From: an uncultured Bacteroidales bacterium
GTDB taxonomy: Bacteria; Bacteroidota; Bacteroidia; Bacteroidales; Muribaculaceae
Length of the DNA stretch: 64,000 nt
Assembly: GCA_946011725.1 (NCBI GenBank)
Contig: CAMGBT010000002.1
Location: 38,435 to 102,434, forward strand
Direction: 5' to 3'
A program made the position numbers and the translations under genes. Under the pieces are notes generated by a model. The model ran no database searches and was not told the DNA's origin. It saw nothing but the letters and a program-made list of their open reading frames with translations. How positions within the stretch are numbered: the first letter of the stretch is position 1; each line of letters starts with the position of its first letter. This document shows, piece after piece, positions 1 to 64,000 of this stretch.

Positions 1-236
1 TGGAGTGTGAGCCAAATGGCGTAGATGATGTGAACGATGAACAGGGCTGCGAGGCCTGCGGAAGCGATCAAGGCATACCAGTTAGCGCCCAAAAAGCCGC
101 AGATGGCATTGTAGGCGGTAGGCCAGAAGATAGCCACAGCATTCATCAACACGTGAAAAGTAACGAATAGAACGAGGCAGCAGCCTGTGAGAGCCATCAC
201 AAACTTACGTCCTATAGATGAGTTTGTTAACCACAT
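1..236 (-). CDS. Succinate dehydrogenase/fumarate reductase cytochrome b subunit, 5' part only (runs off the window)
   Basis: Reverse complement from ATG at 236 reads MWLTNSSIGRKFVMALTGCCLVLFVTFHVLMNAVAIFWPTAYNAICGFLGANWYALIASAGLAALFIVHIIYAIWLTL; not in ORF track because truncated. Confidence 0.82.
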   Translation of the reverse strand, partial: MWLTNSSIGRKFVMALTGCCLVLFVTFHVLMNAVAIFWPTAYNAICGFLGANWYALIASAGLAALFIVHIIYAIWLTL

Positions 237-319
237 AAGATGAGTGTTTAAGTAATTATTGGATTATGTTTAGTTTTTCGTACAAGGGTTATGGTGCAGG
301 CATACGCCCACAATTTTCT

Positions 320-328
320 GCAAATTTA
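320..328 (-). promoter_or_regulatory. Bacteroidetes -7 box TAAATTTGC for the sdhC/frdC-like gene
   Basis: gcaaattta on + strand, about 84 nt upstream of the ATG. Confidence 0.6.
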
Positions 329-478
329 GCACAAATTTGCGAGCAAACCAAATAAAATCGAAAAATTATTTAAAAAGGCATGAGTGGAGAGGTAAGAGTG
401 GAGAGATTGTGGGAGCTGCGGGCAGCTCTGTTGTAGCATATATAATAATGTGTGAAGCGGAATAATGCGAAAAGAACT

Positions 479-511
479 ACGTTGCTACGTTTACGTTTTA
501 CGTTGAAAAAA
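479..511. repeat. ACGT-word cluster upstream of pgi
   Basis: CTACGTTTACGTTTTACGTTGAAAAAA at 485-511, 24/26 over the first 26 nt with 27432-27457. Confidence 0.9.
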
Positions 512-566
512 GATGTAATTGCGGCGGTTTTTGGGGCGGAAATTTGGTGGGGCGGCGGAAATTTTG

Positions 567-575
567 TAATTTTGC
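567..575 (+). promoter_or_regulatory. -7 box TAATTTTGC for pgi
   Basis: Located 23 nt upstream of ATG 598; lies inside the 5' extension of the listed ORF 544..1920, arguing for a start at 598 or 604. Confidence 0.6.
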
Positions 576-597
576 GGTATCAAAACGAAATCCTCGT

Positions 598-1920
598 ATG
601 GAAATGATTCAAATTAATATTAAAGATGTGCTGTCGATGGTGCCTCAGGCTGAAATCGACGGCCTGAATGGTTGCGCTGCAGCCTCGCTGTCGAAATTGG
701 TCGACGGCACCGGTTTAGGTAATGATTTCTTGGGTTGGGTGAAGCTGCCCACCGACACTCCCGCTGAGTTGCTCGACGACATCGTGGCCACCGCCGCCGC
801 GCTGCGTGAGAACTGCGAAGCCGTGGTGTGCATCGGCATCGGCGGTAGCTACCTCGGCGCCAAAGCTGTGATTGAAGCCTTGGGCAACGCCTTCGGCCAC
901 AACAACGGTCCCGAAGTGCTCTTCGCCGGCCAAAATATTGGCGAAGACTATCTCTATGAACTCCAACAACACCTCGCCGGCCGCCGCTTCGGCATCATCG
1001 TAATCTCTAAGTCGGGCACCACCACCGAGCCCGCCATCGCCTTCCGTCTGCTCAAGGAGCAACTCGAGCAGCAAGTGGGTCGCGCCGACGCTGCCAAGCT
1101 CATCGTGGCCATCACCGACGCCAAACGTGGCGCCCTGCGCACCTTAGCCACCACCGAAGGTTACAAAACTTTCGTAATTCCCGACAACGTGGGCGGCCGC
1201 TTCTCGGTGCTCACCCCCGTGGGCCTGCTGCCCATCGCTGTGGCCGGTTACGACGTGAAAGCCCTCGTGGCCGGTGCTGCTGAAATGGAAGCCGCCACCC
1301 TCGAAGGTCGCGACAACTCCGCCATCCTCTATGCCTGCACCCGCAACGCCCTCTACCGCGCCGGCAAAAAAATCGAGATCTTGGTGAACTACAATCCCAA
1401 GCTCCACTTCGTGTCGGAATGGTGGAAACAGCTCTACGGCGAAAGCGAAGGCAAGGACCACAAGGGCATCTTCCCCGCATCCGTCGACAACTCCACCGAC
1501 CTCCACTCCATGGGCCAGTGGATTCAGGACGGCGAACGCACCATCTTCGAAACCGTGCTCTCCGTTGAAGAGCAGCAGCACACCGTGGTTATCCCCACCG
1601 ACGCCGACAACCTCGACGGCCTCAACTACCTGGCCGGCAAACGCGTGGACCAAGTGAACAAGATGGCTGAATTAGGCACTCGCCTGGCTCACGTTGACGG
1701 CGGCGTACCCAACCTGCGCATCACCATCCCCACCCTCAGCGAGAAGTACCTCGGCCAACTCATCTACTTCTTCGAAGTGGCCTGCGGCATCAGCGGTTAC
1801 ATCCTCGATGTCAACCCCTTCAACCAGCCCGGCGTGGAAGACTATAAGCGCAATATGTTTGCCCTGCTCGAAAAGCCCGGCTACGAAAAAGAAACCGAAG
1901 CAATCAAATCGCGCCTTTGA
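598..1920 (+). CDS. pgi: Glucose-6-phosphate isomerase
   Basis: [46 protein letters not shown] motifs of PGI. Confidence 0.95.
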
Positions 1921-2768
1921 TCACCTCCGCTAACCTATCCAAGCCTTCGCAACCCGGACCAATCGGTGTATTCGATTCGGGTTACGGAGGCTTGACTATT
2001 CTCAAAAGTCTGCGGGCACAGTTGCCGCAGTACGACTACATCTACCTCGGCGACAACGCTCGCGCGCCCTACGGCACGCGCTCGTTTGAGTTGGTGTACG
2101 ACTTCACGCTGCAAGCCGTCAAGCACCTGTTTGCCCAAGGCTGTCACCTGGTAATCTTGGCGTGCAACACCGCCTCGGCCAAGGCCTTGCGCTCCATCCA
2201 GCAGCGCGACCTGCCCGTGCTCGACCCCACCCGCCGCGTGCTCGGCGTCATCCGCCCCACCGTGGAACAGCTCGGCGCCACCTCTCGCAGCGGCCATGTG
2301 GGCGTGCTCGGTACCCCCGGCACCGTGGCCTCCGGCTCGTACAACATTGAAATCGAGCACCTTAACCCGGGATTCGTCACCACTGCCCACGCCTGCCCCA
2401 TGTGGGTGCCGTTGGTGGAATACGGCGAAGCCGCATCGCCCGGTGCCGACTACTTCGTCCGCAAGGAAATCGACGCCCTGCTCGCGGCCGACCCGCTGAT
2501 CGACACCATCGTATTGGGCTGCACCCACTACCCCCTGCTGCTGCCCAAGATTCGCCACTACGTGCCCGAAGGCATCACCATCCTCAGCCAAGGCGACATC
2601 GTGGCCGCCTCCCTCACCGACTACCTGAGCCGCCACCCCGACATGGAAGCCCGCCTCACCCGCGGCGCCTCCTGCCGCTACCTCACCACCGACGCCCCCG
2701 ACCGCTTCAGCGCCGCCGCCGGCGTCTTCCTTGGCGAATCGGTCGCCGCCTCCCGCGCCACCCTCTAA
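1917..2768 (+). CDS. murI: Glutamate racemase
   Basis: [56 protein letters not shown]; overlaps pgi stop by 4 nt (TTG start in track). Confidence 0.95.
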
Positions 2769-2799
2769 CCCCTCGGTTACCCCGAAAAGCATTTATAAT

Positions 2800-3774
2800 A
2801 TGGAAGCACCTCCGTTCATAGTCTCCGCAAATGCAATCAATATGATTGCCGATATATCCGCCCTTTTAGAGCGGATGAATGCGTCTGCCGACAACGAGCA
2901 GGAGCTGCGCCTGCGCAAAGCCAATCGTATAAAGACCATCCACTCCTCTCTCGCTATTGAGGGCAATTCGCTGAGCGAAGCCCAAGTGAGTGACATCATC
3001 AATGGTAAACATATAGTGGCCCCCATCAGCCAGATTCAGGAGGTTAGAAATGCAATTCGGGTGTACAATATTTATTCTGAGTTGAATCCTTTCTCGGAGC
3101 GCGATTTGCTTAGGGCGCATGCGATAATGATGGAAGCACTGATTGACGATGCCGGTCACTACCGACGAGGCGGAGTCGGTGTGTATGGCGAATCCGGCTT
3201 GGTTCACCTGGCTCCGCCAGCCCACTTGGTGCCCACCTTGATGAGGAACTTATTTGAATGGTTGGAGCATTCGACCGACCACCTGCTCATCCGATCATGC
3301 GTGTTTCATTATGAATTTGAGTTCATCCATCCCTTTGCGGATGGCAATGGGCGCATCGGTCGCTTGTGGCAGTCGTTGATACTTGGCCGCCTGCATCCGG
3401 TCTTTGAGCACCTGCCGGTGGAAAATATTGTATACTCCAATCAGCAAGACTATTATAACGCTATAGCTCAGGCATCACACCAAGCGCAATCCGGCCCGTT
3501 TATCGATTTCATGCTCCGCGAACTGTTGAACACTTTGCAGGCCGCTGTCGCAGAAAAAGTGCCCAAGAAAGTGCCCAAGAAAGTGCCCAAGAAATCAGAG
3601 ATGGCAGTGCTACAGTTGCTTGCCGAGGATCCGCGGCTCACCCGCGGCGAAATCGCCCGGCGAGTTGGGCTTTCCGACAGCGGCGTAAAGAGAATTCTCG
3701 CCAACTTAAAAGCCTCCGGCCTGATTCAGCGCGAAGGGAGCACCAAATCCGGCCAATGGATTGTCAACAAATAG
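2800..3774 (+). CDS. Fic-family protein (class II-like, N-terminal inhibitory motif) with C-terminal winged helix
   Basis: Fic motif HPFADGNGRIGR; inhibitory-helix-like SLAIEGN near N-terminus; C-terminal HTH LTRGEIARRVGLSDSGVKRILANLKASGLI. Confidence 0.9.
   Translation: MEAPPFIVSANAINMIADISALLERMNASADNEQELRLRKANRIKTIHSSLAIEGNSLSEAQVSDIINGKHIVAPISQIQEVRNAIRVYNIYSELNPFSERDLLRAHAIMMEALIDDAGHYRRGGVGVYGESGLVHLAPPAHLVPTLMRNLFEWLEHSTDHLLIRSCVFHYEFEFIHPFADGNGRIGRLWQSLILGRLHPVFEHLPVENIVYSNQQDYYNAIAQASHQAQSGPFIDFMLRELLNTLQAAVAEKVPKKVPKKVPKKSEMAVLQLLAEDPRLTRGEIARRVGLSDSGVKRILANLKASGLIQREGSTKSGQWIVNK
3559..3594 (+). repeat. Perfect 3 x 12-bp in-frame minisatellite (gtgcccaagaaa) encoding (VPKK)3
   Basis: Direct reading of sequence; lies in the linker between Fic and HTH parts. 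Confidence 0.97.
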
Positions 3775-3918
3775 CCAAGAGGTAGCTCCGGTCCATTGCT
3801 GCCGTCAGGCCGATTGGTGACGGTGAGGCGGAAGCCGAACAGCGTCCGTATGGCCTCCACTTCGTTGCTTTTTTGCGCAAAAAATCACTCAACTATTGTT
3901 TTAGTGAAGAAAAATGGC

Positions 3919-3927
3919 TAACTTTGC
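3919..3927 (+). promoter_or_regulatory. -7 box TAACTTTGC for hipBA-like operon
   Basis: 24 nt upstream of ATG at 3951. Confidence 0.6.
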
Positions 3928-3950
3928 ATATTATATGATAAGTTACGGTT

Positions 3951-4268
3951 ATGACTAAGAGTACTATGGGCAACAAGCTTACGCCCAAATTGCAACGCAA
4001 ACTGGCCATCGTGGGCGAGCAAATCAAGTTGGCTCGCCTGCGGCGCAACCTGTCGGTGGCCATCGTGGCTTCGCGCGCCACCTGCTCGCCGCTGACTGTG
4101 GCCCGCATCGAAAAAGGCTCGCCGACTGTGGCCATGGGTACCTACCTGCGCGTGCTCAACGCCCTCCAACTCGAAGACGACATCCTCCTCTTGGCCCAAC
4201 AAGACCCCTTGGGCCACACCCTCCGCGACCTCCAGCTCACCGACCGCCTCCGCGCCTCAAAACTCTAA
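3951..4268 (+). CDS. HipB-like XRE-family helix-turn-helix antitoxin
   Basis: Small HTH (QIKLARLRRNLSVAIVASRATCSPLTVARIEKGSPTVAMGTYLRVLNAL) immediately upstream of HipA-like kinase. Confidence 0.85.
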   Translation: MTKSTMGNKLTPKLQRKLAIVGEQIKLARLRRNLSVAIVASRATCSPLTVARIEKGSPTVAMGTYLRVLNALQLEDDILLLAQQDPLGHTLRDLQLTDRLRASKL

Positions 4269-4274
4269 CACGCT

Positions 4275-5528
4275 ATGGATAAGCTGATTGTATACGCAGA
4301 TTTCGACTGGTTGGATGCCCCGCGCGTAGTGGGTGAACTGACCCGCCAATCGCTCCGTGGCAACGAAACGTTTGGCTTCCAATTTCATAGCCAATGGCTG
4401 CGCGACTTTGGAAAACTCTTTCTCAGCAATGATTTAATCAACTTTCCCGGTATGCAGTTTTCGCAAGCGGGAAAGCAATTGTTCGGTTGCTTTGCCGATG
4501 CCCTGCCTGACCGCTGGGGGCGCACTCTGTTGGCTCGGCGCGAACTTTTGTCCGCCGCCTGCGAAGGCCGCGCGCCGCGCCGGCTGACGCAGTTCGATTA
4601 TCTAATAGGCATTGACGACTTCTCGCGAATAGGTGCGTTCCGGTTCAAGCAATCGGAGGATGGCCCATTCATAAATAGCGACGAAACCTTGCGCATACCG
4701 CCGATAACGAATTTACGCACGCTTATGGAGGCTGTCAAAGAGGTGGAAGCCGGCGATGCTCGCAATGTATTGCCGCAAGAGAAATGGCTGAATCAGTTGA
4801 TACGGCCCGGCTCCTCGTTAGGTGGCGCCCGTCCAAAGGCTAATGTAATCGGGCATGATGGCCATATCTACATCGCAAAATTTCCTTCGCGTAACGATGA
4901 TTATGACAGTGCCCTGTGGGAACACATCTGCCACTGCTTGGCGGCAATGGCCGGCATAAAAGTGGCTCATACTCAATTGATTGAGAATAGCGCCGGCCAT
5001 CACACCTTGCTCTCGCGCCGATTCGACCGCACCGCTGAAGGCAAGCGCGTGCACTTTGCTTCGGCTCTGACGATGCTCGGCTTGACCGATGGCGACGGTG
5101 CCGACACCGGCCACGGCTACGTGGATATGGTCGACTTCTTGATTCAGTACTGCTCTGATGTGGACAAATGCCTGCAAGAGCTTTACCGCCGCGTGGCATT
5201 TAATATATGTGTGGGTAATACCGACGACCACTTCCGCAATCACGGCTTCCTGCTCACCAAATCCGGATGGGAGCTGTCGCCCGCCTACGATATGAATCCG
5301 ACGCTTGACCGCTATCAAAGCCTGCTTATCAACAGTGCTACTAACGAGTCAAGCCTCCATGTGCTGCTCAACTCCTGCGAGGAGTACCTACTGCCGCGCC
5401 CCGTGGCCGAGAGCATCATACGCCAAGTGGTGCAAGCCGTGGCTAACTGGCCGGCGGTGGCGCGCCGCTTCGGCGCCCCTTCTGCCGAGACGCGCCAATT
5501 CGGCCCGCGCTTCATCACAGCGCTGTAA
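4275..5528 (+). CDS. HipA-like Ser/Thr kinase toxin
   Basis: SSLGGARPKANV loop, NTDDHFRNHGFLL catalytic segment, LSPAYDMNPT; adjacent HipB. Confidence 0.9.
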   Translation: MDKLIVYADFDWLDAPRVVGELTRQSLRGNETFGFQFHSQWLRDFGKLFLSNDLINFPGMQFSQAGKQLFGCFADALPDRWGRTLLARRELLSAACEGRAPRRLTQFDYLIGIDDFSRIGAFRFKQSEDGPFINSDETLRIPPITNLRTLMEAVKEVEAGDARNVLPQEKWLNQLIRPGSSLGGARPKANVIGHDGHIYIAKFPSRNDDYDSALWEHICHCLAAMAGIKVAHTQLIENSAGHHTLLSRRFDRTAEGKRVHFASALTMLGLTDGDGADTGHGYVDMVDFLIQYCSDVDKCLQELYRRVAFNICVGNTDDHFRNHGFLLTKSGWELSPAYDMNPTLDRYQSLLINSATNESSLHVLLNSCEEYLLPRPVAESIIRQVVQAVANWPAVARRFGAPSAETRQFGPRFITAL

Positions 5529-5533
5529 GTCAG

Positions 5534-7153
5534 TTACTTGCGGGTGGCGAGGTAGGCGGGGCGGCGGGTGTCGGCCAGGCGGGGGGTGAGTTGGCGGAGG
5601 GTGAAGGCGGCGGTGTCGGCCACGGCGGTGGTGTCGGCGGCGTCGGTGATGATCACTAAGGCGCCGGGGGAGAGGGTGTCGAGGTCGGCCGGTTGGATGA
5701 TATTCATTTGATTATCAAGGTAGTAGGCTATTGAGTAGGTGGGGTGGGGGCCGATGTCGCCGAAGGTGTAGATGGGGTGGCCGGCGGCTTCGCGGCGGAG
5801 GTCTTCGGCCATGGGTTTGGTCGACAGCGGGTTGACGGCGGCGGGCATCACGGCGGCGTTGTAGCACAGCAGGATGGCCCAGATGCAGGCGAATCCGGGG
5901 GCGGCACCTTTGCAGCCGTCGCGGGTGATCAGTGCGGCGAGGCCACACATCACCGGCACGAACAGCAGGCACCAGCGCCACCAGTGGTCGGCCGTGAAGC
6001 TGAATTTTCCGAATGGGACGATGGCCGACACGCACACTGCCACCGGCGCAATCACGGCCAGAGCGGCCACCAAGCGGTTGAACGCAAACATTGATTTACT
6101 TTTGGCGGCGAGGTCGACCAACGCGGCCACGCCGTAGGCCATGAACGGGTAGGCGGGCAATAGGTACACGCTGCGCTTGCTGGCCGGGATGCAGTAGAAG
6201 ATGATGACGGTGAGGGCGGCGGTGAGCGCCATGGCGGCCCCGGCACCGGGGCGCGAGCGGTGTTGCCAGCCGATGTGGGCGGTTAAGATGACCAACAGCG
6301 TCCACGGCGCCATGCCGGAGAGGATGGTTAAGAAGTTGTAGTAGAACGGGTTAACGTGCGATTCGTAGGACATGGTGCCGCTGAGGCGTCCGAAGTTTTC
6401 CTCCCACACCAGGTCGAGGAAGGCCTGGCCGCCTTGGAGGTATGCGGCATAGTACCACACGGCCGGCAGCAGAAGTGATGCTATGCCATACAGGGCTAAC
6501 TTACCGATAGTCAGCCACTTATCCTTTCGCAGGATGAGCACATAGATGCCCACTGCCAGCAGCGGGAGGAAGGCGCCGATGGGGCCTTTGGTGAGCGTGG
6601 CCCCGCTTAGAAGGAGCACCACGGCCACGCGTCGCCACCAACGCCGCGGCGTATTCGGGTCGTCGATTAGTCGTTGGAGCATGAATATGGCGCCCACCAT
6701 GCATGCGGTCAGCACCATGTCCACGCGGCACGCTTCGGCGGCGCGAAACACCTCGAACGAGGTGGCCAACACCATGGCGGCAGCCAAGGCGAACTCCTCC
6801 GAGCGGTGGCGGCGCGCCCAGAAGTATGTGGCCATAACCAAGGCGATGGCGGCCAAAGCCGAGGGCATGCGCGCCACGAATTCGTTGACCACGCCTCCGT
6901 TGAACACCACCGCGAAGATGCTGATGAGCCACGCCAGCATTGGCGGCTTGTAAGGCATCTCGCCGGCCGAGACGGGCAGCACCCAGTCGCCGGATTGAAG
7001 CATCGACATGGCCACGATGGCTTCGCGCGGCTCGCCTTTGGAGTAGAACAGGCAGTCGCCGAGCCAAGGTAGCCACAGCGTGGTTACGGCTATGAGCAGC
7101 AGCACGGCCAAGGCGGCCGAACTCGGACCTTTGGAGGGTTTCAACATGGGCAT
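5534..7153 (-). CDS. ArnT/PMT-like (GT39/GT83) membrane glycosyltransferase
   Basis: Multi-TM protein; YSKGEPREAIVAMSMLQSGDWVLPVSAGEMPYKPPMLAWLIS typical of ArnT-like N-termini. Confidence 0.85.
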   Translation of the reverse strand: MPMLKPSKGPSSAALAVLLLIAVTTLWLPWLGDCLFYSKGEPREAIVAMSMLQSGDWVLPVSAGEMPYKPPMLAWLISIFAVVFNGGVVNEFVARMPSALAAIALVMATYFWARRHRSEEFALAAAMVLATSFEVFRAAEACRVDMVLTACMVGAIFMLQRLIDDPNTPRRWWRRVAVVLLLSGATLTKGPIGAFLPLLAVGIYVLILRKDKWLTIGKLALYGIASLLLPAVWYYAAYLQGGQAFLDLVWEENFGRLSGTMSYESHVNPFYYNFLTILSGMAPWTLLVILTAHIGWQHRSRPGAGAAMALTAALTVIIFYCIPASKRSVYLLPAYPFMAYGVAALVDLAAKSKSMFAFNRLVAALAVIAPVAVCVSAIVPFGKFSFTADHWWRWCLLFVPVMCGLAALITRDGCKGAAPGFACIWAILLCYNAAVMPAAVNPLSTKPMAEDLRREAAGHPIYTFGDIGPHPTYSIAYYLDNQMNIIQPADLDTLSPGALVIITDAADTTAVADTAAFTLRQLTPRLADTRRPAYLATRK

Positions 7154-7162
7154 AAGTCGTTG

Positions 7163-8809
7163 TTACTTAGTGGGTTTGTCGGAATTGGAATGCTTGCCGG
7201 CGGCAATGGGCTGATTGGTGAGCAGGTGCTTGTAGCGCGAGGGGTCGCGGATGATTTCCAATGCTTGGAGGAAGTCGGGGTTGAGGGGGTTAGTGGCGCG
7301 CACATAGATGCCGTTGGGGTAGATGTCGCGGGTGAGCAAACCGAGCATAATGGCGTGGACGAACACTTTGGAGCGTTCCCAATCCTCTTCGTTGAACTCG
7401 ATGCCGGCTTCGGTGGCGCGGTCGATGAGCGCTTGGTCTAACTCCGACGGAATTACGAAATTTTCGGCAAAAGTGGCTTCATCGGGGTATTTGGCCATGA
7501 GTCGGTCGCGGTTTTGTTCGATGTATTTGAACACGGTTTTGAGGATGATGCTCTTGCCGTTAAGTTGGCGATAGTAGCCGCTGAGGCGGGTGGTGTCGAC
7601 CGGAACGAATACGTCGGGCATGATGCCGCCCCCGCCGTAGACGGGGCGATGGTTGCGCAGGGTGTAGAAAGTTTCGGTGGTGTCGAGGTGGATGCTGTCG
7701 GCGCACCAGAGCTCGCCGCTGTTGTAGCGGTTGAGCATATCGAGCTGATACTCTTCACCTTGTCCCTTGACGTAAGGTTTTTGGATGCATCGGCCCGAGG
7801 GGGTGTAGTAGCGAGCGGTGGTTAGGCGAATCATGGAGCCGTCGGGGAAGGGGAACGGGCGTTGCACCAAGCCTTTGCCGAAGGTGCGACGGCCCACCAC
7901 CAAGCCTCGGTCGTTGTCTTGGATGGCGCCGGCGAAGATTTCGGCGGCGGAAGCGGAGTATTGGTCCACGATGACCACCAAGCGGTCGATGCGGCGCAGC
8001 GAGCCATTGCTGGTGGCTGAGTAGTGGCGCTCGCTTGTCCGCCCGCGGGTAAACACTATCGGGTCGCCCTTTTGGAGGAACTCATTCGAAAGGTCAACGG
8101 CCGACTGCAGGTAGCCGCCGCCGTTGCTCGACAGGTCGATAATTAAGTGCTTCATGCCGCAACGCATCAGCGAATCGGCCGCTTGGCGCACTTCTTGGTC
8201 TGTGGTTTCGGCGAAGCGAACGATGGAAATGTATCCCACGTTCTTGTCGACCATATAGGCGGCATCGACGCTGTACATGGGAATCTCGGCGCGGATCAAG
8301 TCGAACGGGAGCAGTTCGTCGAAGCCTTCGCGCTTGACTTTGATGGTGACCTTGCTGCCCTCGGGGCCGCGTAAGCGGCTGATAATGTTGGAGTTGGTCA
8401 GCTTCTGACCGGCGATGATGGTGTCGTTGGCATAGATGATGCGGTCGCCGGGCATCACGCCGGCGCGGGCGCAGGGTCCGCCGGGAGTGGTTTGTATGAT
8501 GTAGAGGGTATCCTCGAGCATGTTGAATTGAATGCCGATGCCGTAGAACTTGCCTTCGAGCGGCTGGTTGAGCTCGCGGGTTTCCTCGGCGGAGGTGTAT
8601 TTCGAGTGGGGGTCGAGGGCGGCCAACATAGCTATGATGGCTTGGTCGGCGATGGAATCCATGTTGACACCTTCCACATAGTAGTTGTCAATGATTTCGG
8701 CGGTGAGCTCGATGCGTTGCTCGGGAGTGAGGTTGCTGAAATCTCGGCCGCCGGCCCAGAAGCTGCCGGCGATGATAGCGGAGATGAGCAGAAGTGCGAT
8801 TTTCTTCAT
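7163..8809 (-). CDS. S41-family C-terminal processing peptidase (PDZ)
   Basis: DPHSKYTSAEE, PDZ region, SSNGGGYLQSAVDLSNEFL, VIVDQYSASAAEIFAGAIQDNDRGLVVGRRTFGKGLVQ. Confidence 0.93.
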   Translation of the reverse strand: MKKIALLLISAIIAGSFWAGGRDFSNLTPEQRIELTAEIIDNYYVEGVNMDSIADQAIIAMLAALDPHSKYTSAEETRELNQPLEGKFYGIGIQFNMLEDTLYIIQTTPGGPCARAGVMPGDRIIYANDTIIAGQKLTNSNIISRLRGPEGSKVTIKVKREGFDELLPFDLIRAEIPMYSVDAAYMVDKNVGYISIVRFAETTDQEVRQAADSLMRCGMKHLIIDLSSNGGGYLQSAVDLSNEFLQKGDPIVFTRGRTSERHYSATSNGSLRRIDRLVVIVDQYSASAAEIFAGAIQDNDRGLVVGRRTFGKGLVQRPFPFPDGSMIRLTTARYYTPSGRCIQKPYVKGQGEEYQLDMLNRYNSGELWCADSIHLDTTETFYTLRNHRPVYGGGGIMPDVFVPVDTTRLSGYYRQLNGKSIILKTVFKYIEQNRDRLMAKYPDEATFAENFVIPSELDQALIDRATEAGIEFNEEDWERSKVFVHAIMLGLLTRDIYPNGIYVRATNPLNPDFLQALEIIRDPSRYKHLLTNQPIAAGKHSNSDKPTK

Positions 8810-8847
8810 GTTAAATTGTTGAGAGAGAGGTTAATAATTATGGGATG

Positions 8848-9306
8848 TTATGGGATGAATGCTGAGATGTCGTGATTATACGATTTGAGCTCGCGCACCA
8901 CCGATGAAGAGATGGCGGCGTGCTCCGGAAGAGATAGCAGCAGCACGGTGTCGATGCCGGCGATGCGACGGTTGACCTCGGCAATGTTGCGCTCGTACTC
9001 GAAGTCGGCCACGGAGCGCACGCCGCGCAGCAGGTGCGAGCAGCCAAGCCGTTGCGCCAAGTCCACGGTGAGTTCGCCTTGGTAGGCCACCACTTCCACG
9101 CGCTGCGGCGGGTATAGGCGGCGGATGGCGGCCACGCGCTCCTCGGCCGGAGTGGCGGAGGTTTTGGCGGCGTTGACGCCCACGGCCACCACCACCGTGT
9201 CGAACAGCGACAGTGCGCGCTCCACAATCGATGCGTGCCCGATGGTGAACGGGTCGAACGAGCCGGCAAACAGTGCGCGGCGCTGCGGGTTACAAGTCGG
9301 AGTCAT
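8848..9306 (-). CDS. coaD: Pantetheine-phosphate adenylyltransferase
   Basis: [44 protein letters not shown]. Confidence 0.95.
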
Positions 9307-11218
9307 CTTCTATAACAAGGTTGTCGATGATAAAGTTCTGGCGCTCCATAGTGTTCTTGCCCATGTAGAATTCGAGCAAGGCATCCACGCCGTCCTCCTT
9401 GCGCATGGTCACGCGGTCCAAGCGCATGTCTTCGCCGATGAAATCGGCAAATTCCTCCGGCGAGATTTCGCCGAGGCCTTTGAATCGGGTGATTTCGGCG
9501 TTTTCGCCCAATCGGTCGATGGCGGCGAGGCGCTCCTCATCGTTATAACAATAATATGTGTCGGCCGGTTTGGGGCCGCGGCCGCTACGGCGCGCCGTCT
9601 TGCGATTGCGCACGCGGAACAGCGGCGTTTGCAGCACGTATAGGTGGCCTTTCTTAATCAAGTCGGGGAAGAATTCCAAGAAGAAGGTGATAAGCAGCAG
9701 GCGGATGTGCATGCCGTCGACATCGGCATCGGTGGCGATGATTACTTTGTTATATCGCAAGCCGTCGATGCCTTCTTCCAAGTTGAGCGCGGCTTGCAGT
9801 AGGTTGAACTCCTCATTCTCATAGAGCACGCGCTGCGATACGCCGTAGGTGTTGAGCGGCTTGCCGCGGAGCATGAACACGGCTTGGGTGTCGGCATCGC
9901 GCACCTTGGTGATGGAGCCGCCGGCCGAGTCGCCCTCGGTGAGGAATATCGACGAGGCTAACTTCTTTTCTTCGCTGCCGCGGGTGTCGCTCAGGTGCAC
10001 GTTGCAGTCGATAAGCTTGCGGTTGTGCAGGCTCACCTTCTTGGCCTTTTCGCGGGCGAGTTTCGACACGCCGGCCATGGCCTTGCGCTCGCGCTCGCTT
10101 TCCTGCACCTTGCGCAGGATGACGTCGGCCACGGCCAAGTCGCGGTGGAGGTAGTCGTCGAGCTCCTTCTTGACGAAGTCGCCGATGAACTTGGCCACGG
10201 TGGGGCCGTCCGGACCCATCTCGCGCGAGCCGAGCTTGGTTTTGGTTTGCGATTCAAACACCGGCTCCTCCACCTTGATGGCCACGGCGGCCACCATGCC
10301 GTTGCGGATGTCGGAGTACTCGAAGTTGCGGCCGAAGTAGTCCTTCAGCGTGCGCGACACCGCCTCCTTGAACGCGGCCAAGTGGGTGCCGCCCTGGGTG
10401 GTGTGCTGGCCGTTGACGAAGGAATAGTACTCCTCGCCGTATTGGTTGACGTGAGTGATTGCTATCTCGATGTCGTCGCCGCGCAGGTGGATAATGGGGT
10501 AGAGCGGCTCTTGGGTCAGGTTCTGGGTGAGTAAGTCGAGCAAGCCGTGGCGCGACACGTAGCGGTGGCCGTTGTACATCATCACCAAGCCGGTGTTGAG
10601 GAAGGTGTAGTTGCGCAGCAACGGCTCGATGAACTCGTCGCGGAAGGCGTAGTCGCGGAAGATGGTGCCGTCGGGGGTGAAGCGCACCAAGGTGCCGTTG
10701 GGCTCGTTGTCGGTGCAGGTGCAGATGTCGCTGTCGCTCACCAACTCGCCGCACGAGAAGCGGGCTTCGCGGTACTGGCCGTCGCGCACGGCGCGGATCA
10801 CAAACTCGGTGGACAGCGCGTTTACCGCCTTGATACCCACGCCGTTAAGGCCCACCGACTTCTTGAACGCTTTCGAATCGTACTTGCCGCCGGTGTTCAT
10901 TTTCGAAGCCACATCCACCACGCTGCCCAAGGGCACGCCGCGGCCATAGTCGCGCACGGTGACGCTGCCCTCGGCCACGTCCACAGTGATTTGGCGGCCG
11001 AATCCCATCATGTATTCGTCCACGGCATTATCCAGCACCTCCTTGAGCAACACGTAGATACCGTCGTCGCTGCCGGTGCCGTCGCCGAGTTTGCCGATGT
11101 ACATACCGGGGCGTCGGCGTATATGTTCTTTCCAGTCGAGGGTTCTGATGTCGTCCTCGCTGTAGTTAGCATCCGAAACGGGCGCTTCGGTATGCTCAAA
11201 ATCAAGTTCTTGCTCCAT
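9290..11218 (-). CDS. parE: DNA topoisomerase IV subunit B-type (GyrB/ParE family)
   Basis: [48 protein letters not shown]; start trimmed to [11 protein letters not shown] because a -7 box lies inside the longer ORF. Confidence 0.9.
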
Positions 11219-11223
11219 AACGT

Positions 11224-11232
11224 GCAAATTTA
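11224..11232 (-). promoter_or_regulatory. -7 box TAAATTTGC directly abutting parE ATG
   Basis: Box ends 5 nt before ATG at 11218 (minus strand). Confidence 0.6.
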
Positions 11233-11426
11233 CAAAAAAAAATCCACACCGCCGCAATTTTACCAAAAATTAATAAAAACGCGGCTCGCCACCCGCTTTC
11301 AGGGCAGCTAAAGCTGCTACGCCGGAGGCGAAAATAAGGGCCGGCAGTGTGGGCGGCGCGGAGCCTTTTTGCAGATGTGCCGAGCTTGCTCGGCCTGTCG
11401 GCAGGGTCTGATGATTCGTGGTACAT

Positions 11427-11476
11427 TAATTGACAGAGAAGGCTCGCCGTGGCGAGCCTTCTCTGTCAATTAATTG
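11427..11476. terminator. Perfect 24-bp inverted repeat with 2-nt loop
   Basis: ATTAATTGACAGAGAAGGCTCGCC-gt-GGCGAGCCTTCTCTGTCAATTAAT; sits 3' of POT transporter. Confidence 0.8.
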
Positions 11477-11487
11477 AATGGCGATGG

Positions 11488-13011
11488 TTATGCGGTGACG
11501 CGTTCGAGCCACTTAACCATGCCGAACATTACGACCATGGAGATGAGGCAGACGGCCAGGAACACGGCCCAGGCTTGCCAGATGGGCCAGAAGGAGTACA
11601 TCAGCGGGCCAACCCACAGCATGAGGTTGCCGATGGCGGTGGCGCCAAGCCACAGGCCTTGGCAGAGGCCTTGCATGCTTTTGGGCGCTACTTTCGACAC
11701 GAACGACAGGCCGAGGGGCGAGATGAACAGTTCGGCTATGGTGAGGAAGAAGTAGATGACGAACATGATCCACCAGCCGCTCTTTAGTTGCTCGGCTACT
11801 GCGGGGGCTAACTTGGTAAATGCGTCGGCCGAGGGATAGTCCATTAAGTAGCTGTAGACCATCAGGAAGAGGTAGGTGAGGCCGGCGATACCCATGCCGA
11901 TGCCAATCTTGCGCGGGGTGGAGATTTCTTTGCCGCGACGGCTTAAAGCGCCGAAGATGAGCATGATGACGGGGGTGAAGATGATGACGAAAAGGGGGTT
12001 GACGGCTTGCCAGATTTCGGGGGCGATGGCGTCGCTTTTAACGAAGTCGCGAGCGAAGAGCGAGAGCGAGGTGCCGTTTTGGTGGAATGAGAACCAGAAG
12101 AAGATGGCGATGCCGAGCACGGCGAAGAGGGCGTACATGCGTTGCTTGATTTCTTTGGCCATGGCGCGCTTTTCTTCGGCGGTGTATGTCACAGCGGCAG
12201 CGGCTTCTTTCTTGGGCGGGTCGGGCAGACCTTTTTTGGAGATCATGAAGATGGCCAAGGAGATGAGCATTGCAGCCACGGAGGCGATGAAGGAGTAGTG
12301 GATGCCGGTGTTGAATGCATCGAGGTATTGGGTGCAGAAGTCGGCTTGGCTGCCGGCGAAGTCGGGTGCGACTTCGGCCATGAGCTGGGTGAATTTGGTG
12401 TAAGCTTCAGCGCCCATGGCTTGGCCTTTTTCGATGAATTGGTGGGCGAGTGCGGGGAGGTCGGCGTTGTATGTCATGCCTTTAGTGCCGAGCCACCAAG
12501 AGCGGAGCAAGGGGGCCACGAACGGCGCGATGAGGCCGCCGATGTTGATGAACACGTAGAAGATTTGGAAGCCGCTGTCGCGCTTGTCGGAGTACTTGGG
12601 GTTGTCGTAGAGCTGACCGACGATGGCTTGGAGGTTGCCTTTGAACAGGCCGTTACCGAAGGCAATCATGAACAGGGCGGCGCAGGTGACCACCAGCAGC
12701 CAGGTGCTGTTTTGCGGCGTGGCCAAGATGGGAATTGAGAGAATCACGTAGCCGGCGGCCATGATGATGAGGCCGGTTTGGATGGTGCCTTTGTAGTTGC
12801 CGGTGCGGTCGGCAATGAGGCCGCCCACCAAGCTGAGGATGTAGATGCCGGCATAGAAGAACGAGTAGATGAGCGCCGAAGATTCGTTGCTCAAACCGAA
12901 TTTGGAACACAGGAACAGAACCAATACGGCGTTCATGATGTAGTAGCCGAAGCGTTCGCCCATGTTGCTCAACGCTGCGGGAAGTAGTCCTTTAGGGTGT
13001 TGGGAAAACAT
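11488..13011 (-). CDS. POT/PTR-family oligopeptide MFS transporter
   Basis: GERFGYYIMNAVLVLFL, GGLIADRTGNYKGTI, FYVFINIGGLIAP. Confidence 0.93.
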   Translation of the reverse strand: MFSQHPKGLLPAALSNMGERFGYYIMNAVLVLFLCSKFGLSNESSALIYSFFYAGIYILSLVGGLIADRTGNYKGTIQTGLIIMAAGYVILSIPILATPQNSTWLLVVTCAALFMIAFGNGLFKGNLQAIVGQLYDNPKYSDKRDSGFQIFYVFINIGGLIAPFVAPLLRSWWLGTKGMTYNADLPALAHQFIEKGQAMGAEAYTKFTQLMAEVAPDFAGSQADFCTQYLDAFNTGIHYSFIASVAAMLISLAIFMISKKGLPDPPKKEAAAAVTYTAEEKRAMAKEIKQRMYALFAVLGIAIFFWFSFHQNGTSLSLFARDFVKSDAIAPEIWQAVNPLFVIIFTPVIMLIFGALSRRGKEISTPRKIGIGMGIAGLTYLFLMVYSYLMDYPSADAFTKLAPAVAEQLKSGWWIMFVIYFFLTIAELFISPLGLSFVSKVAPKSMQGLCQGLWLGATAIGNLMLWVGPLMYSFWPIWQAWAVFLAVCLISMVVMFGMVKWLERVTA

Positions 13012-13041
13012 TTTGAAAGACGGTTTTAGGGGTTAGTATTA

Positions 13042-13470
13042 TTATTGTTGTTGTTTTGTTTTAAATGCGAGGGCGTAGAGGCGCATCTGCTTCACCATGG
13101 CCAGCAGGCCGTTGGAGCGGGTGGGGGAAAGGTGCTCGCTCAGGCCGATGGCGTCGATGAAATGGAGGTCGCAGGCCAGGATGTCGTCGGGCGTTTGGTC
13201 GTTGAGCACGGATATGAGCATGGAGATGATGCCTTTGACGATGATGGCATCGCTATCGGCCACATAGTGCAGGTGACCGCGCTCGTCGAGGGTGGCATCG
13301 AGCCACACGCGGCTTTGGCAACCTTCGATCAGGTGATCCGGGGTTTTGAGTCTCTCGTCGATGGGGGGCAGATCGTTGCCCAAGTCGATGATTTGTGCGT
13401 AGCGGTCGAGCCAGTCCTCAATTTCGGTGAACTCGTCGATTATTTCTTGTTGACGTTCGTTAATTGTCAT
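13042..13470 (-). CDS. SufE-family Fe-S metabolism protein
   Basis: YAQIIDLGNDLPPIDERLKTPDHLIEGCQSRVWL. Confidence 0.93.
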   Translation of the reverse strand: MTINERQQEIIDEFTEIEDWLDRYAQIIDLGNDLPPIDERLKTPDHLIEGCQSRVWLDATLDERGHLHYVADSDAIIVKGIISMLISVLNDQTPDDILACDLHFIDAIGLSEHLSPTRSNGLLAMVKQMRLYALAFKTKQQQ

Positions 13471-13474
13471 AATA

Positions 13475-14476
13475 TCAGGGCTTTTCGTTGTATACAATGG
13501 TGAGGACCACGACGCCGGCATCGGTCATGGTCGCGGGGTCGAGGTTGGCGATATTATCGGAGAGGGTGTGCCAGGTGGCGGGGAAGGTGCCGGTGTCGGC
13601 GGCATTGTTCTCGATGATATTGCACACGGGAATGCCGCGACGGATCAGCGGCATGTGGTCGTCGGTGATGGCGTTGCCCTCGCTTTGGATGAAGCGGTTG
13701 TCCAAGCCGAGGCGCTTGGCCATGGCCCAGACTTTGGCGGTGACGGATTGTGCCAGGCGGCTCGATAGGTATTCGCGGTGGAAGCGGGCGTTGCGGCCGC
13801 CTACCATGTCGAGCAGGATGCCGAACCGGGGTCGGTTGGCGGTGGTGTACGGCATGTGGGCGGCGAAGTAGTCGGCGCCCAAGCACCATGTAGCTTCTTG
13901 ATTGTCAACCTGTTCCCAATCGGGTGCGCCGTAGTCTTCCACGTCGGTCAGCAGAATGTCCACGCCGATTTCCGGCGCTTTCAAGTTGAGCTGGCGGGCG
14001 ATTTCGAGCAGCACGGCCACACCGGATGCGCCGTCGTTGGCGCCGTCGATGGGCGTGTTGCGGCGCGCTTCGTCCGGCTCGCGGTCGGCCCACGGGCGGG
14101 TGTCGTAGTGGGCGAGAAGGATGACTCGCGCGGTGGTCGTGGGGTTGTACTGCGCCAGTATATTGCTGATTGGCAGCGTTTTACCATCCCATGCTACGGC
14201 CGAACCGCTCTGCACTATCACGGTGTCGGCTCCGAACGTGCGCAACTGTGCCACCAAGTAATCGCGGCAAGCGTCGTGCGCCGCTGAGCCGGGTGTGCGC
14301 GGGCCGAAAGCCACTTGCCGGCGGGCGTATTCCATGGCCGAGTCGGCGCAGAACGCGGCCGCTTCCATCTTGGCCGGCGCGGCTTCCGACGCGGCTTGTG
14401 CGCTGCCGCCCGAGCAGGAGCAGGCCATTGCCAAAGCTACCATCAGCGGGATAATATGTGTGAGTAAAGTGTTCAT
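13475..14476 (-). CDS. M28-family lipoprotein peptidase / glutaminyl-cyclase-like
   Basis: Lipobox-like MACSCSGG; LLAHYDTRPWADREPDEARRNTPIDGANDGASGVAVLLEIAR; LTDVEDYG. Confidence 0.9.
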   Translation of the reverse strand: MNTLLTHIIPLMVALAMACSCSGGSAQAASEAAPAKMEAAAFCADSAMEYARRQVAFGPRTPGSAAHDACRDYLVAQLRTFGADTVIVQSGSAVAWDGKTLPISNILAQYNPTTTARVILLAHYDTRPWADREPDEARRNTPIDGANDGASGVAVLLEIARQLNLKAPEIGVDILLTDVEDYGAPDWEQVDNQEATWCLGADYFAAHMPYTTANRPRFGILLDMVGGRNARFHREYLSSRLAQSVTAKVWAMAKRLGLDNRFIQSEGNAITDDHMPLIRRGIPVCNIIENNAADTGTFPATWHTLSDNIANLDPATMTDAGVVVLTIVYNEKP

Positions 14477-15183
14477 TTTGAATTGATTAACTGTTTAGCT
14501 ACGACGATGTCGGCGGCGTGGTCCACATCGATTACCTTGCCCAAATCGTAGGCTTTGAGGCGCCAACCTTCGGCCACCAACTCGCGCTGGAAGCGGCGCA
14601 TGCGCGCCATCGAGGCGGCAATGCAGCGGTTGAGCACCGCGGCTGCGCCGGGGTTCGACAGGCCGTAGATGCCGGCGGAGATGAAGCGGTCGTGATCGGA
14701 CGATTCATCGCGGTACGCGGTGATAAAGTCCTGATTATCAACGTCGATGTAGAGCGGGCGCTCGTCGTCGATGAAGGTGGTGACGCCCATGTAGCCGTCG
14801 GCGGCGGTGTCGGCGGCGAACGCGAGGACGTAGCGGCTGAAGGCTTCGGGGTGGAAGATGGTGTCGACGGTGGTCATAACGAACTTGCCCTCAGGAAGTT
14901 GCCAGGCGAGCGCGTGGAAGCTGTGCATCGAACTGGGGGTGGATTGCACCACTAACCGCAGCTCGAACGGCAGCTCCGACGCCACGTGGCGCAGGTAGTC
15001 GGCCACCTCCGTCATCTGTTGGTTGACAATCACGGCCACCACTTGCGCGCCGCAGTCGGCGAAGATGTCGAGCAGACGGCGCACCATCGGCCGTCCGTCG
15101 ATGTCGACCAACGGCTTGGGCATGGCCACGCCTTCGCTTACCATGCGCGACCCTTCTCCGGCTGCTATGATGGCGAAATTCAT
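14473..15183 (-). CDS. Sugar-phosphate-type nucleotidyltransferase (NTP transferase)
   Basis: FAIIAAGEGSRMVSEGVAMPKPLVDIDGRPMVRRLLDIF. Confidence 0.9.
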   Translation of the reverse strand: MNFAIIAAGEGSRMVSEGVAMPKPLVDIDGRPMVRRLLDIFADCGAQVVAVIVNQQMTEVADYLRHVASELPFELRLVVQSTPSSMHSFHALAWQLPEGKFVMTTVDTIFHPEAFSRYVLAFAADTAADGYMGVTTFIDDERPLYIDVDNQDFITAYRDESSDHDRFISAGIYGLSNPGAAAVLNRCIAASMARMRRFQRELVAEGWRLKAYDLGKVIDVDHAADIVVAKQLINSK

Positions 15184-16268
15184 TCTCCGGTGAGGTCTAA
15201 AACTACGTTATCAGCGCCTTTCTCGTAATACTGCTTGCGCAGGGGGTGGCGGAAGGCTTCGGCATAGTCGCGGCGGTTGCGGGCGATGTCGATGGCGGTG
15301 TAGATGGCTTCGCGCAAGGAGTCGGGCGAGGCTTCACCCTTGCCGGCGATGTCGTAGCCGGTGCCGTGGTCGGGCGAGGTGCGCACGAAGTTGAGGCCGG
15401 CGGTGAAGTTGACGCCGCGGTCCATCGACAGGGCTTTGAACGGAGCCAAGCCTTGGTCGTGGTACATGGCCAGCACGCCGTCGAAATGCTTGAATCGGCT
15501 CGAGCCGAAGAAGCCGTCGGCGGCATACGGGCCGAATGCTAACACCTTCTCCTCCTGCGCCTTAGCGATGGCCGGAATGATTACATCCTGCTCTTCCGAG
15601 CCGAGCAAACCACTGTCGCCGGCGTGCGGGTTGAGCGCCAACACCGCGATGCGCGGATTTTGCACGCTGAAGTCGGCACGCAGGGCGTGGTCAAACACTT
15701 TTAACTTCTCCACGATGGCGTCGATGGTGATTGCTTCCGGCACGTCCTTGATGGGCAGGTGGGTGGTTTGGAGCGCCACGCGCAGTTGGTCGCAGCACAT
15801 AATCATCAGCGCGCGCGATTGCGGTTCGCCGGCGGCTGCTTCGAGGTACTCGGTGTGGCCCGGGAAGTGGAACGTGTCGCTTTGGATGTTCTTTTTATTG
15901 ATGGGAGCGGTGACGAGCACGTCGATTTCGCCCTGCTTGAGGTCGGCCACGGCCTGCTCCAAGGCGATGAACGCGGCCTTGCCGGCTTCGGCGGAGGAGA
16001 TGCCCGGCTCGGGGCGCACGTCTTCGCCCACCACATTAATTATATTATTAGCGTCGGGACGCGCTTCGGCGGCCGAGCGGATTTGGGTGAACACCACGTT
16101 GGGCATTTGCAATATCTTGCGGTATGCGGCGGCAATCTTGGCGGAGCCGTACACGATGGGGGTGCACAATTCGAGCATACGATTGTCCTCAAGTACTTTG
16201 AGGATGACTTCGTAGCCGATGCCGTTGATGTCGCCTTGGGTGATACCCACTTTAAGTTTCTGATCCAT
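15180..16268 (-). CDS. pdxA: 4-hydroxythreonine-4-phosphate dehydrogenase
   Basis: VGITQGDINGIGYEVILK; VTAPINKKNI; FPGHTEYL; LNPHAGDSGLLGSEE; MYHDQGLAPFKAL. Confidence 0.95.
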   Translation of the reverse strand: MDQKLKVGITQGDINGIGYEVILKVLEDNRMLELCTPIVYGSAKIAAAYRKILQMPNVVFTQIRSAAEARPDANNIINVVGEDVRPEPGISSAEAGKAAFIALEQAVADLKQGEIDVLVTAPINKKNIQSDTFHFPGHTEYLEAAAGEPQSRALMIMCCDQLRVALQTTHLPIKDVPEAITIDAIVEKLKVFDHALRADFSVQNPRIAVLALNPHAGDSGLLGSEEQDVIIPAIAKAQEEKVLAFGPYAADGFFGSSRFKHFDGVLAMYHDQGLAPFKALSMDRGVNFTAGLNFVRTSPDHGTGYDIAGKGEASPDSLREAIYTAIDIARNRRDYAEAFRHPLRKQYYEKGADNVVLDLTGE

Positions 16269-16285
16269 ATATAGTTATACGTATT

Positions 16286-17323
16286 TTACGATTGATTTTG
16301 TCTATTTTTGCCGGCCAACATGCCGCAGGCGGCGTCGATGTCCTCGCCGCGCGAGGCGCGGATGGTGGCGGTGACGCCGAGGGCGTTGAGGCGGTCGCGG
16401 AAGGCTTCCATAACTCGGGGCGAGGACGGTTTCATCTCGGCGTCTTCGATTACGTGGAAGCGGATGAGGTTGACCCGCGCCGAGGTGCCCTTGATCAGGT
16501 CGGCCAAGGCGTCGGCGTGGCGGTAGTCGTCGTTGACCGCGCGCCACATTATATATTCCACCGACAGGCGGCGCTGGTGGGCGAAGTCGTAGCCGCGGAG
16601 CAGTTCCATCACGCTGCGGACGGGCCAGGCACGTTCTACCGGCATAAGTTGCTCGCGCTCAGGCGCGTAAGGCGAGTGGACGCTGATGGCAATGTGCACC
16701 TTGGTTTGGTCCAAGAGGCGGCGCAAGCCTTCGATATTGCCGATGCTCGACACGGTGATGCGCTTCGGACTCCAAGCCAAGCCCCACGGCTCGGTGAGGA
16801 TTTCGATGGCTTTGAGCACGGCGTCGAGGTTGTCGGTGGGCTCGCCCATGCCCATAAACACCACGTTGGTGAGCTCTTCGGAGCGCGGCACCGACAGGAT
16901 TTGGTTGATGATCTGGGCGGCGGTGAGCTGGCCGTGGAAGCCTTGGCGACCGGTCATGCAGAACGAGCAGTTCATCTTGCATCCGGCTTGCGACGACACG
17001 CACAGGGTGGCGCGGTCGCCGTCGGGGATGAACACGGCTTCCACATCGCGCCGGGGCGCGCCGCGGAAGAGGTACTTGGCCGTGCCGTCTTTGCTCAACG
17101 CTTGGGTCAACGGCGCCTCGCGCCCCACGCAGTAAGCCTGCTTGAGGGCGGCGCGTGCCTTGAGCGACAGGTCGGTCATATCATCTATATCTGTTACGCG
17201 ACGGGCATATAGCCATGCGGCCATTTGCTTGGCGGCAAAAGGCTTCAAACCCACTTTGGTGCACACCGAGCGCAGCTCATCGAGGGTCATGCCAATCAGC
17301 GGTTGAAGGTCATTTGTTGTCAT
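16286..17323 (-). CDS. rlmN: 23S rRNA (A2503-C2)-methyltransferase
   Basis: CVSSQAGCKMNCSFCMTGRQGF radical-SAM CxxxCxxC; VFMGMGEPTDNLDAV; start set at MTTNDLQPL. Confidence 0.95.
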   Translation of the reverse strand: MTTNDLQPLIGMTLDELRSVCTKVGLKPFAAKQMAAWLYARRVTDIDDMTDLSLKARAALKQAYCVGREAPLTQALSKDGTAKYLFRGAPRRDVEAVFIPDGDRATLCVSSQAGCKMNCSFCMTGRQGFHGQLTAAQIINQILSVPRSEELTNVVFMGMGEPTDNLDAVLKAIEILTEPWGLAWSPKRITVSSIGNIEGLRRLLDQTKVHIAISVHSPYAPEREQLMPVERAWPVRSVMELLRGYDFAHQRRLSVEYIMWRAVNDDYRHADALADLIKGTSARVNLIRFHVIEDAEMKPSSPRVMEAFRDRLNALGVTATIRASRGEDIDAACGMLAGKNRQNQS

Positions 17324-17441
17324 TGGCTGAAAGTTTCCACAAAAGTAGCAATAATTTCTCAAATAATCGCTACTTTTTTGGTTTTCTATCAAAAAAATTA
17401 AAAAAAATCTTCGAAAGGCTTGTTATGTCGCAAAAAATTCG

Positions 17442-17450
17442 TAACTTTGC
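17442..17450 (+). promoter_or_regulatory. -7 box TAACTTTGC for tRNA-Leu
   Basis: 9 nt upstream of tRNA 5' end. Confidence 0.65.
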
Positions 17451-17459
17451 ACCGCAAAC

Positions 17460-17541
17460 GCCCGGATGGCGGAATCGGTAGACGCGACGGTCTCAAACAC
17501 CGTTGGGGCGACCCATCCCGGTTCGAGCCCGGGTCCGGGTA
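17460..17541 (+). tRNA. tRNA-Leu (anticodon CAA)
   Basis: GCCCGGA acceptor with TCCGGGT; D-arm; anticodon loop CTCAAAC; variable arm; T-arm CCCGGTTCGAGCCCGGG; CCA not encoded. Confidence 0.93.
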
Positions 17542-17542
17542 C

Positions 17543-17571
17543 AAAGCGAAGGAGCAATCCTTCGCTTTTTT
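17543..17571 (+). terminator. Intrinsic terminator of tRNA-Leu
   Basis: AAAGCGAAGGA-GCAA-TCCTTCGCTTT followed by T-tract. Confidence 0.85.
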
Positions 17572-17588
17572 GGTATGCGGGCGGGCTC

Positions 17589-17608
17589 CTGCCCGAGCAG
17601 GAGCTCGG
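17589..17608 (-). repeat. Dispersed palindromic 20-mer CCGAGCTCYTGCTCGGGCAG (also 61679-61698 +; shorter form 11382-11395)
   Basis: 19/20 identity between 17589-17608 (rc) and 61679-61698. Confidence 0.85.
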
Positions 17609-17637
17609 AGCAAGTGCAAAAAAGGCTGCGCGCGGCG

Positions 17638-17656
17638 GTTCGGCTTCCGCCTCACC
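17638..17656 (-). repeat. Dispersed 19-mer GGTGAGGCGGAAGCCGAAC (also 3822-3840 +, variant near 40973-40991 +)
   Basis: 19/19 identity with 3822-3840. Confidence 0.85.
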
Positions 17657-17763
17657 ACTGGACCCACGGCGCGGCGGCGCGGGTGATTGGGGATTTATTG
17701 TGTGGGAAGTGTTAAAAATTGCTCGTTTTTGCGATTTTTTTTGGTCGGAACGGCTTTTTTATG

Positions 17764-17772
17764 TAACTTTGC
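17764..17772 (+). promoter_or_regulatory. -7 box TAACTTTGC for ECF sigma gene
   Basis: 77 nt upstream of ATG at 17850. Confidence 0.55.
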
Positions 17773-17849
17773 ACCAATTATCGATTATTATTAACTAATT
17801 CTTTTGCCTATCGCCTATATCTACTCTTAATTTTTAATTCGGAATAGAA

Positions 17850-18440
17850 ATGCAACAATTAGCAAATTTGGCCGACGATAAGTTGGTCGCTCTCTATGCT
17901 AACGGCAATAACGAAGCGTTCGATATCCTGCTCTCGCGTTATCAGGACCGGCTCTTCTGCTACATAATGCAACTCATTGGCAATCGTTCGCTTGCCGATG
18001 ATGTCTTTCAGGAAACCTTCGTCAAGGCGATCGTTACCATCCGTCAGGGCAATTATACCGCCTCCGGCAAGTTCGGGGCGTGGCTCATGCGCATTGCTCG
18101 CAACCTGATTATCGACCATTTCCGCCAGGAAAAGGCCGAAGGCGTGGTGTCGACCGACGATGGCGAGGTGGACATCCTCAACCGCAAGGAGTTGAGCGAC
18201 TGCACCATCGAAGACGACATCATCGACCTGCAGATCCGTGATGATGTGCGTTCGTTGGTGCGCCAGCTGCCGCAGCAGCAGCGCCAAGTGCTGGTGATGC
18301 GTTTCTATAAAGGCTTGAGTTTTAAGGAGATAGCCGATCTCACGAACGTGAGCATCAACACCGCGTTGGGACGCATGCGCTATGCCATCCTCAACCTGCG
18401 GCGCTTGGCGAGTGAGCAAAACATTATACTCACTCACTAA
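17850..18440 (+). CDS. ECF-type RNA polymerase sigma factor
   Basis: LLSRYQDRLFCYIMQLIGNRSLADDVFQETFVKAI; sigma4 VLVMRFYKGLSFKEIADLTNVSINTALGRMRYAI. Confidence 0.95.
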   Translation: MQQLANLADDKLVALYANGNNEAFDILLSRYQDRLFCYIMQLIGNRSLADDVFQETFVKAIVTIRQGNYTASGKFGAWLMRIARNLIIDHFRQEKAEGVVSTDDGEVDILNRKELSDCTIEDDIIDLQIRDDVRSLVRQLPQQQRQVLVMRFYKGLSFKEIADLTNVSINTALGRMRYAILNLRRLASEQNIILTH

Positions 18441-18472
18441 CCTACGGCCGCCGTGGCGGCCTCATTTCATTT

Positions 18473-19870
18473 ATGCTCGAACAAATAGGACAATTTCTCA
18501 CTGTAGTGGCCGATTTCCTTTGCGGCTACCCGCTGTTCACCTTGCTCATCGGTGGCGGCATCTTCTTGTTTATCGCCTCGGGCGCGGTGTCGTTGCGACG
18601 GCTTCCGGCTGCGATAGCCGAGCTGCGGCGCAAACACTCGGGCGGCGACGGCCAAATCTCATCCATTCAAGCACTTGCATCGGTGGTGGCTGCCACCGTG
18701 GGCTTGGGCAACATTGCCGGCGTGGCCATCGCGTTGGTGATGGGCGGTCCCGGCGCCATCTTTTGGATGTGGGTGAGCGCTATGGTGGGCATGGCCACCA
18801 AGTACCACGAGGGTGCGCTGGCCATCATGTACAAGGGCCGCGATAACCTGGGCCGTCCGCAAGGCGGCGTGATGCACATCATCACCCAAGGCCTGGGTCA
18901 AAAGTGGTTACCTTTGGCGCGCTTTTTTGCCGTGGCCGGCATTTTGGGCACACTTTGCATCATGAATGCCAACCAGTTGGCTGAAGCCACCATGGCCGTG
19001 TTCGTGCCGCAGGACATTGTGGCCCACGGCTGGCTCGCCTCGGCCGGCGCGGTAATCGGCATGAGCGGCGCCGCTTTCGGTCGCTTCCTCTTGGGCCTGG
19101 CTATGGCCGCGGTGGTGGCGGTGGTCATCCTCGGCGGCATCTCGCGCATAGCGCGCGTGGCCTCGATTTTGGTACCGTTCATGGTGGGATTGTATTTTAT
19201 TATGGTGCTATATATTATATGTACGCACGTGGGGCAAGTGCCGCAGGTGTTTGCATCCATTTTCCGCGAAGCGTTCAATTTGCAAGCGGGCTTCGGCGCA
19301 TTGGCGGGCATCGCCATCATCGGCGCACGGCGTGCGGCGTTGGTCAACGATGCCGGCATCGGCACCGCCTCGATCATGCACGGCGCTTCGCGCAATAACG
19401 AGCCGGTGCGCGAGGGTTTGATAGCCATGCTTGGCCCGGCCATCGACTCCGGCTTGGTGTGCACCCTGACCGCCACCGCCATCCTGCTGTGCGTGCCGGA
19501 AATCTCTGCCATTGAGGGCCTTAAGGGCTTGGAAGTGGCCATGACGGCCTTCGGTCGCGGCATCCCTTACGGGCAGTATCTGCTGATGTTCGTGGTGGTG
19601 TGCTTCGCCCTGTCGTCGATGTTCTCCTACTCGTTCTACGGCTCCACCTGTGCCTCGTATCTCTTTGGTTCGCAGGTAGTTAAGTGGCATCGCTACTTCT
19701 TCATCGCCTCGTTAGTGCTGTTTGCCGTGGTGCCGCTGTCGGCGGCCGTGAGCTTGTGCGACCTGTTCTACGCGCTGATGGCATTCCCCACCATGTTTGC
19801 CGTGCTGCGGCTCAGCGGTTGCGTGCGCCAAGCCACACGTGCTTATTTCGCCAAATCTAAAACCAAATAA
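18473..19870 (+). CDS. AGCS-family alanine/glycine:sodium symporter
   Basis: VAATVGLGNIAGVAIALVMGGPGAIFWMWVSAMVGMATKYHEGALA; NDAGIGTASIMHGAS. Confidence 0.93.
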   Translation: MLEQIGQFLTVVADFLCGYPLFTLLIGGGIFLFIASGAVSLRRLPAAIAELRRKHSGGDGQISSIQALASVVAATVGLGNIAGVAIALVMGGPGAIFWMWVSAMVGMATKYHEGALAIMYKGRDNLGRPQGGVMHIITQGLGQKWLPLARFFAVAGILGTLCIMNANQLAEATMAVFVPQDIVAHGWLASAGAVIGMSGAAFGRFLLGLAMAAVVAVVILGGISRIARVASILVPFMVGLYFIMVLYIICTHVGQVPQVFASIFREAFNLQAGFGALAGIAIIGARRAALVNDAGIGTASIMHGASRNNEPVREGLIAMLGPAIDSGLVCTLTATAILLCVPEISAIEGLKGLEVAMTAFGRGIPYGQYLLMFVVVCFALSSMFSYSFYGSTCASYLFGSQVVKWHRYFFIASLVLFAVVPLSAAVSLCDLFYALMAFPTMFAVLRLSGCVRQATRAYFAKSKTK

Positions 19871-19872
19871 CC

Positions 19873-20733
19873 ATGCTTAATTTCATTACTTGGGACTTCG
19901 ACCCCGTGGCGCTGTCTTGGCCGCTGCAAATCCGCTGGTACGGCTTGATGTTTGCCATCGGCTTTTGGCTGGGCGTGATTGTGGTGGGGCGGATGTTCCG
20001 GCGCGAAGGCGCACCCGAACGCTGGGTGAGCGTGCTGCTGCTGTGGGTGGCTGCCGGCACCATCGTGGGCGCTCGCCTCGGCCACGTATTCTTCTATGAA
20101 TGGGACTATTACAGTCAGCATCCGATTGAAATTCTGTACACATGGCACGGCGGCCTCGCCTCGCACGGCGGCGCCATCGGCGTGATTACGGCTGTGCTGT
20201 GCTATTCATATTTCACCACCAAACGCTCGCCGCTGTGGACGTTCGACCGCTTAGTGGTGGCCATCGCCATGGTGGGCGGCCTCATCCGCTTGGGCAATCT
20301 GTTCAACTCCGAAATCTTCGGCCACGCCACCACCCTGCCGTGGGGCTTTATGTTCGTCAACTCGCGCGAATGGCACGCTCTCTACGAGGGCCAAGCCTGC
20401 CATCCCACTCAGATCTACGAGGCGCTGTGTTACTTCGCCCTATTCGGCCTGATGATGTGGATGTACTGGAAGCGCAACGAAGGCGAACGCCCCGGTATGC
20501 TCTTCGGCACATTCCTCACCGGCATCTTCGGCACCCGCTTCCTCATCGAGTTCGTCAAGAATCCGCAGGTGGAATTTGAGCAGGATATGTTGCTGAATAT
20601 GGGGCAGTTACTCTCCATTCCGTTCATTCTTGCCGGTATCTTCTTCATCGTGCGAGCCTGTTTGCGCCCGCGTCTGCATCTCGATTATCCCAACCAATAT
20701 TCCGACGCCAAGGACGCCAAAAAGAAGAAGTAA
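19873..20733 (+). CDS. lgt: Prolipoprotein diacylglyceryl transferase
   Basis: IRWYGLMFAIGFWLG; VGARLGHVFFYEWDYY; WHGGLASHGGAIG; RLGNLFNSEIFG; HPTQIYEA. Confidence 0.96.
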   Translation: MLNFITWDFDPVALSWPLQIRWYGLMFAIGFWLGVIVVGRMFRREGAPERWVSVLLLWVAAGTIVGARLGHVFFYEWDYYSQHPIEILYTWHGGLASHGGAIGVITAVLCYSYFTTKRSPLWTFDRLVVAIAMVGGLIRLGNLFNSEIFGHATTLPWGFMFVNSREWHALYEGQACHPTQIYEALCYFALFGLMMWMYWKRNEGERPGMLFGTFLTGIFGTRFLIEFVKNPQVEFEQDMLLNMGQLLSIPFILAGIFFIVRACLRPRLHLDYPNQYSDAKDAKKKK

Positions 20734-20736
20734 GCA

Positions 20737-21660
20737 ATGCAATTGGCTAAGTTGCGCGCACGTCTGAAAATGTTCATGCTGCCCATAGCGATGCTGTGCG
20801 GCTGGCTGTTTCACGAGCCGGTGGAGGCGGTGCAATTCCTGTCGCCGTACATGATTTTCACCATGCTGCTGATTACATTCTGCCGCGTGGACATTAAGGA
20901 GTTTCGCATAAGCGCCTTGACATGGAAAGTGGTTGGTTTTCAGTTGATTTGCTGCGTGGTGAGCTACTTTGTTATCGCCCCGTTCAACCCCGTTTTGGCG
21001 CAAGGGAGCATGCTGTGCTTCCTGTGCCCGACGGCCACGGCTGCGCCCGTTATTACGGCCATGTTGGGCGGCAGCATCCTCACCTTGGTGGCCATTTCTG
21101 TGCTCAGCAACCTGTTAGCGGCGGCCGTAGCGCCGCTGATGTTCACCGTTGCCGTGGGCGAAACGGGTGTCAACATCGACTTCCTCGCCACCTTCGGCAC
21201 CGTCATGGCCAAAGTCGGGCCGATGATCGTCGGCCCCATGGCGTTGGCGCTGCTGCTGCGCGCCGTTGCGCCCAAGGTGCACCGCGTGATTCACGACAAT
21301 CAATCCATATCGTTCTACCTGTGGTCGGTGGTGCTGATCATCGTGGTGGGACGCGTTACCACATTCGCGCTGGCCGAACCCGCCGACTGCCTGCCGCAGA
21401 TGCTCCTGCTCGCGCTGGCCTCCGGCGTGATTTGCGCCATCCAATTCATTGTGGGGCGCCGCTTGGGGCGCCGCCATGGCGATCCGGTGGCCGGTGCGCA
21501 GGGTCTCGGCCAGAAGAACACGCTGCTGGCCGTGTGGATGGCACTTACTTTCCTCGACCCGATTTCCTCCATCGCCCCCGCGGCTTATATCATCTGGCAA
21601 AATTCGTTTAACTCGTTGCAAATCTGGCTTAAAGCCCGTCGCGACAGCCTTAATTCATAA
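20737..21660 (+). CDS. BASS-like membrane transporter
   Basis: Multi-TM; CPTATAAPVITAMLGGSILTLVAISVLSNLLAAAVAPLM; family assignment by general resemblance. Confidence 0.6.
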   Translation: MQLAKLRARLKMFMLPIAMLCGWLFHEPVEAVQFLSPYMIFTMLLITFCRVDIKEFRISALTWKVVGFQLICCVVSYFVIAPFNPVLAQGSMLCFLCPTATAAPVITAMLGGSILTLVAISVLSNLLAAAVAPLMFTVAVGETGVNIDFLATFGTVMAKVGPMIVGPMALALLLRAVAPKVHRVIHDNQSISFYLWSVVLIIVVGRVTTFALAEPADCLPQMLLLALASGVICAIQFIVGRRLGRRHGDPVAGAQGLGQKNTLLAVWMALTFLDPISSIAPAAYIIWQNSFNSLQIWLKARRDSLNS

Positions 21661-21663
21661 CCT

Positions 21664-22341
21664 ATGGCCGGCTCAATGTTTGAAACCATCAAATCGTTGC
21701 CGCTGTTTAGCGGTATCAGCGATGAGCAACTGCTTAACGTGCTGGGAAAATGTAAGATGCACTTCCAAACGGTGTCGGCCGGCAAGGTGGTGCTCAATGC
21801 GGGCGAAGTGTGCGCTAATCTCACTTTCTTGATGAGCGGCATCGTTCGTGCCACCTTCACCTCCATCGACGGCCGCTTGTCGCTGAGCCAGTCGATTAAA
21901 GGCCCCGACGTGCTGTTTCCGCACTACCTGTTCGGCCTGACCACCGCCCGCCCGGCCACAGTGCGCTCCGTGAGCGAGGTGGTGCTCCTCCACGTGCCTA
22001 AGAACGATTTGCTCAAGCTCTTGGCCAAAAGCGATGTGGCATTGCTCAACTTCCTCAACACGCTGTGCGGTAGCGCCCAGCGCGCCTTCCGCGACGTGCT
22101 CAATAGCACCGGCGGCGACCTGCGCCGACGTCTTGCATCGCGCGTGTGCGCGCTCACACGCCCGCAGAGCTTCGATATCGTGCTCGAAGTCAATGCCAAT
22201 GTCTCGGCTGAGTTTGACACCTCCGTCGAGAACTTTACCGCCGCATTCGATTGGTTGGTGGAGAATAAGATCGTGTCCGGAACGCCGAATCGCATGGTAG
22301 TCAAAAACCGTGCCGCTTTGGCCGAACTTCTAACCACATAA
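21664..22341 (+). CDS. Crp/Fnr-family regulator (cyclic-nucleotide-binding-like domain)
   Basis: LFSGISDEQLLNVLGKCKMHFQTVSAGKVVLNAGEVCANLTFLMSGIVRATF. Confidence 0.85.
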   Translation: MAGSMFETIKSLPLFSGISDEQLLNVLGKCKMHFQTVSAGKVVLNAGEVCANLTFLMSGIVRATFTSIDGRLSLSQSIKGPDVLFPHYLFGLTTARPATVRSVSEVVLLHVPKNDLLKLLAKSDVALLNFLNTLCGSAQRAFRDVLNSTGGDLRRRLASRVCALTRPQSFDIVLEVNANVSAEFDTSVENFTAAFDWLVENKIVSGTPNRMVVKNRAALAELLTT

Positions 22342-22448
22342 AAAAGAAACGTCGAATCTCGCGATCCAACATTTCTTTGTTCGTTTTTTAAACGAATCAA
22401 ACCTAACCTAAAATTTTTACCTTATATTGCCTATTGTTATTTGTTATT
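22339..22448 (-). ncRNA. Candidate sRNA A: minus-strand orphan promoter to terminator unit
   Basis: -7 box TAACTTTGC at 22463-22455 (minus), no ORF, then 16-bp hairpin with GCGA loop (22343-22378) plus T-tract. Confidence 0.5.
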
Positions 22449-22616
22449 GACACTGCAAAGTTACATCGATTTTCACCCTCTCGCAACGGTGTAAAACACA
22501 AATCTTGCGCAATATAAGAATTGTCAACCTTTAAAGTATTAAAAACCAAATATATAACTTATTTGCAATATAAGCAAAAATATAGATCTTAATTTGGTGA
22601 ATTTCCGAATTTTTTG

Positions 22617-22625
22617 TACCTTTGC
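22617..22625 (+). promoter_or_regulatory. -7 box TACCTTTGC for DUF6377 gene
   Basis: Inside 5' extension of listed ORF 22594..24210; supports start at 22651. Confidence 0.6.
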
Positions 22626-22650
22626 ACCGAAATATTTACACCTAAAAACC

Positions 22651-24210
22651 ATGATGCGCATTAAATACCTATTCATTTTGTTTGTGCTGGGCTGCTCGTT
22701 CAGCTCGCGAGCATCCTCCTTGCCGCAGATGCTCAGCACCGCCCTCGATTCGCTCGACGCTGCCATTGATCGCTATCCCGACCTCTACAATCAGCGCCAT
22801 TTGCACATCGATTCCTTAGTTATTGTCACCATCAAGCCCGGGCAGCGTCCCGACGCGTCGGATTATTTGTCGATCGCTCGCGCTTACGACGGTTTCAACG
22901 TCGACTCTGCCGCACATTATTATTATGCTGCATTTCAGCTATTTACGCCCGGCACACAAGAATATTTCTCCACCACTATCGACATGGCCTATCAGTATGC
23001 CAAGATGTGTCGGTTCAGCGATGCCAAATTTTTGCTTAACTCCTTCGATGTCAGCTTGTTGTCTGCGGAAAATAGGCTCAAATATTATGGTATTGCTTCG
23101 CGGATATGTATTGATGACCTCAATTTTTCACGTGCTGTTTTAAACCGCGCGCAGTTGATGAATCATGCAATCGAACTGCTTGATTCACTGAATAATTGCT
23201 TGTCGGATAACTCTATGGCGCGATGGCTCGTTGAGTCGCGCAAGAGTGCTATCCGAGGTGATAATATCCGCGCTATGGGCGAATTGAACGAGGCAATTGC
23301 TTCTTTCCCGCCCGATTCGCCCACATACGCCATGCTCACCGCCATGTTGGCCGACTGCTATGACAATCGCCCCGACAAGTTATATGAACGCGCGTACTAC
23401 CTTGCCTTGTCGGCACGGGCCGACATTTTGAACGTGAATTGCGATGTGGCTTCGCTCGCCAACTTAGGCGAAACGCTCATGGATCTGGGCGATAAAGACC
23501 GTGCTTTCAGGTACTTAGAGCTCTCCAGTCGCATCATGCGCGACAGTGGTTCGCTCATGTTCTTGGCCGCTACATCACCTCGATTTATCGAAGTAGCCGG
23601 CAAGGTGCACGAAGCTGATTTGAGCACCAACCGTGCAGGCATCATCGTAATCGTCGCCCTCACATTGATGATTATTTTGTTGGCAGCCGTGGTACTCAAC
23701 TCCAAGATCCGCTCGGCTCACGACGAGCACACCGCCCGGCAGCTGCGCGATTCAGTGGCCAATCGCGAACTTTACATCACCCAATTGCTCAAACTATGCT
23801 CTTCGTATGTGGATGGTTTTGAGGAGCTTACGCGCTTTGTGACTCGCAAACTGAAAGCCAATCAGGCGGCTGACCTGCTTAGTAATATCGAGAGCGGCCG
23901 TATGCTCACCGAGTTCTCCGAGAAGTTCTTCGTGGTATACGACGAAGCCGTCCTCAAGATTTTCCCCAACTTTGTGGCTGATGTCAACCGTCTGCTACAG
24001 CCCGACAAGCAAGTGGAGTTGCCAAGCGTCGGCAGGCTGAGTCCCGAATTGCGTATCCTTGCTTTTATGCGATTGGGCGTGACCGACAGCACCCGCATCA
24101 GCAAGTTCTTGGGATTGTCGCTCAATACCATCTACACCTACCGCAATCGAATGAAAAATCGCGCCATCGACCGCGAAAACTTCGAGGACAACGTTTTGAA
24201 AATCGCCTGA
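22651..24210 (+). CDS. DUF6377-like TPR/transmembrane regulator with C-terminal HTH-like region
   Basis: Signal peptide, TPR-like middle, TM IIVIVALTLMIILLAAVVL, C-terminal LRILAFMRLGVTDSTRISKFLGLSLNTIYTYRNRMKNRAI. Confidence 0.8.
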   Translation: MMRIKYLFILFVLGCSFSSRASSLPQMLSTALDSLDAAIDRYPDLYNQRHLHIDSLVIVTIKPGQRPDASDYLSIARAYDGFNVDSAAHYYYAAFQLFTPGTQEYFSTTIDMAYQYAKMCRFSDAKFLLNSFDVSLLSAENRLKYYGIASRICIDDLNFSRAVLNRAQLMNHAIELLDSLNNCLSDNSMARWLVESRKSAIRGDNIRAMGELNEAIASFPPDSPTYAMLTAMLADCYDNRPDKLYERAYYLALSARADILNVNCDVASLANLGETLMDLGDKDRAFRYLELSSRIMRDSGSLMFLAATSPRFIEVAGKVHEADLSTNRAGIIVIVALTLMIILLAAVVLNSKIRSAHDEHTARQLRDSVANRELYITQLLKLCSSYVDGFEELTRFVTRKLKANQAADLLSNIESGRMLTEFSEKFFVVYDEAVLKIFPNFVADVNRLLQPDKQVELPSVGRLSPELRILAFMRLGVTDSTRISKFLGLSLNTIYTYRNRMKNRAIDRENFEDNVLKIA

Positions 24211-24362
24211 AATCGCTTGATTATAGCTTATATTTCTACAAAATTGTATCATTCTTAAAATGCTGATTAATAGATGAATAATAATATTTAAAGCCTATAT
24301 TTATTTATATTGCACTTCAATTTAATTTTCAAGTGAACTTTTTCGTAGTAACTTTGCAATGT

Positions 24363-24508
24363 AAATAAACAAAAAAGGTCTAAGATTCAAGGTTATTATT
24401 TAGGATTATTCAGTAATAGACAACAAGGATTTATAAATGGTTTTAGGTATTTAGTGTTAGCAACAACACAAGAAATCAACCGGGCCGCGAGGTATCGGTT
24501 TTTTTCTT
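24363..24508 (+). ncRNA. Candidate sRNA B: orphan promoter to terminator unit
   Basis: -7 box TAACTTTGC 24349-24357; hairpin GTGTT-agcaac-AACAC 24454-24469; terminator AACCG..CGGTTTTTTT 24478-24505; no plausible ORF. Confidence 0.5.
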
Positions 24509-24518
24509 ATATATACAC

Positions 24519-24552
24519 CAGCGGAGCGCCCCAACCACGGGGCGCTCCGCTG
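24519..24552. terminator. Hairpin terminator 3' of ars-type operon (minus strand)
   Basis: CAGCGGAGCGCCCC-aacca-CGGGGCGCTCCGCTG. Confidence 0.8.
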
Positions 24553-24568
24553 TCGGTTTCCGGGGTTG

Positions 24569-25537
24569 CTATAGCAGCAGATTGTTGAGGTATCCCAAAA
24601 TGATGATGCCAAGGGTTACGGCACCGAAGAAGATGGCCACCAGTCGCCATGTCATCACCTTTTTGAGCATGGTGGCTTCGGGAAGCGACAAGCCCACCAC
24701 CGCCATCATGAATGCCAGGGCGGTGCCGATGCTCACGCCTTTAGCCACCAACACTTGAATCACCGGCACGATGCCGGCGGCGTTGGCATACATCGGCACG
24801 GCCAATATCACGGCCACCGGCACAGCGTACCAGTTGCCGCTACCAAGCCATTCGGCGAAGAACTCATCTGGCACGTAGCCATGGATGGCTGCGCCCAACG
24901 CGATGCCGATAATAATGTACAGCAACACGCCCCGCACTATACCCAGCGCATCGCGCACTATCGCCGGCAGGCGGTGTAGGAAAGTGGTGTGTTCAGCTTG
25001 CCATGTCTCGGCTTCCGCCTGCGAGTTGGCGATAATCTGTTGCACCCACGGCGTGAGGTTGCGCTCCAACCGGAAACGGCCCAAAATTATGCCGCCGAGG
25101 GTGCCCATGATGATGCCGCCGCTCACATAAATGGCGGTGAACTTCCAGCCGAATGAGCCGGCAAGCATGGCCACGGCTACCTCGTTCACAAAGGGTGAAG
25201 TGATTAGAAATGAGAGCGTTACGCCCAATGGTATACCCCCGCGGACGAAGCCGATAAAAAGCGGAATCGACGAGCACGAGCAGAACGGTGTCACCGCGCC
25301 GAACAGCGATGCCAGCAGGTATTGCAGCCCATAGAATCGGTGCGAGGTTAGGTGGGACCGAAGCCGCTCAATCGGGAAGTACGCGTTGATGATGCCCATC
25401 AAAATCGAGATGCCGAACAGCAGTAGCACGATCTTGATGGTATCGTACACGAAGAAGTTGAGCGCCGCGCCTAAGTGCGACTGCTCCGAAAGGCCTATCA
25501 GGCTGTAAATCAGCCAGTCGGCAAAGGTTTGAATCAT
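24569..25537 (-). CDS. SO_0444/DUF318-type permease
   Basis: FGAVTPFCSCSSIPLFIGFVRGGIPLGVTLSFLITSPFVNEVAVAML; VPMYANAAGIVPVIQ. Confidence 0.9.
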   Translation of the reverse strand: MIQTFADWLIYSLIGLSEQSHLGAALNFFVYDTIKIVLLLFGISILMGIINAYFPIERLRSHLTSHRFYGLQYLLASLFGAVTPFCSCSSIPLFIGFVRGGIPLGVTLSFLITSPFVNEVAVAMLAGSFGWKFTAIYVSGGIIMGTLGGIILGRFRLERNLTPWVQQIIANSQAEAETWQAEHTTFLHRLPAIVRDALGIVRGVLLYIIIGIALGAAIHGYVPDEFFAEWLGSGNWYAVPVAVILAVPMYANAAGIVPVIQVLVAKGVSIGTALAFMMAVVGLSLPEATMLKKVMTWRLVAIFFGAVTLGIIILGYLNNLLL

Positions 25538-25764
25538 GTCAGCAGCTCTTTGATTTGGTCAACATTGAGCACACGGCCTTTGGCCACGACCTTTCCGTCG
25601 ACCACCATGGCCGGCAGAGCCATCACGTTGTATTCCATGATTTTGACGATGTCTTCTTCCTTGTTGACCACGGCGTCGAGGCCGAGTTGAGCCACCGCCG
25701 CTTGGGCGTTGGCAAAGAGTGCTTTGCACGAGGCACATCCTGTGCCTAAGATGGTGATTGTCAT
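25534..25764 (-). CDS. Small thioredoxin-family (redox-active disulfide) protein
   Basis: MTITILGTGCASCKALFANAQAAV CxxC and ALPAMVVDGKVVAKGRV. Confidence 0.9.
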   Translation of the reverse strand: MTITILGTGCASCKALFANAQAAVAQLGLDAVVNKEEDIVKIMEYNVMALPAMVVDGKVVAKGRVLNVDQIKELLT

Positions 25765-25768
25765 AATG

Positions 25769-26476
25769 TTAAAGTATAAAGATAGTGATACAATAATAGA
25801 TGCCGATTAGGATGAACAGCCCGGCCACGATGGCATTTAGCCGCCGCTGAATAGTCTGGAACCGCCCGTACAGCGTGCCGATTTTCTCCACGCTGAAGGC
25901 CAACACCCACGCCACTGCCACCACCGGCAATGCGGTGGCCACGGCGAACAGCGGCGGCAGCAGCCATCCGGCTGTGGTTGAGGCGGATAGCGGTATCAGC
26001 ATGCCGAAGTAGAACACGCCCGAGGTGGGGCAGAACGCCAAGGCGAACAGCATACCTAACAGCAGCGCGCCCCATTGCCCGCGGCGGGCGAGGTGCTCGC
26101 CGTTGAGGCCGATTTTCGGCAGCGAAAGCTTGTGGCCGAACAGCATGAACACACCGATTGCCACTAACATCGGCCCGATGACCGCTTCGCCGATGGCCGT
26201 GATCGAGCTGCGCAATCCGAATATGCCTATACTGCTGTTAATCAGAGCAATAAGTATGATAGCCAAGCCCCAGTACGCTACCACCCGCCCCGCGCAGTAG
26301 AGCAGTCCGCGGCGGAAAATGGCTCGACGGTCGGAGATGTCCTTGCTGATGAAGCCGATGGCGGCGATGTTGGTGGCCAGCGGACACGGCGAGATGGCGG
26401 TGAGCAAGCCGAGCAGCAAGGCGGTGAGCGCCGGCGCGGAGCCGTTGTCGATTAGTGCTTGAATGGAGTCCATCAC
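25769..26476 (-). CDS. CcdA/DsbD-like ArsG-family efflux permease
   Basis: AISPCPLATNIAAIGFISKDI; AFCPTSGVFYFGMLIPLS; neighbourhood with ArsF-like and ArsR. Confidence 0.75.
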   Translation of the reverse strand: MMDSIQALIDNGSAPALTALLLGLLTAISPCPLATNIAAIGFISKDISDRRAIFRRGLLYCAGRVVAYWGLAIILIALINSSIGIFGLRSSITAIGEAVIGPMLVAIGVFMLFGHKLSLPKIGLNGEHLARRGQWGALLLGMLFALAFCPTSGVFYFGMLIPLSASTTAGWLLPPLFAVATALPVVAVAWVLAFSVEKIGTLYGRFQTIQRRLNAIVAGLFILIGIYYCITIFIL

Positions 26477-26886
26477 TGTTGCAGTTTGCGGATTTCGTCG
26501 GTGAGCGACTGCTTGAATTTGTCAGGGTTGGAGCGAGCCGAGGCGAAGGCCATGTTGGTGAGGTCGACGTGCTGCACCGGTTGGCCGTTGCGCCATTGGC
26601 ACAGAACCAAAGCCGATGACGCCACCTCGAAGTTGGCGGCCACGGCGGCGCCCTCGGCTGTAGATAAATCAACTACTGTGAAGGTTAACGTGCTGTCGCA
26701 AAGCGTGTTGACTACTTCGGTCGCGCGCTGCTCGATGGCATTGCAGGTGGCGCAGCGTTGCTTGCCGTGGAAGTAAAACACTTGTACGCCGTCGCCGGTC
26801 GGCGCTTCGAGCGGCGACGCTTGCGGGGCGGAGCATCCCGCCATGCTGAGCAGGACGATGGTGCGGATGGAAAGAAATTGTTTCAT
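26473..26886 (-). CDS. ArsF-like (nitrophenyl-compound nitroreductase subunit family) lipoprotein
   Basis: VQVFYFHGKQRCATCNAIEQRATEVV; lipobox-like SMAGCSA; operon context. Confidence 0.75.
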   Translation of the reverse strand: MKQFLSIRTIVLLSMAGCSAPQASPLEAPTGDGVQVFYFHGKQRCATCNAIEQRATEVVNTLCDSTLTFTVVDLSTAEGAAVAANFEVASSALVLCQWRNGQPVQHVDLTNMAFASARSNPDKFKQSLTDEIRKLQQ

Positions 26887-26932
26887 AGGGTAAGTAGTTA
26901 GGCGAACAACGAACTAATTAAGTAAAAGCTAT

Positions 26933-27250
26933 TCAGCAGCAGCCGCATTCCGACGAGGCGGCACTGAAGAACTGGGCGAACAGGCGCTGGGCCACGGCCC
27001 AATTGGCGCGGTTGATGCAGTAGCGCACTTTTGGCGGCTCGATCGACCCTTGGATGAGGCCTGCGTCCTTCAGTTCGCTAAGATGCTGTGAAACAGTGGC
27101 TTTAGAGATGGAAAGTACTTGGTGGATGTCGCCAAAGAAGCATTCCGAGCGTTGCGCCAGGAACAAGAGGATAGCCACGCGAGTGGGGTGGCCCAGCGCC
27201 TTGGCCATGCGCGCCAGCTGTTGCTGTTGGTCGGGAGTTGGAATAATCAT
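26933..27250 (-). CDS. ArsR/SmtB-family metalloregulator
   Basis: LARMAKALGHPTRVAILLFLAQRSECFFGDIHQVLSISKATVSQHLSELKDAGLI; C-terminal ECGCC; start trimmed to MIIPTPDQ because promoter lies in longer ORF. Confidence 0.9.
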   Translation of the reverse strand: MIIPTPDQQQQLARMAKALGHPTRVAILLFLAQRSECFFGDIHQVLSISKATVSQHLSELKDAGLIQGSIEPPKVRYCINRANWAVAQRLFAQFFSAASSECGCC

Positions 27251-27272
27251 GAGCAAGTGGATTTTAAATTCT

Positions 27273-27290
27273 GTTCGCAAAGATACGAAC
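27273..27290 (-). promoter_or_regulatory. Putative ArsR operator GTTCG-N8-CGAAC overlapping -7 box TATCTTTGC
   Basis: Inverted repeat spans the -7 box (27285-27277, minus) 27 nt upstream of arsR ATG. Confidence 0.55.
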
Positions 27291-27406
27291 AAATTTTCAA
27301 TCACACAAATTTTTTTGCCAAAATTTTGCGCCGCCCCGCCGCCTTAATTCATGACTTGAACCGGCAAACCAAATACTATAAAGTAAGAATCAACAAAAAT
27401 ACCGTT

Positions 27407-27473
27407 ACGTTCTACGTCAAAAACCTACGTTCTACGTTTACGTCTTACGTTAAAAAACCGTCACGTCTTACGT
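27407..27473. repeat. ACGT-word cluster (8 ACGT in 67 bp) upstream of lysS
   Basis: Direct reading; related to cluster at 479-503. Confidence 0.9.
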
Positions 27474-27579
27474 CAAAAAACGCGTTGGTTCGTTTTGTTG
27501 CTTACGAGATAGCCCGTAGTCTTAATTGAAAGGCGGCGGGGTGGGTGGAAATAAATTTGGAATTTTGGGGAAGATTTCG

Positions 27580-27588
27580 TAACTTTGC
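27580..27588 (+). promoter_or_regulatory. -7 box TAACTTTGC for lysS
   Basis: 63 nt upstream of ATG 27652. Confidence 0.6.
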
Positions 27589-27651
27589 ACATTCTTTGTG
27601 CCGTGCACTTAGGATTTGACATTTTGTAATCATACATTATTATATATAGAT

Positions 27652-29388
27652 ATGAATATTCTTGAACTGAGCGAGCAGGAGATCATTCGTCGCAACTCGT
27701 TGCAAGGGTTGCGCGATTTGGGCATCGAACCTTATCCTGCTGCAGAATTTGTTGTCACCGGCCACAGCGATGAAATCAAGGCTTCCTTCAGCGACGACGC
27801 TGAACCTCGCCAAGTGAGCATCGCCGGCCGCATTATGAGCCGTCGCATCATGGGCAAGGCTTCCTTTGCCGAGCTGCAAGATGCCAATGGCCGTATCCAA
27901 GTGTATATCTCCCGCGATGAAATCTGTCCCGGCGAAGATAAAGAACTGTACAACACCGTGTTCAAGAAACTCTTAGACATCGGCGACTTCGTCGGGGTGG
28001 AAGGCTACGTGTTCCGCACCCAAACCGGCGAAATCTCCGTGCATGCGCAGAAGTTGACCGTGCTCAGCAAGTCGCTGCGTCCGCTCCCCATCGTCAAGGT
28101 GAAGGACGGCGTCACTTACGACGGCTTCGAAGACCCCGAGCTGCGCTACCGTCAACGCTACGTTGACTTGGTGGTCAACGCCGGCGTCAAGGAAATCTTC
28201 CTTAAGCGCACCAAGGTGTACTCCTCCATGCGCGAATACTTCAACGCAGCCGGTTACATCGAGGTCGAGACCCCGATTCTGCAGTCGATTCCCGGCGGTG
28301 CCGCTGCGCGTCCGTTTATTACTCACCACAACGCGTTGGACATACCCCTGTACCTGCGCATCGCCGACGAACTCTACCTCAAGCGCCTGATTGTGGGCGG
28401 TTTCGAGGGCGTGTACGAGTTCTCCAAGAACTTCCGCAACGAAGGCATGGATCGCACCCACAACCCCGAGTTCACCTGCATGGAAATCTACGTATCCTAT
28501 AAGGACTACAAGTGGATGATGAACTTCACCGAGCGTATGCTCGAAAAAATATGCCTCGACGTGAACGGCACCACCGAAGTTAAGGTGGGCGACAATGTCA
28601 TCTCGTTCAAGGCTCCCTTCCCCCGCGTGACCATGGCCCAAGCCATCAAGGACTTCACCGGCGTGGACATCACCGGCATGGACGAAGCCGCCCTGCGCCA
28701 AGTGTGCAAGGACCTCGACATCGAAATCGATGAAACCATGGGCAAAGGCAAGCTCATCGACGAAATCTTCGGCGCCAAGTGCGAAGGCAACTACATCCAG
28801 CCCACCTTCATCACCGACTACCCGGTGGAAATGTCGCCCCTGACCAAGCGCCACCGCGACAACCCCGAGCTCACCGAGCGCTTCGAGCTGATGGTCAACG
28901 GCAAAGAGCTGGCCAACGCCTACTCCGAGCTTAACGACCCCATCGACCAGTACGAACGCTTCGTGGAGCAAATGCGCTTAGCCGAAAAAGGCGACGACGA
29001 AGCCATGATCATCGATGGCGACTTCATCCGCGCCTTGGAATACGGTATGCCGCCCACATCCGGCATGGGCATCGGCATGGATCGCCTGGTGATGCTCATG
29101 ACCGGCCAAACCGCCATCCAAGAAGTGCTCCTCTTCCCCCAGATGCGCCCGGAGAAGACCGAGCGCCGCGACCGCCCCGAGGCTTACGTGGCCGTGGGCG
29201 TGCCCCAAGAGTGGGTGGCCCCGCTGCAAAAAGCCGGCGTGCTCACTGTGGCCGCGCTGGCCGATGTCACCCCCGGCAAGCTCTTCCAAGAGCTGTGCGG
29301 AATCAACAAGAAGTACAAATTAGGGCTGACAAACCCGCAGCCGGAAGTGATTCAGCAGTGGGCCGACGCCGCCAAAGCCACGCTGTGA
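27652..29388 (+). CDS. lysS: Lysyl-tRNA synthetase (class II)
   Basis: Class II motifs: [34 protein letters not shown]. Confidence 0.96.
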
Positions 29389-29459
29389 ACCGTGGCCGCA
29401 GATGTGAAACCTTAAACACTATCCCATAAAAAACGGCAGTAGTAGCCAAATATTTAGAT

Positions 29460-30455
29460 ATGAGCTCATTAGAAAACATAGCTGTGCTCGGTGGTGGCAG
29501 TTGGGCCACTGCCCTGAGCCGTTTGCTGCTGCAAAACTGCAAGACAATCACGTGGTACATGCGCCGCGACGACCGTATCGAGGAATTCATCCGCATCGGT
29601 CATAACCCCGCATATCTCACCGACGTGATGTTCGACACCAATCGTATCAACTTCTCATCGGATATCAACTACGTGTGCGACAAGGCCGACGTGCTGCTGT
29701 TGGCCATGCCGTCACCCTACTTCAAATCCCACACCGAAAAAATTTCGGTGGACCTCAGCGGCAAGACCATAGTCTCGGCCGTCAAGGGCATTGTACCCGA
29801 TGAAAATCAGATTATTACCGACTACATGGTCGACCACTTCGGCGTGAATCTGCAGCGTGAGATCGTGATCTCCGGCCCCTGCCATGCCGAGGAAGTGGCC
29901 CTCGACCGTCCGTCGTTCCTCACCATCGGCTGCCATGACCACGAGCTGGCCGTGGACTTCGGCAAACTCATCGAAGGCAAGCGCTCCCACGCCATCATCT
30001 CCACCGACGTCGAAGGTATCGAGTACGCCGCCGTGCTCAAGAACATCTACGCCATCGCTTCCGGCATCATCCACGGCATGAAGTTGGGCGACAACTTCTC
30101 CGCCATGCTCGTGTCGAACGCCCTGCGCGAAATGGAACGATTCCTCGCCGCCGCCGCTCCCGCCGAACGAAATATCAGCGACTCCGTGTACTTAGGCGAC
30201 CTCCTCGTGACCGCGTACTCCCGATTCTCACGCAACCACAACTTCGGCTCGATGATCGGCAAAGGCTACTCGGTGAAAAATGCCCGCATGGAAATGGAGC
30301 AAACCGCCGAAGGCTACTATGCCGCCAAATGTATCACCGATATCAACAGCAAGCTCGGGGTGGAAATGCCCATCCTCAACTGCGTCTACGATATTCTTTA
30401 CCGCAACATACAGCCGGCCAAAGCTCTCAGCCGTATGTCTACAACATTCTGCTAA
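29460..30455 (+). CDS. gpsA: NAD(P)H-dependent glycerol-3-phosphate dehydrogenase
   Basis: AVLGGGSWATALSRLL; SAVKGI; SGPCHAEEVA; LKNIYAIASGIIHGMKLGDN. Confidence 0.94.
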   Translation: MSSLENIAVLGGGSWATALSRLLLQNCKTITWYMRRDDRIEEFIRIGHNPAYLTDVMFDTNRINFSSDINYVCDKADVLLLAMPSPYFKSHTEKISVDLSGKTIVSAVKGIVPDENQIITDYMVDHFGVNLQREIVISGPCHAEEVALDRPSFLTIGCHDHELAVDFGKLIEGKRSHAIISTDVEGIEYAAVLKNIYAIASGIIHGMKLGDNFSAMLVSNALREMERFLAAAAPAERNISDSVYLGDLLVTAYSRFSRNHNFGSMIGKGYSVKNARMEMEQTAEGYYAAKCITDINSKLGVEMPILNCVYDILYRNIQPAKALSRMSTTFC

Positions 30456-30476
30456 TCAATAATTTACAAATACAAA

Positions 30477-30785
30477 ATGGAAAAGAAAGAACTGAAAATC
30501 GAACTGCCTGCAGAAGTAGCTGCCGGCAAATATAGCAACCTCGCAGTAATCTCCCACTCCGCTCAGGAGTTCTTCCTCGACTTCGTCACCGTGGCCCCCA
30601 ATATGCCCCAAGCCAAAGTGCAAAGCCGCGTGGTGATGACACCCGAAAACGTGAAGAACCTCCTGTTCGCCCTGCGCGACAACATCGCCAAATACGAAGC
30701 TACCTTCGGCGAAATCGAGCACAAAGTGCCCAAAGCCGGCGCTCCCAAAGGCGGCAGCGATATCCCCAACCCCTTCCAAGCCTAA
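30477..30785 (+). CDS. DUF3467 domain protein
   Basis: YSNLAVISHSAQEFFLDFVTVAPNMPQAKVQSRVVMTPENVKNLLFALRDNI. Confidence 0.9.
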   Translation: MEKKELKIELPAEVAAGKYSNLAVISHSAQEFFLDFVTVAPNMPQAKVQSRVVMTPENVKNLLFALRDNIAKYEATFGEIEHKVPKAGAPKGGSDIPNPFQA

Positions 30786-30791
30786 ACCGCT

Positions 30792-32273
30792 ATGCTTCAG
30801 CACTCTTTGGAGATTTACAACTCGATGTCGCGTTGCAAGGAACTCTTCAAACCCTTGCACCCGGAGCGAGTAGGTATGTACGTGTGCGGCCCCACCGTCT
30901 ACGGCGACGGCCACCTCGGTCACGCCCGTCCGGCCATCACCTTCGACGTGCTCTTCCGCTACCTTACCCACTTAGGTTACAAGGTGCGCTACGTGCGCAA
31001 CATCACCGACGTGGGCCACTTGGAGCATGACGCCGACGACGGCGAGGACAAGATCGCCAAAAAAGCACGCCTCGAGCAGCTCGAACCAATGGAAGTGGTG
31101 CAGCACTACCTGCTGCGATACCACCGCGCCATGGACGCGCTCAACGTGCTCCCGCCCTCAATCGAGCCCCACGCTTCCGGCCACATCATCGAACAAATCG
31201 AGTACATCAAAAAAATTCTCGACGCCGGATACGCCTACGAGAGCGAAGGCTCCGTATACTTCGACGTGCCCAAATTTAACCACGACTACGGCTACGGACG
31301 CCTCTCCGGTCGCAACATCGAAGAGCTGCTGGCTACCACCCGCGCCCTCGACGGCCAAACAGAGAAACGCAATCCCGCCGACTTTGCCCTCTGGAAAAAG
31401 GCTGCACCCGAACACATCATGCACTGGCCTTCCCCCTGGAGCGAAGGCTTCCCCGGGTGGCACTTGGAATGCTCCACCATGAGCGAAAAGTACCTCGGCG
31501 AACAATTCGACATCCACGGCGGCGGTATGGACCTCAAATTCCCACACCACGACTGCGAAATCGCCCAGTCAGTGGCCCATAACGGCCGTCCTTCCGTCCA
31601 CTATTGGATGCACAACAATATGATCACCATCAACGGCCAGAAGATGGGCAAATCCCTCGGCAACTTCATCACCTTGGACGAATTCTTCACCGGCTCGCAC
31701 CCCCTGTTGGCCCAAGCCTACTCGCCCATGACCATCCGCTTCTTCATCCTGCAAGCGCACTACCGCGGCACCGTGGACTTCTCCAACGAAGCCCTCCAAG
31801 CCAGCGAAACCGCACTGCGCCGCATGCTCGACGGATGGAAGCGCCTCGGCGAACTCAAGCCCTCGGCCGAATCCACCGTGGACGTCAACGACATCCGCAC
31901 ACGCTGCTACGCCGCCATGGACGACGACCTCAACACCCCCGTGGTGATCGCCACCCTCTTTGACGCCTGCCGCATCATCAACCAAGTGAACGACGGCCAC
32001 GCCACCGCCACCGCCGACGACATCGCCACCCTGCGCGACATCATGCAGACATTCCTGGTTGACATCCTCGGCATCCGCACCGAAGCAGCCGAAGCCGGCG
32101 CCGAAGCTCTCAAACCCTTCGAAGACGCCGTGGACCTGCTCCTCAACATCCGCCGCGAAGCCAAGCAACGCAAGGATTGGGCCACTTCCGACCTCATCCG
32201 CGACCGCCTCGCCGCCATCGGCTTCGCCGTCAAAGACACCAAAGACGGCGGCTTCGAATGGACCCTGAAGTAA
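30792..32273 (+). CDS. cysS: Cysteinyl-tRNA synthetase
   Basis: [61 protein letters not shown]. Confidence 0.97.
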
Positions 32274-32286
32274 GTAATTTCCCATC

Positions 32287-32348
32287 CACCTCCCACAAAT
32301 TAGCCCTATTAGACCAATTGGCCTAATAGGGCTAATTCGTGGGAGGTG
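32287..32348. repeat. 62-bp near-perfect palindrome containing AATTAGCCCTATTAG words
   Basis: CACCTCCCACAAATTAGCCCTATTAG-accaattggc-CTAATAGGGCTAATTCGTGGGAGGTG. Confidence 0.95.
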
Positions 32349-32366
32349 AGCCGAGTGGGCGGGCAC

Positions 32367-32396
32367 AAAAAAAGAGGGCCCCGGCCCTCTTTTTTT
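32367..32396. terminator. Bidirectional intrinsic terminator between convergent cysS and nifJ
   Basis: AAAAAAAGAGGGCC-CCGG-CCCTCTTTTTTT. Confidence 0.9.
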
Positions 32397-32414
32397 ATGG
32401 ATGAGTGTGGTGGA

Positions 32415-35400
32415 TTATTCTTCGGGAGCGACACCCCATTGCTGTTGGGCGAGGCGGCGGTAGTTGTTGTAGCGCCATTGGGCGTTTTCTTTGGCTGCGG
32501 CGAAGAGTTCTTCGGCTTGGTCGGGGAGCTGTTTGAAAACGGAGGCGTAGCGTACTTCGCCTTTGAGGAAGTCGGTGAACTTATCCCATTGGGGCTCTTT
32601 GGAGTCGAGGGTGAAGGGGTTCTTGCCTTCGGCTTCGAGGGCGGGGTTGTAGCGCCACAGGTGCCAGTAGCCGCATTCTACAGCGCGTTGTTGTTCGAGC
32701 TGAGCGTGGCCCATGCCGGCGCGGAGGCCGTGGTTGATACAGGGGGAGTAAGCGATGATCAACGAGGGACCGTCGTAGGCTTCGGCTTCGCGGATGGCCT
32801 TGAGGGTTTGAGCGTTGTCGGCACCCATAGCCACTTGAGCCACGTAAACGTAGCCGTAGGTGGAGGCGATCAGGCCGAGGTCTTTCTTACGGATGCGTTT
32901 GCCGGCAGCGGCGAATTTGGCGATTGCGCCGAGCGGGGTGGCCTTGGAGGATTGGCCGCCGGTGTTGGAGTATACTTCGGTGTCGAGCACGATTACGTTA
33001 ACGTTTTGGCCGGAAGCGAGTACGTGGTCGAGGCCGCCGAAGCCAATGTCGTAAGCGGCACCGTCGCCGGCGATGATCCATTGGCTGCGAGCCACGATGT
33101 AGCCCTTGAGTTCGAGCAGAGCGCGGCAGTTGTCGCATTGGCAAGCTTCAGCCAGGGGGATGAGCTCGTTGGCCACTTCGCGGGTGACGCCGGCGGAGTT
33201 GCGGTTGTCGAGCCATTTTTGAGCGAGGGCTTTGATTTGGTCGGAGCACTTGTCGCAGGCGGTGAGGCGGGTCATGATGTCGGCCACGCGAGCGCGGATC
33301 TTGTCGGAAGCGATGTGCATGCCGAGGCCGTATTCGGCGAAGTCCTCGAACAGCGAGTTACCCCAAGCGGGACCGTTGCCTTCGGCGTTGGTGCAGTAGG
33401 GGGTAGAGGGCACGGAACCGGAGTAGATGGATGAGCAACCGGTGGCGTTGGCTACCATTTCGTGGTCGCCGAAGAGTTGGGAGATGAGTTTTACGTAGGG
33501 AGTTTCGCCGCAACCGGAGCAAGCGCCGGAGAATTCGAACAGCGGGGTGGCGAATTGCGAGTTCTTGGCGTTGATCTTGATGTCAACGAGGTTTTGCTTG
33601 GAGGCGACGGCGGTGGTGCAGTAGTCCCATTGCTTTTGCACTTCGAGTTGGGTTTCGAGGGGCTTCATTTCGAGAGCCTTCACGCCCTTCTTGCCGGGGC
33701 AAACGTCCACGCAGTTGCCGCAACCGAGGCAGTCCATAACGTCGACGGATTGGATGAAGCGCATGCCTTTGAATGCGGTGCCGATGGCGGGGATAGAAGC
33801 TTCTTCGCCGAAGGGAGCGGCAGCGAGTTCGTTGGCGTCGAGCACGAAGGGACGGATGGCGGCGTGAGGACAAACGAATGCGCACTTGTTACATTGGATA
33901 CAGTTTTCTTCGAGCCATTGGGGCACGAAAGCTGCTACGCCGCGTTTTTCGAAGCGTGCGGTGCCTTGAATCCAGTGGCCGTCGGCTGCGTTGGCGAAGT
34001 CGGATACGCGCAGCAGGTCGCCGTCTTGAGCGTTGATGGGACGCACGATGTCGTTGATGAAGGCGGGGTCGTTGTTTTCAGCCTTGGGGTCATCGGGGAG
34101 GTTGGCCCAAGCGGGGTCAACGGCGAGGGTGTGGTATTCGTTGCCACGATCCACGGCAGCGTAGTTTTTGTCGACCACGTCTTGACCTTTCTTGCCGTAA
34201 GATTTCACGATGAATTTCTTCATCTGTTCAACGGCGAGGTCCACGGGGATTACTTCGGTGATGCGGAAGAAAGCGCTTTGGAGGATGGTGTTGGTGCGGT
34301 TACCGAGGCCGATTTCTTGGGCGATGCGAGTGGCGTTGATGTAGTAGACGGTGATGTTGTGCTGAGCGAAGTAGCGTTTAACCTTGTTGGGGAGGTTAGC
34401 AGCGAGTTCGTCGCCTTCCCAGATGGTGTTGAGCAGGAATGTGCCGCCGTCGCGCAGGCCGCGGGTCACGTCGTACATGTGGAGGTAAGCTTGCACGTGG
34501 CATGCTACGAAGTTGGGGGTGTTCACCAGGTAGGTTGAGCGGATGGGCTTGTCGCCGAAGCGCAGGTGCGAGCAGGTGAAGCCGCCGGACTTCTTGGAGT
34601 CGTAAGCGAAGTAAGCTTGGCAGTATTTGGTGGTGTTTTCGCCGATGATCTTCACGGAGTTCTTGTTAGCGCCCACTGTGCCGTCGGCGCCGAGACCGTA
34701 GAACTTGGCTTCGTAGGTGGAGGGGTCGCCTAAGGCAACTTCTTCCTTGGGAGGCAGGGAGGTGAAGGTAACGTCGTCGACGATGCCCACGGTGAAGTGG
34801 TCTTTGGGTTGGGGCAGAGCGAGGTTTTCGAAAACGCCGATAATCATGGCGGGGGTAACGTCCTTGGAGGCGAGACCATAGCGGCCGGCCACGATGCGGG
34901 GAGCGTTTTCTGCGCCGTAGAATGCTTCTTTAACGTCGAGGCAGAGGGGTTCGCCGTTGGCGCCGGGTTCTTTGGTGCGGTCGAGCACGGCAATGTTGCG
35001 GCAGGTGGCGGGGATGGCGGCCAGCAGGTGCTTGGCGGAGAAGGGGCGGTAGAGGTGCACGGCCACCAAACCAACTTTTTCGCCGTTGGCAACCATGTAG
35101 TCGATGGCTTCCTTGGCGGCTTCGGTCACGGAGCCCATGGCGATGATTACGCGGTCGGCATCCTTGGCACCGTAGTAGTTGAAGAGGTGGTATTCACGGC
35201 CGGTGATTTCGGAGATTTTGGCCATGTAGTCTTCCACGATTTCGGGCACGGCTTCGTAGTGCTTGTTGCAAGCTTCGCGGTGCTGGAAGAATACGTCGCC
35301 GTTTTCGGCCAAGCCGCGTGCGATGGGGGCTTGGGGAGTGAGGGCGCGTTGACGGAAGCGGGCGAGGGCTTCGCGGTCGAGCAGCGGTTCGAGGTCTTCT

Positions 35401-35969
35401 TGCTCCATCACTTCGACCTTTTGGATTTCGTGGGAAGTGCGGAAGCCGTCGAAGAAGTTAACGAAGGGCACACTCGAACGGATAGTGGCGAGGTGAGCCA
35501 CACCGGCGAGGTCCATAACTTCTTGCACGGAGCCTTCGGCCAACATGGCGAAGCCGGTTTGGCGGGTAGCCATCACGTCTTGGTGGTCGCCGAAGATGGA
35601 GAGAGCGTGAGAGGCGATGGTGCGGGCCGACACGTGGAACACGGTGGGCATCAATTCGCCTGCGATTTTGTACATGTTAGGGATCATCAGGAGCAAACCC
35701 TGTGAGGCGGTGTAAGTTGTGGTGAGGGCACCTGCATGGAGGGAGCCGTGTACTGCGCCGGCGGCGCCGCCTTCCGACTGCATTTCTTGCACCAAAACAG
35801 TTTCGCCGAAGATGTTTTTGCGGCCTGCGGCAGCCCATTCGTCCACATATTCAGCCATAGTGGAAGAAGGAGTGATGGGGTAGATAGCGGCTACCTCGGA
35901 GAACATATAGCTCACGTGGGCAGCGGCTTGGTTGCCATCGCAGGTCAAGAATTTCTTTTCCTTACTCAT
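32415..35969 (-). CDS. nifJ: Pyruvate:ferredoxin (flavodoxin) oxidoreductase
   Basis: YPITPSSTMAEYVDEW; two 4Fe-4S motifs CIQCNKCAFVCP and CLGCGNCVDVCP; ACSGCGETPYVKL; start at MSKEKKFL. Confidence 0.96.
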   Translation of the reverse strand: MSKEKKFLTCDGNQAAAHVSYMFSEVAAIYPITPSSTMAEYVDEWAAAGRKNIFGETVLVQEMQSEGGAAGAVHGSLHAGALTTTYTASQGLLLMIPNMYKIAGELMPTVFHVSARTIASHALSIFGDHQDVMATRQTGFAMLAEGSVQEVMDLAGVAHLATIRSSVPFVNFFDGFRTSHEIQKVEVMEQEDLEPLLDREALARFRQRALTPQAPIARGLAENGDVFFQHREACNKHYEAVPEIVEDYMAKISEITGREYHLFNYYGAKDADRVIIAMGSVTEAAKEAIDYMVANGEKVGLVAVHLYRPFSAKHLLAAIPATCRNIAVLDRTKEPGANGEPLCLDVKEAFYGAENAPRIVAGRYGLASKDVTPAMIIGVFENLALPQPKDHFTVGIVDDVTFTSLPPKEEVALGDPSTYEAKFYGLGADGTVGANKNSVKIIGENTTKYCQAYFAYDSKKSGGFTCSHLRFGDKPIRSTYLVNTPNFVACHVQAYLHMYDVTRGLRDGGTFLLNTIWEGDELAANLPNKVKRYFAQHNITVYYINATRIAQEIGLGNRTNTILQSAFFRITEVIPVDLAVEQMKKFIVKSYGKKGQDVVDKNYAAVDRGNEYHTLAVDPAWANLPDDPKAENNDPAFINDIVRPINAQDGDLLRVSDFANAADGHWIQGTARFEKRGVAAFVPQWLEENCIQCNKCAFVCPHAAIRPFVLDANELAAAPFGEEASIPAIGTAFKGMRFIQSVDVMDCLGCGNCVDVCPGKKGVKALEMKPLETQLEVQKQWDYCTTAVASKQNLVDIKINAKNSQFATPLFEFSGACSGCGETPYVKLISQLFGDHEMVANATGCSSIYSGSVPSTPYCTNAEGNGPAWGNSLFEDFAEYGLGMHIASDKIRARVADIMTRLTACDKCSDQIKALAQKWLDNRNSAGVTREVANELIPLAEACQCDNCRALLELKGYIVARSQWIIAGDGAAYDIGFGGLDHVLASGQNVNVIVLDTEVYSNTGGQSSKATPLGAIAKFAAAGKRIRKKDLGLIASTYGYVYVAQVAMGADNAQTLKAIREAEAYDGPSLIIAYSPCINHGLRAGMGHAQLEQQRAVECGYWHLWRYNPALEAEGKNPFTLDSKEPQWDKFTDFLKGEVRYASVFKQLPDQAEELFAAAKENAQWRYNNYRRLAQQQWGVAPEE

Positions 35970-36023
35970 AGTTTCTATTGGTTGTTGTATACGTATATTC
36001 AAATCAGCGAGTGATAAGTGAGT

Positions 36024-36032
36024 GCAAAGTTA
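36024..36032 (-). promoter_or_regulatory. -7 box TAACTTTGC for nifJ
   Basis: 54 nt upstream of ATG 35969. Confidence 0.6.
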
Positions 36033-36083
36033 CGAAAAAATCGCCAATTACATATTATATATAAGCAAAAAAATGCGAAAAAA

Positions 36084-36131
36084 GTTTACGGCGGGTGCTC
36101 GGCCGGGGCCGGGTGAGCACTCGCCGTAAAC
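36084..36131. terminator. Strong hairpin with T-tracts on both strands in a divergent intergenic region
   Basis: GTTTACGGCGGGTGCTCGGCCGGGGCCGGGTGAGCACTCGCCGTAAAC. Confidence 0.85.
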
Positions 36132-36226
36132 GAAATTTTTTTGGCGGCGGAGTGGGGGAAGTGTTAAAAATGGGGGCCGGTGGGCGGTTTTTTGGCGGAA
36201 AAGTTGGAAACGGGCGGAAAAATTCG

Positions 36227-36235
36227 TAAATTTGC
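36227..36235 (+). promoter_or_regulatory. -7 box TAAATTTGC for ftsX operon
   Basis: 66 nt upstream of ATG 36302. Confidence 0.6.
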
Positions 36236-36301
36236 ACGATATTTGCGAAAAGTGCGCTCGCGCCGTATGGGTGCGGGACTTTTTTCGACTATAGAAAAGA
36301 A

Positions 36302-37177
36302 ATGAAAAGGAAAAAAACAGCGCGAATTTCGACATTCGGCTCGCGAATTACCTCGATAATCAGCGTGGCATTAGTGCTGACGATTGTGGGTATTTTGGCG
36401 ATGACATTGGATGCTTCGAGCCGAGTAGGTCAAGATATACGTAGCAATATCGGGTTTGTGGTAAAGGTGAATCGCGATGCTACTGATGTGGATGTCAACC
36501 GCTTGGATAAGCAGTTGCGTACCGCCGCATATGTGTCGGAGTGTGTCTACACTTCGGCTGATTCGATATTGGCGCAAGAATCGCGCTTGATAGGTGAGCG
36601 TATCGATTCCTTGCTCGACGAGAACCCGTTCGGCGCTGAATTTGATGTGAAAGTGCGCGAACAGTGGGCTAACAGCGACAGTATCAACATGATAGCCGGT
36701 CGCTTGGAGTTCAACCCCGTAGTTGACGAGGTGGTGTGCCAAACTTCGGTGGTGGACGACATCAACTCCGCCTTAGGACGCTTTACTTTGGTGCTGGCCG
36801 CCATAGCTGTGGCGCTGCTCGCCATCTCTTTCGTGCTGATTAACAACACGGTAAGTTTGGCCGTGTACTCGCGCCGCTTCATCATCCACACCATGAAGCT
36901 GGTGGGCGCCACCGGCGCTTTCATCCGCCGCCCGTTCCTGCTGGCCGGCTTGGCCACCGGGGCTGTGTCGTCGGTGATTGCCATCGGCATGTTGGCCGGC
37001 GCACGCGCTTACTTGGGCACATTGGATGTGGTGTTCGACCAAGTGCTGCCGTGGGCCGGAATGTGGTGGGTGGCACTGCTGCTGGCCGTGGCCGGTCCGC
37101 TGATTTGTTTGGCCGCTTCGGCGGTGGCCACCAACCGCTATCTGCGTGCCGATTACGATGATATGTTCATGAAATAA
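36302..37177 (+). CDS. ftsX: FtsX-like cell-division permease
   Basis: N-terminal TM, extracellular domain, VSLAVYSRRFIIHTMKLVGATGAFIRRPFLLAG; synteny. Confidence 0.88.
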   Translation: MKRKKTARISTFGSRITSIISVALVLTIVGILAMTLDASSRVGQDIRSNIGFVVKVNRDATDVDVNRLDKQLRTAAYVSECVYTSADSILAQESRLIGERIDSLLDENPFGAEFDVKVREQWANSDSINMIAGRLEFNPVVDEVVCQTSVVDDINSALGRFTLVLAAIAVALLAISFVLINNTVSLAVYSRRFIIHTMKLVGATGAFIRRPFLLAGLATGAVSSVIAIGMLAGARAYLGTLDVVFDQVLPWAGMWWVALLLAVAGPLICLAASAVATNRYLRADYDDMFMK

Positions 37178-37193
37178 AAGCATTTACAAGATA

Positions 37194-37490
37194 ATGTCAG
37201 AAGAAAAAATTGAGAAGAAAATCAAGCGCAACGAGTTTGACACTCTGCCGCTTGGGCGTAACAACTTCAAACTGATGGCCGTGGCCGGAGTTATAATTGT
37301 ACTCGGCTTCCTGCTGATGTTGGGCGGCTCCTCCACCGAGGAAGCCTTCAACCCCGACATCTTCAGCACCCGCCGCATAGTGGTGGGCCCCTTTATCACC
37401 TTCTTGGGCTTCGTGCTCATGGGCGTGGCCGTGTGCTTCAAACCCAAATCCGACAGCTACCAACAGCAAGATAACCCCGCCGACAAGTAA
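37194..37490 (+). CDS. DUF3098 membrane protein
   Basis: Short two-TM protein between ftsX and uppP, typical Bacteroidetes synteny. Confidence 0.8.
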   Translation: MSEEKIEKKIKRNEFDTLPLGRNNFKLMAVAGVIIVLGFLLMLGGSSTEEAFNPDIFSTRRIVVGPFITFLGFVLMGVAVCFKPKSDSYQQQDNPADK

Positions 37491-37495
37491 TAAAT

Positions 37496-38308
37496 ATGGA
37501 CACGTTAACCGCATTCTTATTAGGCTTGGTGCAAGGCTTGGCCGAATATCTACCCATCAGCTCGTCGGGCCACCTGGAAATCTCACGCCAACTGCTTGGC
37601 GTGGACCTCGGCGGCGCCGAATCCTTGCAATTCGACGTAACCTTGCACGTGGCTACCGTGCTGAGTACCATCGTGATACTATGGCGCGAGTTCGCTCCCT
37701 TGTGCACCTCGTTCTTCACCCTCAAAAAGGATGAAAACACCTCCATGGTGTGGAAAATTTTGGTATCATGCATCCCGGTGGGCATCGTCGGTGTGCTGTT
37801 CAAAGACCAAGTGGAAGCCTTCTTCGGCCAAGGTTTGAACGTGGTGGGCTGGTGCTTGCTGGCCACCGCAGCGTTGTTGGCCTTCTCATATTATTTCGGC
37901 ACGCGCGTGCGCAAACCGAGCGAAGGACGCGAGGTGAGCTACCTCGATGCCATCGTGATAGGTATGGCGCAGGCAGTGGCCGTGTTGCCCGGCTTGTCGC
38001 GTTCCGGTTCGACTATCGCCACCGGTTTGATACTCGGCAACCGCGCCGACCGCGTGGCGCAGTTCTCCTTCCTGATGGTCATCATCCCCATTTTGGGCGA
38101 GGCATTGCTGCATATCAAGGACCTGCTGAGCGGCGAAACTCAGGAAGCAGCCGTGGGTCTGTTGCCCATGGCAGTGGGCTTCATCACTGCGTTTGTGGTG
38201 GGCTGTGCCGCCTGCAAATGGATGCTCTCCATCGTGAAGAAAGGCAAGCTAATATGGTTCGCCGTATACTGCTTGGCCGTAGGTTTAATCTGCTTAATCA
38301 TGCGCTGA
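37496..38308 (+). CDS. uppP: Undecaprenyl-diphosphate phosphatase
   Basis: LGLVQGLAEYLPISSSGHLEIS; LPGLSRSGSTIATGLILG. Confidence 0.95.
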   Translation: MDTLTAFLLGLVQGLAEYLPISSSGHLEISRQLLGVDLGGAESLQFDVTLHVATVLSTIVILWREFAPLCTSFFTLKKDENTSMVWKILVSCIPVGIVGVLFKDQVEAFFGQGLNVVGWCLLATAALLAFSYYFGTRVRKPSEGREVSYLDAIVIGMAQAVAVLPGLSRSGSTIATGLILGNRADRVAQFSFLMVIIPILGEALLHIKDLLSGETQEAAVGLLPMAVGFITAFVVGCAACKWMLSIVKKGKLIWFAVYCLAVGLICLIMR

Positions 38309-39066
38309 TGGATTTAGTGAGCGGCGAAGTGATTTGTGTGGACAAGCCCAAGGGCTGGACGTCGTTCGACGCGGTTAAACGCCTGCGTGGAGCTATCTTG
38401 CGCCGTCTGCGGGTGAAGAAGTTCAAGGTGGGCCATGCCGGCACGCTCGACCCGTTGGCTTCGGGCGTGATGATTGTGTGCACCGGCCGCGCCACCAAGC
38501 GCATCGAGGAGTTGCAAAGCGGCGTCAAGGAATACGTGGCCGACATCGCTTTGGGCGCCACCACTCCGTCGTTCGACCTCGAAACCGCCGTCGATGCTCA
38601 CTACCCCACCGACCACATCACCCGCGAGTTGGCCGAGGAGACCTTGGCTCAGTTTCGCGGCGCCATCGAGCAAGTGCCGCCGGCATTCTCCGCCTGCAAA
38701 ATCGAGGGCCAACGCGCCTACGACCTTGCCCGCAAAGGTCAGGACGTGGAGCTCAAGGCCAAGACCTTGGTCATTGATGAGTTGGAACTGCTCGAGTTCG
38801 CTCCCACCGCTATGAAAGTGCGCGTGGTGTGCAGTAAAGGTACGTATATCAGGGCATTAGCTCGCGATATTGGCCAAGCGCTCGGCAGCGGTGCGCACCT
38901 CACCGACCTGCGCCGCACCCGCGTGGGCGAAGTTGGCCTCACCGACTGCCTCAGCATCGACCAAGCCGTGGAAATCATCAAATCCGCTCCCTTGGAATTC
39001 CCCGAGGATTATCCTCAAGAACAAATAGATAGAATAAAAGAACCGACCGCAGCGGTCGCATCATAA
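38308..39066 (+). CDS. truB: tRNA pseudouridine(55) synthase
   Basis: VDKPKGWTSFDAVKRLRG; KVGHAGTLDPLASGVMIVCTGRATK; true ATG overlaps uppP stop (ORF 37750..39066 is an artefactual extension). Confidence 0.96.
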   Translation: MDLVSGEVICVDKPKGWTSFDAVKRLRGAILRRLRVKKFKVGHAGTLDPLASGVMIVCTGRATKRIEELQSGVKEYVADIALGATTPSFDLETAVDAHYPTDHITRELAEETLAQFRGAIEQVPPAFSACKIEGQRAYDLARKGQDVELKAKTLVIDELELLEFAPTAMKVRVVCSKGTYIRALARDIGQALGSGAHLTDLRRTRVGEVGLTDCLSIDQAVEIIKSAPLEFPEDYPQEQIDRIKEPTAAVAS

Positions 39067-39078
39067 TAATTTGGAAAT

Positions 39079-40128
39079 ATGAAACTTTCGCAATTTAAAT
39101 TTCAGCTTCCTGAATCGCAAATCGCACAAGAACCGCCGGTGGAGCGCGACCAATGCCGCATGATGGTGTTGGACCGCAAAACCGGCACAATCGAACATCA
39201 TAAATTCACCGACATCTTAGGCTACTACGACGACGGCGACGTGATGATTCTCAACGATACCCGCGTGTTCCCCGCACTGCTCTACGGCAACAAGGAGAAG
39301 ACCGGCGCGCGCATCGAAGTGTTCTTGCTGCGCGAACTTAACGCTGACAATAAGCTGTGGGACGTTTTAGTGGAGCCGGCACGCAAAATCCGCATCGGCA
39401 ATAAGCTCTACTTCGGCGACGACCAGTCGCTTGTGGCCGAAGTAATCGACAACACCACCTCGCGCGGCCGCACCCTGCGCTTCCTCTACGATGGCGACCA
39501 CGACCGTTTCAAAGCCGACCTCTTTGCCTTGGGCAACACCCCGCTGCCCGGTTACATCCACCGCGAGCCCAAGGCCGAAGACGTGGAGGCATATCAAACA
39601 CTCTACGCCACCCGCGAAGGTGCCGTTGTGGCCCCCGGCGCCGGCTTGCACTTCTCGCGCGAACTGCTCAAACGCCTCGAAATCCGCGGCGTGCAGCAAG
39701 CCTTCATCACCGTGCACAGCGGCCTGGGCACTTTCCGCGAAATCGACGTGGAAGACCTCACCAAGCACCGCATGGACTCCGAACAAATGGATGCCAACGA
39801 GCAGCTGGTGGCCACCGTTAACAAGGCTAAAGACGCTGAAAAACAAGTGCTTGCCGTAGGCACTTCCGTACTCCGCGGCGTGGAATCCGCCACCTCGATG
39901 GGCGGCCATATGAAGCTCTACTCCGGCTGGACCAACAAGTTCATCTTCCCGCCCTACGACTTCTCCGTGTGCACCTCGCTGCTCACCGACTTCCACCAGC
40001 CCTACTCCACCATGCTGATGATGGTGGCTGCTTTCGGCGGGTACGATTTAGTGATGAAAGCTTACAAAGAAGCCGTCAAAGAAGGCTACCAATTCGGCTG
40101 CTATGGCGACGTCATGCTCATCCGATAA
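39079..40128 (+). CDS. queA: tRNA preQ1(34) S-adenosylmethionine ribosyltransferase-isomerase
   Basis: [39 protein letters not shown]. Confidence 0.95.
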
Positions 40129-40918
40129 TCCCCAAGTTAAATGCCTTAACTGCGGATGCGTTTGCACCGGGAAATTCTGTCCCGAGTGCGGTCAGGCCAC
40201 CTCGACCGCGCGCCTGCAAATGGGCTCTCTCGCCCGCAATATTCTCGCCGGATTCTTCCGCGTAAACGCCAAATTCTTCTACACCTTAGGGCAGCTGCTG
40301 TGGCGTCCCGGGCGCGTGATTATGCGCTATCTGATGGGCCACCGCATCTGTTACACCCCGCCCGCCACCATGCTGGTGATTATGGCCTTTATCGTGGCCA
40401 TCGTCAAGGGTATCGGCTCGTCATGGGGTCTGCTTGGTGAAGATACCTCCTTCTCCGCGCACCTGGCCGAGAACGCCTCCGGCGGCCTCCGCTGGTTCAT
40501 CCAATTAGTGTCGGAAAACACCTTGGTATCCACCACGCTGATGCTGCCCCCGGGCATGTTGGCCCTGCGCATGGTCTACGGCAAGCAAGGCTCCTCGCGC
40601 TTCAACCTCGCCGAGTATTTTGTGTTTGCCATCTACATCGCCTCGGTCATTATCATGGGCTACATCGTGTACTTGCTCATGCGGATGCTGTTCAACTACG
40701 ACTTCTCCGAAATCCAGTACTACTTCGCCTTCATCTTCGGCAAAATGCTTTGGGACCTGTTCCCCTGCGGCAACCGGCGCGCCAACCTCCGCCGCCTGAT
40801 CCTCTTCGCCGGCATCGCCCTCATCCTCTACATCGTGTGGATGGCAATCCTCTACGGCGCCTTAGTGCTGATAGTGTACGGCTTCAACCCCTCCGCCGCC
40901 ATCACCGTCACCGACTAA
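40103..40918 (+). CDS. DUF3667 domain membrane protein with N-terminal zinc ribbon
   Basis: [27 protein letters not shown] then several TMs; overlaps queA by 26 nt. Confidence 0.85.
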
Positions 40919-41124
40919 CCCACTGATTATATGTACGTTGCCGTCCGCGCCCCGCGCCCGCTGTGGGTTCTGTGGCGAGGCGGAAGCCGAGTTGCGGCGC
41001 GTCCGCCTTCGGCCGGCTGTATTCGCTTCACCCGCCGGAACCTACTGTTTTGCATTGACCCGGAATAATTAGGCGTGGGGCGGGGATTATACAATATTTT
41101 GGCGGTGAGGCCGTTATTTTATTG

Positions 41125-41847
41125 ATGAGAAATAAACTGATGATAGGATTGTGCGTGATGGCGTCGCTTTTGGTGGCGCTGCCCGCGTTTGGCCGCCGGC
41201 TTAATGATAAGTTGGAGAATCGGCCTTATGCCGACTTGCGGCCGTGGCACTTGGGCTTCGGCTTCGGCTTCCACGTGGACGATATCCGCTTCACTCACAA
41301 TGGGTTCATCACCGACGATGGCTACCAATGGCGCGCCGACCAAGCCAATTACCAGCCGGGTTTCTCGGTCAACGGTGTGTTGGAATTCCGCCTCAACACC
41401 TACTTCTCGCTGCGCTTCACCCCCGGCATGTACTTCGGCAGCCGCGACCTCACTTTCCGCGACTGGAACAGCGGCGCACAGGAGCGGCAGAATCTCAAGA
41501 CATCTTATGTGGTGCTGCCTGTCGACATCAAATACGCCGCGCAGCGCGTGCGCAATGCCCGCCCGTACATCGTGGGCGGCATCATGCCGGCGTTCGATGT
41601 GAGCAAAAAGCGCACCGATTTTATCAAAACTTCGTCGGGCGACTTCTTCGTGAGCATCGGCTTCGGATGCGACTTCTACCTGCCTTATTTCAAGCTCATC
41701 CCCGAGCTGAAATTCTGCTTCGGATTGAGCAACGTGCTCACCTCCGACCGCCCCGATCTGGCCGACGACCCCACGCGCTTTGCCATCACTCAGTCGCTGT
41801 CGAAAGCCACCTCCAAGATGGTGGTGCTCACCTTTTACTTTGAATAG
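41125..41847 (+). CDS. porT: PorT-family type IX secretion outer-membrane protein
   Basis: Signal peptide; FGRRLNDKLENRPYADLRPWHLGFGFGFHVDDIRFTHNG; beta-barrel pattern. Confidence 0.85.
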   Translation: MRNKLMIGLCVMASLLVALPAFGRRLNDKLENRPYADLRPWHLGFGFGFHVDDIRFTHNGFITDDGYQWRADQANYQPGFSVNGVLEFRLNTYFSLRFTPGMYFGSRDLTFRDWNSGAQERQNLKTSYVVLPVDIKYAAQRVRNARPYIVGGIMPAFDVSKKRTDFIKTSSGDFFVSIGFGCDFYLPYFKLIPELKFCFGLSNVLTSDRPDLADDPTRFAITQSLSKATSKMVVLTFYFE

Positions 41848-41849
41848 CC

Positions 41850-42839
41850 ATGAACAGATATAAGTCACTGATATTGATACTGATAGTCGCCACGATGGCG
41901 CTCGCCGCATCGGCCCAAACCGACCCGCAAATGGGCCAGTTTTACCGCGTGAAAACGCAGTACAACCCGGCCGCCGTGGGCTTGGACGACTATATCAACA
42001 TCAACGGCGGCGCTCGCTTGCAGTGGGTGGGCATCGACGGCGCTCCGCAGTCGTTTTTGGTCACCGGCGACATGCCCTTCAAATTCTTAGGCAAGCGCTT
42101 CGGCACCGGCGTGGTCATCCGCCAAGAGAGCATCGGCCTGTTCAATTCGCTCAATATCGGCGCTCAAATCGCTTTCAAACTGCGCAAATTCGGCGGCGAA
42201 TTCACCGGTGGCTTGCAGGTGGGGCTGTTCGACCAAAGTTTTAAAGGGTCGGAAGTGTTCCTGCCCGACGGCGACGACTACCACCAAGGCACCGACGACG
42301 CCATCCCCACCACCGACATCCACGGCTCCTCCTTGGACCTCTCCGCCGGCCTGTGGTATCAGCGCCCCCGCTGGGGTGTGGGCGTGTCGATGACACACAT
42401 AACCGGCCCCACCATCAAAATGGGTGGCGAAAACAGCGGAACATCCGGCTCCGCCTCCGAGCAAATTTATGAGTTTAAGGCAGATAGAACGCTCTATTTG
42501 ATAGGCGAATGCAATATTCCGATAAAAAATACGTTATTTGAAATACTACCGGCGTTGTTAGTGAAGACCGACTTCACTTTCTACACCGGCGAACTGACAG
42601 CTCGCGCTCGATATAACAAGTTCCTCAGTTTCGGCTTGGGCTATCGCTGGGACGATGCCGTAATCGCCACCATCGCCGCCGAACTTAAGAACTTTTATCT
42701 CGGCTACAGCTATGAATACTCCACCGGCGCCATCCACAGCGCCTCCTCCGGCAGCCATGAGATTGTCATCGGCTACCGGCTCAAACTCAACCTCGGTGCG
42801 CAAAACAAACATCGCCACCGTAGCATCCGCATAATGTAA
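41850..42839 (+). CDS. porP: PorP/SprF-family type IX secretion membrane protein
   Basis: TDPQMGQFYRVKTQYNPAAVGLDDYININGGARLQWVGIDGAPQSFLVTGDMPF. Confidence 0.92.
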   Translation: MNRYKSLILILIVATMALAASAQTDPQMGQFYRVKTQYNPAAVGLDDYININGGARLQWVGIDGAPQSFLVTGDMPFKFLGKRFGTGVVIRQESIGLFNSLNIGAQIAFKLRKFGGEFTGGLQVGLFDQSFKGSEVFLPDGDDYHQGTDDAIPTTDIHGSSLDLSAGLWYQRPRWGVGVSMTHITGPTIKMGGENSGTSGSASEQIYEFKADRTLYLIGECNIPIKNTLFEILPALLVKTDFTFYTGELTARARYNKFLSFGLGYRWDDAVIATIAAELKNFYLGYSYEYSTGAIHSASSGSHEIVIGYRLKLNLGAQNKHRHRSIRIM

Positions 42840-42864
42840 ACAATCATCCTGTCACCATAAACTA

Positions 42865-44310
42865 ATGAAGACAACCACCAAAACCATTCTGTTAAGCGTA
42901 GGCGTAGCCTTGGCCGGAGCCGTAAGCTCCTGTATGTCAGGCTCGCAATCCTCGGCCGGAGGCGAAGTTACCGGCGTAGGCGGCAGCTCGTGGGTAGAGC
43001 CCACACCCTACGGCATGGTGCTCATCGACCGCGGCTCGATGCATGTAGGCGTTGCCAAGGACGACTCCCTATGGAATCTCCGCGCTGATGCTCGCGGCAT
43101 CTCCGTCGACGCTTTCTGGATGGACGAAACCGAAGTAACGAACGGCAAGTATAAACAATTCGTGTTCTGGGTGCGCGATTCAATCATCCGCGAACGCCTC
43201 GCCGACCCCGCTTACGGCGGCAATGAGGACTACAAAATCACCGAGGACCGCGACGGCAACGCCATCACCCCGCATCTCGACTGGACCAAGCCCATCCCCT
43301 GGCGCAACCCCTCCGAGGAAGAGCTCCGCGCCATCGAGAGCGTGTACCGCACCAACCCCATCACCGGTGTGCGCGAACTTGACGCTTCGCAACTCAACTA
43401 TCGCTACGAAATCTACGACCAAACCGCGGCCGCACAGCGTCGCCATCGCCTCGACCCCTCGCGCCGCGATTACAACACCGACCACGCCGTGGCCACCGAT
43501 AATCCCACCATCTCCAAGGACACCGCCTTCATCGACGATGATGGCCGCATCGTGCGCCAAACCATCACCCGTCAGCTCACCGGCGACTACGACTTCCTCA
43601 ACACATATATAGTAAATGTGTACCCCGACACCACCGCCTGGGTCAACGACTTCGAGAACGCCTACAACGAACCTTACGTGCGCATGTACTTCGCCAACGG
43701 CGGCTACTCCGACTACCCCGTGGTGGGCGTAAGCTGGGAGCAAGCCAACGCATTCTGCAACTGGCGCACCGACTATCTGCGCCGCTCGCTCGGCCGCGAA
43801 GGCGTATACATCGAGCCCTACCGCCTCCCCACCGAGGCTGAATGGGAATACGCTGCACGCGCCGGGGTAGATGAAAATATGTACCCCTGGGAAGGCGAAC
43901 TCGCCCTGAGCGAGGACCGAGGCTGCTTCTACGCCAACTTCAAACCCGGCGAAGGCAACTTCGTGCGCGACGGCCACCTAATCACCTCGCGTGTAGGCAC
44001 TTACGCGCCTAACGACTTCGGCCTCTACGACATGGCCGGCAACGTGAGCGAATGGACCTCCACCGCATTCACCGAGAGCGTGAGCCGCCTCACATCCGAC
44101 CTCAACCCCGAATACCGCTACAACGCCGCCGTGGAAGACCCCTACCGCCTCAAACGCAAAATCGTGCGCGGCGGCTCGTGGAAAGACGTGGCCCACAACA
44201 TCCGCTCCGACCTCCGCATGTGGGAGTACCAAAACGAGCAACGCTCATACATCGGATTCCGATGCGTCCGCACTCAAATCGGCTTCGCTCGCGGCAACAA
44301 ACGTAAATAA
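42865..44310 (+). CDS. gldK: GldK/PorK-like SUMF1-domain lipoprotein
   Basis: Lipobox AVSSC; MDETEVTNGKYKQFVFWVRDSI; YPVVGVSWEQANAFCNWRTDYL; RLPTEAEWEYAARAG. Confidence 0.92.
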   Translation: MKTTTKTILLSVGVALAGAVSSCMSGSQSSAGGEVTGVGGSSWVEPTPYGMVLIDRGSMHVGVAKDDSLWNLRADARGISVDAFWMDETEVTNGKYKQFVFWVRDSIIRERLADPAYGGNEDYKITEDRDGNAITPHLDWTKPIPWRNPSEEELRAIESVYRTNPITGVRELDASQLNYRYEIYDQTAAAQRRHRLDPSRRDYNTDHAVATDNPTISKDTAFIDDDGRIVRQTITRQLTGDYDFLNTYIVNVYPDTTAWVNDFENAYNEPYVRMYFANGGYSDYPVVGVSWEQANAFCNWRTDYLRRSLGREGVYIEPYRLPTEAEWEYAARAGVDENMYPWEGELALSEDRGCFYANFKPGEGNFVRDGHLITSRVGTYAPNDFGLYDMAGNVSEWTSTAFTESVSRLTSDLNPEYRYNAAVEDPYRLKRKIVRGGSWKDVAHNIRSDLRMWEYQNEQRSYIGFRCVRTQIGFARGNKRK

Positions 44311-44338
44311 TTCACCTCGAAAATACAGCTAATCCATC

Positions 44339-45403
44339 ATGGGAAAAGTTCAGAAATATAAGCGCGGTATCGGTGCTTTCATCAGCAGCGAAAAAGGCCA
44401 ACGCTTCTTCAACTTTGCATACTCCATCGGCGCCGCCATCGTAATCTGGGGCGCCTTGTTCAAAATCCTGCACCTGCCGGGTGGCAACGCACTGCTGTCG
44501 CTCGGTATGGGCACCGAGGTGTTGATGTTCTTGCTCACCGCCTTCGACCGTCCCCCTCGCGAATACCATTGGGAAGAAGTTTTCCCGGTGTTAGACAGCA
44601 AGGACCCCGAGGACCGTCCCGAACTCGCCGGCGGTAACGGCGGCGGTGGCGTGGTAATCAACGGCGGTGGCGCTGTAGGCGGCACCATCGTGGGCGGCAC
44701 CGTGATTTCCGGCGGCGTAGCTGCCGAAGACGGCGAGGCCGGCGTGCCCTCCGGCACCGTGATAGTGCAAGCACCCTCCGTGGCCGACGCCAAGGCTGCC
44801 GCCGGCATACCCGCCGGTATCAACCTCAACGAGGACGATGCCCAATCCCTGTCCGAATCCATCGCCAAGATGTCGGCCGCAGCCGACCAACTCTCGCGAA
44901 TGGCCGAGCTCACTTCCGCCACCCAGGCTTACCTCGACCAAATCGCCGGCATCGCCGCCGATATGCAGCAGCTGCGCCAAACCACCCAGGCTCTCAACGC
45001 CGTGAGCGACACCATCCTCCAATCCTACCAAGCCATCACCGCCAACTCCAACCAAATCTCCGATGCGGCCACCGGTTACGCCGAGCAAATGCAAACGCTC
45101 AACCGCAACATCGCCGGCCTCAACACCATCTACGAGATTCAGCTAAAGAGCGTGTCGTCGCAAATCGACTCCATCGACCGCGTCAACCGCGGCATCAAAG
45201 ACATCCGCGACATGTACGAGAAGAGTGCCACCCAAAGCACTCGCTACTGCGAGGAAACCGAACGCATGGCCCGCTATATGCAGCAGCTCAACAGCGTCTA
45301 CGAAAAGATGATCCACGCCATGACCATCAATATGTACGGCCAAATGCCCGGCGCTGCGCCCATGGCCCCGGTAACCCCTTCCACCCCCGATTCCGAAGCA
45401 TAA
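44339..45403 (+). CDS. gldL: GldL/PorL
   Basis: FNFAYSIGAAIVIWGALFKILHLPGGNALLSLGMGTEVLMFLLTAFDRPPREYHWEEVFPVL. Confidence 0.95.
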   Translation: MGKVQKYKRGIGAFISSEKGQRFFNFAYSIGAAIVIWGALFKILHLPGGNALLSLGMGTEVLMFLLTAFDRPPREYHWEEVFPVLDSKDPEDRPELAGGNGGGGVVINGGGAVGGTIVGGTVISGGVAAEDGEAGVPSGTVIVQAPSVADAKAAAGIPAGINLNEDDAQSLSESIAKMSAAADQLSRMAELTSATQAYLDQIAGIAADMQQLRQTTQALNAVSDTILQSYQAITANSNQISDAATGYAEQMQTLNRNIAGLNTIYEIQLKSVSSQIDSIDRVNRGIKDIRDMYEKSATQSTRYCEETERMARYMQQLNSVYEKMIHAMTINMYGQMPGAAPMAPVTPSTPDSEA

Positions 45404-45426
45404 ACCCAATTAAATCAGTAAGTTAA

Positions 45427-46992
45427 ATGGGTACAAGTAATACAAGGCTCTCGCCACGTCAGAAGATGATCAACCTCATGTACATCGTGCTCACCGCGAT
45501 GTTGGCGTTGAACGTCTCCTCCGATGTGCTCGATGGCTTCACGCAGGTGCACGATGGCCTCACTCGCACCAACGAGAACGTGGCCCGTCGTAACCAAACC
45601 ATTTACAGCCAGTTGGAGGCATTCACCACCCTCAACCCCGACAAGGGCGGACCATGGCTCGACAAGGCCACCCAGGTGCGCCAAGCCACCAACCGCCTCC
45701 TCTGCACCATCGATTCCCTCAAACTCCTCATCGTCCGCAAGGCAGATGGCGACGACGCCGACCCTAACGACATCGTCAACCGCGACGACCTCGAAGCCGC
45801 AGCCGTGGTTATGCTCAACCCCGGCAACTCCCGCGGCGCCGCACTCCGTGCCGACGTCGACGCCTATCGCACTTTCATTCAGGCATTTATCCCTGACTCC
45901 GCCAAGCAAGCCAACGTGGTGCAGATGCTCTCCACCGCCCCCGTCCAGCGCAAAGGCACCCTCACCCCGCAGCTCTGGGAAGAGGCCAAATTCGACCAAC
46001 AACCCACCGTGGCTGCCGTCACCATCCTCACCAAGCTCCAAAGCGATGTGCTCTACGCCGAAGGCGAAGCCCTCCAAAGCATCTACGCACAAGTGGATGC
46101 CGGCGATGTGCGCGTGAACGAACTCACCGCCTACGTCATCCCCCAATCGCGCATGGTAATGCGCGGCGGTAAGTATCAGGCTAACATCGTGTTAGCTGCC
46201 GTCGACACCACCGCACGCCCCGAAATATTCGTCAACGGACAGTCGCTCGGCAATCAGCTCGGACTCTACGAACTTACCCCCACCCAAACCGGCACATTCG
46301 ATTACAGCGGCTACCTCGAAGTAACCCACGGCGATGGCTCTCGCACTCGCCACCCCTTCCAATCCTCCTACACCGTCATCGAGCCCATGGCCACCGTGTC
46401 CGCCACCATGATGAACGTGCTCTACGCCGGCATCGACAACCCCATCGGCATCTCCGTGCCCGGCGTGGCAATGACCGACATCTCAGCCACCATGACCAAC
46501 GGCTCACTCACCCGCTCCGGCGATAAGTGGGTGGCTCGCCCCGCAAACGTCGGCGCCGACGCCACCATCACCGTCACCGCCAACATGGACGGCCGCTCCG
46601 TGCAAATGGCCGCAACCACCTTCCGCGTGCGCCGCTTGCCCGACCCCACACCGTTCATTCCGTTCACCGATTCCAACGGCCACCCCGACCAATATCGCGG
46701 CGGTAAGCCCCTGAGCAAAACCATCCTCATCCGCGCCGAAGGCCTCGGCGCCGCTATCGACGACGGCCTGCTCAACACACCCTTCACCGTGCTCAGCTTC
46801 GAAACCGTATTCTTCGATTCTATGGGCAACGCCATCCCCGAAGTCAGCGACGGCGCCAAATTCTCCCAGCGCCAGCGCCAATCGTTCCAGCGCCTCCAAC
46901 GCGGCAAGCGCTTCTACATCTCCCGCATCAAAGCCATCGGCCCCGACGGCATCACTCGCGACCTCTCCCCCATGGAAGTAATTGTAAATTAA
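45427..46992 (+). CDS. gldM: GldM/PorM
   Basis: NTRLSPRQKMINLMYIVLTAMLALNVSSDVLDGFTQVHDGL. Confidence 0.95.
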   Translation: MGTSNTRLSPRQKMINLMYIVLTAMLALNVSSDVLDGFTQVHDGLTRTNENVARRNQTIYSQLEAFTTLNPDKGGPWLDKATQVRQATNRLLCTIDSLKLLIVRKADGDDADPNDIVNRDDLEAAAVVMLNPGNSRGAALRADVDAYRTFIQAFIPDSAKQANVVQMLSTAPVQRKGTLTPQLWEEAKFDQQPTVAAVTILTKLQSDVLYAEGEALQSIYAQVDAGDVRVNELTAYVIPQSRMVMRGGKYQANIVLAAVDTTARPEIFVNGQSLGNQLGLYELTPTQTGTFDYSGYLEVTHGDGSRTRHPFQSSYTVIEPMATVSATMMNVLYAGIDNPIGISVPGVAMTDISATMTNGSLTRSGDKWVARPANVGADATITVTANMDGRSVQMAATTFRVRRLPDPTPFIPFTDSNGHPDQYRGGKPLSKTILIRAEGLGAAIDDGLLNTPFTVLSFETVFFDSMGNAIPEVSDGAKFSQRQRQSFQRLQRGKRFYISRIKAIGPDGITRDLSPMEVIVN

Positions 46993-47016
46993 CGCCTTGC
47001 ATCACCCAATACAGAT

Positions 47017-48144
47017 ATGAAACTCTTCAGATATACCATCACCGCCTGCATTGCCGCGGCCATCGCCTTCAGCATCGCAGCTCAGGATAACAACACCTCC
47101 TCCGCCGGCTCCGTCAGCCGTCGCACCGACCGCGCCGGCCGCCAGTCCGACCAGCCCGCCGGAATCTCACAACGTATGCAAGGCTTCTACGACACCGCCG
47201 ACGACGGCCTCTCCGAAGGCGACGTCCAATACCTGCGTGTGATCTATCGCCAAATCGACCTCGAAAACGACACCAACGCATGCCTATACTTCCCCGAAGA
47301 ACCCATCGAGGGCCAGGAAAACCTTTTCCGCATCATCATGCGCTTATTGGCTGATAATCAGCTCAAAGCATACGAATACCTCGACGGCCGCGAAGTCTTC
47401 ACCGAGCAATATCAAATCAAAGTGCGCGACATGCTCGACCGCTTCCACGTAATCTACACCGAAGCCCGCGGTTCCTCCGAAAAAAATCCCCGCTTCGTCA
47501 TCGAAGAAGCCGACGTACCCTCCAACGAAGTACTCTCCTACTACGTCATCGAAGAATGGCGCTACGACACCCGCTATAACCGCCTGAAAATGAACATCCA
47601 GGCCCTCTGTCCCGTGCTCCACCGCGCCGGCGACTTCGGCGGCGAAGCCATCCGCTACCCCATGTTCTGGGTCAAGTACAGCGACCTGCGCCCGTATCTA
47701 ACCACGCAAGGCATCTTCGTCGACGACTCCAACAACCTCCCCACCTACACCTACGACGACTTCTTCAACCTAAATATGTACACCGGCGATATCTACAAGA
47801 CTCGCAACCTGCGCAACCGCTCCATGGCTCAGATGTATCCCGACCCAGACGACCGCCAACGCGCTTGCGATTCCATCCAAGCATCCCTCGACTCCTTCGA
47901 GCAACGCCTGTGGACACCCACCCGCGAAGAACTCCAAGCCCGCGCTGAAGCCGCCGCACAAGCCGAAGCCCTCGCCGAAGGCGACTCCACCGCCCTCCAA
48001 CCCCAAAAACAACCCGCTCGCAGCACCCGCTCAAGCTCCCGCCGCAACAACTCCCGCCGCGAGAACACCCAGCAGCAGCGCCCCTCCTCCGGCAGCAGCT
48101 CCTCCTCTGCCGCTCCCACCCGCAGCGTCCGCCGCCGCCGCTAA
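47017..48144 (+). CDS. gldN: GldN/PorN with Ser/Arg-rich C-terminal tail
   Basis: VQYLRVIYRQIDLENDTNACLYFPEEPIEGQENLFRIIMRLL; position after gldM. Confidence 0.93.
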   Translation: MKLFRYTITACIAAAIAFSIAAQDNNTSSAGSVSRRTDRAGRQSDQPAGISQRMQGFYDTADDGLSEGDVQYLRVIYRQIDLENDTNACLYFPEEPIEGQENLFRIIMRLLADNQLKAYEYLDGREVFTEQYQIKVRDMLDRFHVIYTEARGSSEKNPRFVIEEADVPSNEVLSYYVIEEWRYDTRYNRLKMNIQALCPVLHRAGDFGGEAIRYPMFWVKYSDLRPYLTTQGIFVDDSNNLPTYTYDDFFNLNMYTGDIYKTRNLRNRSMAQMYPDPDDRQRACDSIQASLDSFEQRLWTPTREELQARAEAAAQAEALAEGDSTALQPQKQPARSTRSSSRRNNSRRENTQQQRPSSGSSSSSAAPTRSVRRRR

Positions 48145-48159
48145 CCCGGCCCACCTTTT

Positions 48160-48224
48160 AACGAAATAACGAAGGACGAAATAACGAACCAAAAATTCGT
48201 TACTTCGTCCTTCGTTATTTCGTT
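48160..48224. terminator. 29-bp-arm hairpin built from repeated ACGAAATAACGAA words
   Basis: AACGAAATAACGAAGGACGAAATAACGAA-ccaaaaa-TTCGTTACTTCGTCCTTCGTTATTTCGTT, 28/29 paired. Confidence 0.9.
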
Positions 48225-48351
48225 AGGCCCGCCCACCAAGCACCCGTAGACTTTACCTGTGAGCGCTTGGTGAGTTTGTAATTTGGACGTTTTTTTGGTG
48301 ATAATTTGGTTTTTGTGGCCAAAAATTCGCTTTTTTTACGTGAATTTGTTG

Positions 48352-48360
48352 TATCTTTGC
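48352..48360 (+). promoter_or_regulatory. -7 box TATCTTTGC for hsdM operon
   Basis: 32 nt upstream of ATG 48392. Confidence 0.6.
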
Positions 48361-48391
48361 ACACAAATCCTTCTTCTTTACCATTCCGATT

Positions 48392-49909
48392 ATGATTACA
48401 GGCCAAATAAAGAACCAAATCGACCAAATATGGGATACTTTCTGGGAAAGTGCCGGCATAACTAACCCCATGACCGTGCTCGAGCAGATGACTTACCTAT
48501 TCTTCATCAAGATGCTCGACGATGCTCAAACCCGCCGCGAAGCCGTGGATAATTCGCTCGATCTGCCCCACGCTTCCGACGACACTTTCTGCTATGGCGA
48601 ATGGCTCAACCCCGAATCCAACGAGAAAGTGCCATACGACGACCTCCGCTGGCATCGGTTCAAGGATCTACCCCCGGAGCAGATGTACCGCAACATGCAG
48701 CGCAACGTCTTCCCCTTCATCAAATCTCTCAACCGAGGCGAGGATTCGGCCTACTCCCGCTTCATGGGCAACGCCAACTTCCTAATTGCATCGCCCCGTG
48801 CATTGGCCAAAATCATCGACGGTATCGACAAGTTGGAGATGACTGACCGCGACACCATGGGCGATGTCTACGAGTACATCCTCGGCAAGATGGCCGCATC
48901 CGGCAAGAACGGCCAGTTCCGCACCCCGCGCCACATCATCCGCATGATGGTGAGGCTGATGCGTCCAACCCTCAGCGACACCATCTGCGACCCCGCCATG
49001 GGCAGCGCCGGTTTCATAGTCGAAGCCGCCAACTATGTCAAAGAGAACTATCGCTCCGAACTGATGTTGGCCCACAACGATAACCACTTCCGCAACACCA
49101 TGCTCCACGGATTCGACACCGACCAAACCATGCTCCGCATCGGCGCCATGAACCTTATGCTCCACGATATCAACAACCCCGACGTGGCCTTCCGCGATTC
49201 TCTCTCCACCGACAACACCGACACCGACCGCTACACCCTCATCTTGGCCAACCCGCCATTTGCCGGCAACCTCGACTACGAATCCGTGTCCAAATCGCTG
49301 TTGGCCATCGCCAAAACCAAGAAGACCGAATTGCTGTTCTTGGCGCTGTTCCTGCGATCGTTGGCTGTGGGCGGCCGCTGCGCATCCATCGTGCCCGACG
49401 GCGTGCTCACCGGATCCTCCAACGCCCACAAAGCCATCCGCCAAGCCATCGTCGATGGCAACCGCCTCCAAGCCGTGATCTCCATGCCCTCGGGCGTGTT
49501 CAAGCCTTACGCCGGTGTGTCCACCGCCATCCTCATCTTCACCAAAACCAACGCCGGCGGCACTGACCGCGTGTGGTTCTATGATATGAAGGCCGACGGC
49601 TTCTCGCTCGACGACAAGCGGAACCCCGTGGCCGACAACGACATACCCGACATCATCTCGCGCTTCCACAACCTCGACGCCGAGGCCGACCGCGCTCGCA
49701 CCGACCAATCCTTCATGGTACCCGTCGACGAAATCCGCCAACACGACTACGACTTGGCCTTCAACACCTACAAAGAGACCATCCGCCAACAAGTGCAATA
49801 CGAAGCGCCGGAGCTCCACCTCACCCCCCCCACCGCCCTCGCACCCCACATCACCCCCGGCCTCGCCGAGCTGCAATCAATGCTGACGAACAACCCCGCC
49901 GCGAATTAG
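48392..49909 (+). CDS. hsdM: Type I restriction-modification DNA methyltransferase subunit
   Basis: FRTPRHIIRMMVRLMRPTLSDTICDPAMGSAGF; LILANPPFAG (NPPF motif). Confidence 0.96.
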   Translation: MITGQIKNQIDQIWDTFWESAGITNPMTVLEQMTYLFFIKMLDDAQTRREAVDNSLDLPHASDDTFCYGEWLNPESNEKVPYDDLRWHRFKDLPPEQMYRNMQRNVFPFIKSLNRGEDSAYSRFMGNANFLIASPRALAKIIDGIDKLEMTDRDTMGDVYEYILGKMAASGKNGQFRTPRHIIRMMVRLMRPTLSDTICDPAMGSAGFIVEAANYVKENYRSELMLAHNDNHFRNTMLHGFDTDQTMLRIGAMNLMLHDINNPDVAFRDSLSTDNTDTDRYTLILANPPFAGNLDYESVSKSLLAIAKTKKTELLFLALFLRSLAVGGRCASIVPDGVLTGSSNAHKAIRQAIVDGNRLQAVISMPSGVFKPYAGVSTAILIFTKTNAGGTDRVWFYDMKADGFSLDDKRNPVADNDIPDIISRFHNLDAEADRARTDQSFMVPVDEIRQHDYDLAFNTYKETIRQQVQYEAPELHLTPPTALAPHITPGLAELQSMLTNNPAAN

Positions 49910-50125
49910 CCCATCCTGCGAATCAGCCCAATTAGTCCAATTAGTCCAATTCACCAGCCTTGTGCCCATCCTGCGAATTAGCCCTATTAGTCTTATTAGT
50001 CCAATTCAACCACCTCGCGCCCATCCTGCGAATTAGCCCAATTAGTCCAATTAGTCCAATTCACCAGCCTTGCGCCCTTCCTGCGAATTAGCCCTATTAG
50101 TCTTATTAGTCCAATCCAACCACTT
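49909..50125. repeat. Four tandem ~55-bp units in ABAB order, each built from ATTAGTCC/ATTAGCCC words
   Basis: Units at 49909, 49964, 50019, 50074; unit 1 starts in the hsdM stop codon. Confidence 0.97.
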
Positions 50126-50137
50126 AAATCCACCCTT

Positions 50138-50689
50138 ATGCCGGACACCTTCCTTCCACCCAAAGGTAATTACCGTGCCTTGATTGCCTTCCAGAAGGCC
50201 CAGTGTATCTATGATATTACCTTCTACTTCGCCCACACCCACCTCCGGCACGGCGACCGCACCATCGACCAAATGATTCAAGCCGCCCGCAGTGGCCGAC
50301 AGAACATTGCCGAGGGTGCATCTGCCGGTGTCACCTCCGCCGAAACCGAGATTAAGCTAACCAACGTGGCTCGGGCAAGCCTACAGGAACTGTTGCTCGA
50401 CTATGAGGACTTCCTGAGGGTGAGGAACCTCGAACAATGGGAAATGCACTCGCCAAAGGCTATCCAAACGCGCAAGGTCTGCGCCGCTCACAACGATTCC
50501 GCATTCTATACCGAAGCTATCAAACAGCGCTCTGCCGAAACCACCGCCAACATCGCCATCACCCTTATCCACCAAACCGATGTATTTCTGCGCAGGTTGT
50601 TAGAAAAACTTCAAGAAGATTTCGTCCACGACGGAGGCATCAAAGAATTAATGTTCAAAGCTCGCACTGATTACCGCAAAAATCATTAA
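50138..50689 (+). CDS. Four-helix-bundle (S23/IVP-related) protein
   Basis: MIQAARSGRQNIAEGASAGVTSAETEIKLTNVARASLQELLLDYEDFLR. Confidence 0.88.
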   Translation: MPDTFLPPKGNYRALIAFQKAQCIYDITFYFAHTHLRHGDRTIDQMIQAARSGRQNIAEGASAGVTSAETEIKLTNVARASLQELLLDYEDFLRVRNLEQWEMHSPKAIQTRKVCAAHNDSAFYTEAIKQRSAETTANIAITLIHQTDVFLRRLLEKLQEDFVHDGGIKELMFKARTDYRKNH

Positions 50690-50692
50690 ACT

Positions 50693-51799
50693 ATGAAACA
50701 TAACTGGCAATATAAAAAATTAGGAGAAATCTGCGACAAGGGTTCTACTAATCTTATGCAGAAGAATCTTGAATTGGAAGAGGAAGGCTTTGAAGTTTTT
50801 GGTGCTTCCGGAAGCCTTGGAAGGATTGGATTTTATCAGCAAGAGCACCCTTATGTTGGGATAGTGAAAGATGGCTCTGGTGTAGGGCGCTGCAACATTT
50901 ATCCGGCAAAATCATCTTTGCTCGGCACTATGCAATATATACTTGCAAAGGATTGTGTGAGCAATGCGTTTCTTTGTTATCTACTAAAATCATTAGATTT
51001 GAGTAAGTATGTGAATGGCGCAGCTATTCCACACATTTATTTTAGAGATTACAAAAAAGAGATAGTTCCTCTTCCCCCGCTTGAGGAGCAGCAGCGGATA
51101 GTGGCGGAGTTGGATAGAATTAATGCGGTGATGGAGGATTGCCGACAGCTACTGCGCACCCTCGACGCCCTCGCCCAATCCCTCTTCTACGACTCATTCG
51201 GCGACCCTATCTCCAACCCAAAAGCTTGGCCAACTCAGCCGCTGAAAGATGTAACAATTTGCATAACGGATGGAGATCACATGGCTCCTCCTAAATCTAA
51301 TGATGGTATTCCATTTATAACCATATCAAATATCAATAAGGATAATAATTCAATTGATTTCTCCGATACTTTTTTTGTCCCCCATAATTATTACGATTCC
51401 TTGCCTGAGTATAGGAAGCCAATAAAAGGGGATGTTCTATACACTGTTACAGGTTCTTATGGCATTCCTGTACTTATTGATTTTGAAAGACAATTTTGCT
51501 TTCAACGACACATAGGCCTTATTAGGCCAAAAAAGAACTTGGATTCTATTTTCCTCGCTCAATGGTGCAACACGAAATCAATAAAAGCAGTAGCTGATAG
51601 AGTTGCAAATGGCATTGCGCAGAAAACAGTATCGCTGAATTCTCTTAGAAAATTTCCTATTATACTGCCGCCTTTGGAGCTCCAGCAGCAATTCGCCCGC
51701 CGCATTGAGGCCATTGAGGCGCAGAAGAAGGCTGTGGAGAAGACTATCGCCACGTTGCAAACTCTCCTCGACAGCCGCATGGATTATTGGTTTAACTAA
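50693..51799 (+). CDS. hsdS: Type I restriction specificity subunit
   Basis: Two TRD-like halves each ending in conserved regions: VPLPPLEEQQRIVAELDRI and ILPPLELQQQFARRIEAIE. Confidence 0.94.
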   Translation: MKHNWQYKKLGEICDKGSTNLMQKNLELEEEGFEVFGASGSLGRIGFYQQEHPYVGIVKDGSGVGRCNIYPAKSSLLGTMQYILAKDCVSNAFLCYLLKSLDLSKYVNGAAIPHIYFRDYKKEIVPLPPLEEQQRIVAELDRINAVMEDCRQLLRTLDALAQSLFYDSFGDPISNPKAWPTQPLKDVTICITDGDHMAPPKSNDGIPFITISNINKDNNSIDFSDTFFVPHNYYDSLPEYRKPIKGDVLYTVTGSYGIPVLIDFERQFCFQRHIGLIRPKKNLDSIFLAQWCNTKSIKAVADRVANGIAQKTVSLNSLRKFPIILPPLELQQQFARRIEAIEAQKKAVEKTIATLQTLLDSRMDYWFN

Positions 51800-51810
51800 T
51801 TCGTTTTGCT

Positions 51811-52836
51811 ATGAAACAAGAACTTTTTTTACCTGAATCAGAATACGACAAACTTCTTTCCAATATCGATGCTGTTTGGGAAGCAGCTAAAATCAATGCC
51901 GCATTAGCTGTTAATGCACAACTTCTTGATGCTAATTGGCAAACCGGCCGATACATAGTGGAGTTTGAACAGGGCGGAAACATTCGTGCTGAATATGGCG
52001 CTAAATTATTGTTGAAATTGTCTCGCGACCTAACATTATCTCACGGCAAGGGTTTTAGCCGTTCCAATCTTACATATATGAGGAAGTTGTATCTCGCATT
52101 CCCAAAATGTGAGACGCTGTCTCACAAATTGACTTGGAGCCATTATTTTGAACTTTTGAAATGTGACGATCCACTCGAATTTAAGTTTTATTTCAACGAG
52201 GCAATCAGTCAGAGATGGAATGTGCGAGAACTTAAGCGCCAAATCAAATCTTCACTTTTTCATCGTTTGGCTCTGAGTACAGATAAAGAAGGTGTCCTTG
52301 CCCTTGCAGAATCAGGCCATCAAATTTTGTCTGCTGAAGATATCCTCCATGATCCTTTTGTATTGGAGTTTACGGGGATATCTCAAATGGAACACTACAA
52401 AGAGAGCGACCTTGAAAAGGCTCTGAAAGATAATATGGAACGTTTTCTATTGGAACTTGGCCGTGGTTTTGCTTTCGTAGGCAGACAATATATCATTCCT
52501 GTAGGCAGCCGGAATTTCAAAGTTGATTTGGTGTTTTACCACTGTATATTAAAATGTTACGTTTTGATTGACCTCAAACGTAATGAGATAGAACATTACG
52601 ACATTGGGCAGATGAATCTTTATCTCAACTATTTCAAAAATGAGGTATGTATGCCCGATGATAATCCTCCTATTGGCATTATTTTGGGTGCAAAGAAAGA
52701 CCAAATACTGATGGAATATGCCCTGCAGGGTATTACCAATCAATTGTTCGTGGCTCGTTACCAATTGTATCTTCCTAAAAAAGAAGAATTACAAGCTCAA
52801 TTGAATAAAATCCTAAATAACATCGAAACATTGTAG
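51811..52836 (+). CDS. DUF1016 (YhcG-like) PDDEXK nuclease-domain protein
   Basis: ANWQTGRYIVEFEQGGNIRAEYGAKLLLKLSRDLTLSHGKGFSRSNLTYMRKLYLAF; NFKVDLVFYHCILKCYVLIDLKRNEI (D..DLK). Confidence 0.92.
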   Translation: MKQELFLPESEYDKLLSNIDAVWEAAKINAALAVNAQLLDANWQTGRYIVEFEQGGNIRAEYGAKLLLKLSRDLTLSHGKGFSRSNLTYMRKLYLAFPKCETLSHKLTWSHYFELLKCDDPLEFKFYFNEAISQRWNVRELKRQIKSSLFHRLALSTDKEGVLALAESGHQILSAEDILHDPFVLEFTGISQMEHYKESDLEKALKDNMERFLLELGRGFAFVGRQYIIPVGSRNFKVDLVFYHCILKCYVLIDLKRNEIEHYDIGQMNLYLNYFKNEVCMPDDNPPIGIILGAKKDQILMEYALQGITNQLFVARYQLYLPKKEELQAQLNKILNNIETL

Positions 52837-52838
52837 CT

Positions 52839-55800
52839 ATGTTGAACTTCGATTACTTGAAACAGATTGAGGTGCTCGCCCCGCTCCACCAACTGTGCGA
52901 TATGTGCGAGCAACGTCACTATACCGAGCCGGACACTGCCGCCATCAACGCGCGCAAGGCGCTGGAATGGCTGGTTAAGGCCATCTATACGATGAAGAAT
53001 GAGCCGATGCCGGAACGAGCCTCGTTGTACGATTTGATTCAAGCGCCCACGTTCGCCAACTTCATCGCCGACGGCGACATCATGCGCGCCGCCGACTGGG
53101 TGCGCCGCGTGGGCAATAACGCCGCCCACAACGTGCAGGTGACACGCCGCGATGCCTTCTTCACCGTGCTCAATCTCTACAACTTGGTGAGCGCGGTGAT
53201 GCTCAAACTGCGCGTGTTCAGCTCAATTCCGCCTTTCGACAGCTCGCTGCTGCCCACGCAGCCGCAGCCGCCGCAGATGGTGGTGGAGCGCGAGGAGCAG
53301 TCGCCGCAGGCATTCGCCGCCACGGTGGAGCCGCAAGCGGTGACGGCAGCAGCCGAGGTGACGGCAGCGGTGTCGTGGGACGGAATCTCCGAAGCTGAAA
53401 CGCGCCGCCTGTTCATCGACCTGATGTTGCGCGAGGCCGGTTGGGAAGTGCTCTCCGTGGAGGGCGACATAGCGCCGATGCGCGCTTGCATCGAGGTGGA
53501 AGTGCAGGGGATGCCTAACCAAGCCGGAAAGGGCTATGCCGACTATGTGCTGTTCGGCGCCGATGGCACACCCTTGGCCGTAATCGAAGCCAAGCGAACC
53601 TCGGTGGATGCCAACGTGGGTGCGCATCAGGCCGAGCTATACGCCGACTGCTTGGAGCGTCGCTACCACGTGCGCCCTATCATTTATTACACCAACGGTT
53701 ACGAAATCTACTGCGTGGACGGTTTGGGATATCCCCCGCGACGGCTCTTCGCCTTCCACTCGCCGGCCGATATGCAACTGCTGATGTCGCGCCGCAATGC
53801 ACGCCGCGATATCGCCGACCTCAGCATCAACGACCAAATTTCCGACCGCTACTACCAAAAGCGCGCCATCAAGAACATGTGCGAGTGGTTCAATGCCTAC
53901 CACCGCCGCGGCCTGCTGGTGATGGCCACCGGTACGGGCAAAACCCGCACGGCCATTTCGCTGGTGGACGTGCTCCAGCGCAACGGCCGGGTGAAGAACA
54001 CCCTATTCTTGGCCGACCGCACCTCGTTGGTCAATCAAGCCGCGCGCAACTTCGCCAAGCTGTTGCCCAACTGTCCCACCACCGTGCTCAGCGACAAGAC
54101 CACCGTCGTCGACCCTAATGCGCGCATCACATTCTCCACCTACCAAACGATGATTAACTATGTCAACACCGACCGCAAACCCTACTCCGTGGGCCGCTTC
54201 GACTTAATTATCATCGACGAAGCCCACCGCTCGGTGTTCGGCAAGTACGGCGACATATTCCGCTACTTCGACTCGCTGCTGGTGGGGCTGACCGCCACCC
54301 CGCGCGACCAAGTAGATCGTTCTACTTACGAACTGCTCGAACTGGAGGGCGGCGAACCCACCGACTGCTATGAGTACGAAACCGCCGTGGACGACGGCTA
54401 CTTGGTCGACTACGTCGGATTCATCCGCGGGGCGAAGGTGGTGAACGAGGGCATCCGCTACGACGACCTCTCCGACGAGGAAAAGCAGCAGCTCGAGCAA
54501 GTGTGGGAGTACGAACAGGTCAACAAGGATCCCGACGAAGAGTGGAAGCCCCGCGACATCGCCGAAAATGAAATCTACAAGTACATCTATAATATCGACA
54601 CCATCGACAAAATGCTGCAAGATCTGATGGAGCACGGGCTGAAGGTGCAGTCGGGCGAGGTCATCGGCAAAACTATCATCTTCGCCATGAACTCCAAGAC
54701 GGCCAAGCTCATCGTGGAGCGGTTCAACGTGCTCTACCCGCAGTGCGGCCCGGATTTCTGCCGCCAAATCGACTACTCCATCAAGTATTCGCAAGATTTG
54801 ATCGATCGCTTCAGCCTGCGCCACAAGTTGCCGCAGATCGCTGTGTCGGTGGATATGCTCGACACGGGTATCGACGTGCCCGACGTGCTTAACTTGGTGT
54901 ATTTCAAGCGAGTACGCTCGCGCATCAAGTTCATGCAGATGATTGGCCGCGGCACTCGCCTCGCCCCCGACATCTTCGGCCCTGGCAAACATAAGCAGCA
55001 GTTCTATATCTTCGACTGGGGCGGCAATTTCGCTTACTTCCGCGAGAACCCCAAGGAAGGGAAGGTGGTGACGGCGCTGTCGCTCACCGAGCGGCTGTTT
55101 GGAGTGCGCGCCGATATCGCCTGCGCTCTCCAAGCAGCTGTATATCAGGAGGATGCATTTGCCAAAGGTCTCCACGACCGGCTGAAAGCCGAGCTGTTGG
55201 CGCAAGTCTCCTCGCTCAGCGATGCCCACATAGCTGTGCGCAACCACTGGCCCACCGTGGCTCGCTACCGCAACGCTGACGCCTGGCAGTATGTGTCGGA
55301 AACCGACGTGCTTAACCTCAAAAACGAGATAGCCCCGCTGCTACCCAAGTCGATGGAGAACGAGTTGGCCAAAAAGTTCGACCTGCTGTCGCTCTACGTG
55401 CAGCTCGGCATCGTCGACGCGGCCTTCAACGCCGCCCCTCACGAGGAGCAAATCACCAAAATCGCCGAGGCCTTGCGCGGCCGCGCTTCCATCCCCGAAA
55501 TTCAGGCTAAGATGCCGCTGCTCAGGGAGATAGGAACATCGGCATTCTGGGAAAACAAGACCCTATCCTCAATCGAAAATATGCGCCTCCAGGTGCGCGA
55601 CTTGCTCAAGTATCTGGAAGGGCAGGAGGATAAAACCTTCACGGTCAACATCATAGACACGGTGACCGACGGCGGTATAGCCGGCAAAATCAACACCACC
55701 ATGTCGTACCGCGAGAAGTTGCTCGACTTCCTCACCCGCCACCGCGACCACCCCGTGCTTCTCAAAATCCACAACTTGGAGCAGCTGACCGCCGCCGACA

Positions 55801-56165
55801 TCGAAGAATTGGAGCACATTCTGTGGTTCGAACTCGGATCCAAGGACGACTACGAGCGCTACTTGCGCCACGAGCAGCTGACCGCCGATATGTCTGTGGC
55901 CGCATTCATCCGCAAGGTGGTAGGCCTCGACCGCGCCAAAGCCATCCGCCTGTTCACCGAGTTCATCTCCGCCAACTCGCTAACCGCCGACCAAGAGGAA
56001 TTCATCAACAATATCCTCAACTACGTGTGCGTCAACGGCGGCATGGACAGAACAGTCCTCCGCAGCAACCGCCTGTTCTACAACTCACTCCTCTGCAACT
56101 TCCCCAACAAAGTGCCCCAAGTAGCCGAATTCCTGGCCATGCTCAACTCCGCCATCACAGCCTAA
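52839..56165 (+). CDS. hsdR: Type I restriction endonuclease motor/nuclease subunit (EcoEI-like)
   Basis: PLAVIEAKRTSVD nuclease motif; MATGTGKTRTAISLV Walker A; IIIDEAHRSVFGKYG; VSVDMLDTGIDVPDVLNLVYFKRVRSRIKFMQMIGRGTRL. Confidence 0.96.
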   Translation: MLNFDYLKQIEVLAPLHQLCDMCEQRHYTEPDTAAINARKALEWLVKAIYTMKNEPMPERASLYDLIQAPTFANFIADGDIMRAADWVRRVGNNAAHNVQVTRRDAFFTVLNLYNLVSAVMLKLRVFSSIPPFDSSLLPTQPQPPQMVVEREEQSPQAFAATVEPQAVTAAAEVTAAVSWDGISEAETRRLFIDLMLREAGWEVLSVEGDIAPMRACIEVEVQGMPNQAGKGYADYVLFGADGTPLAVIEAKRTSVDANVGAHQAELYADCLERRYHVRPIIYYTNGYEIYCVDGLGYPPRRLFAFHSPADMQLLMSRRNARRDIADLSINDQISDRYYQKRAIKNMCEWFNAYHRRGLLVMATGTGKTRTAISLVDVLQRNGRVKNTLFLADRTSLVNQAARNFAKLLPNCPTTVLSDKTTVVDPNARITFSTYQTMINYVNTDRKPYSVGRFDLIIIDEAHRSVFGKYGDIFRYFDSLLVGLTATPRDQVDRSTYELLELEGGEPTDCYEYETAVDDGYLVDYVGFIRGAKVVNEGIRYDDLSDEEKQQLEQVWEYEQVNKDPDEEWKPRDIAENEIYKYIYNIDTIDKMLQDLMEHGLKVQSGEVIGKTIIFAMNSKTAKLIVERFNVLYPQCGPDFCRQIDYSIKYSQDLIDRFSLRHKLPQIAVSVDMLDTGIDVPDVLNLVYFKRVRSRIKFMQMIGRGTRLAPDIFGPGKHKQQFYIFDWGGNFAYFRENPKEGKVVTALSLTERLFGVRADIACALQAAVYQEDAFAKGLHDRLKAELLAQVSSLSDAHIAVRNHWPTVARYRNADAWQYVSETDVLNLKNEIAPLLPKSMENELAKKFDLLSLYVQLGIVDAAFNAAPHEEQITKIAEALRGRASIPEIQAKMPLLREIGTSAFWENKTLSSIENMRLQVRDLLKYLEGQEDKTFTVNIIDTVTDGGIAGKINTTMSYREKLLDFLTRHRDHPVLLKIHNLEQLTAADIEELEHILWFELGSKDDYERYLRHEQLTADMSVAAFIRKVVGLDRAKAIRLFTEFISANSLTADQEEFINNILNYVCVNGGMDRTVLRSNRLFYNSLLCNFPNKVPQVAEFLAMLNSAITA

Positions 56166-56208
56166 CCGCCGGTCCGCGCGCCCGCTTTTAAACCATGCGC
56201 GGGGGCGG

Positions 56209-57042
56209 TTAGAGGGTGGTGCGGGGGAAGGCGTCGATGTAGGAGTTGGGGGTGGCGTTGAGGATGGTTATGCCGGCGGCGGTGGCGTAACGTTGGAGGT
56301 GGTGGTAGCTTTCGAAGGCGATGCGGAAACTGTCGATGATTTGGTGGAGGCGGTAGCCGCGGTATTCGGTGGCGCTGCGCAGTTGTTCGGCCTTGGAGTC
56401 GGTGTAGAAGTGGGGTTGGATTGACACCACGCGGTTGTCGTCGGTCACGCGGATGGTCTCCATCCATGAGTGGTCGGCGCCGGTGATGTATATGCGTGTG
56501 TAACCGGCTGATATGGCGGCCATTAGCGCCGGAATGAGCACGTTGCGCGGGCGCGGCATGGCCCAGCCGCGACTGAAAGCGAGGCGCTCGAGCCATGCGA
56601 AGCCTTCGATGCCGACAAAGTTGTAAGTGGCCACGCGTACTTGGCTGTTGGCCAGTAGTTTGCGGGCGATTTTGAGGCGAGTGCGCGGCACGAATAGTGT
56701 CAACGGCCAGTTGACGGCGGCGATGTTGCCCCACAGACTCTTGACGTTGTCGTGCTCCAATCCCACGAAGAAATGCGGGTCGGCCAGCACGTAATAGCGC
56801 GGTTTAAGTTGCTGAAACTGAGGCGCGTTGGCCATGAAGTTGACCGCCAGAGTTGGTGTGTCGGCCAGGCGGTCGGCATGCTCGGCGATGGTTTGGTTGA
56901 GCGATGGGCCGTTGGCGAGGATGATGATTTCCGGCGCGGAGGCGCGGTCGGCGGCCTTCACCACCGGGCGCGACTGCAGCAGCATCTTGGCGGCGGCCTT
57001 GATTGACTGCGCGGTAAGTGTCAGGAAATCAGAGGCTTTCAT
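56209..57042 (-). CDS. DUF115/MptE-like putative glycan-modification protein
   Basis: IIILANGPSLNQTI; YYVLADPHFF; YITGADHSWMETIRVTDDNRV; glycan gene context. Confidence 0.45.
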   Translation of the reverse strand: MKASDFLTLTAQSIKAAAKMLLQSRPVVKAADRASAPEIIILANGPSLNQTIAEHADRLADTPTLAVNFMANAPQFQQLKPRYYVLADPHFFVGLEHDNVKSLWGNIAAVNWPLTLFVPRTRLKIARKLLANSQVRVATYNFVGIEGFAWLERLAFSRGWAMPRPRNVLIPALMAAISAGYTRIYITGADHSWMETIRVTDDNRVVSIQPHFYTDSKAEQLRSATEYRGYRLHQIIDSFRIAFESYHHLQRYATAAGITILNATPNSYIDAFPRTTL

Positions 57043-57625
57043 CGTCGTAGACGTGTGTGCGCAGGTATTCGCACACGTTGTTGGGTTGGAAGTTGAAGCG
57101 CGAGGCGAACTCCGAGCCGTCGGTGAGGTGGTCGGAGGTGATGAACTGCAACATCGAGCGGCCGATGAGCAAGCGCGCCCAAAGTGGTTTGAGGGTGAAG
57201 ATGCGCTTTTGGTCGATGCGCCAAGCCAGGGCTTCGGCGAAGTCGCGGATGGTGTGTTCGCAGCCGTCGGTGATGACGTATTCGCTTGACTGTCCGAGGG
57301 TTAAGCGCACGGCCACGGCCACATCCACCGCGTGGATGAGCGAGATGCGGGCCTCAGTGTCCTTGATATGGCAGAACGTGCCGCGGGCGATGCGGCGGGC
57401 GAACTCCATGGGCATACCGGTCATGCCGGTGCCCACGATGTAGGGGCAGCGCAGCACCATGGCGCAGTCGGAGGGCGTCGGGGTGTCGAGGCCGACGATG
57501 GCGCAGGTGTAGTCGGCTTCGTCGGGCGAGTCAACCAACTCGCAATCAGGCAGTTCGCGCTCGATATACGGGCGCAGGAACTCGCCATCCGGGGCGTTGA
57601 TATACAGTTTCTTAGCTTTATCCAT
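57029..57625 (-). CDS. Short NAD-dependent epimerase/dehydratase-like protein lacking the usual N-terminal Rossmann motifs
   Basis: Resembles C-terminal half of extended SDRs: LRCPYIVGTGMTGMPMEFARRIARGTFCHIKDTEARISLIHAVDVAVAVRLTL. Confidence 0.6.
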   Translation of the reverse strand: MDKAKKLYINAPDGEFLRPYIERELPDCELVDSPDEADYTCAIVGLDTPTPSDCAMVLRCPYIVGTGMTGMPMEFARRIARGTFCHIKDTEARISLIHAVDVAVAVRLTLGQSSEYVITDGCEHTIRDFAEALAWRIDQKRIFTLKPLWARLLIGRSMLQFITSDHLTDGSEFASRFNFQPNNVCEYLRTHVYDDESL

Positions 57626-58379
57626 TGAATATATCGGAGAATGCGTCGCGCACCACGTACACGTACTTCATGGCCAGGCGGATGGGGTTGGCCGGAAGGT
57701 TGTTGAGCCGCAGAGCGCGGAGTTTTTCGATGTTGTTGTAGAACAGGCGCGCGCGCCAGCGGGTGGAGCGGCCGCCGGTGGTCATCTCGGCGATCAGTTC
57801 GGGTATGTACTTGTATTTTAGCGACTTATCTTTGAACAGCCGAATCCACATTTCGAAGTCGGCGGCGTTGCGGAAGTCGGTGTTGTACAGCCCGATGCGT
57901 TGGGCCACCGAGCGACGGATGTAGAGCGTGGGGTGGGGCGGAGCCATGCCGCCGAGCAACTGTGTCGGCACGAAGCGGTCGGCGTGGTAGATACGCCCGC
58001 GGCGGTGAGTCTTCGGGGCGATGTACTGCATGTCGCCGTAGACGAAGTCAAGCTCCGGGTCTTTAGCAAACTGCTTGGCAATGAGCGATATGACATTGTC
58101 GGAAGCGAGTGCATCGTTGCCGTGCACACAGCCCACGATGTGGCCGGTGCAGTGGCTCAGGCCGAAGTTGAGAGCGTCGTACACGCCGCGGGGCTCGCGG
58201 CGGAGTAGCTTTATGTTGGGGTATTTAGCCACCACTTCCTCGGTGTGGTCAGTGCTGTTGCCGTTGACCACGATATGCTCGATGTGGCGATACGTTTGCC
58301 GCCAAACGCTGTCCAGAGCAAACGCAAGCACATCGGCTTCGTTGTAGGTGACGGTGACTATTGATACGGTTAAATCCAT
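57618..58379 (-). CDS. GT2-family glycosyltransferase
   Basis: VSIVTVTYNEADVLAFALDSVWRQTYRHIEHIVVNGNSTDHTEEV; VYGDMQYI; MWIRLFKD. Confidence 0.93.
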   Translation of the reverse strand: MDLTVSIVTVTYNEADVLAFALDSVWRQTYRHIEHIVVNGNSTDHTEEVVAKYPNIKLLRREPRGVYDALNFGLSHCTGHIVGCVHGNDALASDNVISLIAKQFAKDPELDFVYGDMQYIAPKTHRRGRIYHADRFVPTQLLGGMAPPHPTLYIRRSVAQRIGLYNTDFRNAADFEMWIRLFKDKSLKYKYIPELIAEMTTGGRSTRWRARLFYNNIEKLRALRLNNLPANPIRLAMKYVYVVRDAFSDIFNG

Positions 58380-59785
58380 GGTTTATGCAAGTGGTAGCAG
58401 ATTAAAATGGTTGCGATAAGTAGCGCGGTAAATATGATAAGCCAGCGGCGCATGCTCGGTTGGCGCAGGTAGTTGCACGCCATGGCCGATGCCGGAAGCA
58501 GCATCGGCAAGTAGGCCAAACAGTATCGCGAGGCACGGCCGGAGTTTAGGTATGCAGTTATGATTGAGAGGAGTATGCCGCAGGTAACTAAGCGGCGGGT
58601 GGTGGCGGAGGCTTGGCGCCACTGCGTGGCTAACCACCACAGCAGCAGTGCGCCGCAGTAGTACCACACCACGCCGATGCGCGACACCACCTTGGCCGGG
58701 CCAAAGATGTAAGCGCTCTCGAAGTTCCACGGGAAGGGAAGCAGGAATTGCAGCACCACCGAAGCCGGCAGCCACAGTAGCTTCATATACAGGGGCAGCG
58801 CGGTGTAGTCGCCGCCTAACAGGTTGTCCCACGGGGCGGTGTGCGTGTCGGCCATCACCGCTTCAGCACGGGGATCTACTGCAACAAGCGCCACCGGCGA
58901 AGGCGCGTGGGTCCCCATATACACCGATAAAAAGTAGGCGGCTATGGCGAAAAGAGCGATTAACGCCACCGCCGGCGCTTTGTCCTTGCCCTGCCCGAGG
59001 CTCATCACCACGGCCATCAGCACCACCATGAACATGGCGTTGATGCGGATAAAGGCCAAAAGTACCAACGCAAATATCATGACTAAGCATTCTATCGGAT
59101 GGTTTACATACCAATTGCCGGACTCATTGCGGCGCTTATCGACGGACTGACGGCGTATGCGCACCATTATCAAGGTGAGCACGGACATCAATAGCGCCAC
59201 CGGCGCGTCTTTGATCACCGTGGTGGCTTGCGCCCACAGGTAGGCTATCAGCGCAGTCATCAGCATGGAGATGAACACGGTGCGCTTGTCCTCTGTCAGC
59301 TCGAAGGTGATGCGGCCGATGAGCACGATGGTGAGCAGGTAGCACATCACGTTGAAGCCGATCACCGCCATCACGTCGTTGCAGACCAACCGCAGCATGC
59401 TCACTAAGAAACCGTAAGCGGCGAGCGGGCGTTCGCCGGCCAACAGAGCCGTGGCATCATTCCAATCGCGCATCGAATCAAAGTTGGCAAACACCGGGTC
59501 CGACACCGTGGCGCCCATGGCCGTGGTGTAGTACCACCCGTTGCAGATTGCGCCCAAGGTCACCGTGGCCCACGCCGACAGCAAAATGTACTCGCCGCCG
59601 CTAATATCTCGTAGCAGGAAGCGCTTACACAGCAGGCACAGCAGCAATGGGCACACTGTCACAATTATCTTGACACTTAATGACGAAGGTACCGGCCATA
59701 GTAGCCATCCCATGGATACTATGCCGAAGAATATTGCACAGATGATAGCAAAGAGTGCAGGTTTTGACCTTCGTAATTGTTTCAT
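58370..59785 (-). CDS. Polytopic membrane protein, glycosyltransferase-like
   Basis: About 12 predicted hydrophobic segments; first gene of glycan cluster. Confidence 0.5.
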   Translation of the reverse strand: MKQLRRSKPALFAIICAIFFGIVSMGWLLWPVPSSLSVKIIVTVCPLLLCLLCKRFLLRDISGGEYILLSAWATVTLGAICNGWYYTTAMGATVSDPVFANFDSMRDWNDATALLAGERPLAAYGFLVSMLRLVCNDVMAVIGFNVMCYLLTIVLIGRITFELTEDKRTVFISMLMTALIAYLWAQATTVIKDAPVALLMSVLTLIMVRIRRQSVDKRRNESGNWYVNHPIECLVMIFALVLLAFIRINAMFMVVLMAVVMSLGQGKDKAPAVALIALFAIAAYFLSVYMGTHAPSPVALVAVDPRAEAVMADTHTAPWDNLLGGDYTALPLYMKLLWLPASVVLQFLLPFPWNFESAYIFGPAKVVSRIGVVWYYCGALLLWWLATQWRQASATTRRLVTCGILLSIITAYLNSGRASRYCLAYLPMLLPASAMACNYLRQPSMRRWLIIFTALLIATILICYHLHKPWI

Positions 59786-59788
59786 AGT

Positions 59789-59797
59789 GCAAATTTA
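59789..59797 (-). promoter_or_regulatory. -7 box TAAATTTGC 3 nt upstream of ATG 59785
   Basis: gcaaattta on + strand followed by ACT-ATG in minus orientation. Confidence 0.6.
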
Positions 59798-59841
59798 CAG
59801 ATTTTTTACTGAATTTTTGCGTTTCTAACAAATAAATTTGA

Positions 59842-59850
59842 TAAATTTGC
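59842..59850 (+). promoter_or_regulatory. -7 box TAAATTTGC 8 nt upstream of ATG 59859
   Basis: Divergent from the box at 59789-59797; inside ORF-track extension 59838. Confidence 0.6.
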
Positions 59851-59858
59851 AGTCGGAA

Positions 59859-60713
59859 ATGAAAAACGATAGCCAAAACAGTCCGAAAGAGCCGATTCGC
59901 ATCGATTTGGAAGGTGTTTTGCGCGCGCGTCTGCGCCGCAAAGTGCCCGGCTTTATTGTGCGATGGCTCGAGCGGGTCATCTGCCAGGATGAGATGAACC
60001 GGATGTTGCGGGAGGTGTTCCCGCGGCGCGGGTCGGCCTTCTGCCGGGCGGTGCTTGAGCACCTCGACATCACGGTGAACCTGCAGGGCGAGGCGCAGCT
60101 GCCCCCGGCGGAGAATCGGCGCGTGACCATCGTGTCGAACCACCCTCTGGGCGGGCTGGACGGCTTGGCGCTCATCGACATGGTGGCGCGGCGCTATGGC
60201 TGCGAGCCGCTGTTCGTGGTTAATGACCTGCTGATGGCGGTGGAGCCGCTGAGCGAGGTGTTCGTGCCCATCAACAAGCACGGCGGCCAGTCGCGCGCGG
60301 CGGTGGAGGCCGTGGAAGCCGCTATGGCCGGCGACCGCCCGGTGCTGGTTTTCCCCGCCGGACTGTGCTCGCGCCTCATCGGCGGCCGCGTGCAGGATTT
60401 GGAGTGGAACAAGATGTTTGTGCAGAAATCACGCCAATATGGCCGCACCATCGTGCCGCTGCATTTCGAGGCCCGAAATTCCATGAAATTTTATCGCACG
60501 GCGCTGTGGCGCAAGCGATTACATATACCGTTCAATTTGGAAATGGTGCTGCTCCCGAGCGAGGTTTTCCGCTCGCGCGGCAAGACTTTCACGATAGTAT
60601 GCGGCTCACCGGTGGAGCCGTCAACCCTTCCGGCCGATGCGCGCGCGGCCACAGCGGCAGTGCGCTCGCTGAGCGACGCCTTGGCTATTGACTCTTACAC
60701 TAAAACACAATGA
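59859..60713 (+). CDS. Lysophospholipid/O-acyltransferase, GlsA-like
   Basis: VTIVSNHPLGGLDGLALIDMVARRYG (NHP-x4-D acyltransferase motif), VFPAGLCSRLIGG; paired with N-acyltransferase. Confidence 0.75.
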   Translation: MKNDSQNSPKEPIRIDLEGVLRARLRRKVPGFIVRWLERVICQDEMNRMLREVFPRRGSAFCRAVLEHLDITVNLQGEAQLPPAENRRVTIVSNHPLGGLDGLALIDMVARRYGCEPLFVVNDLLMAVEPLSEVFVPINKHGGQSRAAVEAVEAAMAGDRPVLVFPAGLCSRLIGGRVQDLEWNKMFVQKSRQYGRTIVPLHFEARNSMKFYRTALWRKRLHIPFNLEMVLLPSEVFRSRGKTFTIVCGSPVEPSTLPADARAATAAVRSLSDALAIDSYTKTQ

Positions 60714-61666
60714 ATCAACCGATTATTGCTCCGGTGCCTCAGGAATTGATAGAGGCCGAACTCACTCCCGAACGCTTTTTACGCACCACCTGCAAGGGTG
60801 GCAATGAAATATATGTGGTGGACGCCAACAATTCGCCCAACGTGATGCGCGAATTGGGCCGTCTGCGCGAGATCGCCTTCCGCCTGGCCGGCGGCGGCAC
60901 GGGCAAGGACTGCGACATCGACCTCTACGACACCATGGAGCCGCCCTGCAGTCAGCTCATTGTGTGGGACCCCGAGAGCAAACTCATCCTCGGCGGCTAC
61001 CGCTTCATCTGCGGCAAGGACATCCGCATGGACGCCAACGGCCGCCCGCGCATCGCAACCAGCCACATGTTCGACTTCTCCGATAAGTTTCTGCGCGACT
61101 ACCTGCCGTACACCATCGAATTAGGTCGCTCGTTCGTGCGGCCGGAGTACCAATCGTCGCGCGCCGGCGCCAAGGCCCTGTTCACCTTGGACAACCTCTG
61201 GGACGGCCTTGGATCGCTCACCGTACTCCACCCCGAAATCAAGTACCTCTTCGGCAAGGTGACCATGTACCCCAACTACACCGAATGCTGCCGCGATTTG
61301 ATCCTCTACTTCCTGCATAAACACTTCCCCGACCGCGACCACCTGGTGACCCCGCGCACACCGCTGGCGCTAAAGACCGACGTCAACGAGATGGCCGCCA
61401 TCTTCAGCGGCTCATCATTCAAGGAAGATTACACCATACTCAACAACCACGTGCGCGCTTACGGCTGCAACATCCCGCCGCTGGTCAACGCCTACATGGG
61501 CCTATCGCCCACCATGCGCATGGTCGGCCCCGCCATCAACGATGGATTTGGCAACGTGGCAGATAGCGGCAGCCTCAGCGCCATCGACGAAATCCTCGAC
61601 GAAAAAAAGCGCCGCCACATCGACTCCTTCCACCCCGAAGCCCGCCAACCGGCCACCCACCTGTAG
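60710..61666 (+). CDS. Hemolysin/GNAT-type N-acyltransferase, GlsB-like
   Basis: LRTTCKGGNEIYVVDANNSPNVMRELGRLREIAFRLAGGGTGKDCDIDLYD; LGRSFVRPEYQ. Confidence 0.75.
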   Translation: MNQPIIAPVPQELIEAELTPERFLRTTCKGGNEIYVVDANNSPNVMRELGRLREIAFRLAGGGTGKDCDIDLYDTMEPPCSQLIVWDPESKLILGGYRFICGKDIRMDANGRPRIATSHMFDFSDKFLRDYLPYTIELGRSFVRPEYQSSRAGAKALFTLDNLWDGLGSLTVLHPEIKYLFGKVTMYPNYTECCRDLILYFLHKHFPDRDHLVTPRTPLALKTDVNEMAAIFSGSSFKEDYTILNNHVRAYGCNIPPLVNAYMGLSPTMRMVGPAINDGFGNVADSGSLSAIDEILDEKKRRHIDSFHPEARQPATHL

Positions 61667-61710
61667 ACCCCTCCACCGCCGAGCTCTTGCTCGGGCAGCG
61701 CGGCGGTTGG

Positions 61711-62208
61711 TTAGCGGAGGATGACGTGGTTGGAGAGGGAGAGGCGCACGTGGTTGCGGTTCCAGAAGTCTTGCAGGTATTGCATGCGGGAGCACTGGAA
61801 GTTGGGGTGGAGGCGGTTGCAGGCGAAGGCTAACTTGTGGCGGTATTGGGAGATGTCGTATGAGGCTTTGAAGTGGTCGATGGTGGTTTGCAGCTGGTCT
61901 TCGACGGCGTGGCGCACCCATTTGTGGCGCTGTTCTTTGAGCTCGATGAACACGATGTGGGTGGCGGAGGTGAGCATGGCGTCGCAGCGGAAGTCGCGCG
62001 AGCCATCGGGGCGGCGCAGGTCCACGCAGTTGTCCACCGCGGTGAAGTTGACCGGGCGGCCGGTGAGGTTGGTGATGCGGGCGATCCACTCGCGCGGGCG
62101 TTCGTAGCTTACGTAGGCGGGAGTGCCGTGGGCGCGGTCGCAGATGCCGAACTCCTTGGCCGTGACGTTCTTAGTCTGGCATTTTTTAACGAAAAAGTCA
62201 GCACCCAT
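61711..62208 (-). CDS. Small predicted PD-(D/E)XK-like protein, overlaps the AAA ATPase gene
   Basis: RDFRCDAMLTSATHIVFIELKEQRHKWVRHAVEDQLQTTIDHF: D-x(n)-ELK followed by Q-containing helix. Confidence 0.55.
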   Translation of the reverse strand: MGADFFVKKCQTKNVTAKEFGICDRAHGTPAYVSYERPREWIARITNLTGRPVNFTAVDNCVDLRRPDGSRDFRCDAMLTSATHIVFIELKEQRHKWVRHAVEDQLQTTIDHFKASYDISQYRHKLAFACNRLHPNFQCSRMQYLQDFWNRNHVRLSLSNHVILR

Positions 62209-63421
62209 ATTCTATATCCTCCTCAATTTCAAGTAGTTCGCCGAAAATATCGTTGGTGAGGCCGGCTTCAATGTTGAGCAGATTGGCATCGGAGGGCAGG
62301 CCGTAGTTTACGGGCAGCAAGCGTGCTTGGCCGTCGGTGAGTTGGTAGATTCGCAACAGATCGGGGTTGATGCAACTATGTTCGGGCACGATTTTGTCGA
62401 GGCGTTCGAGCAGGCACGCTTGGTCGGCGGCTTGTTGGCGCAGCTGCCAGGCCTTGGCGGCGAGGGTGAGGTAGTTGATCATGAAGGGCGAGTGGGTGGT
62501 GCATACCAACTTGTTGTCCTCCAAGCGGTTGGCGATGGCGATGAGGTAGTAAAGGATGTCCTTCTGCGACGATGGGTAGAGGTTTTGCTCCGGCTCTTCC
62601 ACAATGTTGATGAACTCGGAGTAGCTGAAGCGGTTCGACAGCTGATTGAGGGCGGCGGCTTTCACTTCGTCGCTGAGGTCCATGTCGATGATTGATGCCA
62701 CTTGGCGGGCGATGACCTCGCGCTCGGCCATCGACAGCTCGTTGGCGTCGCGTTTGGAGTTCTCCACCTTGTCGCTGATGTAGCGGGTGACCAGGCACAG
62801 CGATAGGGCTGACTGGTAGCCGCTCGAGGCGGCCGACAGGCGGATGCGGTAGTCCTTGCCGCGCAGCCACGACACACCGTTGAGCTTGTCGTACTCAAAC
62901 ACGGCATCGCCCACGGGCATCTCGTAGCCCTGGGTGTAGGCGGCTCGCGCCATCTCGAATTCGCCCAAGAAGGTGCTGACGGATTCGGGTAGCGACTTGA
63001 TGTTGGCCGGCGAACCGATGGTGGTGAGGAAGTTGCGCTCGGCGGGCACGTAGAGCACTTTCGACATGGCGGTGGAGGTGTCGTCGGCGCTGTTGGCGTT
63101 GATTTTCAACGCGTTATCTTTGTAGGTGAAGGTGTAGAATCGGCCGGTGAACTCGATTTCGGTGTCGTCGTGGAAGTAGTCGGTCAGGCGCGAGTAGGCG
63201 CAGAGCGAACTGCGGAAGCGCTGGTATTGCTCCACGTATTTTACGGTGAGCATGCCGCGCTTGAGGCGCTTTTCCAGCCAGGTGAACAGCGAGTAGAGTT
63301 TGGCGATGGTCGACTTGCCCGAGCCTTGCGGCCCGATGAACAGCGTGTATTTATTGAACTCGGCATCGACGTGGGTCAATGCGCCGAAATTGCGGATTTT
63401 GAGTTGAGGGAGATGTGTCAT
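62198..63421 (-). CDS. AAA/ABC-type (OLD/RecF-like) ATPase
   Basis: LKIRNFGALTHVDAEFNKYTLFIGPQGSGKSTIAKL; LSAASSGYQSALSL signature; INIVEEPEQNLYPSSQ Walker B; CTTHSPFMINYL; start trimmed to MTHLPQLKI. Confidence 0.88.
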   Translation of the reverse strand: MTHLPQLKIRNFGALTHVDAEFNKYTLFIGPQGSGKSTIAKLYSLFTWLEKRLKRGMLTVKYVEQYQRFRSSLCAYSRLTDYFHDDTEIEFTGRFYTFTYKDNALKINANSADDTSTAMSKVLYVPAERNFLTTIGSPANIKSLPESVSTFLGEFEMARAAYTQGYEMPVGDAVFEYDKLNGVSWLRGKDYRIRLSAASSGYQSALSLCLVTRYISDKVENSKRDANELSMAEREVIARQVASIIDMDLSDEVKAAALNQLSNRFSYSEFINIVEEPEQNLYPSSQKDILYYLIAIANRLEDNKLVCTTHSPFMINYLTLAAKAWQLRQQAADQACLLERLDKIVPEHSCINPDLLRIYQLTDGQARLLPVNYGLPSDANLLNIEAGLTNDIFGELLEIEEDIEYGC

Positions 63422-63444
63422 AGTCAGGTGGGTTAGATTTACGT

Positions 63445-63453
63445 GCAAATGTA
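63445..63453 (-). promoter_or_regulatory. -7 box TACATTTGC for AAA ATPase gene
   Basis: 23 nt upstream of ATG 63421 and inside the longer listed ORF. Confidence 0.55.
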
Positions 63454-63628
63454 GCAACAATTTTCGAGATTTGCAAGCGAAAAAGTGGCAAATAGGTGCA
63501 AAAAATTGGCCGGGATTACGTCTCTGCTTTAGCGATTTCCAACAAAGGCTTTTCGAGGAGCAAACTTTTTTGGATTTTTTTTGTTTAAATTTTGCGGATA
63601 CGCAAATAATTCGTATCTTTGCACCGGA

Positions 63629-63697
63629 GTTCATTCCTCATCTGAGGAAAGGAAATCGAAAAACGCAAGCCTTGAAGCTCTGCGTTTTTTGCTTTTT
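63629..63697 (+). ncRNA. Candidate sRNA C: orphan promoter to terminator unit
   Basis: -7 box TATCTTTGC 63614-63622; hairpin TTCCTCA-tc-TGAGGAA 63634-63649; terminator stem AACGCA..TGCGTTTTTT 63661-63690. Confidence 0.45.
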
Positions 63698-64000
63698 ATA
63701 GGATATCGGGCAATCTACGGCGATTATATTTACTCATAATTTTATTTCTCGCTGCATCTTTCCCTTCGAGATGATATGCTGTAAGCAGGTAATATGGATC
63801 AATGTAAAAACCGGTTGTTAAATCTGCAAAAGAAAGAGTGTCAAAAATTGATCGCGAGTAGCACAGTTGGCAAAAATCTACAGGAACCGATATGCCGCCG
63901 TTGCGCCAACAAAAATGGATATAACGCGAACCGCGGAGCGGTTTCGCATACCCCCCAGCCCCACAATGGCACGAAGCGCAGGGCAAGCGAAGCGGCCGGA

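What the first reader, a model, noticed from the sequence alone, without database searches (positions are those of the whole stretch)
61711..63453. Two-gene AAA ATPase + predicted PD-(D/E)XK module, a candidate defence system
Seen: an ATPase with Walker A GPQGSGKST, an ABC-like signature, EEPEQ Walker B and an H-loop (THSPF) overlaps by 11 bp a 165-aa protein carrying CDAML-x8-FIELKEQ, which fits a PD-(D/E)XK core. Established: ATPase/nuclease pairs such as Septu, Gabija and OLD systems have comparable architecture, but those use HNH, UvrD-linked or TOPRIM nucleases. Inference: a compact, translationally coupled ATPase/nuclease anti-phage unit whose effector family I do not recognise.
Basis: partly seen in the sequence, partly recalled or inferred. 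Interest (0 to 1): 0.72.

Follow-up and report, generated by a model that had tools for sequence, protein, structure and literature searches.

The report
Known candidate ATPase–nuclease phage defence pair
Two overlapping genes encode an ATPase and a small DNA- or RNA-cutting enzyme that form an intact example of an already catalogued but untested bacterial anti-virus system (PDC-M29), related to a system shown to work in cholera bacteria, so the find is real but not new.

Summary
A 407-aa OLD/PtuA-type ABC ATPase (62198-63421, -) overlaps by 11 bp a 165-aa protein (61711-62208, -). The small protein has a PD-(D/E)XK active site: D59, C75-D76, E89-x-K91, Q105, nearly invariant in 111 relatives. 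It models confidently (pLDDT 93.8) with the strand-strand-helix-strand order expected of that fold.

It is not an unrecognised system. Both genes match, full length, PADLOC-DB's candidate system PDC-M29 (1e-141 and 7e-58). The pair is conserved: 76 of the 80 best ATPase relatives across several phyla have the nuclease directly downstream. Profile comparison joins it to a provirus family whose residue numbering matches WonAB of Vibrio cholerae, an ABC ATPase plus PD-(D/E)xK nuclease proven to abort phage infection by stopping translation.

Most likely mechanism: the ATPase dimer holds and licenses the nuclease, and a phage cue releases an infection-aborting cut, probably of RNA. That is inferred by homology; nothing here shows defence activity, trigger or substrate. 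A flank test for defence-island enrichment was inconclusive, but the module is accessory: the adjacent acetyltransferase gene is in 21/21 genus genomes, and none of 11 inspected sites carries the module. Novelty: new member of a known kind.

The parts
62198..63421 (-). M29A: OLD/PtuA-type ABC ATPase, 407 aa (Walker A K36, conserved R129, signature S199-S200-G201, E275/E276, H310)
   Evidence: PADLOC PDC-M29A 1.3e-141 over residues 6-402; Pfam AAA_15 1e-19; AF2 pLDDT 88.0, best PDB fold match Septu PtuA 8eea E 2.4e-11
61711..62208 (-). M29B: small PD-(D/E)XK-type nuclease, 165 aa (D59, C75-D76, E89-x-K91, Q105)
   Evidence: PADLOC PDC-M29B 7.3e-58 over residues 1-163; AF2 pLDDT 93.8, pTM 0.90; conservation
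62198..62208 (-). 11-bp overlap of the two reading frames (translational coupling inferred), with a Shine-Dalgarno-like GAGGAGG just upstream of the second ATG
63446..63476 (-). Bacteroidetes-type promoter-like site TTG-N20-TACATTTG, about 25 bp upstream of the M29A start codon

Best explanation
An intact, accessory two-gene PDC-M29 module: an ABC-ATPase sensor/switch (M29A) and a PD-(D/E)XK nuclease effector (M29B), in the same broad family as WonAB. Proposed working: M29A dimerises with ATP between Walker A and signature motifs (predicted from motifs and fold), binds, stabilises and licenses M29B (inferred from WonAB), and a phage-derived cue switches it so that M29B cuts a nucleic acid and stops the infected cell before phage is released. 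By analogy with WonAB the target is more likely RNA (tRNA or rRNA, stopping translation) than chromosomal DNA, at little better than even odds. Shown here: the genes, intact motifs, fold order, conserved pairing, and family membership. Inferred: complex formation, trigger, substrate, and defence itself.
For: Full-length PADLOC matches for both genes. M29B directly downstream of M29A in 76 of the 80 best genome loci (the others are one contig end, one broken A with B intact, and two A without B), and in nearly all order- and phylum-level loci with enough sequence. A/B distance correlation r = 0.72, 0 of 500 permutations. Catalytic positions in 111 pairs: K91 111, E89 110 (one Q), position 76 99 D + 12 E, D59 110, Q105 105. 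B model: strand 77-80, strand 84-91, helix 98-116, strand 124-131, with D76, E89/K91 and Q105 at the canonical places. Divergent B members hit NERD, PDDEXK_9, SduA_C, Cas4 and CARF-PDDEXK models weakly. Profile-profile match to WonB-like (98.9%, 2.6e-17) and WonA-like (100%, 3.5e-55) proteins of viral contigs, whose numbering (K33, R181, E300, H336; B K71) matches the residues mutated in WonAB (K34, R182, E300, H333; K71). Accessory distribution.
Against: No functional test of any PDC-M29 was found; no held paper names it. Two other PADLOC candidates (PDC-M63AB, PDC-S04) showed no activity in one native-host study. The B model has no significant PDB hit (best E 0.15), although most of the top matches are PD-(D/E)XK enzymes. 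Flanks of 17 M29 loci were not clearly richer in PADLOC hits than 18 control stretches.
Confidence: 0.8

Rival explanations
1. Same module, but M29B cuts phage or other DNA directly, as Septu-type or restriction-like nucleases do, rather than RNA. (A rival on the substrate only; it shares the module identity with the best explanation.)
For: M29A's best fold matches are Septu PtuA structures; weak fold matches of M29B are mostly DNA enzymes: Nt.BspD6I, EcoT38I, BstEII, McrC, MUS81, and the CARF nucleases Can2/Cdn1.
Against: Overproduced WonB, the nearest tested kind of effector, left genomic DNA intact and stopped translation. Fold matches are not significant.
Confidence: 0.4
2. A toxin-antitoxin-like or general stress module: M29A restrains M29B and the pair serves maintenance rather than phage defence.
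For: Compact overlapping operon, accessory and patchy; defence-island enrichment not shown.
Against: The family was listed among defence candidates; in WonAB the ATPase is needed for toxicity, ruling out simple sequestration.
Confidence: 0.15
3. A DNA-repair or nucleic-acid maintenance pair resembling RecF/Rad50-type ATPases with a nuclease.
For: Rad50 and RecF appear among lower-ranked fold matches.
Against: Absent from most genomes of the genus and family, absent beside the same acetyltransferase gene in 11 inspected relatives; PtuA and retron effectors rank above Rad50/RecF.
Confidence: 0.05

Closest known systems
PDC-M29 (PADLOC-DB 2.0 phage defence candidate, M29A + M29B)
   Same: Both proteins match full length; same gene order and adjacency.
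   Different: No difference found. The candidate system itself has no published test in the held library.
WonAB of the Vibrio cholerae WASA-1 prophage, and the wider OLD-ABC ATPase + novel REase operon family it was placed in (PMC12137116)
   Same: ABC ATPase then small PD-(D/E)xK nuclease in one operon; equivalent catalytic residues by proxy family; homologous at profile level in both proteins.
   Different: M29A has a shorter stretch from Walker A to the conserved R (93 vs about 148 residues) and a longer one from signature to Walker B (about 76 vs about 30); M29B has about 20 more residues before the catalytic K; sequence identity to the WonA-like proteins is only about 21-35%.
Septu (PtuAB) and retron Ec78/Ec83 PtuA
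   Same: Closest solved fold of the ATPase (8eea, E 2.4e-11).
   Different: PtuB is an HNH nuclease (established knowledge); M29B is of PD-(D/E)XK type.
PD-T4-4
   Same: ATPase + nuclease operon; 9 of 33 M29A relatives hit PD-T4-4_A below 1e-10.
   Different: P0001's PD-T4-4_A score is marginal (2.5e-8) against 1e-141 for M29A.
OLD, Gabija, PARIS
   Same: Share the OLD-type ABC ATPase (AriA hit 1.8e-22).
   Different: No TOPRIM match in the ATPase, no UvrD helicase or TOPRIM partner next to it.

Membership tests
PDC-M29 | M29A protein matched over full length | tested here: met
   1.3e-141, residues 6-402 to profile 3-409/410
PDC-M29 | M29B protein matched over full length | tested here: met
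   7.3e-58, residues 1-163 to profile 1-162/164
PDC-M29 | The two genes adjacent, A then B, same strand | tested here: met
   11-bp overlap
PDC-M29 | Anti-phage activity | not testable with these tools
   no publication found
WonAB / OLD-ABC ATPase + PD-(D/E)xK family | OLD-type ABC ATPase motifs intact, incl. Walker A K, conserved R, Walker B E, H-loop | tested here: met
   K36, R129, E275/E276, H310; R, E, E and H invariant in 111 relatives
WonAB / OLD-ABC ATPase + PD-(D/E)xK family | Second gene a PD-(D/E)xK nuclease | tested here: met
   conserved D-(x12)-E-x-K and Q; model topology
WonAB / OLD-ABC ATPase + PD-(D/E)xK family | Homology of both proteins to WonA and WonB themselves | tested here: inconclusive
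   strong profile match to WonAB-like proteins of viral contigs, but the WonAB sequences were not held, so the link is by residue numbering
WonAB / OLD-ABC ATPase + PD-(D/E)xK family | Abortive infection by translation arrest | not testable with these tools
   needs experiment
Septu (PtuAB) | PtuB HNH nuclease partner | tested here: not met
   partner is M29B, PD-(D/E)XK type
Gabija | GajA with TOPRIM plus GajB UvrD-like helicase | tested here: not met
   no TOPRIM match in P0001; no helicase adjacent
OLD / PARIS | TOPRIM nuclease fused or adjacent | tested here: not met

The most novel reading that the evidence does not exclude
The M29 branch differs from WonAB in sensor and target: its rearranged ATPase inserts and longer nuclease N-terminus would sense a different phage cue and cut a different nucleic acid, making it a separate mechanistic type of ABC-ATPase/PD-(D/E)XK immunity.
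Probability: 0.25. Interest if true: 0.45.

Novelty: new member of a known kind. Interest (0 to 1): 0.22.

Why it matters
It gives an intact Bacteroidales example of a widespread defence candidate for which no test was found and, through conserved residues and profile matches, ties PDC-M29 to a proven system (WonAB). That turns a catalogue entry into a specific testable hypothesis with named residues.

Tried and rejected
Sequence search of the PDB with M29B or its profile gave nothing useful. Fold search of the M29B model gave no significant hit in PDB or in viral models. A single-protein scan of genome contigs with M29B found no relatives; the ATPase alignment worked. NCBIfam has no model that recognises either protein as its own. 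A defence-island test by scanning flanking ORFs against PADLOC, with control stretches, showed no clear excess: the control also held several defence genes, and only family tallies, not per-gene counts, are returned, so it is inconclusive. Rfam found nothing around the module. Rejected: Septu, Gabija, OLD and PARIS membership (partner or domain missing).

Full report
What is there. On the minus strand at the end of the contig (the window ends where contig C2 ends), a 407-aa ATPase gene (63421-62198) overlaps by 11 bp a 165-aa gene (62208-61711). The ATPase carries Walker A GPQGSGKST, an atypical SSG signature, EEPEQ and THSPF. A Bacteroidetes-type promoter-like site lies just upstream of the start codon, which supports the shorter start over the longer reading frame.

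The small protein is very probably a PD-(D/E)XK nuclease. In an alignment of 38 relatives E89 and K91 are invariant, and D59, C75 and Q105 are at least 90% conserved; in 111 pairs K91 is in all, E89 in all but one, position 76 is always D or E, and D59 in all but one. The AlphaFold2 model is confident (pLDDT 93.8, pTM 0.90) and places D76 at the head of a strand, E89 and K91 in the next strand, and Q105 in the following helix, then another strand, the usual core order. Database support is only suggestive: divergent members hit NERD, PDDEXK_9, SduA_C, Cas4 and CARF-PDDEXK models weakly, and the fold search has no hit below E = 0.1, though most of the best matches are PD-(D/E)XK enzymes. I did not have the coordinates to measure the active-site geometry.

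The ATPase models well (pLDDT 88.0) and its closest solved folds are Septu PtuA and retron PtuA, before Rad50 and RecF. It lacks a TOPRIM match.

The pair is already catalogued. PADLOC-DB 2.0 recognises the proteins as PDC-M29A (1.3e-141) and PDC-M29B (7.3e-58), both over full length. PDC entries are candidates from a guilt-by-embedding survey, mostly unvalidated (PMC12988326; PMC11811056); two other candidates tested in a native host showed no activity (PMC12409345). No held paper mentions PDC-M29.

Pairing and spread. Of the 80 best relatives of the ATPase in species genomes (Bacteroidota, Chlorobiota, Cyanobacteria, Pseudomonadota, Spirochaetota and others), 76 have M29B right behind. The four others are a contig end (L116), a broken A with B intact (L131), and two A genes without B (L081, L102). 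Distances of A and B correlate across 111 pairs (r = 0.72, 0 of 500 permutations); this partly reflects shared ancestry of the host loci, but fits inheritance as a unit. Distribution is patchy: 23 of 294 genomes of the order. The adjacent GNAT gene is in 21 of 21 genus genomes, and none of the 11 inspected copies has M29 beside it, so the module is accessory.

Relation to proven systems. In Vibrio cholerae, WonAB (ABC ATPase + PD-(D/E)xK nuclease) aborts infection by ICP1; mutants K34A, R182A, E300A, H333A of WonA and K71A of WonB lose protection; excess WonB stops translation without degrading genomic DNA, and needs WonA (PMC12137116). A scan of viral contigs found distant relatives, most with a short B gene behind A. 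Their key residues (in L160, A: K33, R181, E300, H336; B: K71) fall at or within three of the WonAB numbers. Profile comparison joins them to M29 (A: 100%, 3.5e-55; B: 98.9%, 2.6e-17). So the WonAB mechanism is a reasonable model for M29; but M29A differs in its inserts, and WonAB's own sequence was not compared.

Mechanism. Shown: intact motifs, fold order, operon layout, conserved pairing. Inferred: an ATP-dependent M29A dimer that holds and licenses M29B, a phage cue, and an aborting cut. I favour RNA as the target because of WonAB, at little better than even odds over DNA.

Weak points. The flank test for defence islands was inconclusive. In the window itself a type I restriction operon with a YhcG-type nuclease lies about 5.5 kb away (48392-56165), with sugar-transfer-type genes between, so it is near but not adjacent.

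Verdict. A correct, well-read observation of an ordinary kind of thing: a new copy of a known, untested defence candidate with a validated relative.

Noticed in passing
window 63591-63700 (+): Divergent Bacteroidetes-type promoter-like site (TTTG-N19-TATCTTTG) followed by about 75 nt folding into a hairpin and a terminator-like stem with a T-run (MFE -24.1, z -3.1); no Rfam match; in 20 other genus genomes only promoter-like pieces match. Possible small RNA next to the module.
   Followed up: partly
window 48392-56165 (+): Type I restriction operon (hsdM, hsdS, hsdR) with a YhcG/DUF1016 PD-(D/E)XK protein inserted between hsdS and hsdR, and a 23S_rRNA_IVP-like protein between hsdM and hsdS.
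   Followed up: partly
L155 (Microcystis phage Mic1, record 16586-17824): A cyanophage carries a full-length M29A relative (42% identity) with no M29B within 5 kb, beside a DNA adenine methylase; might be a decoy or counter-defence protein.
   Followed up: partly
L064:6286-8898 (Alysiella crassa): M29B frame runs without a stop into a glyS-like (glycyl-tRNA synthetase beta subunit) sequence, so the module sits directly before, or is fused to, glyS.
   Followed up: no
L103:6218-6724: An M29B with the catalytic E replaced by Q (FVQLK) beside an intact M29A; possibly inactive or an assembly error.
   Followed up: no
window 61984-61986 (codon of M29B C75): The cysteine before the catalytic Asp is conserved in 108 of 111 relatives and in most WonB-like proteins, in place of the Pro of the PD-(D/E)XK name.
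   Followed up: no
window 4275-5528 (+): HipA-like kinase gene (HipA_C 1.5e-48), possible toxin-antitoxin or persistence module.
   Followed up: no
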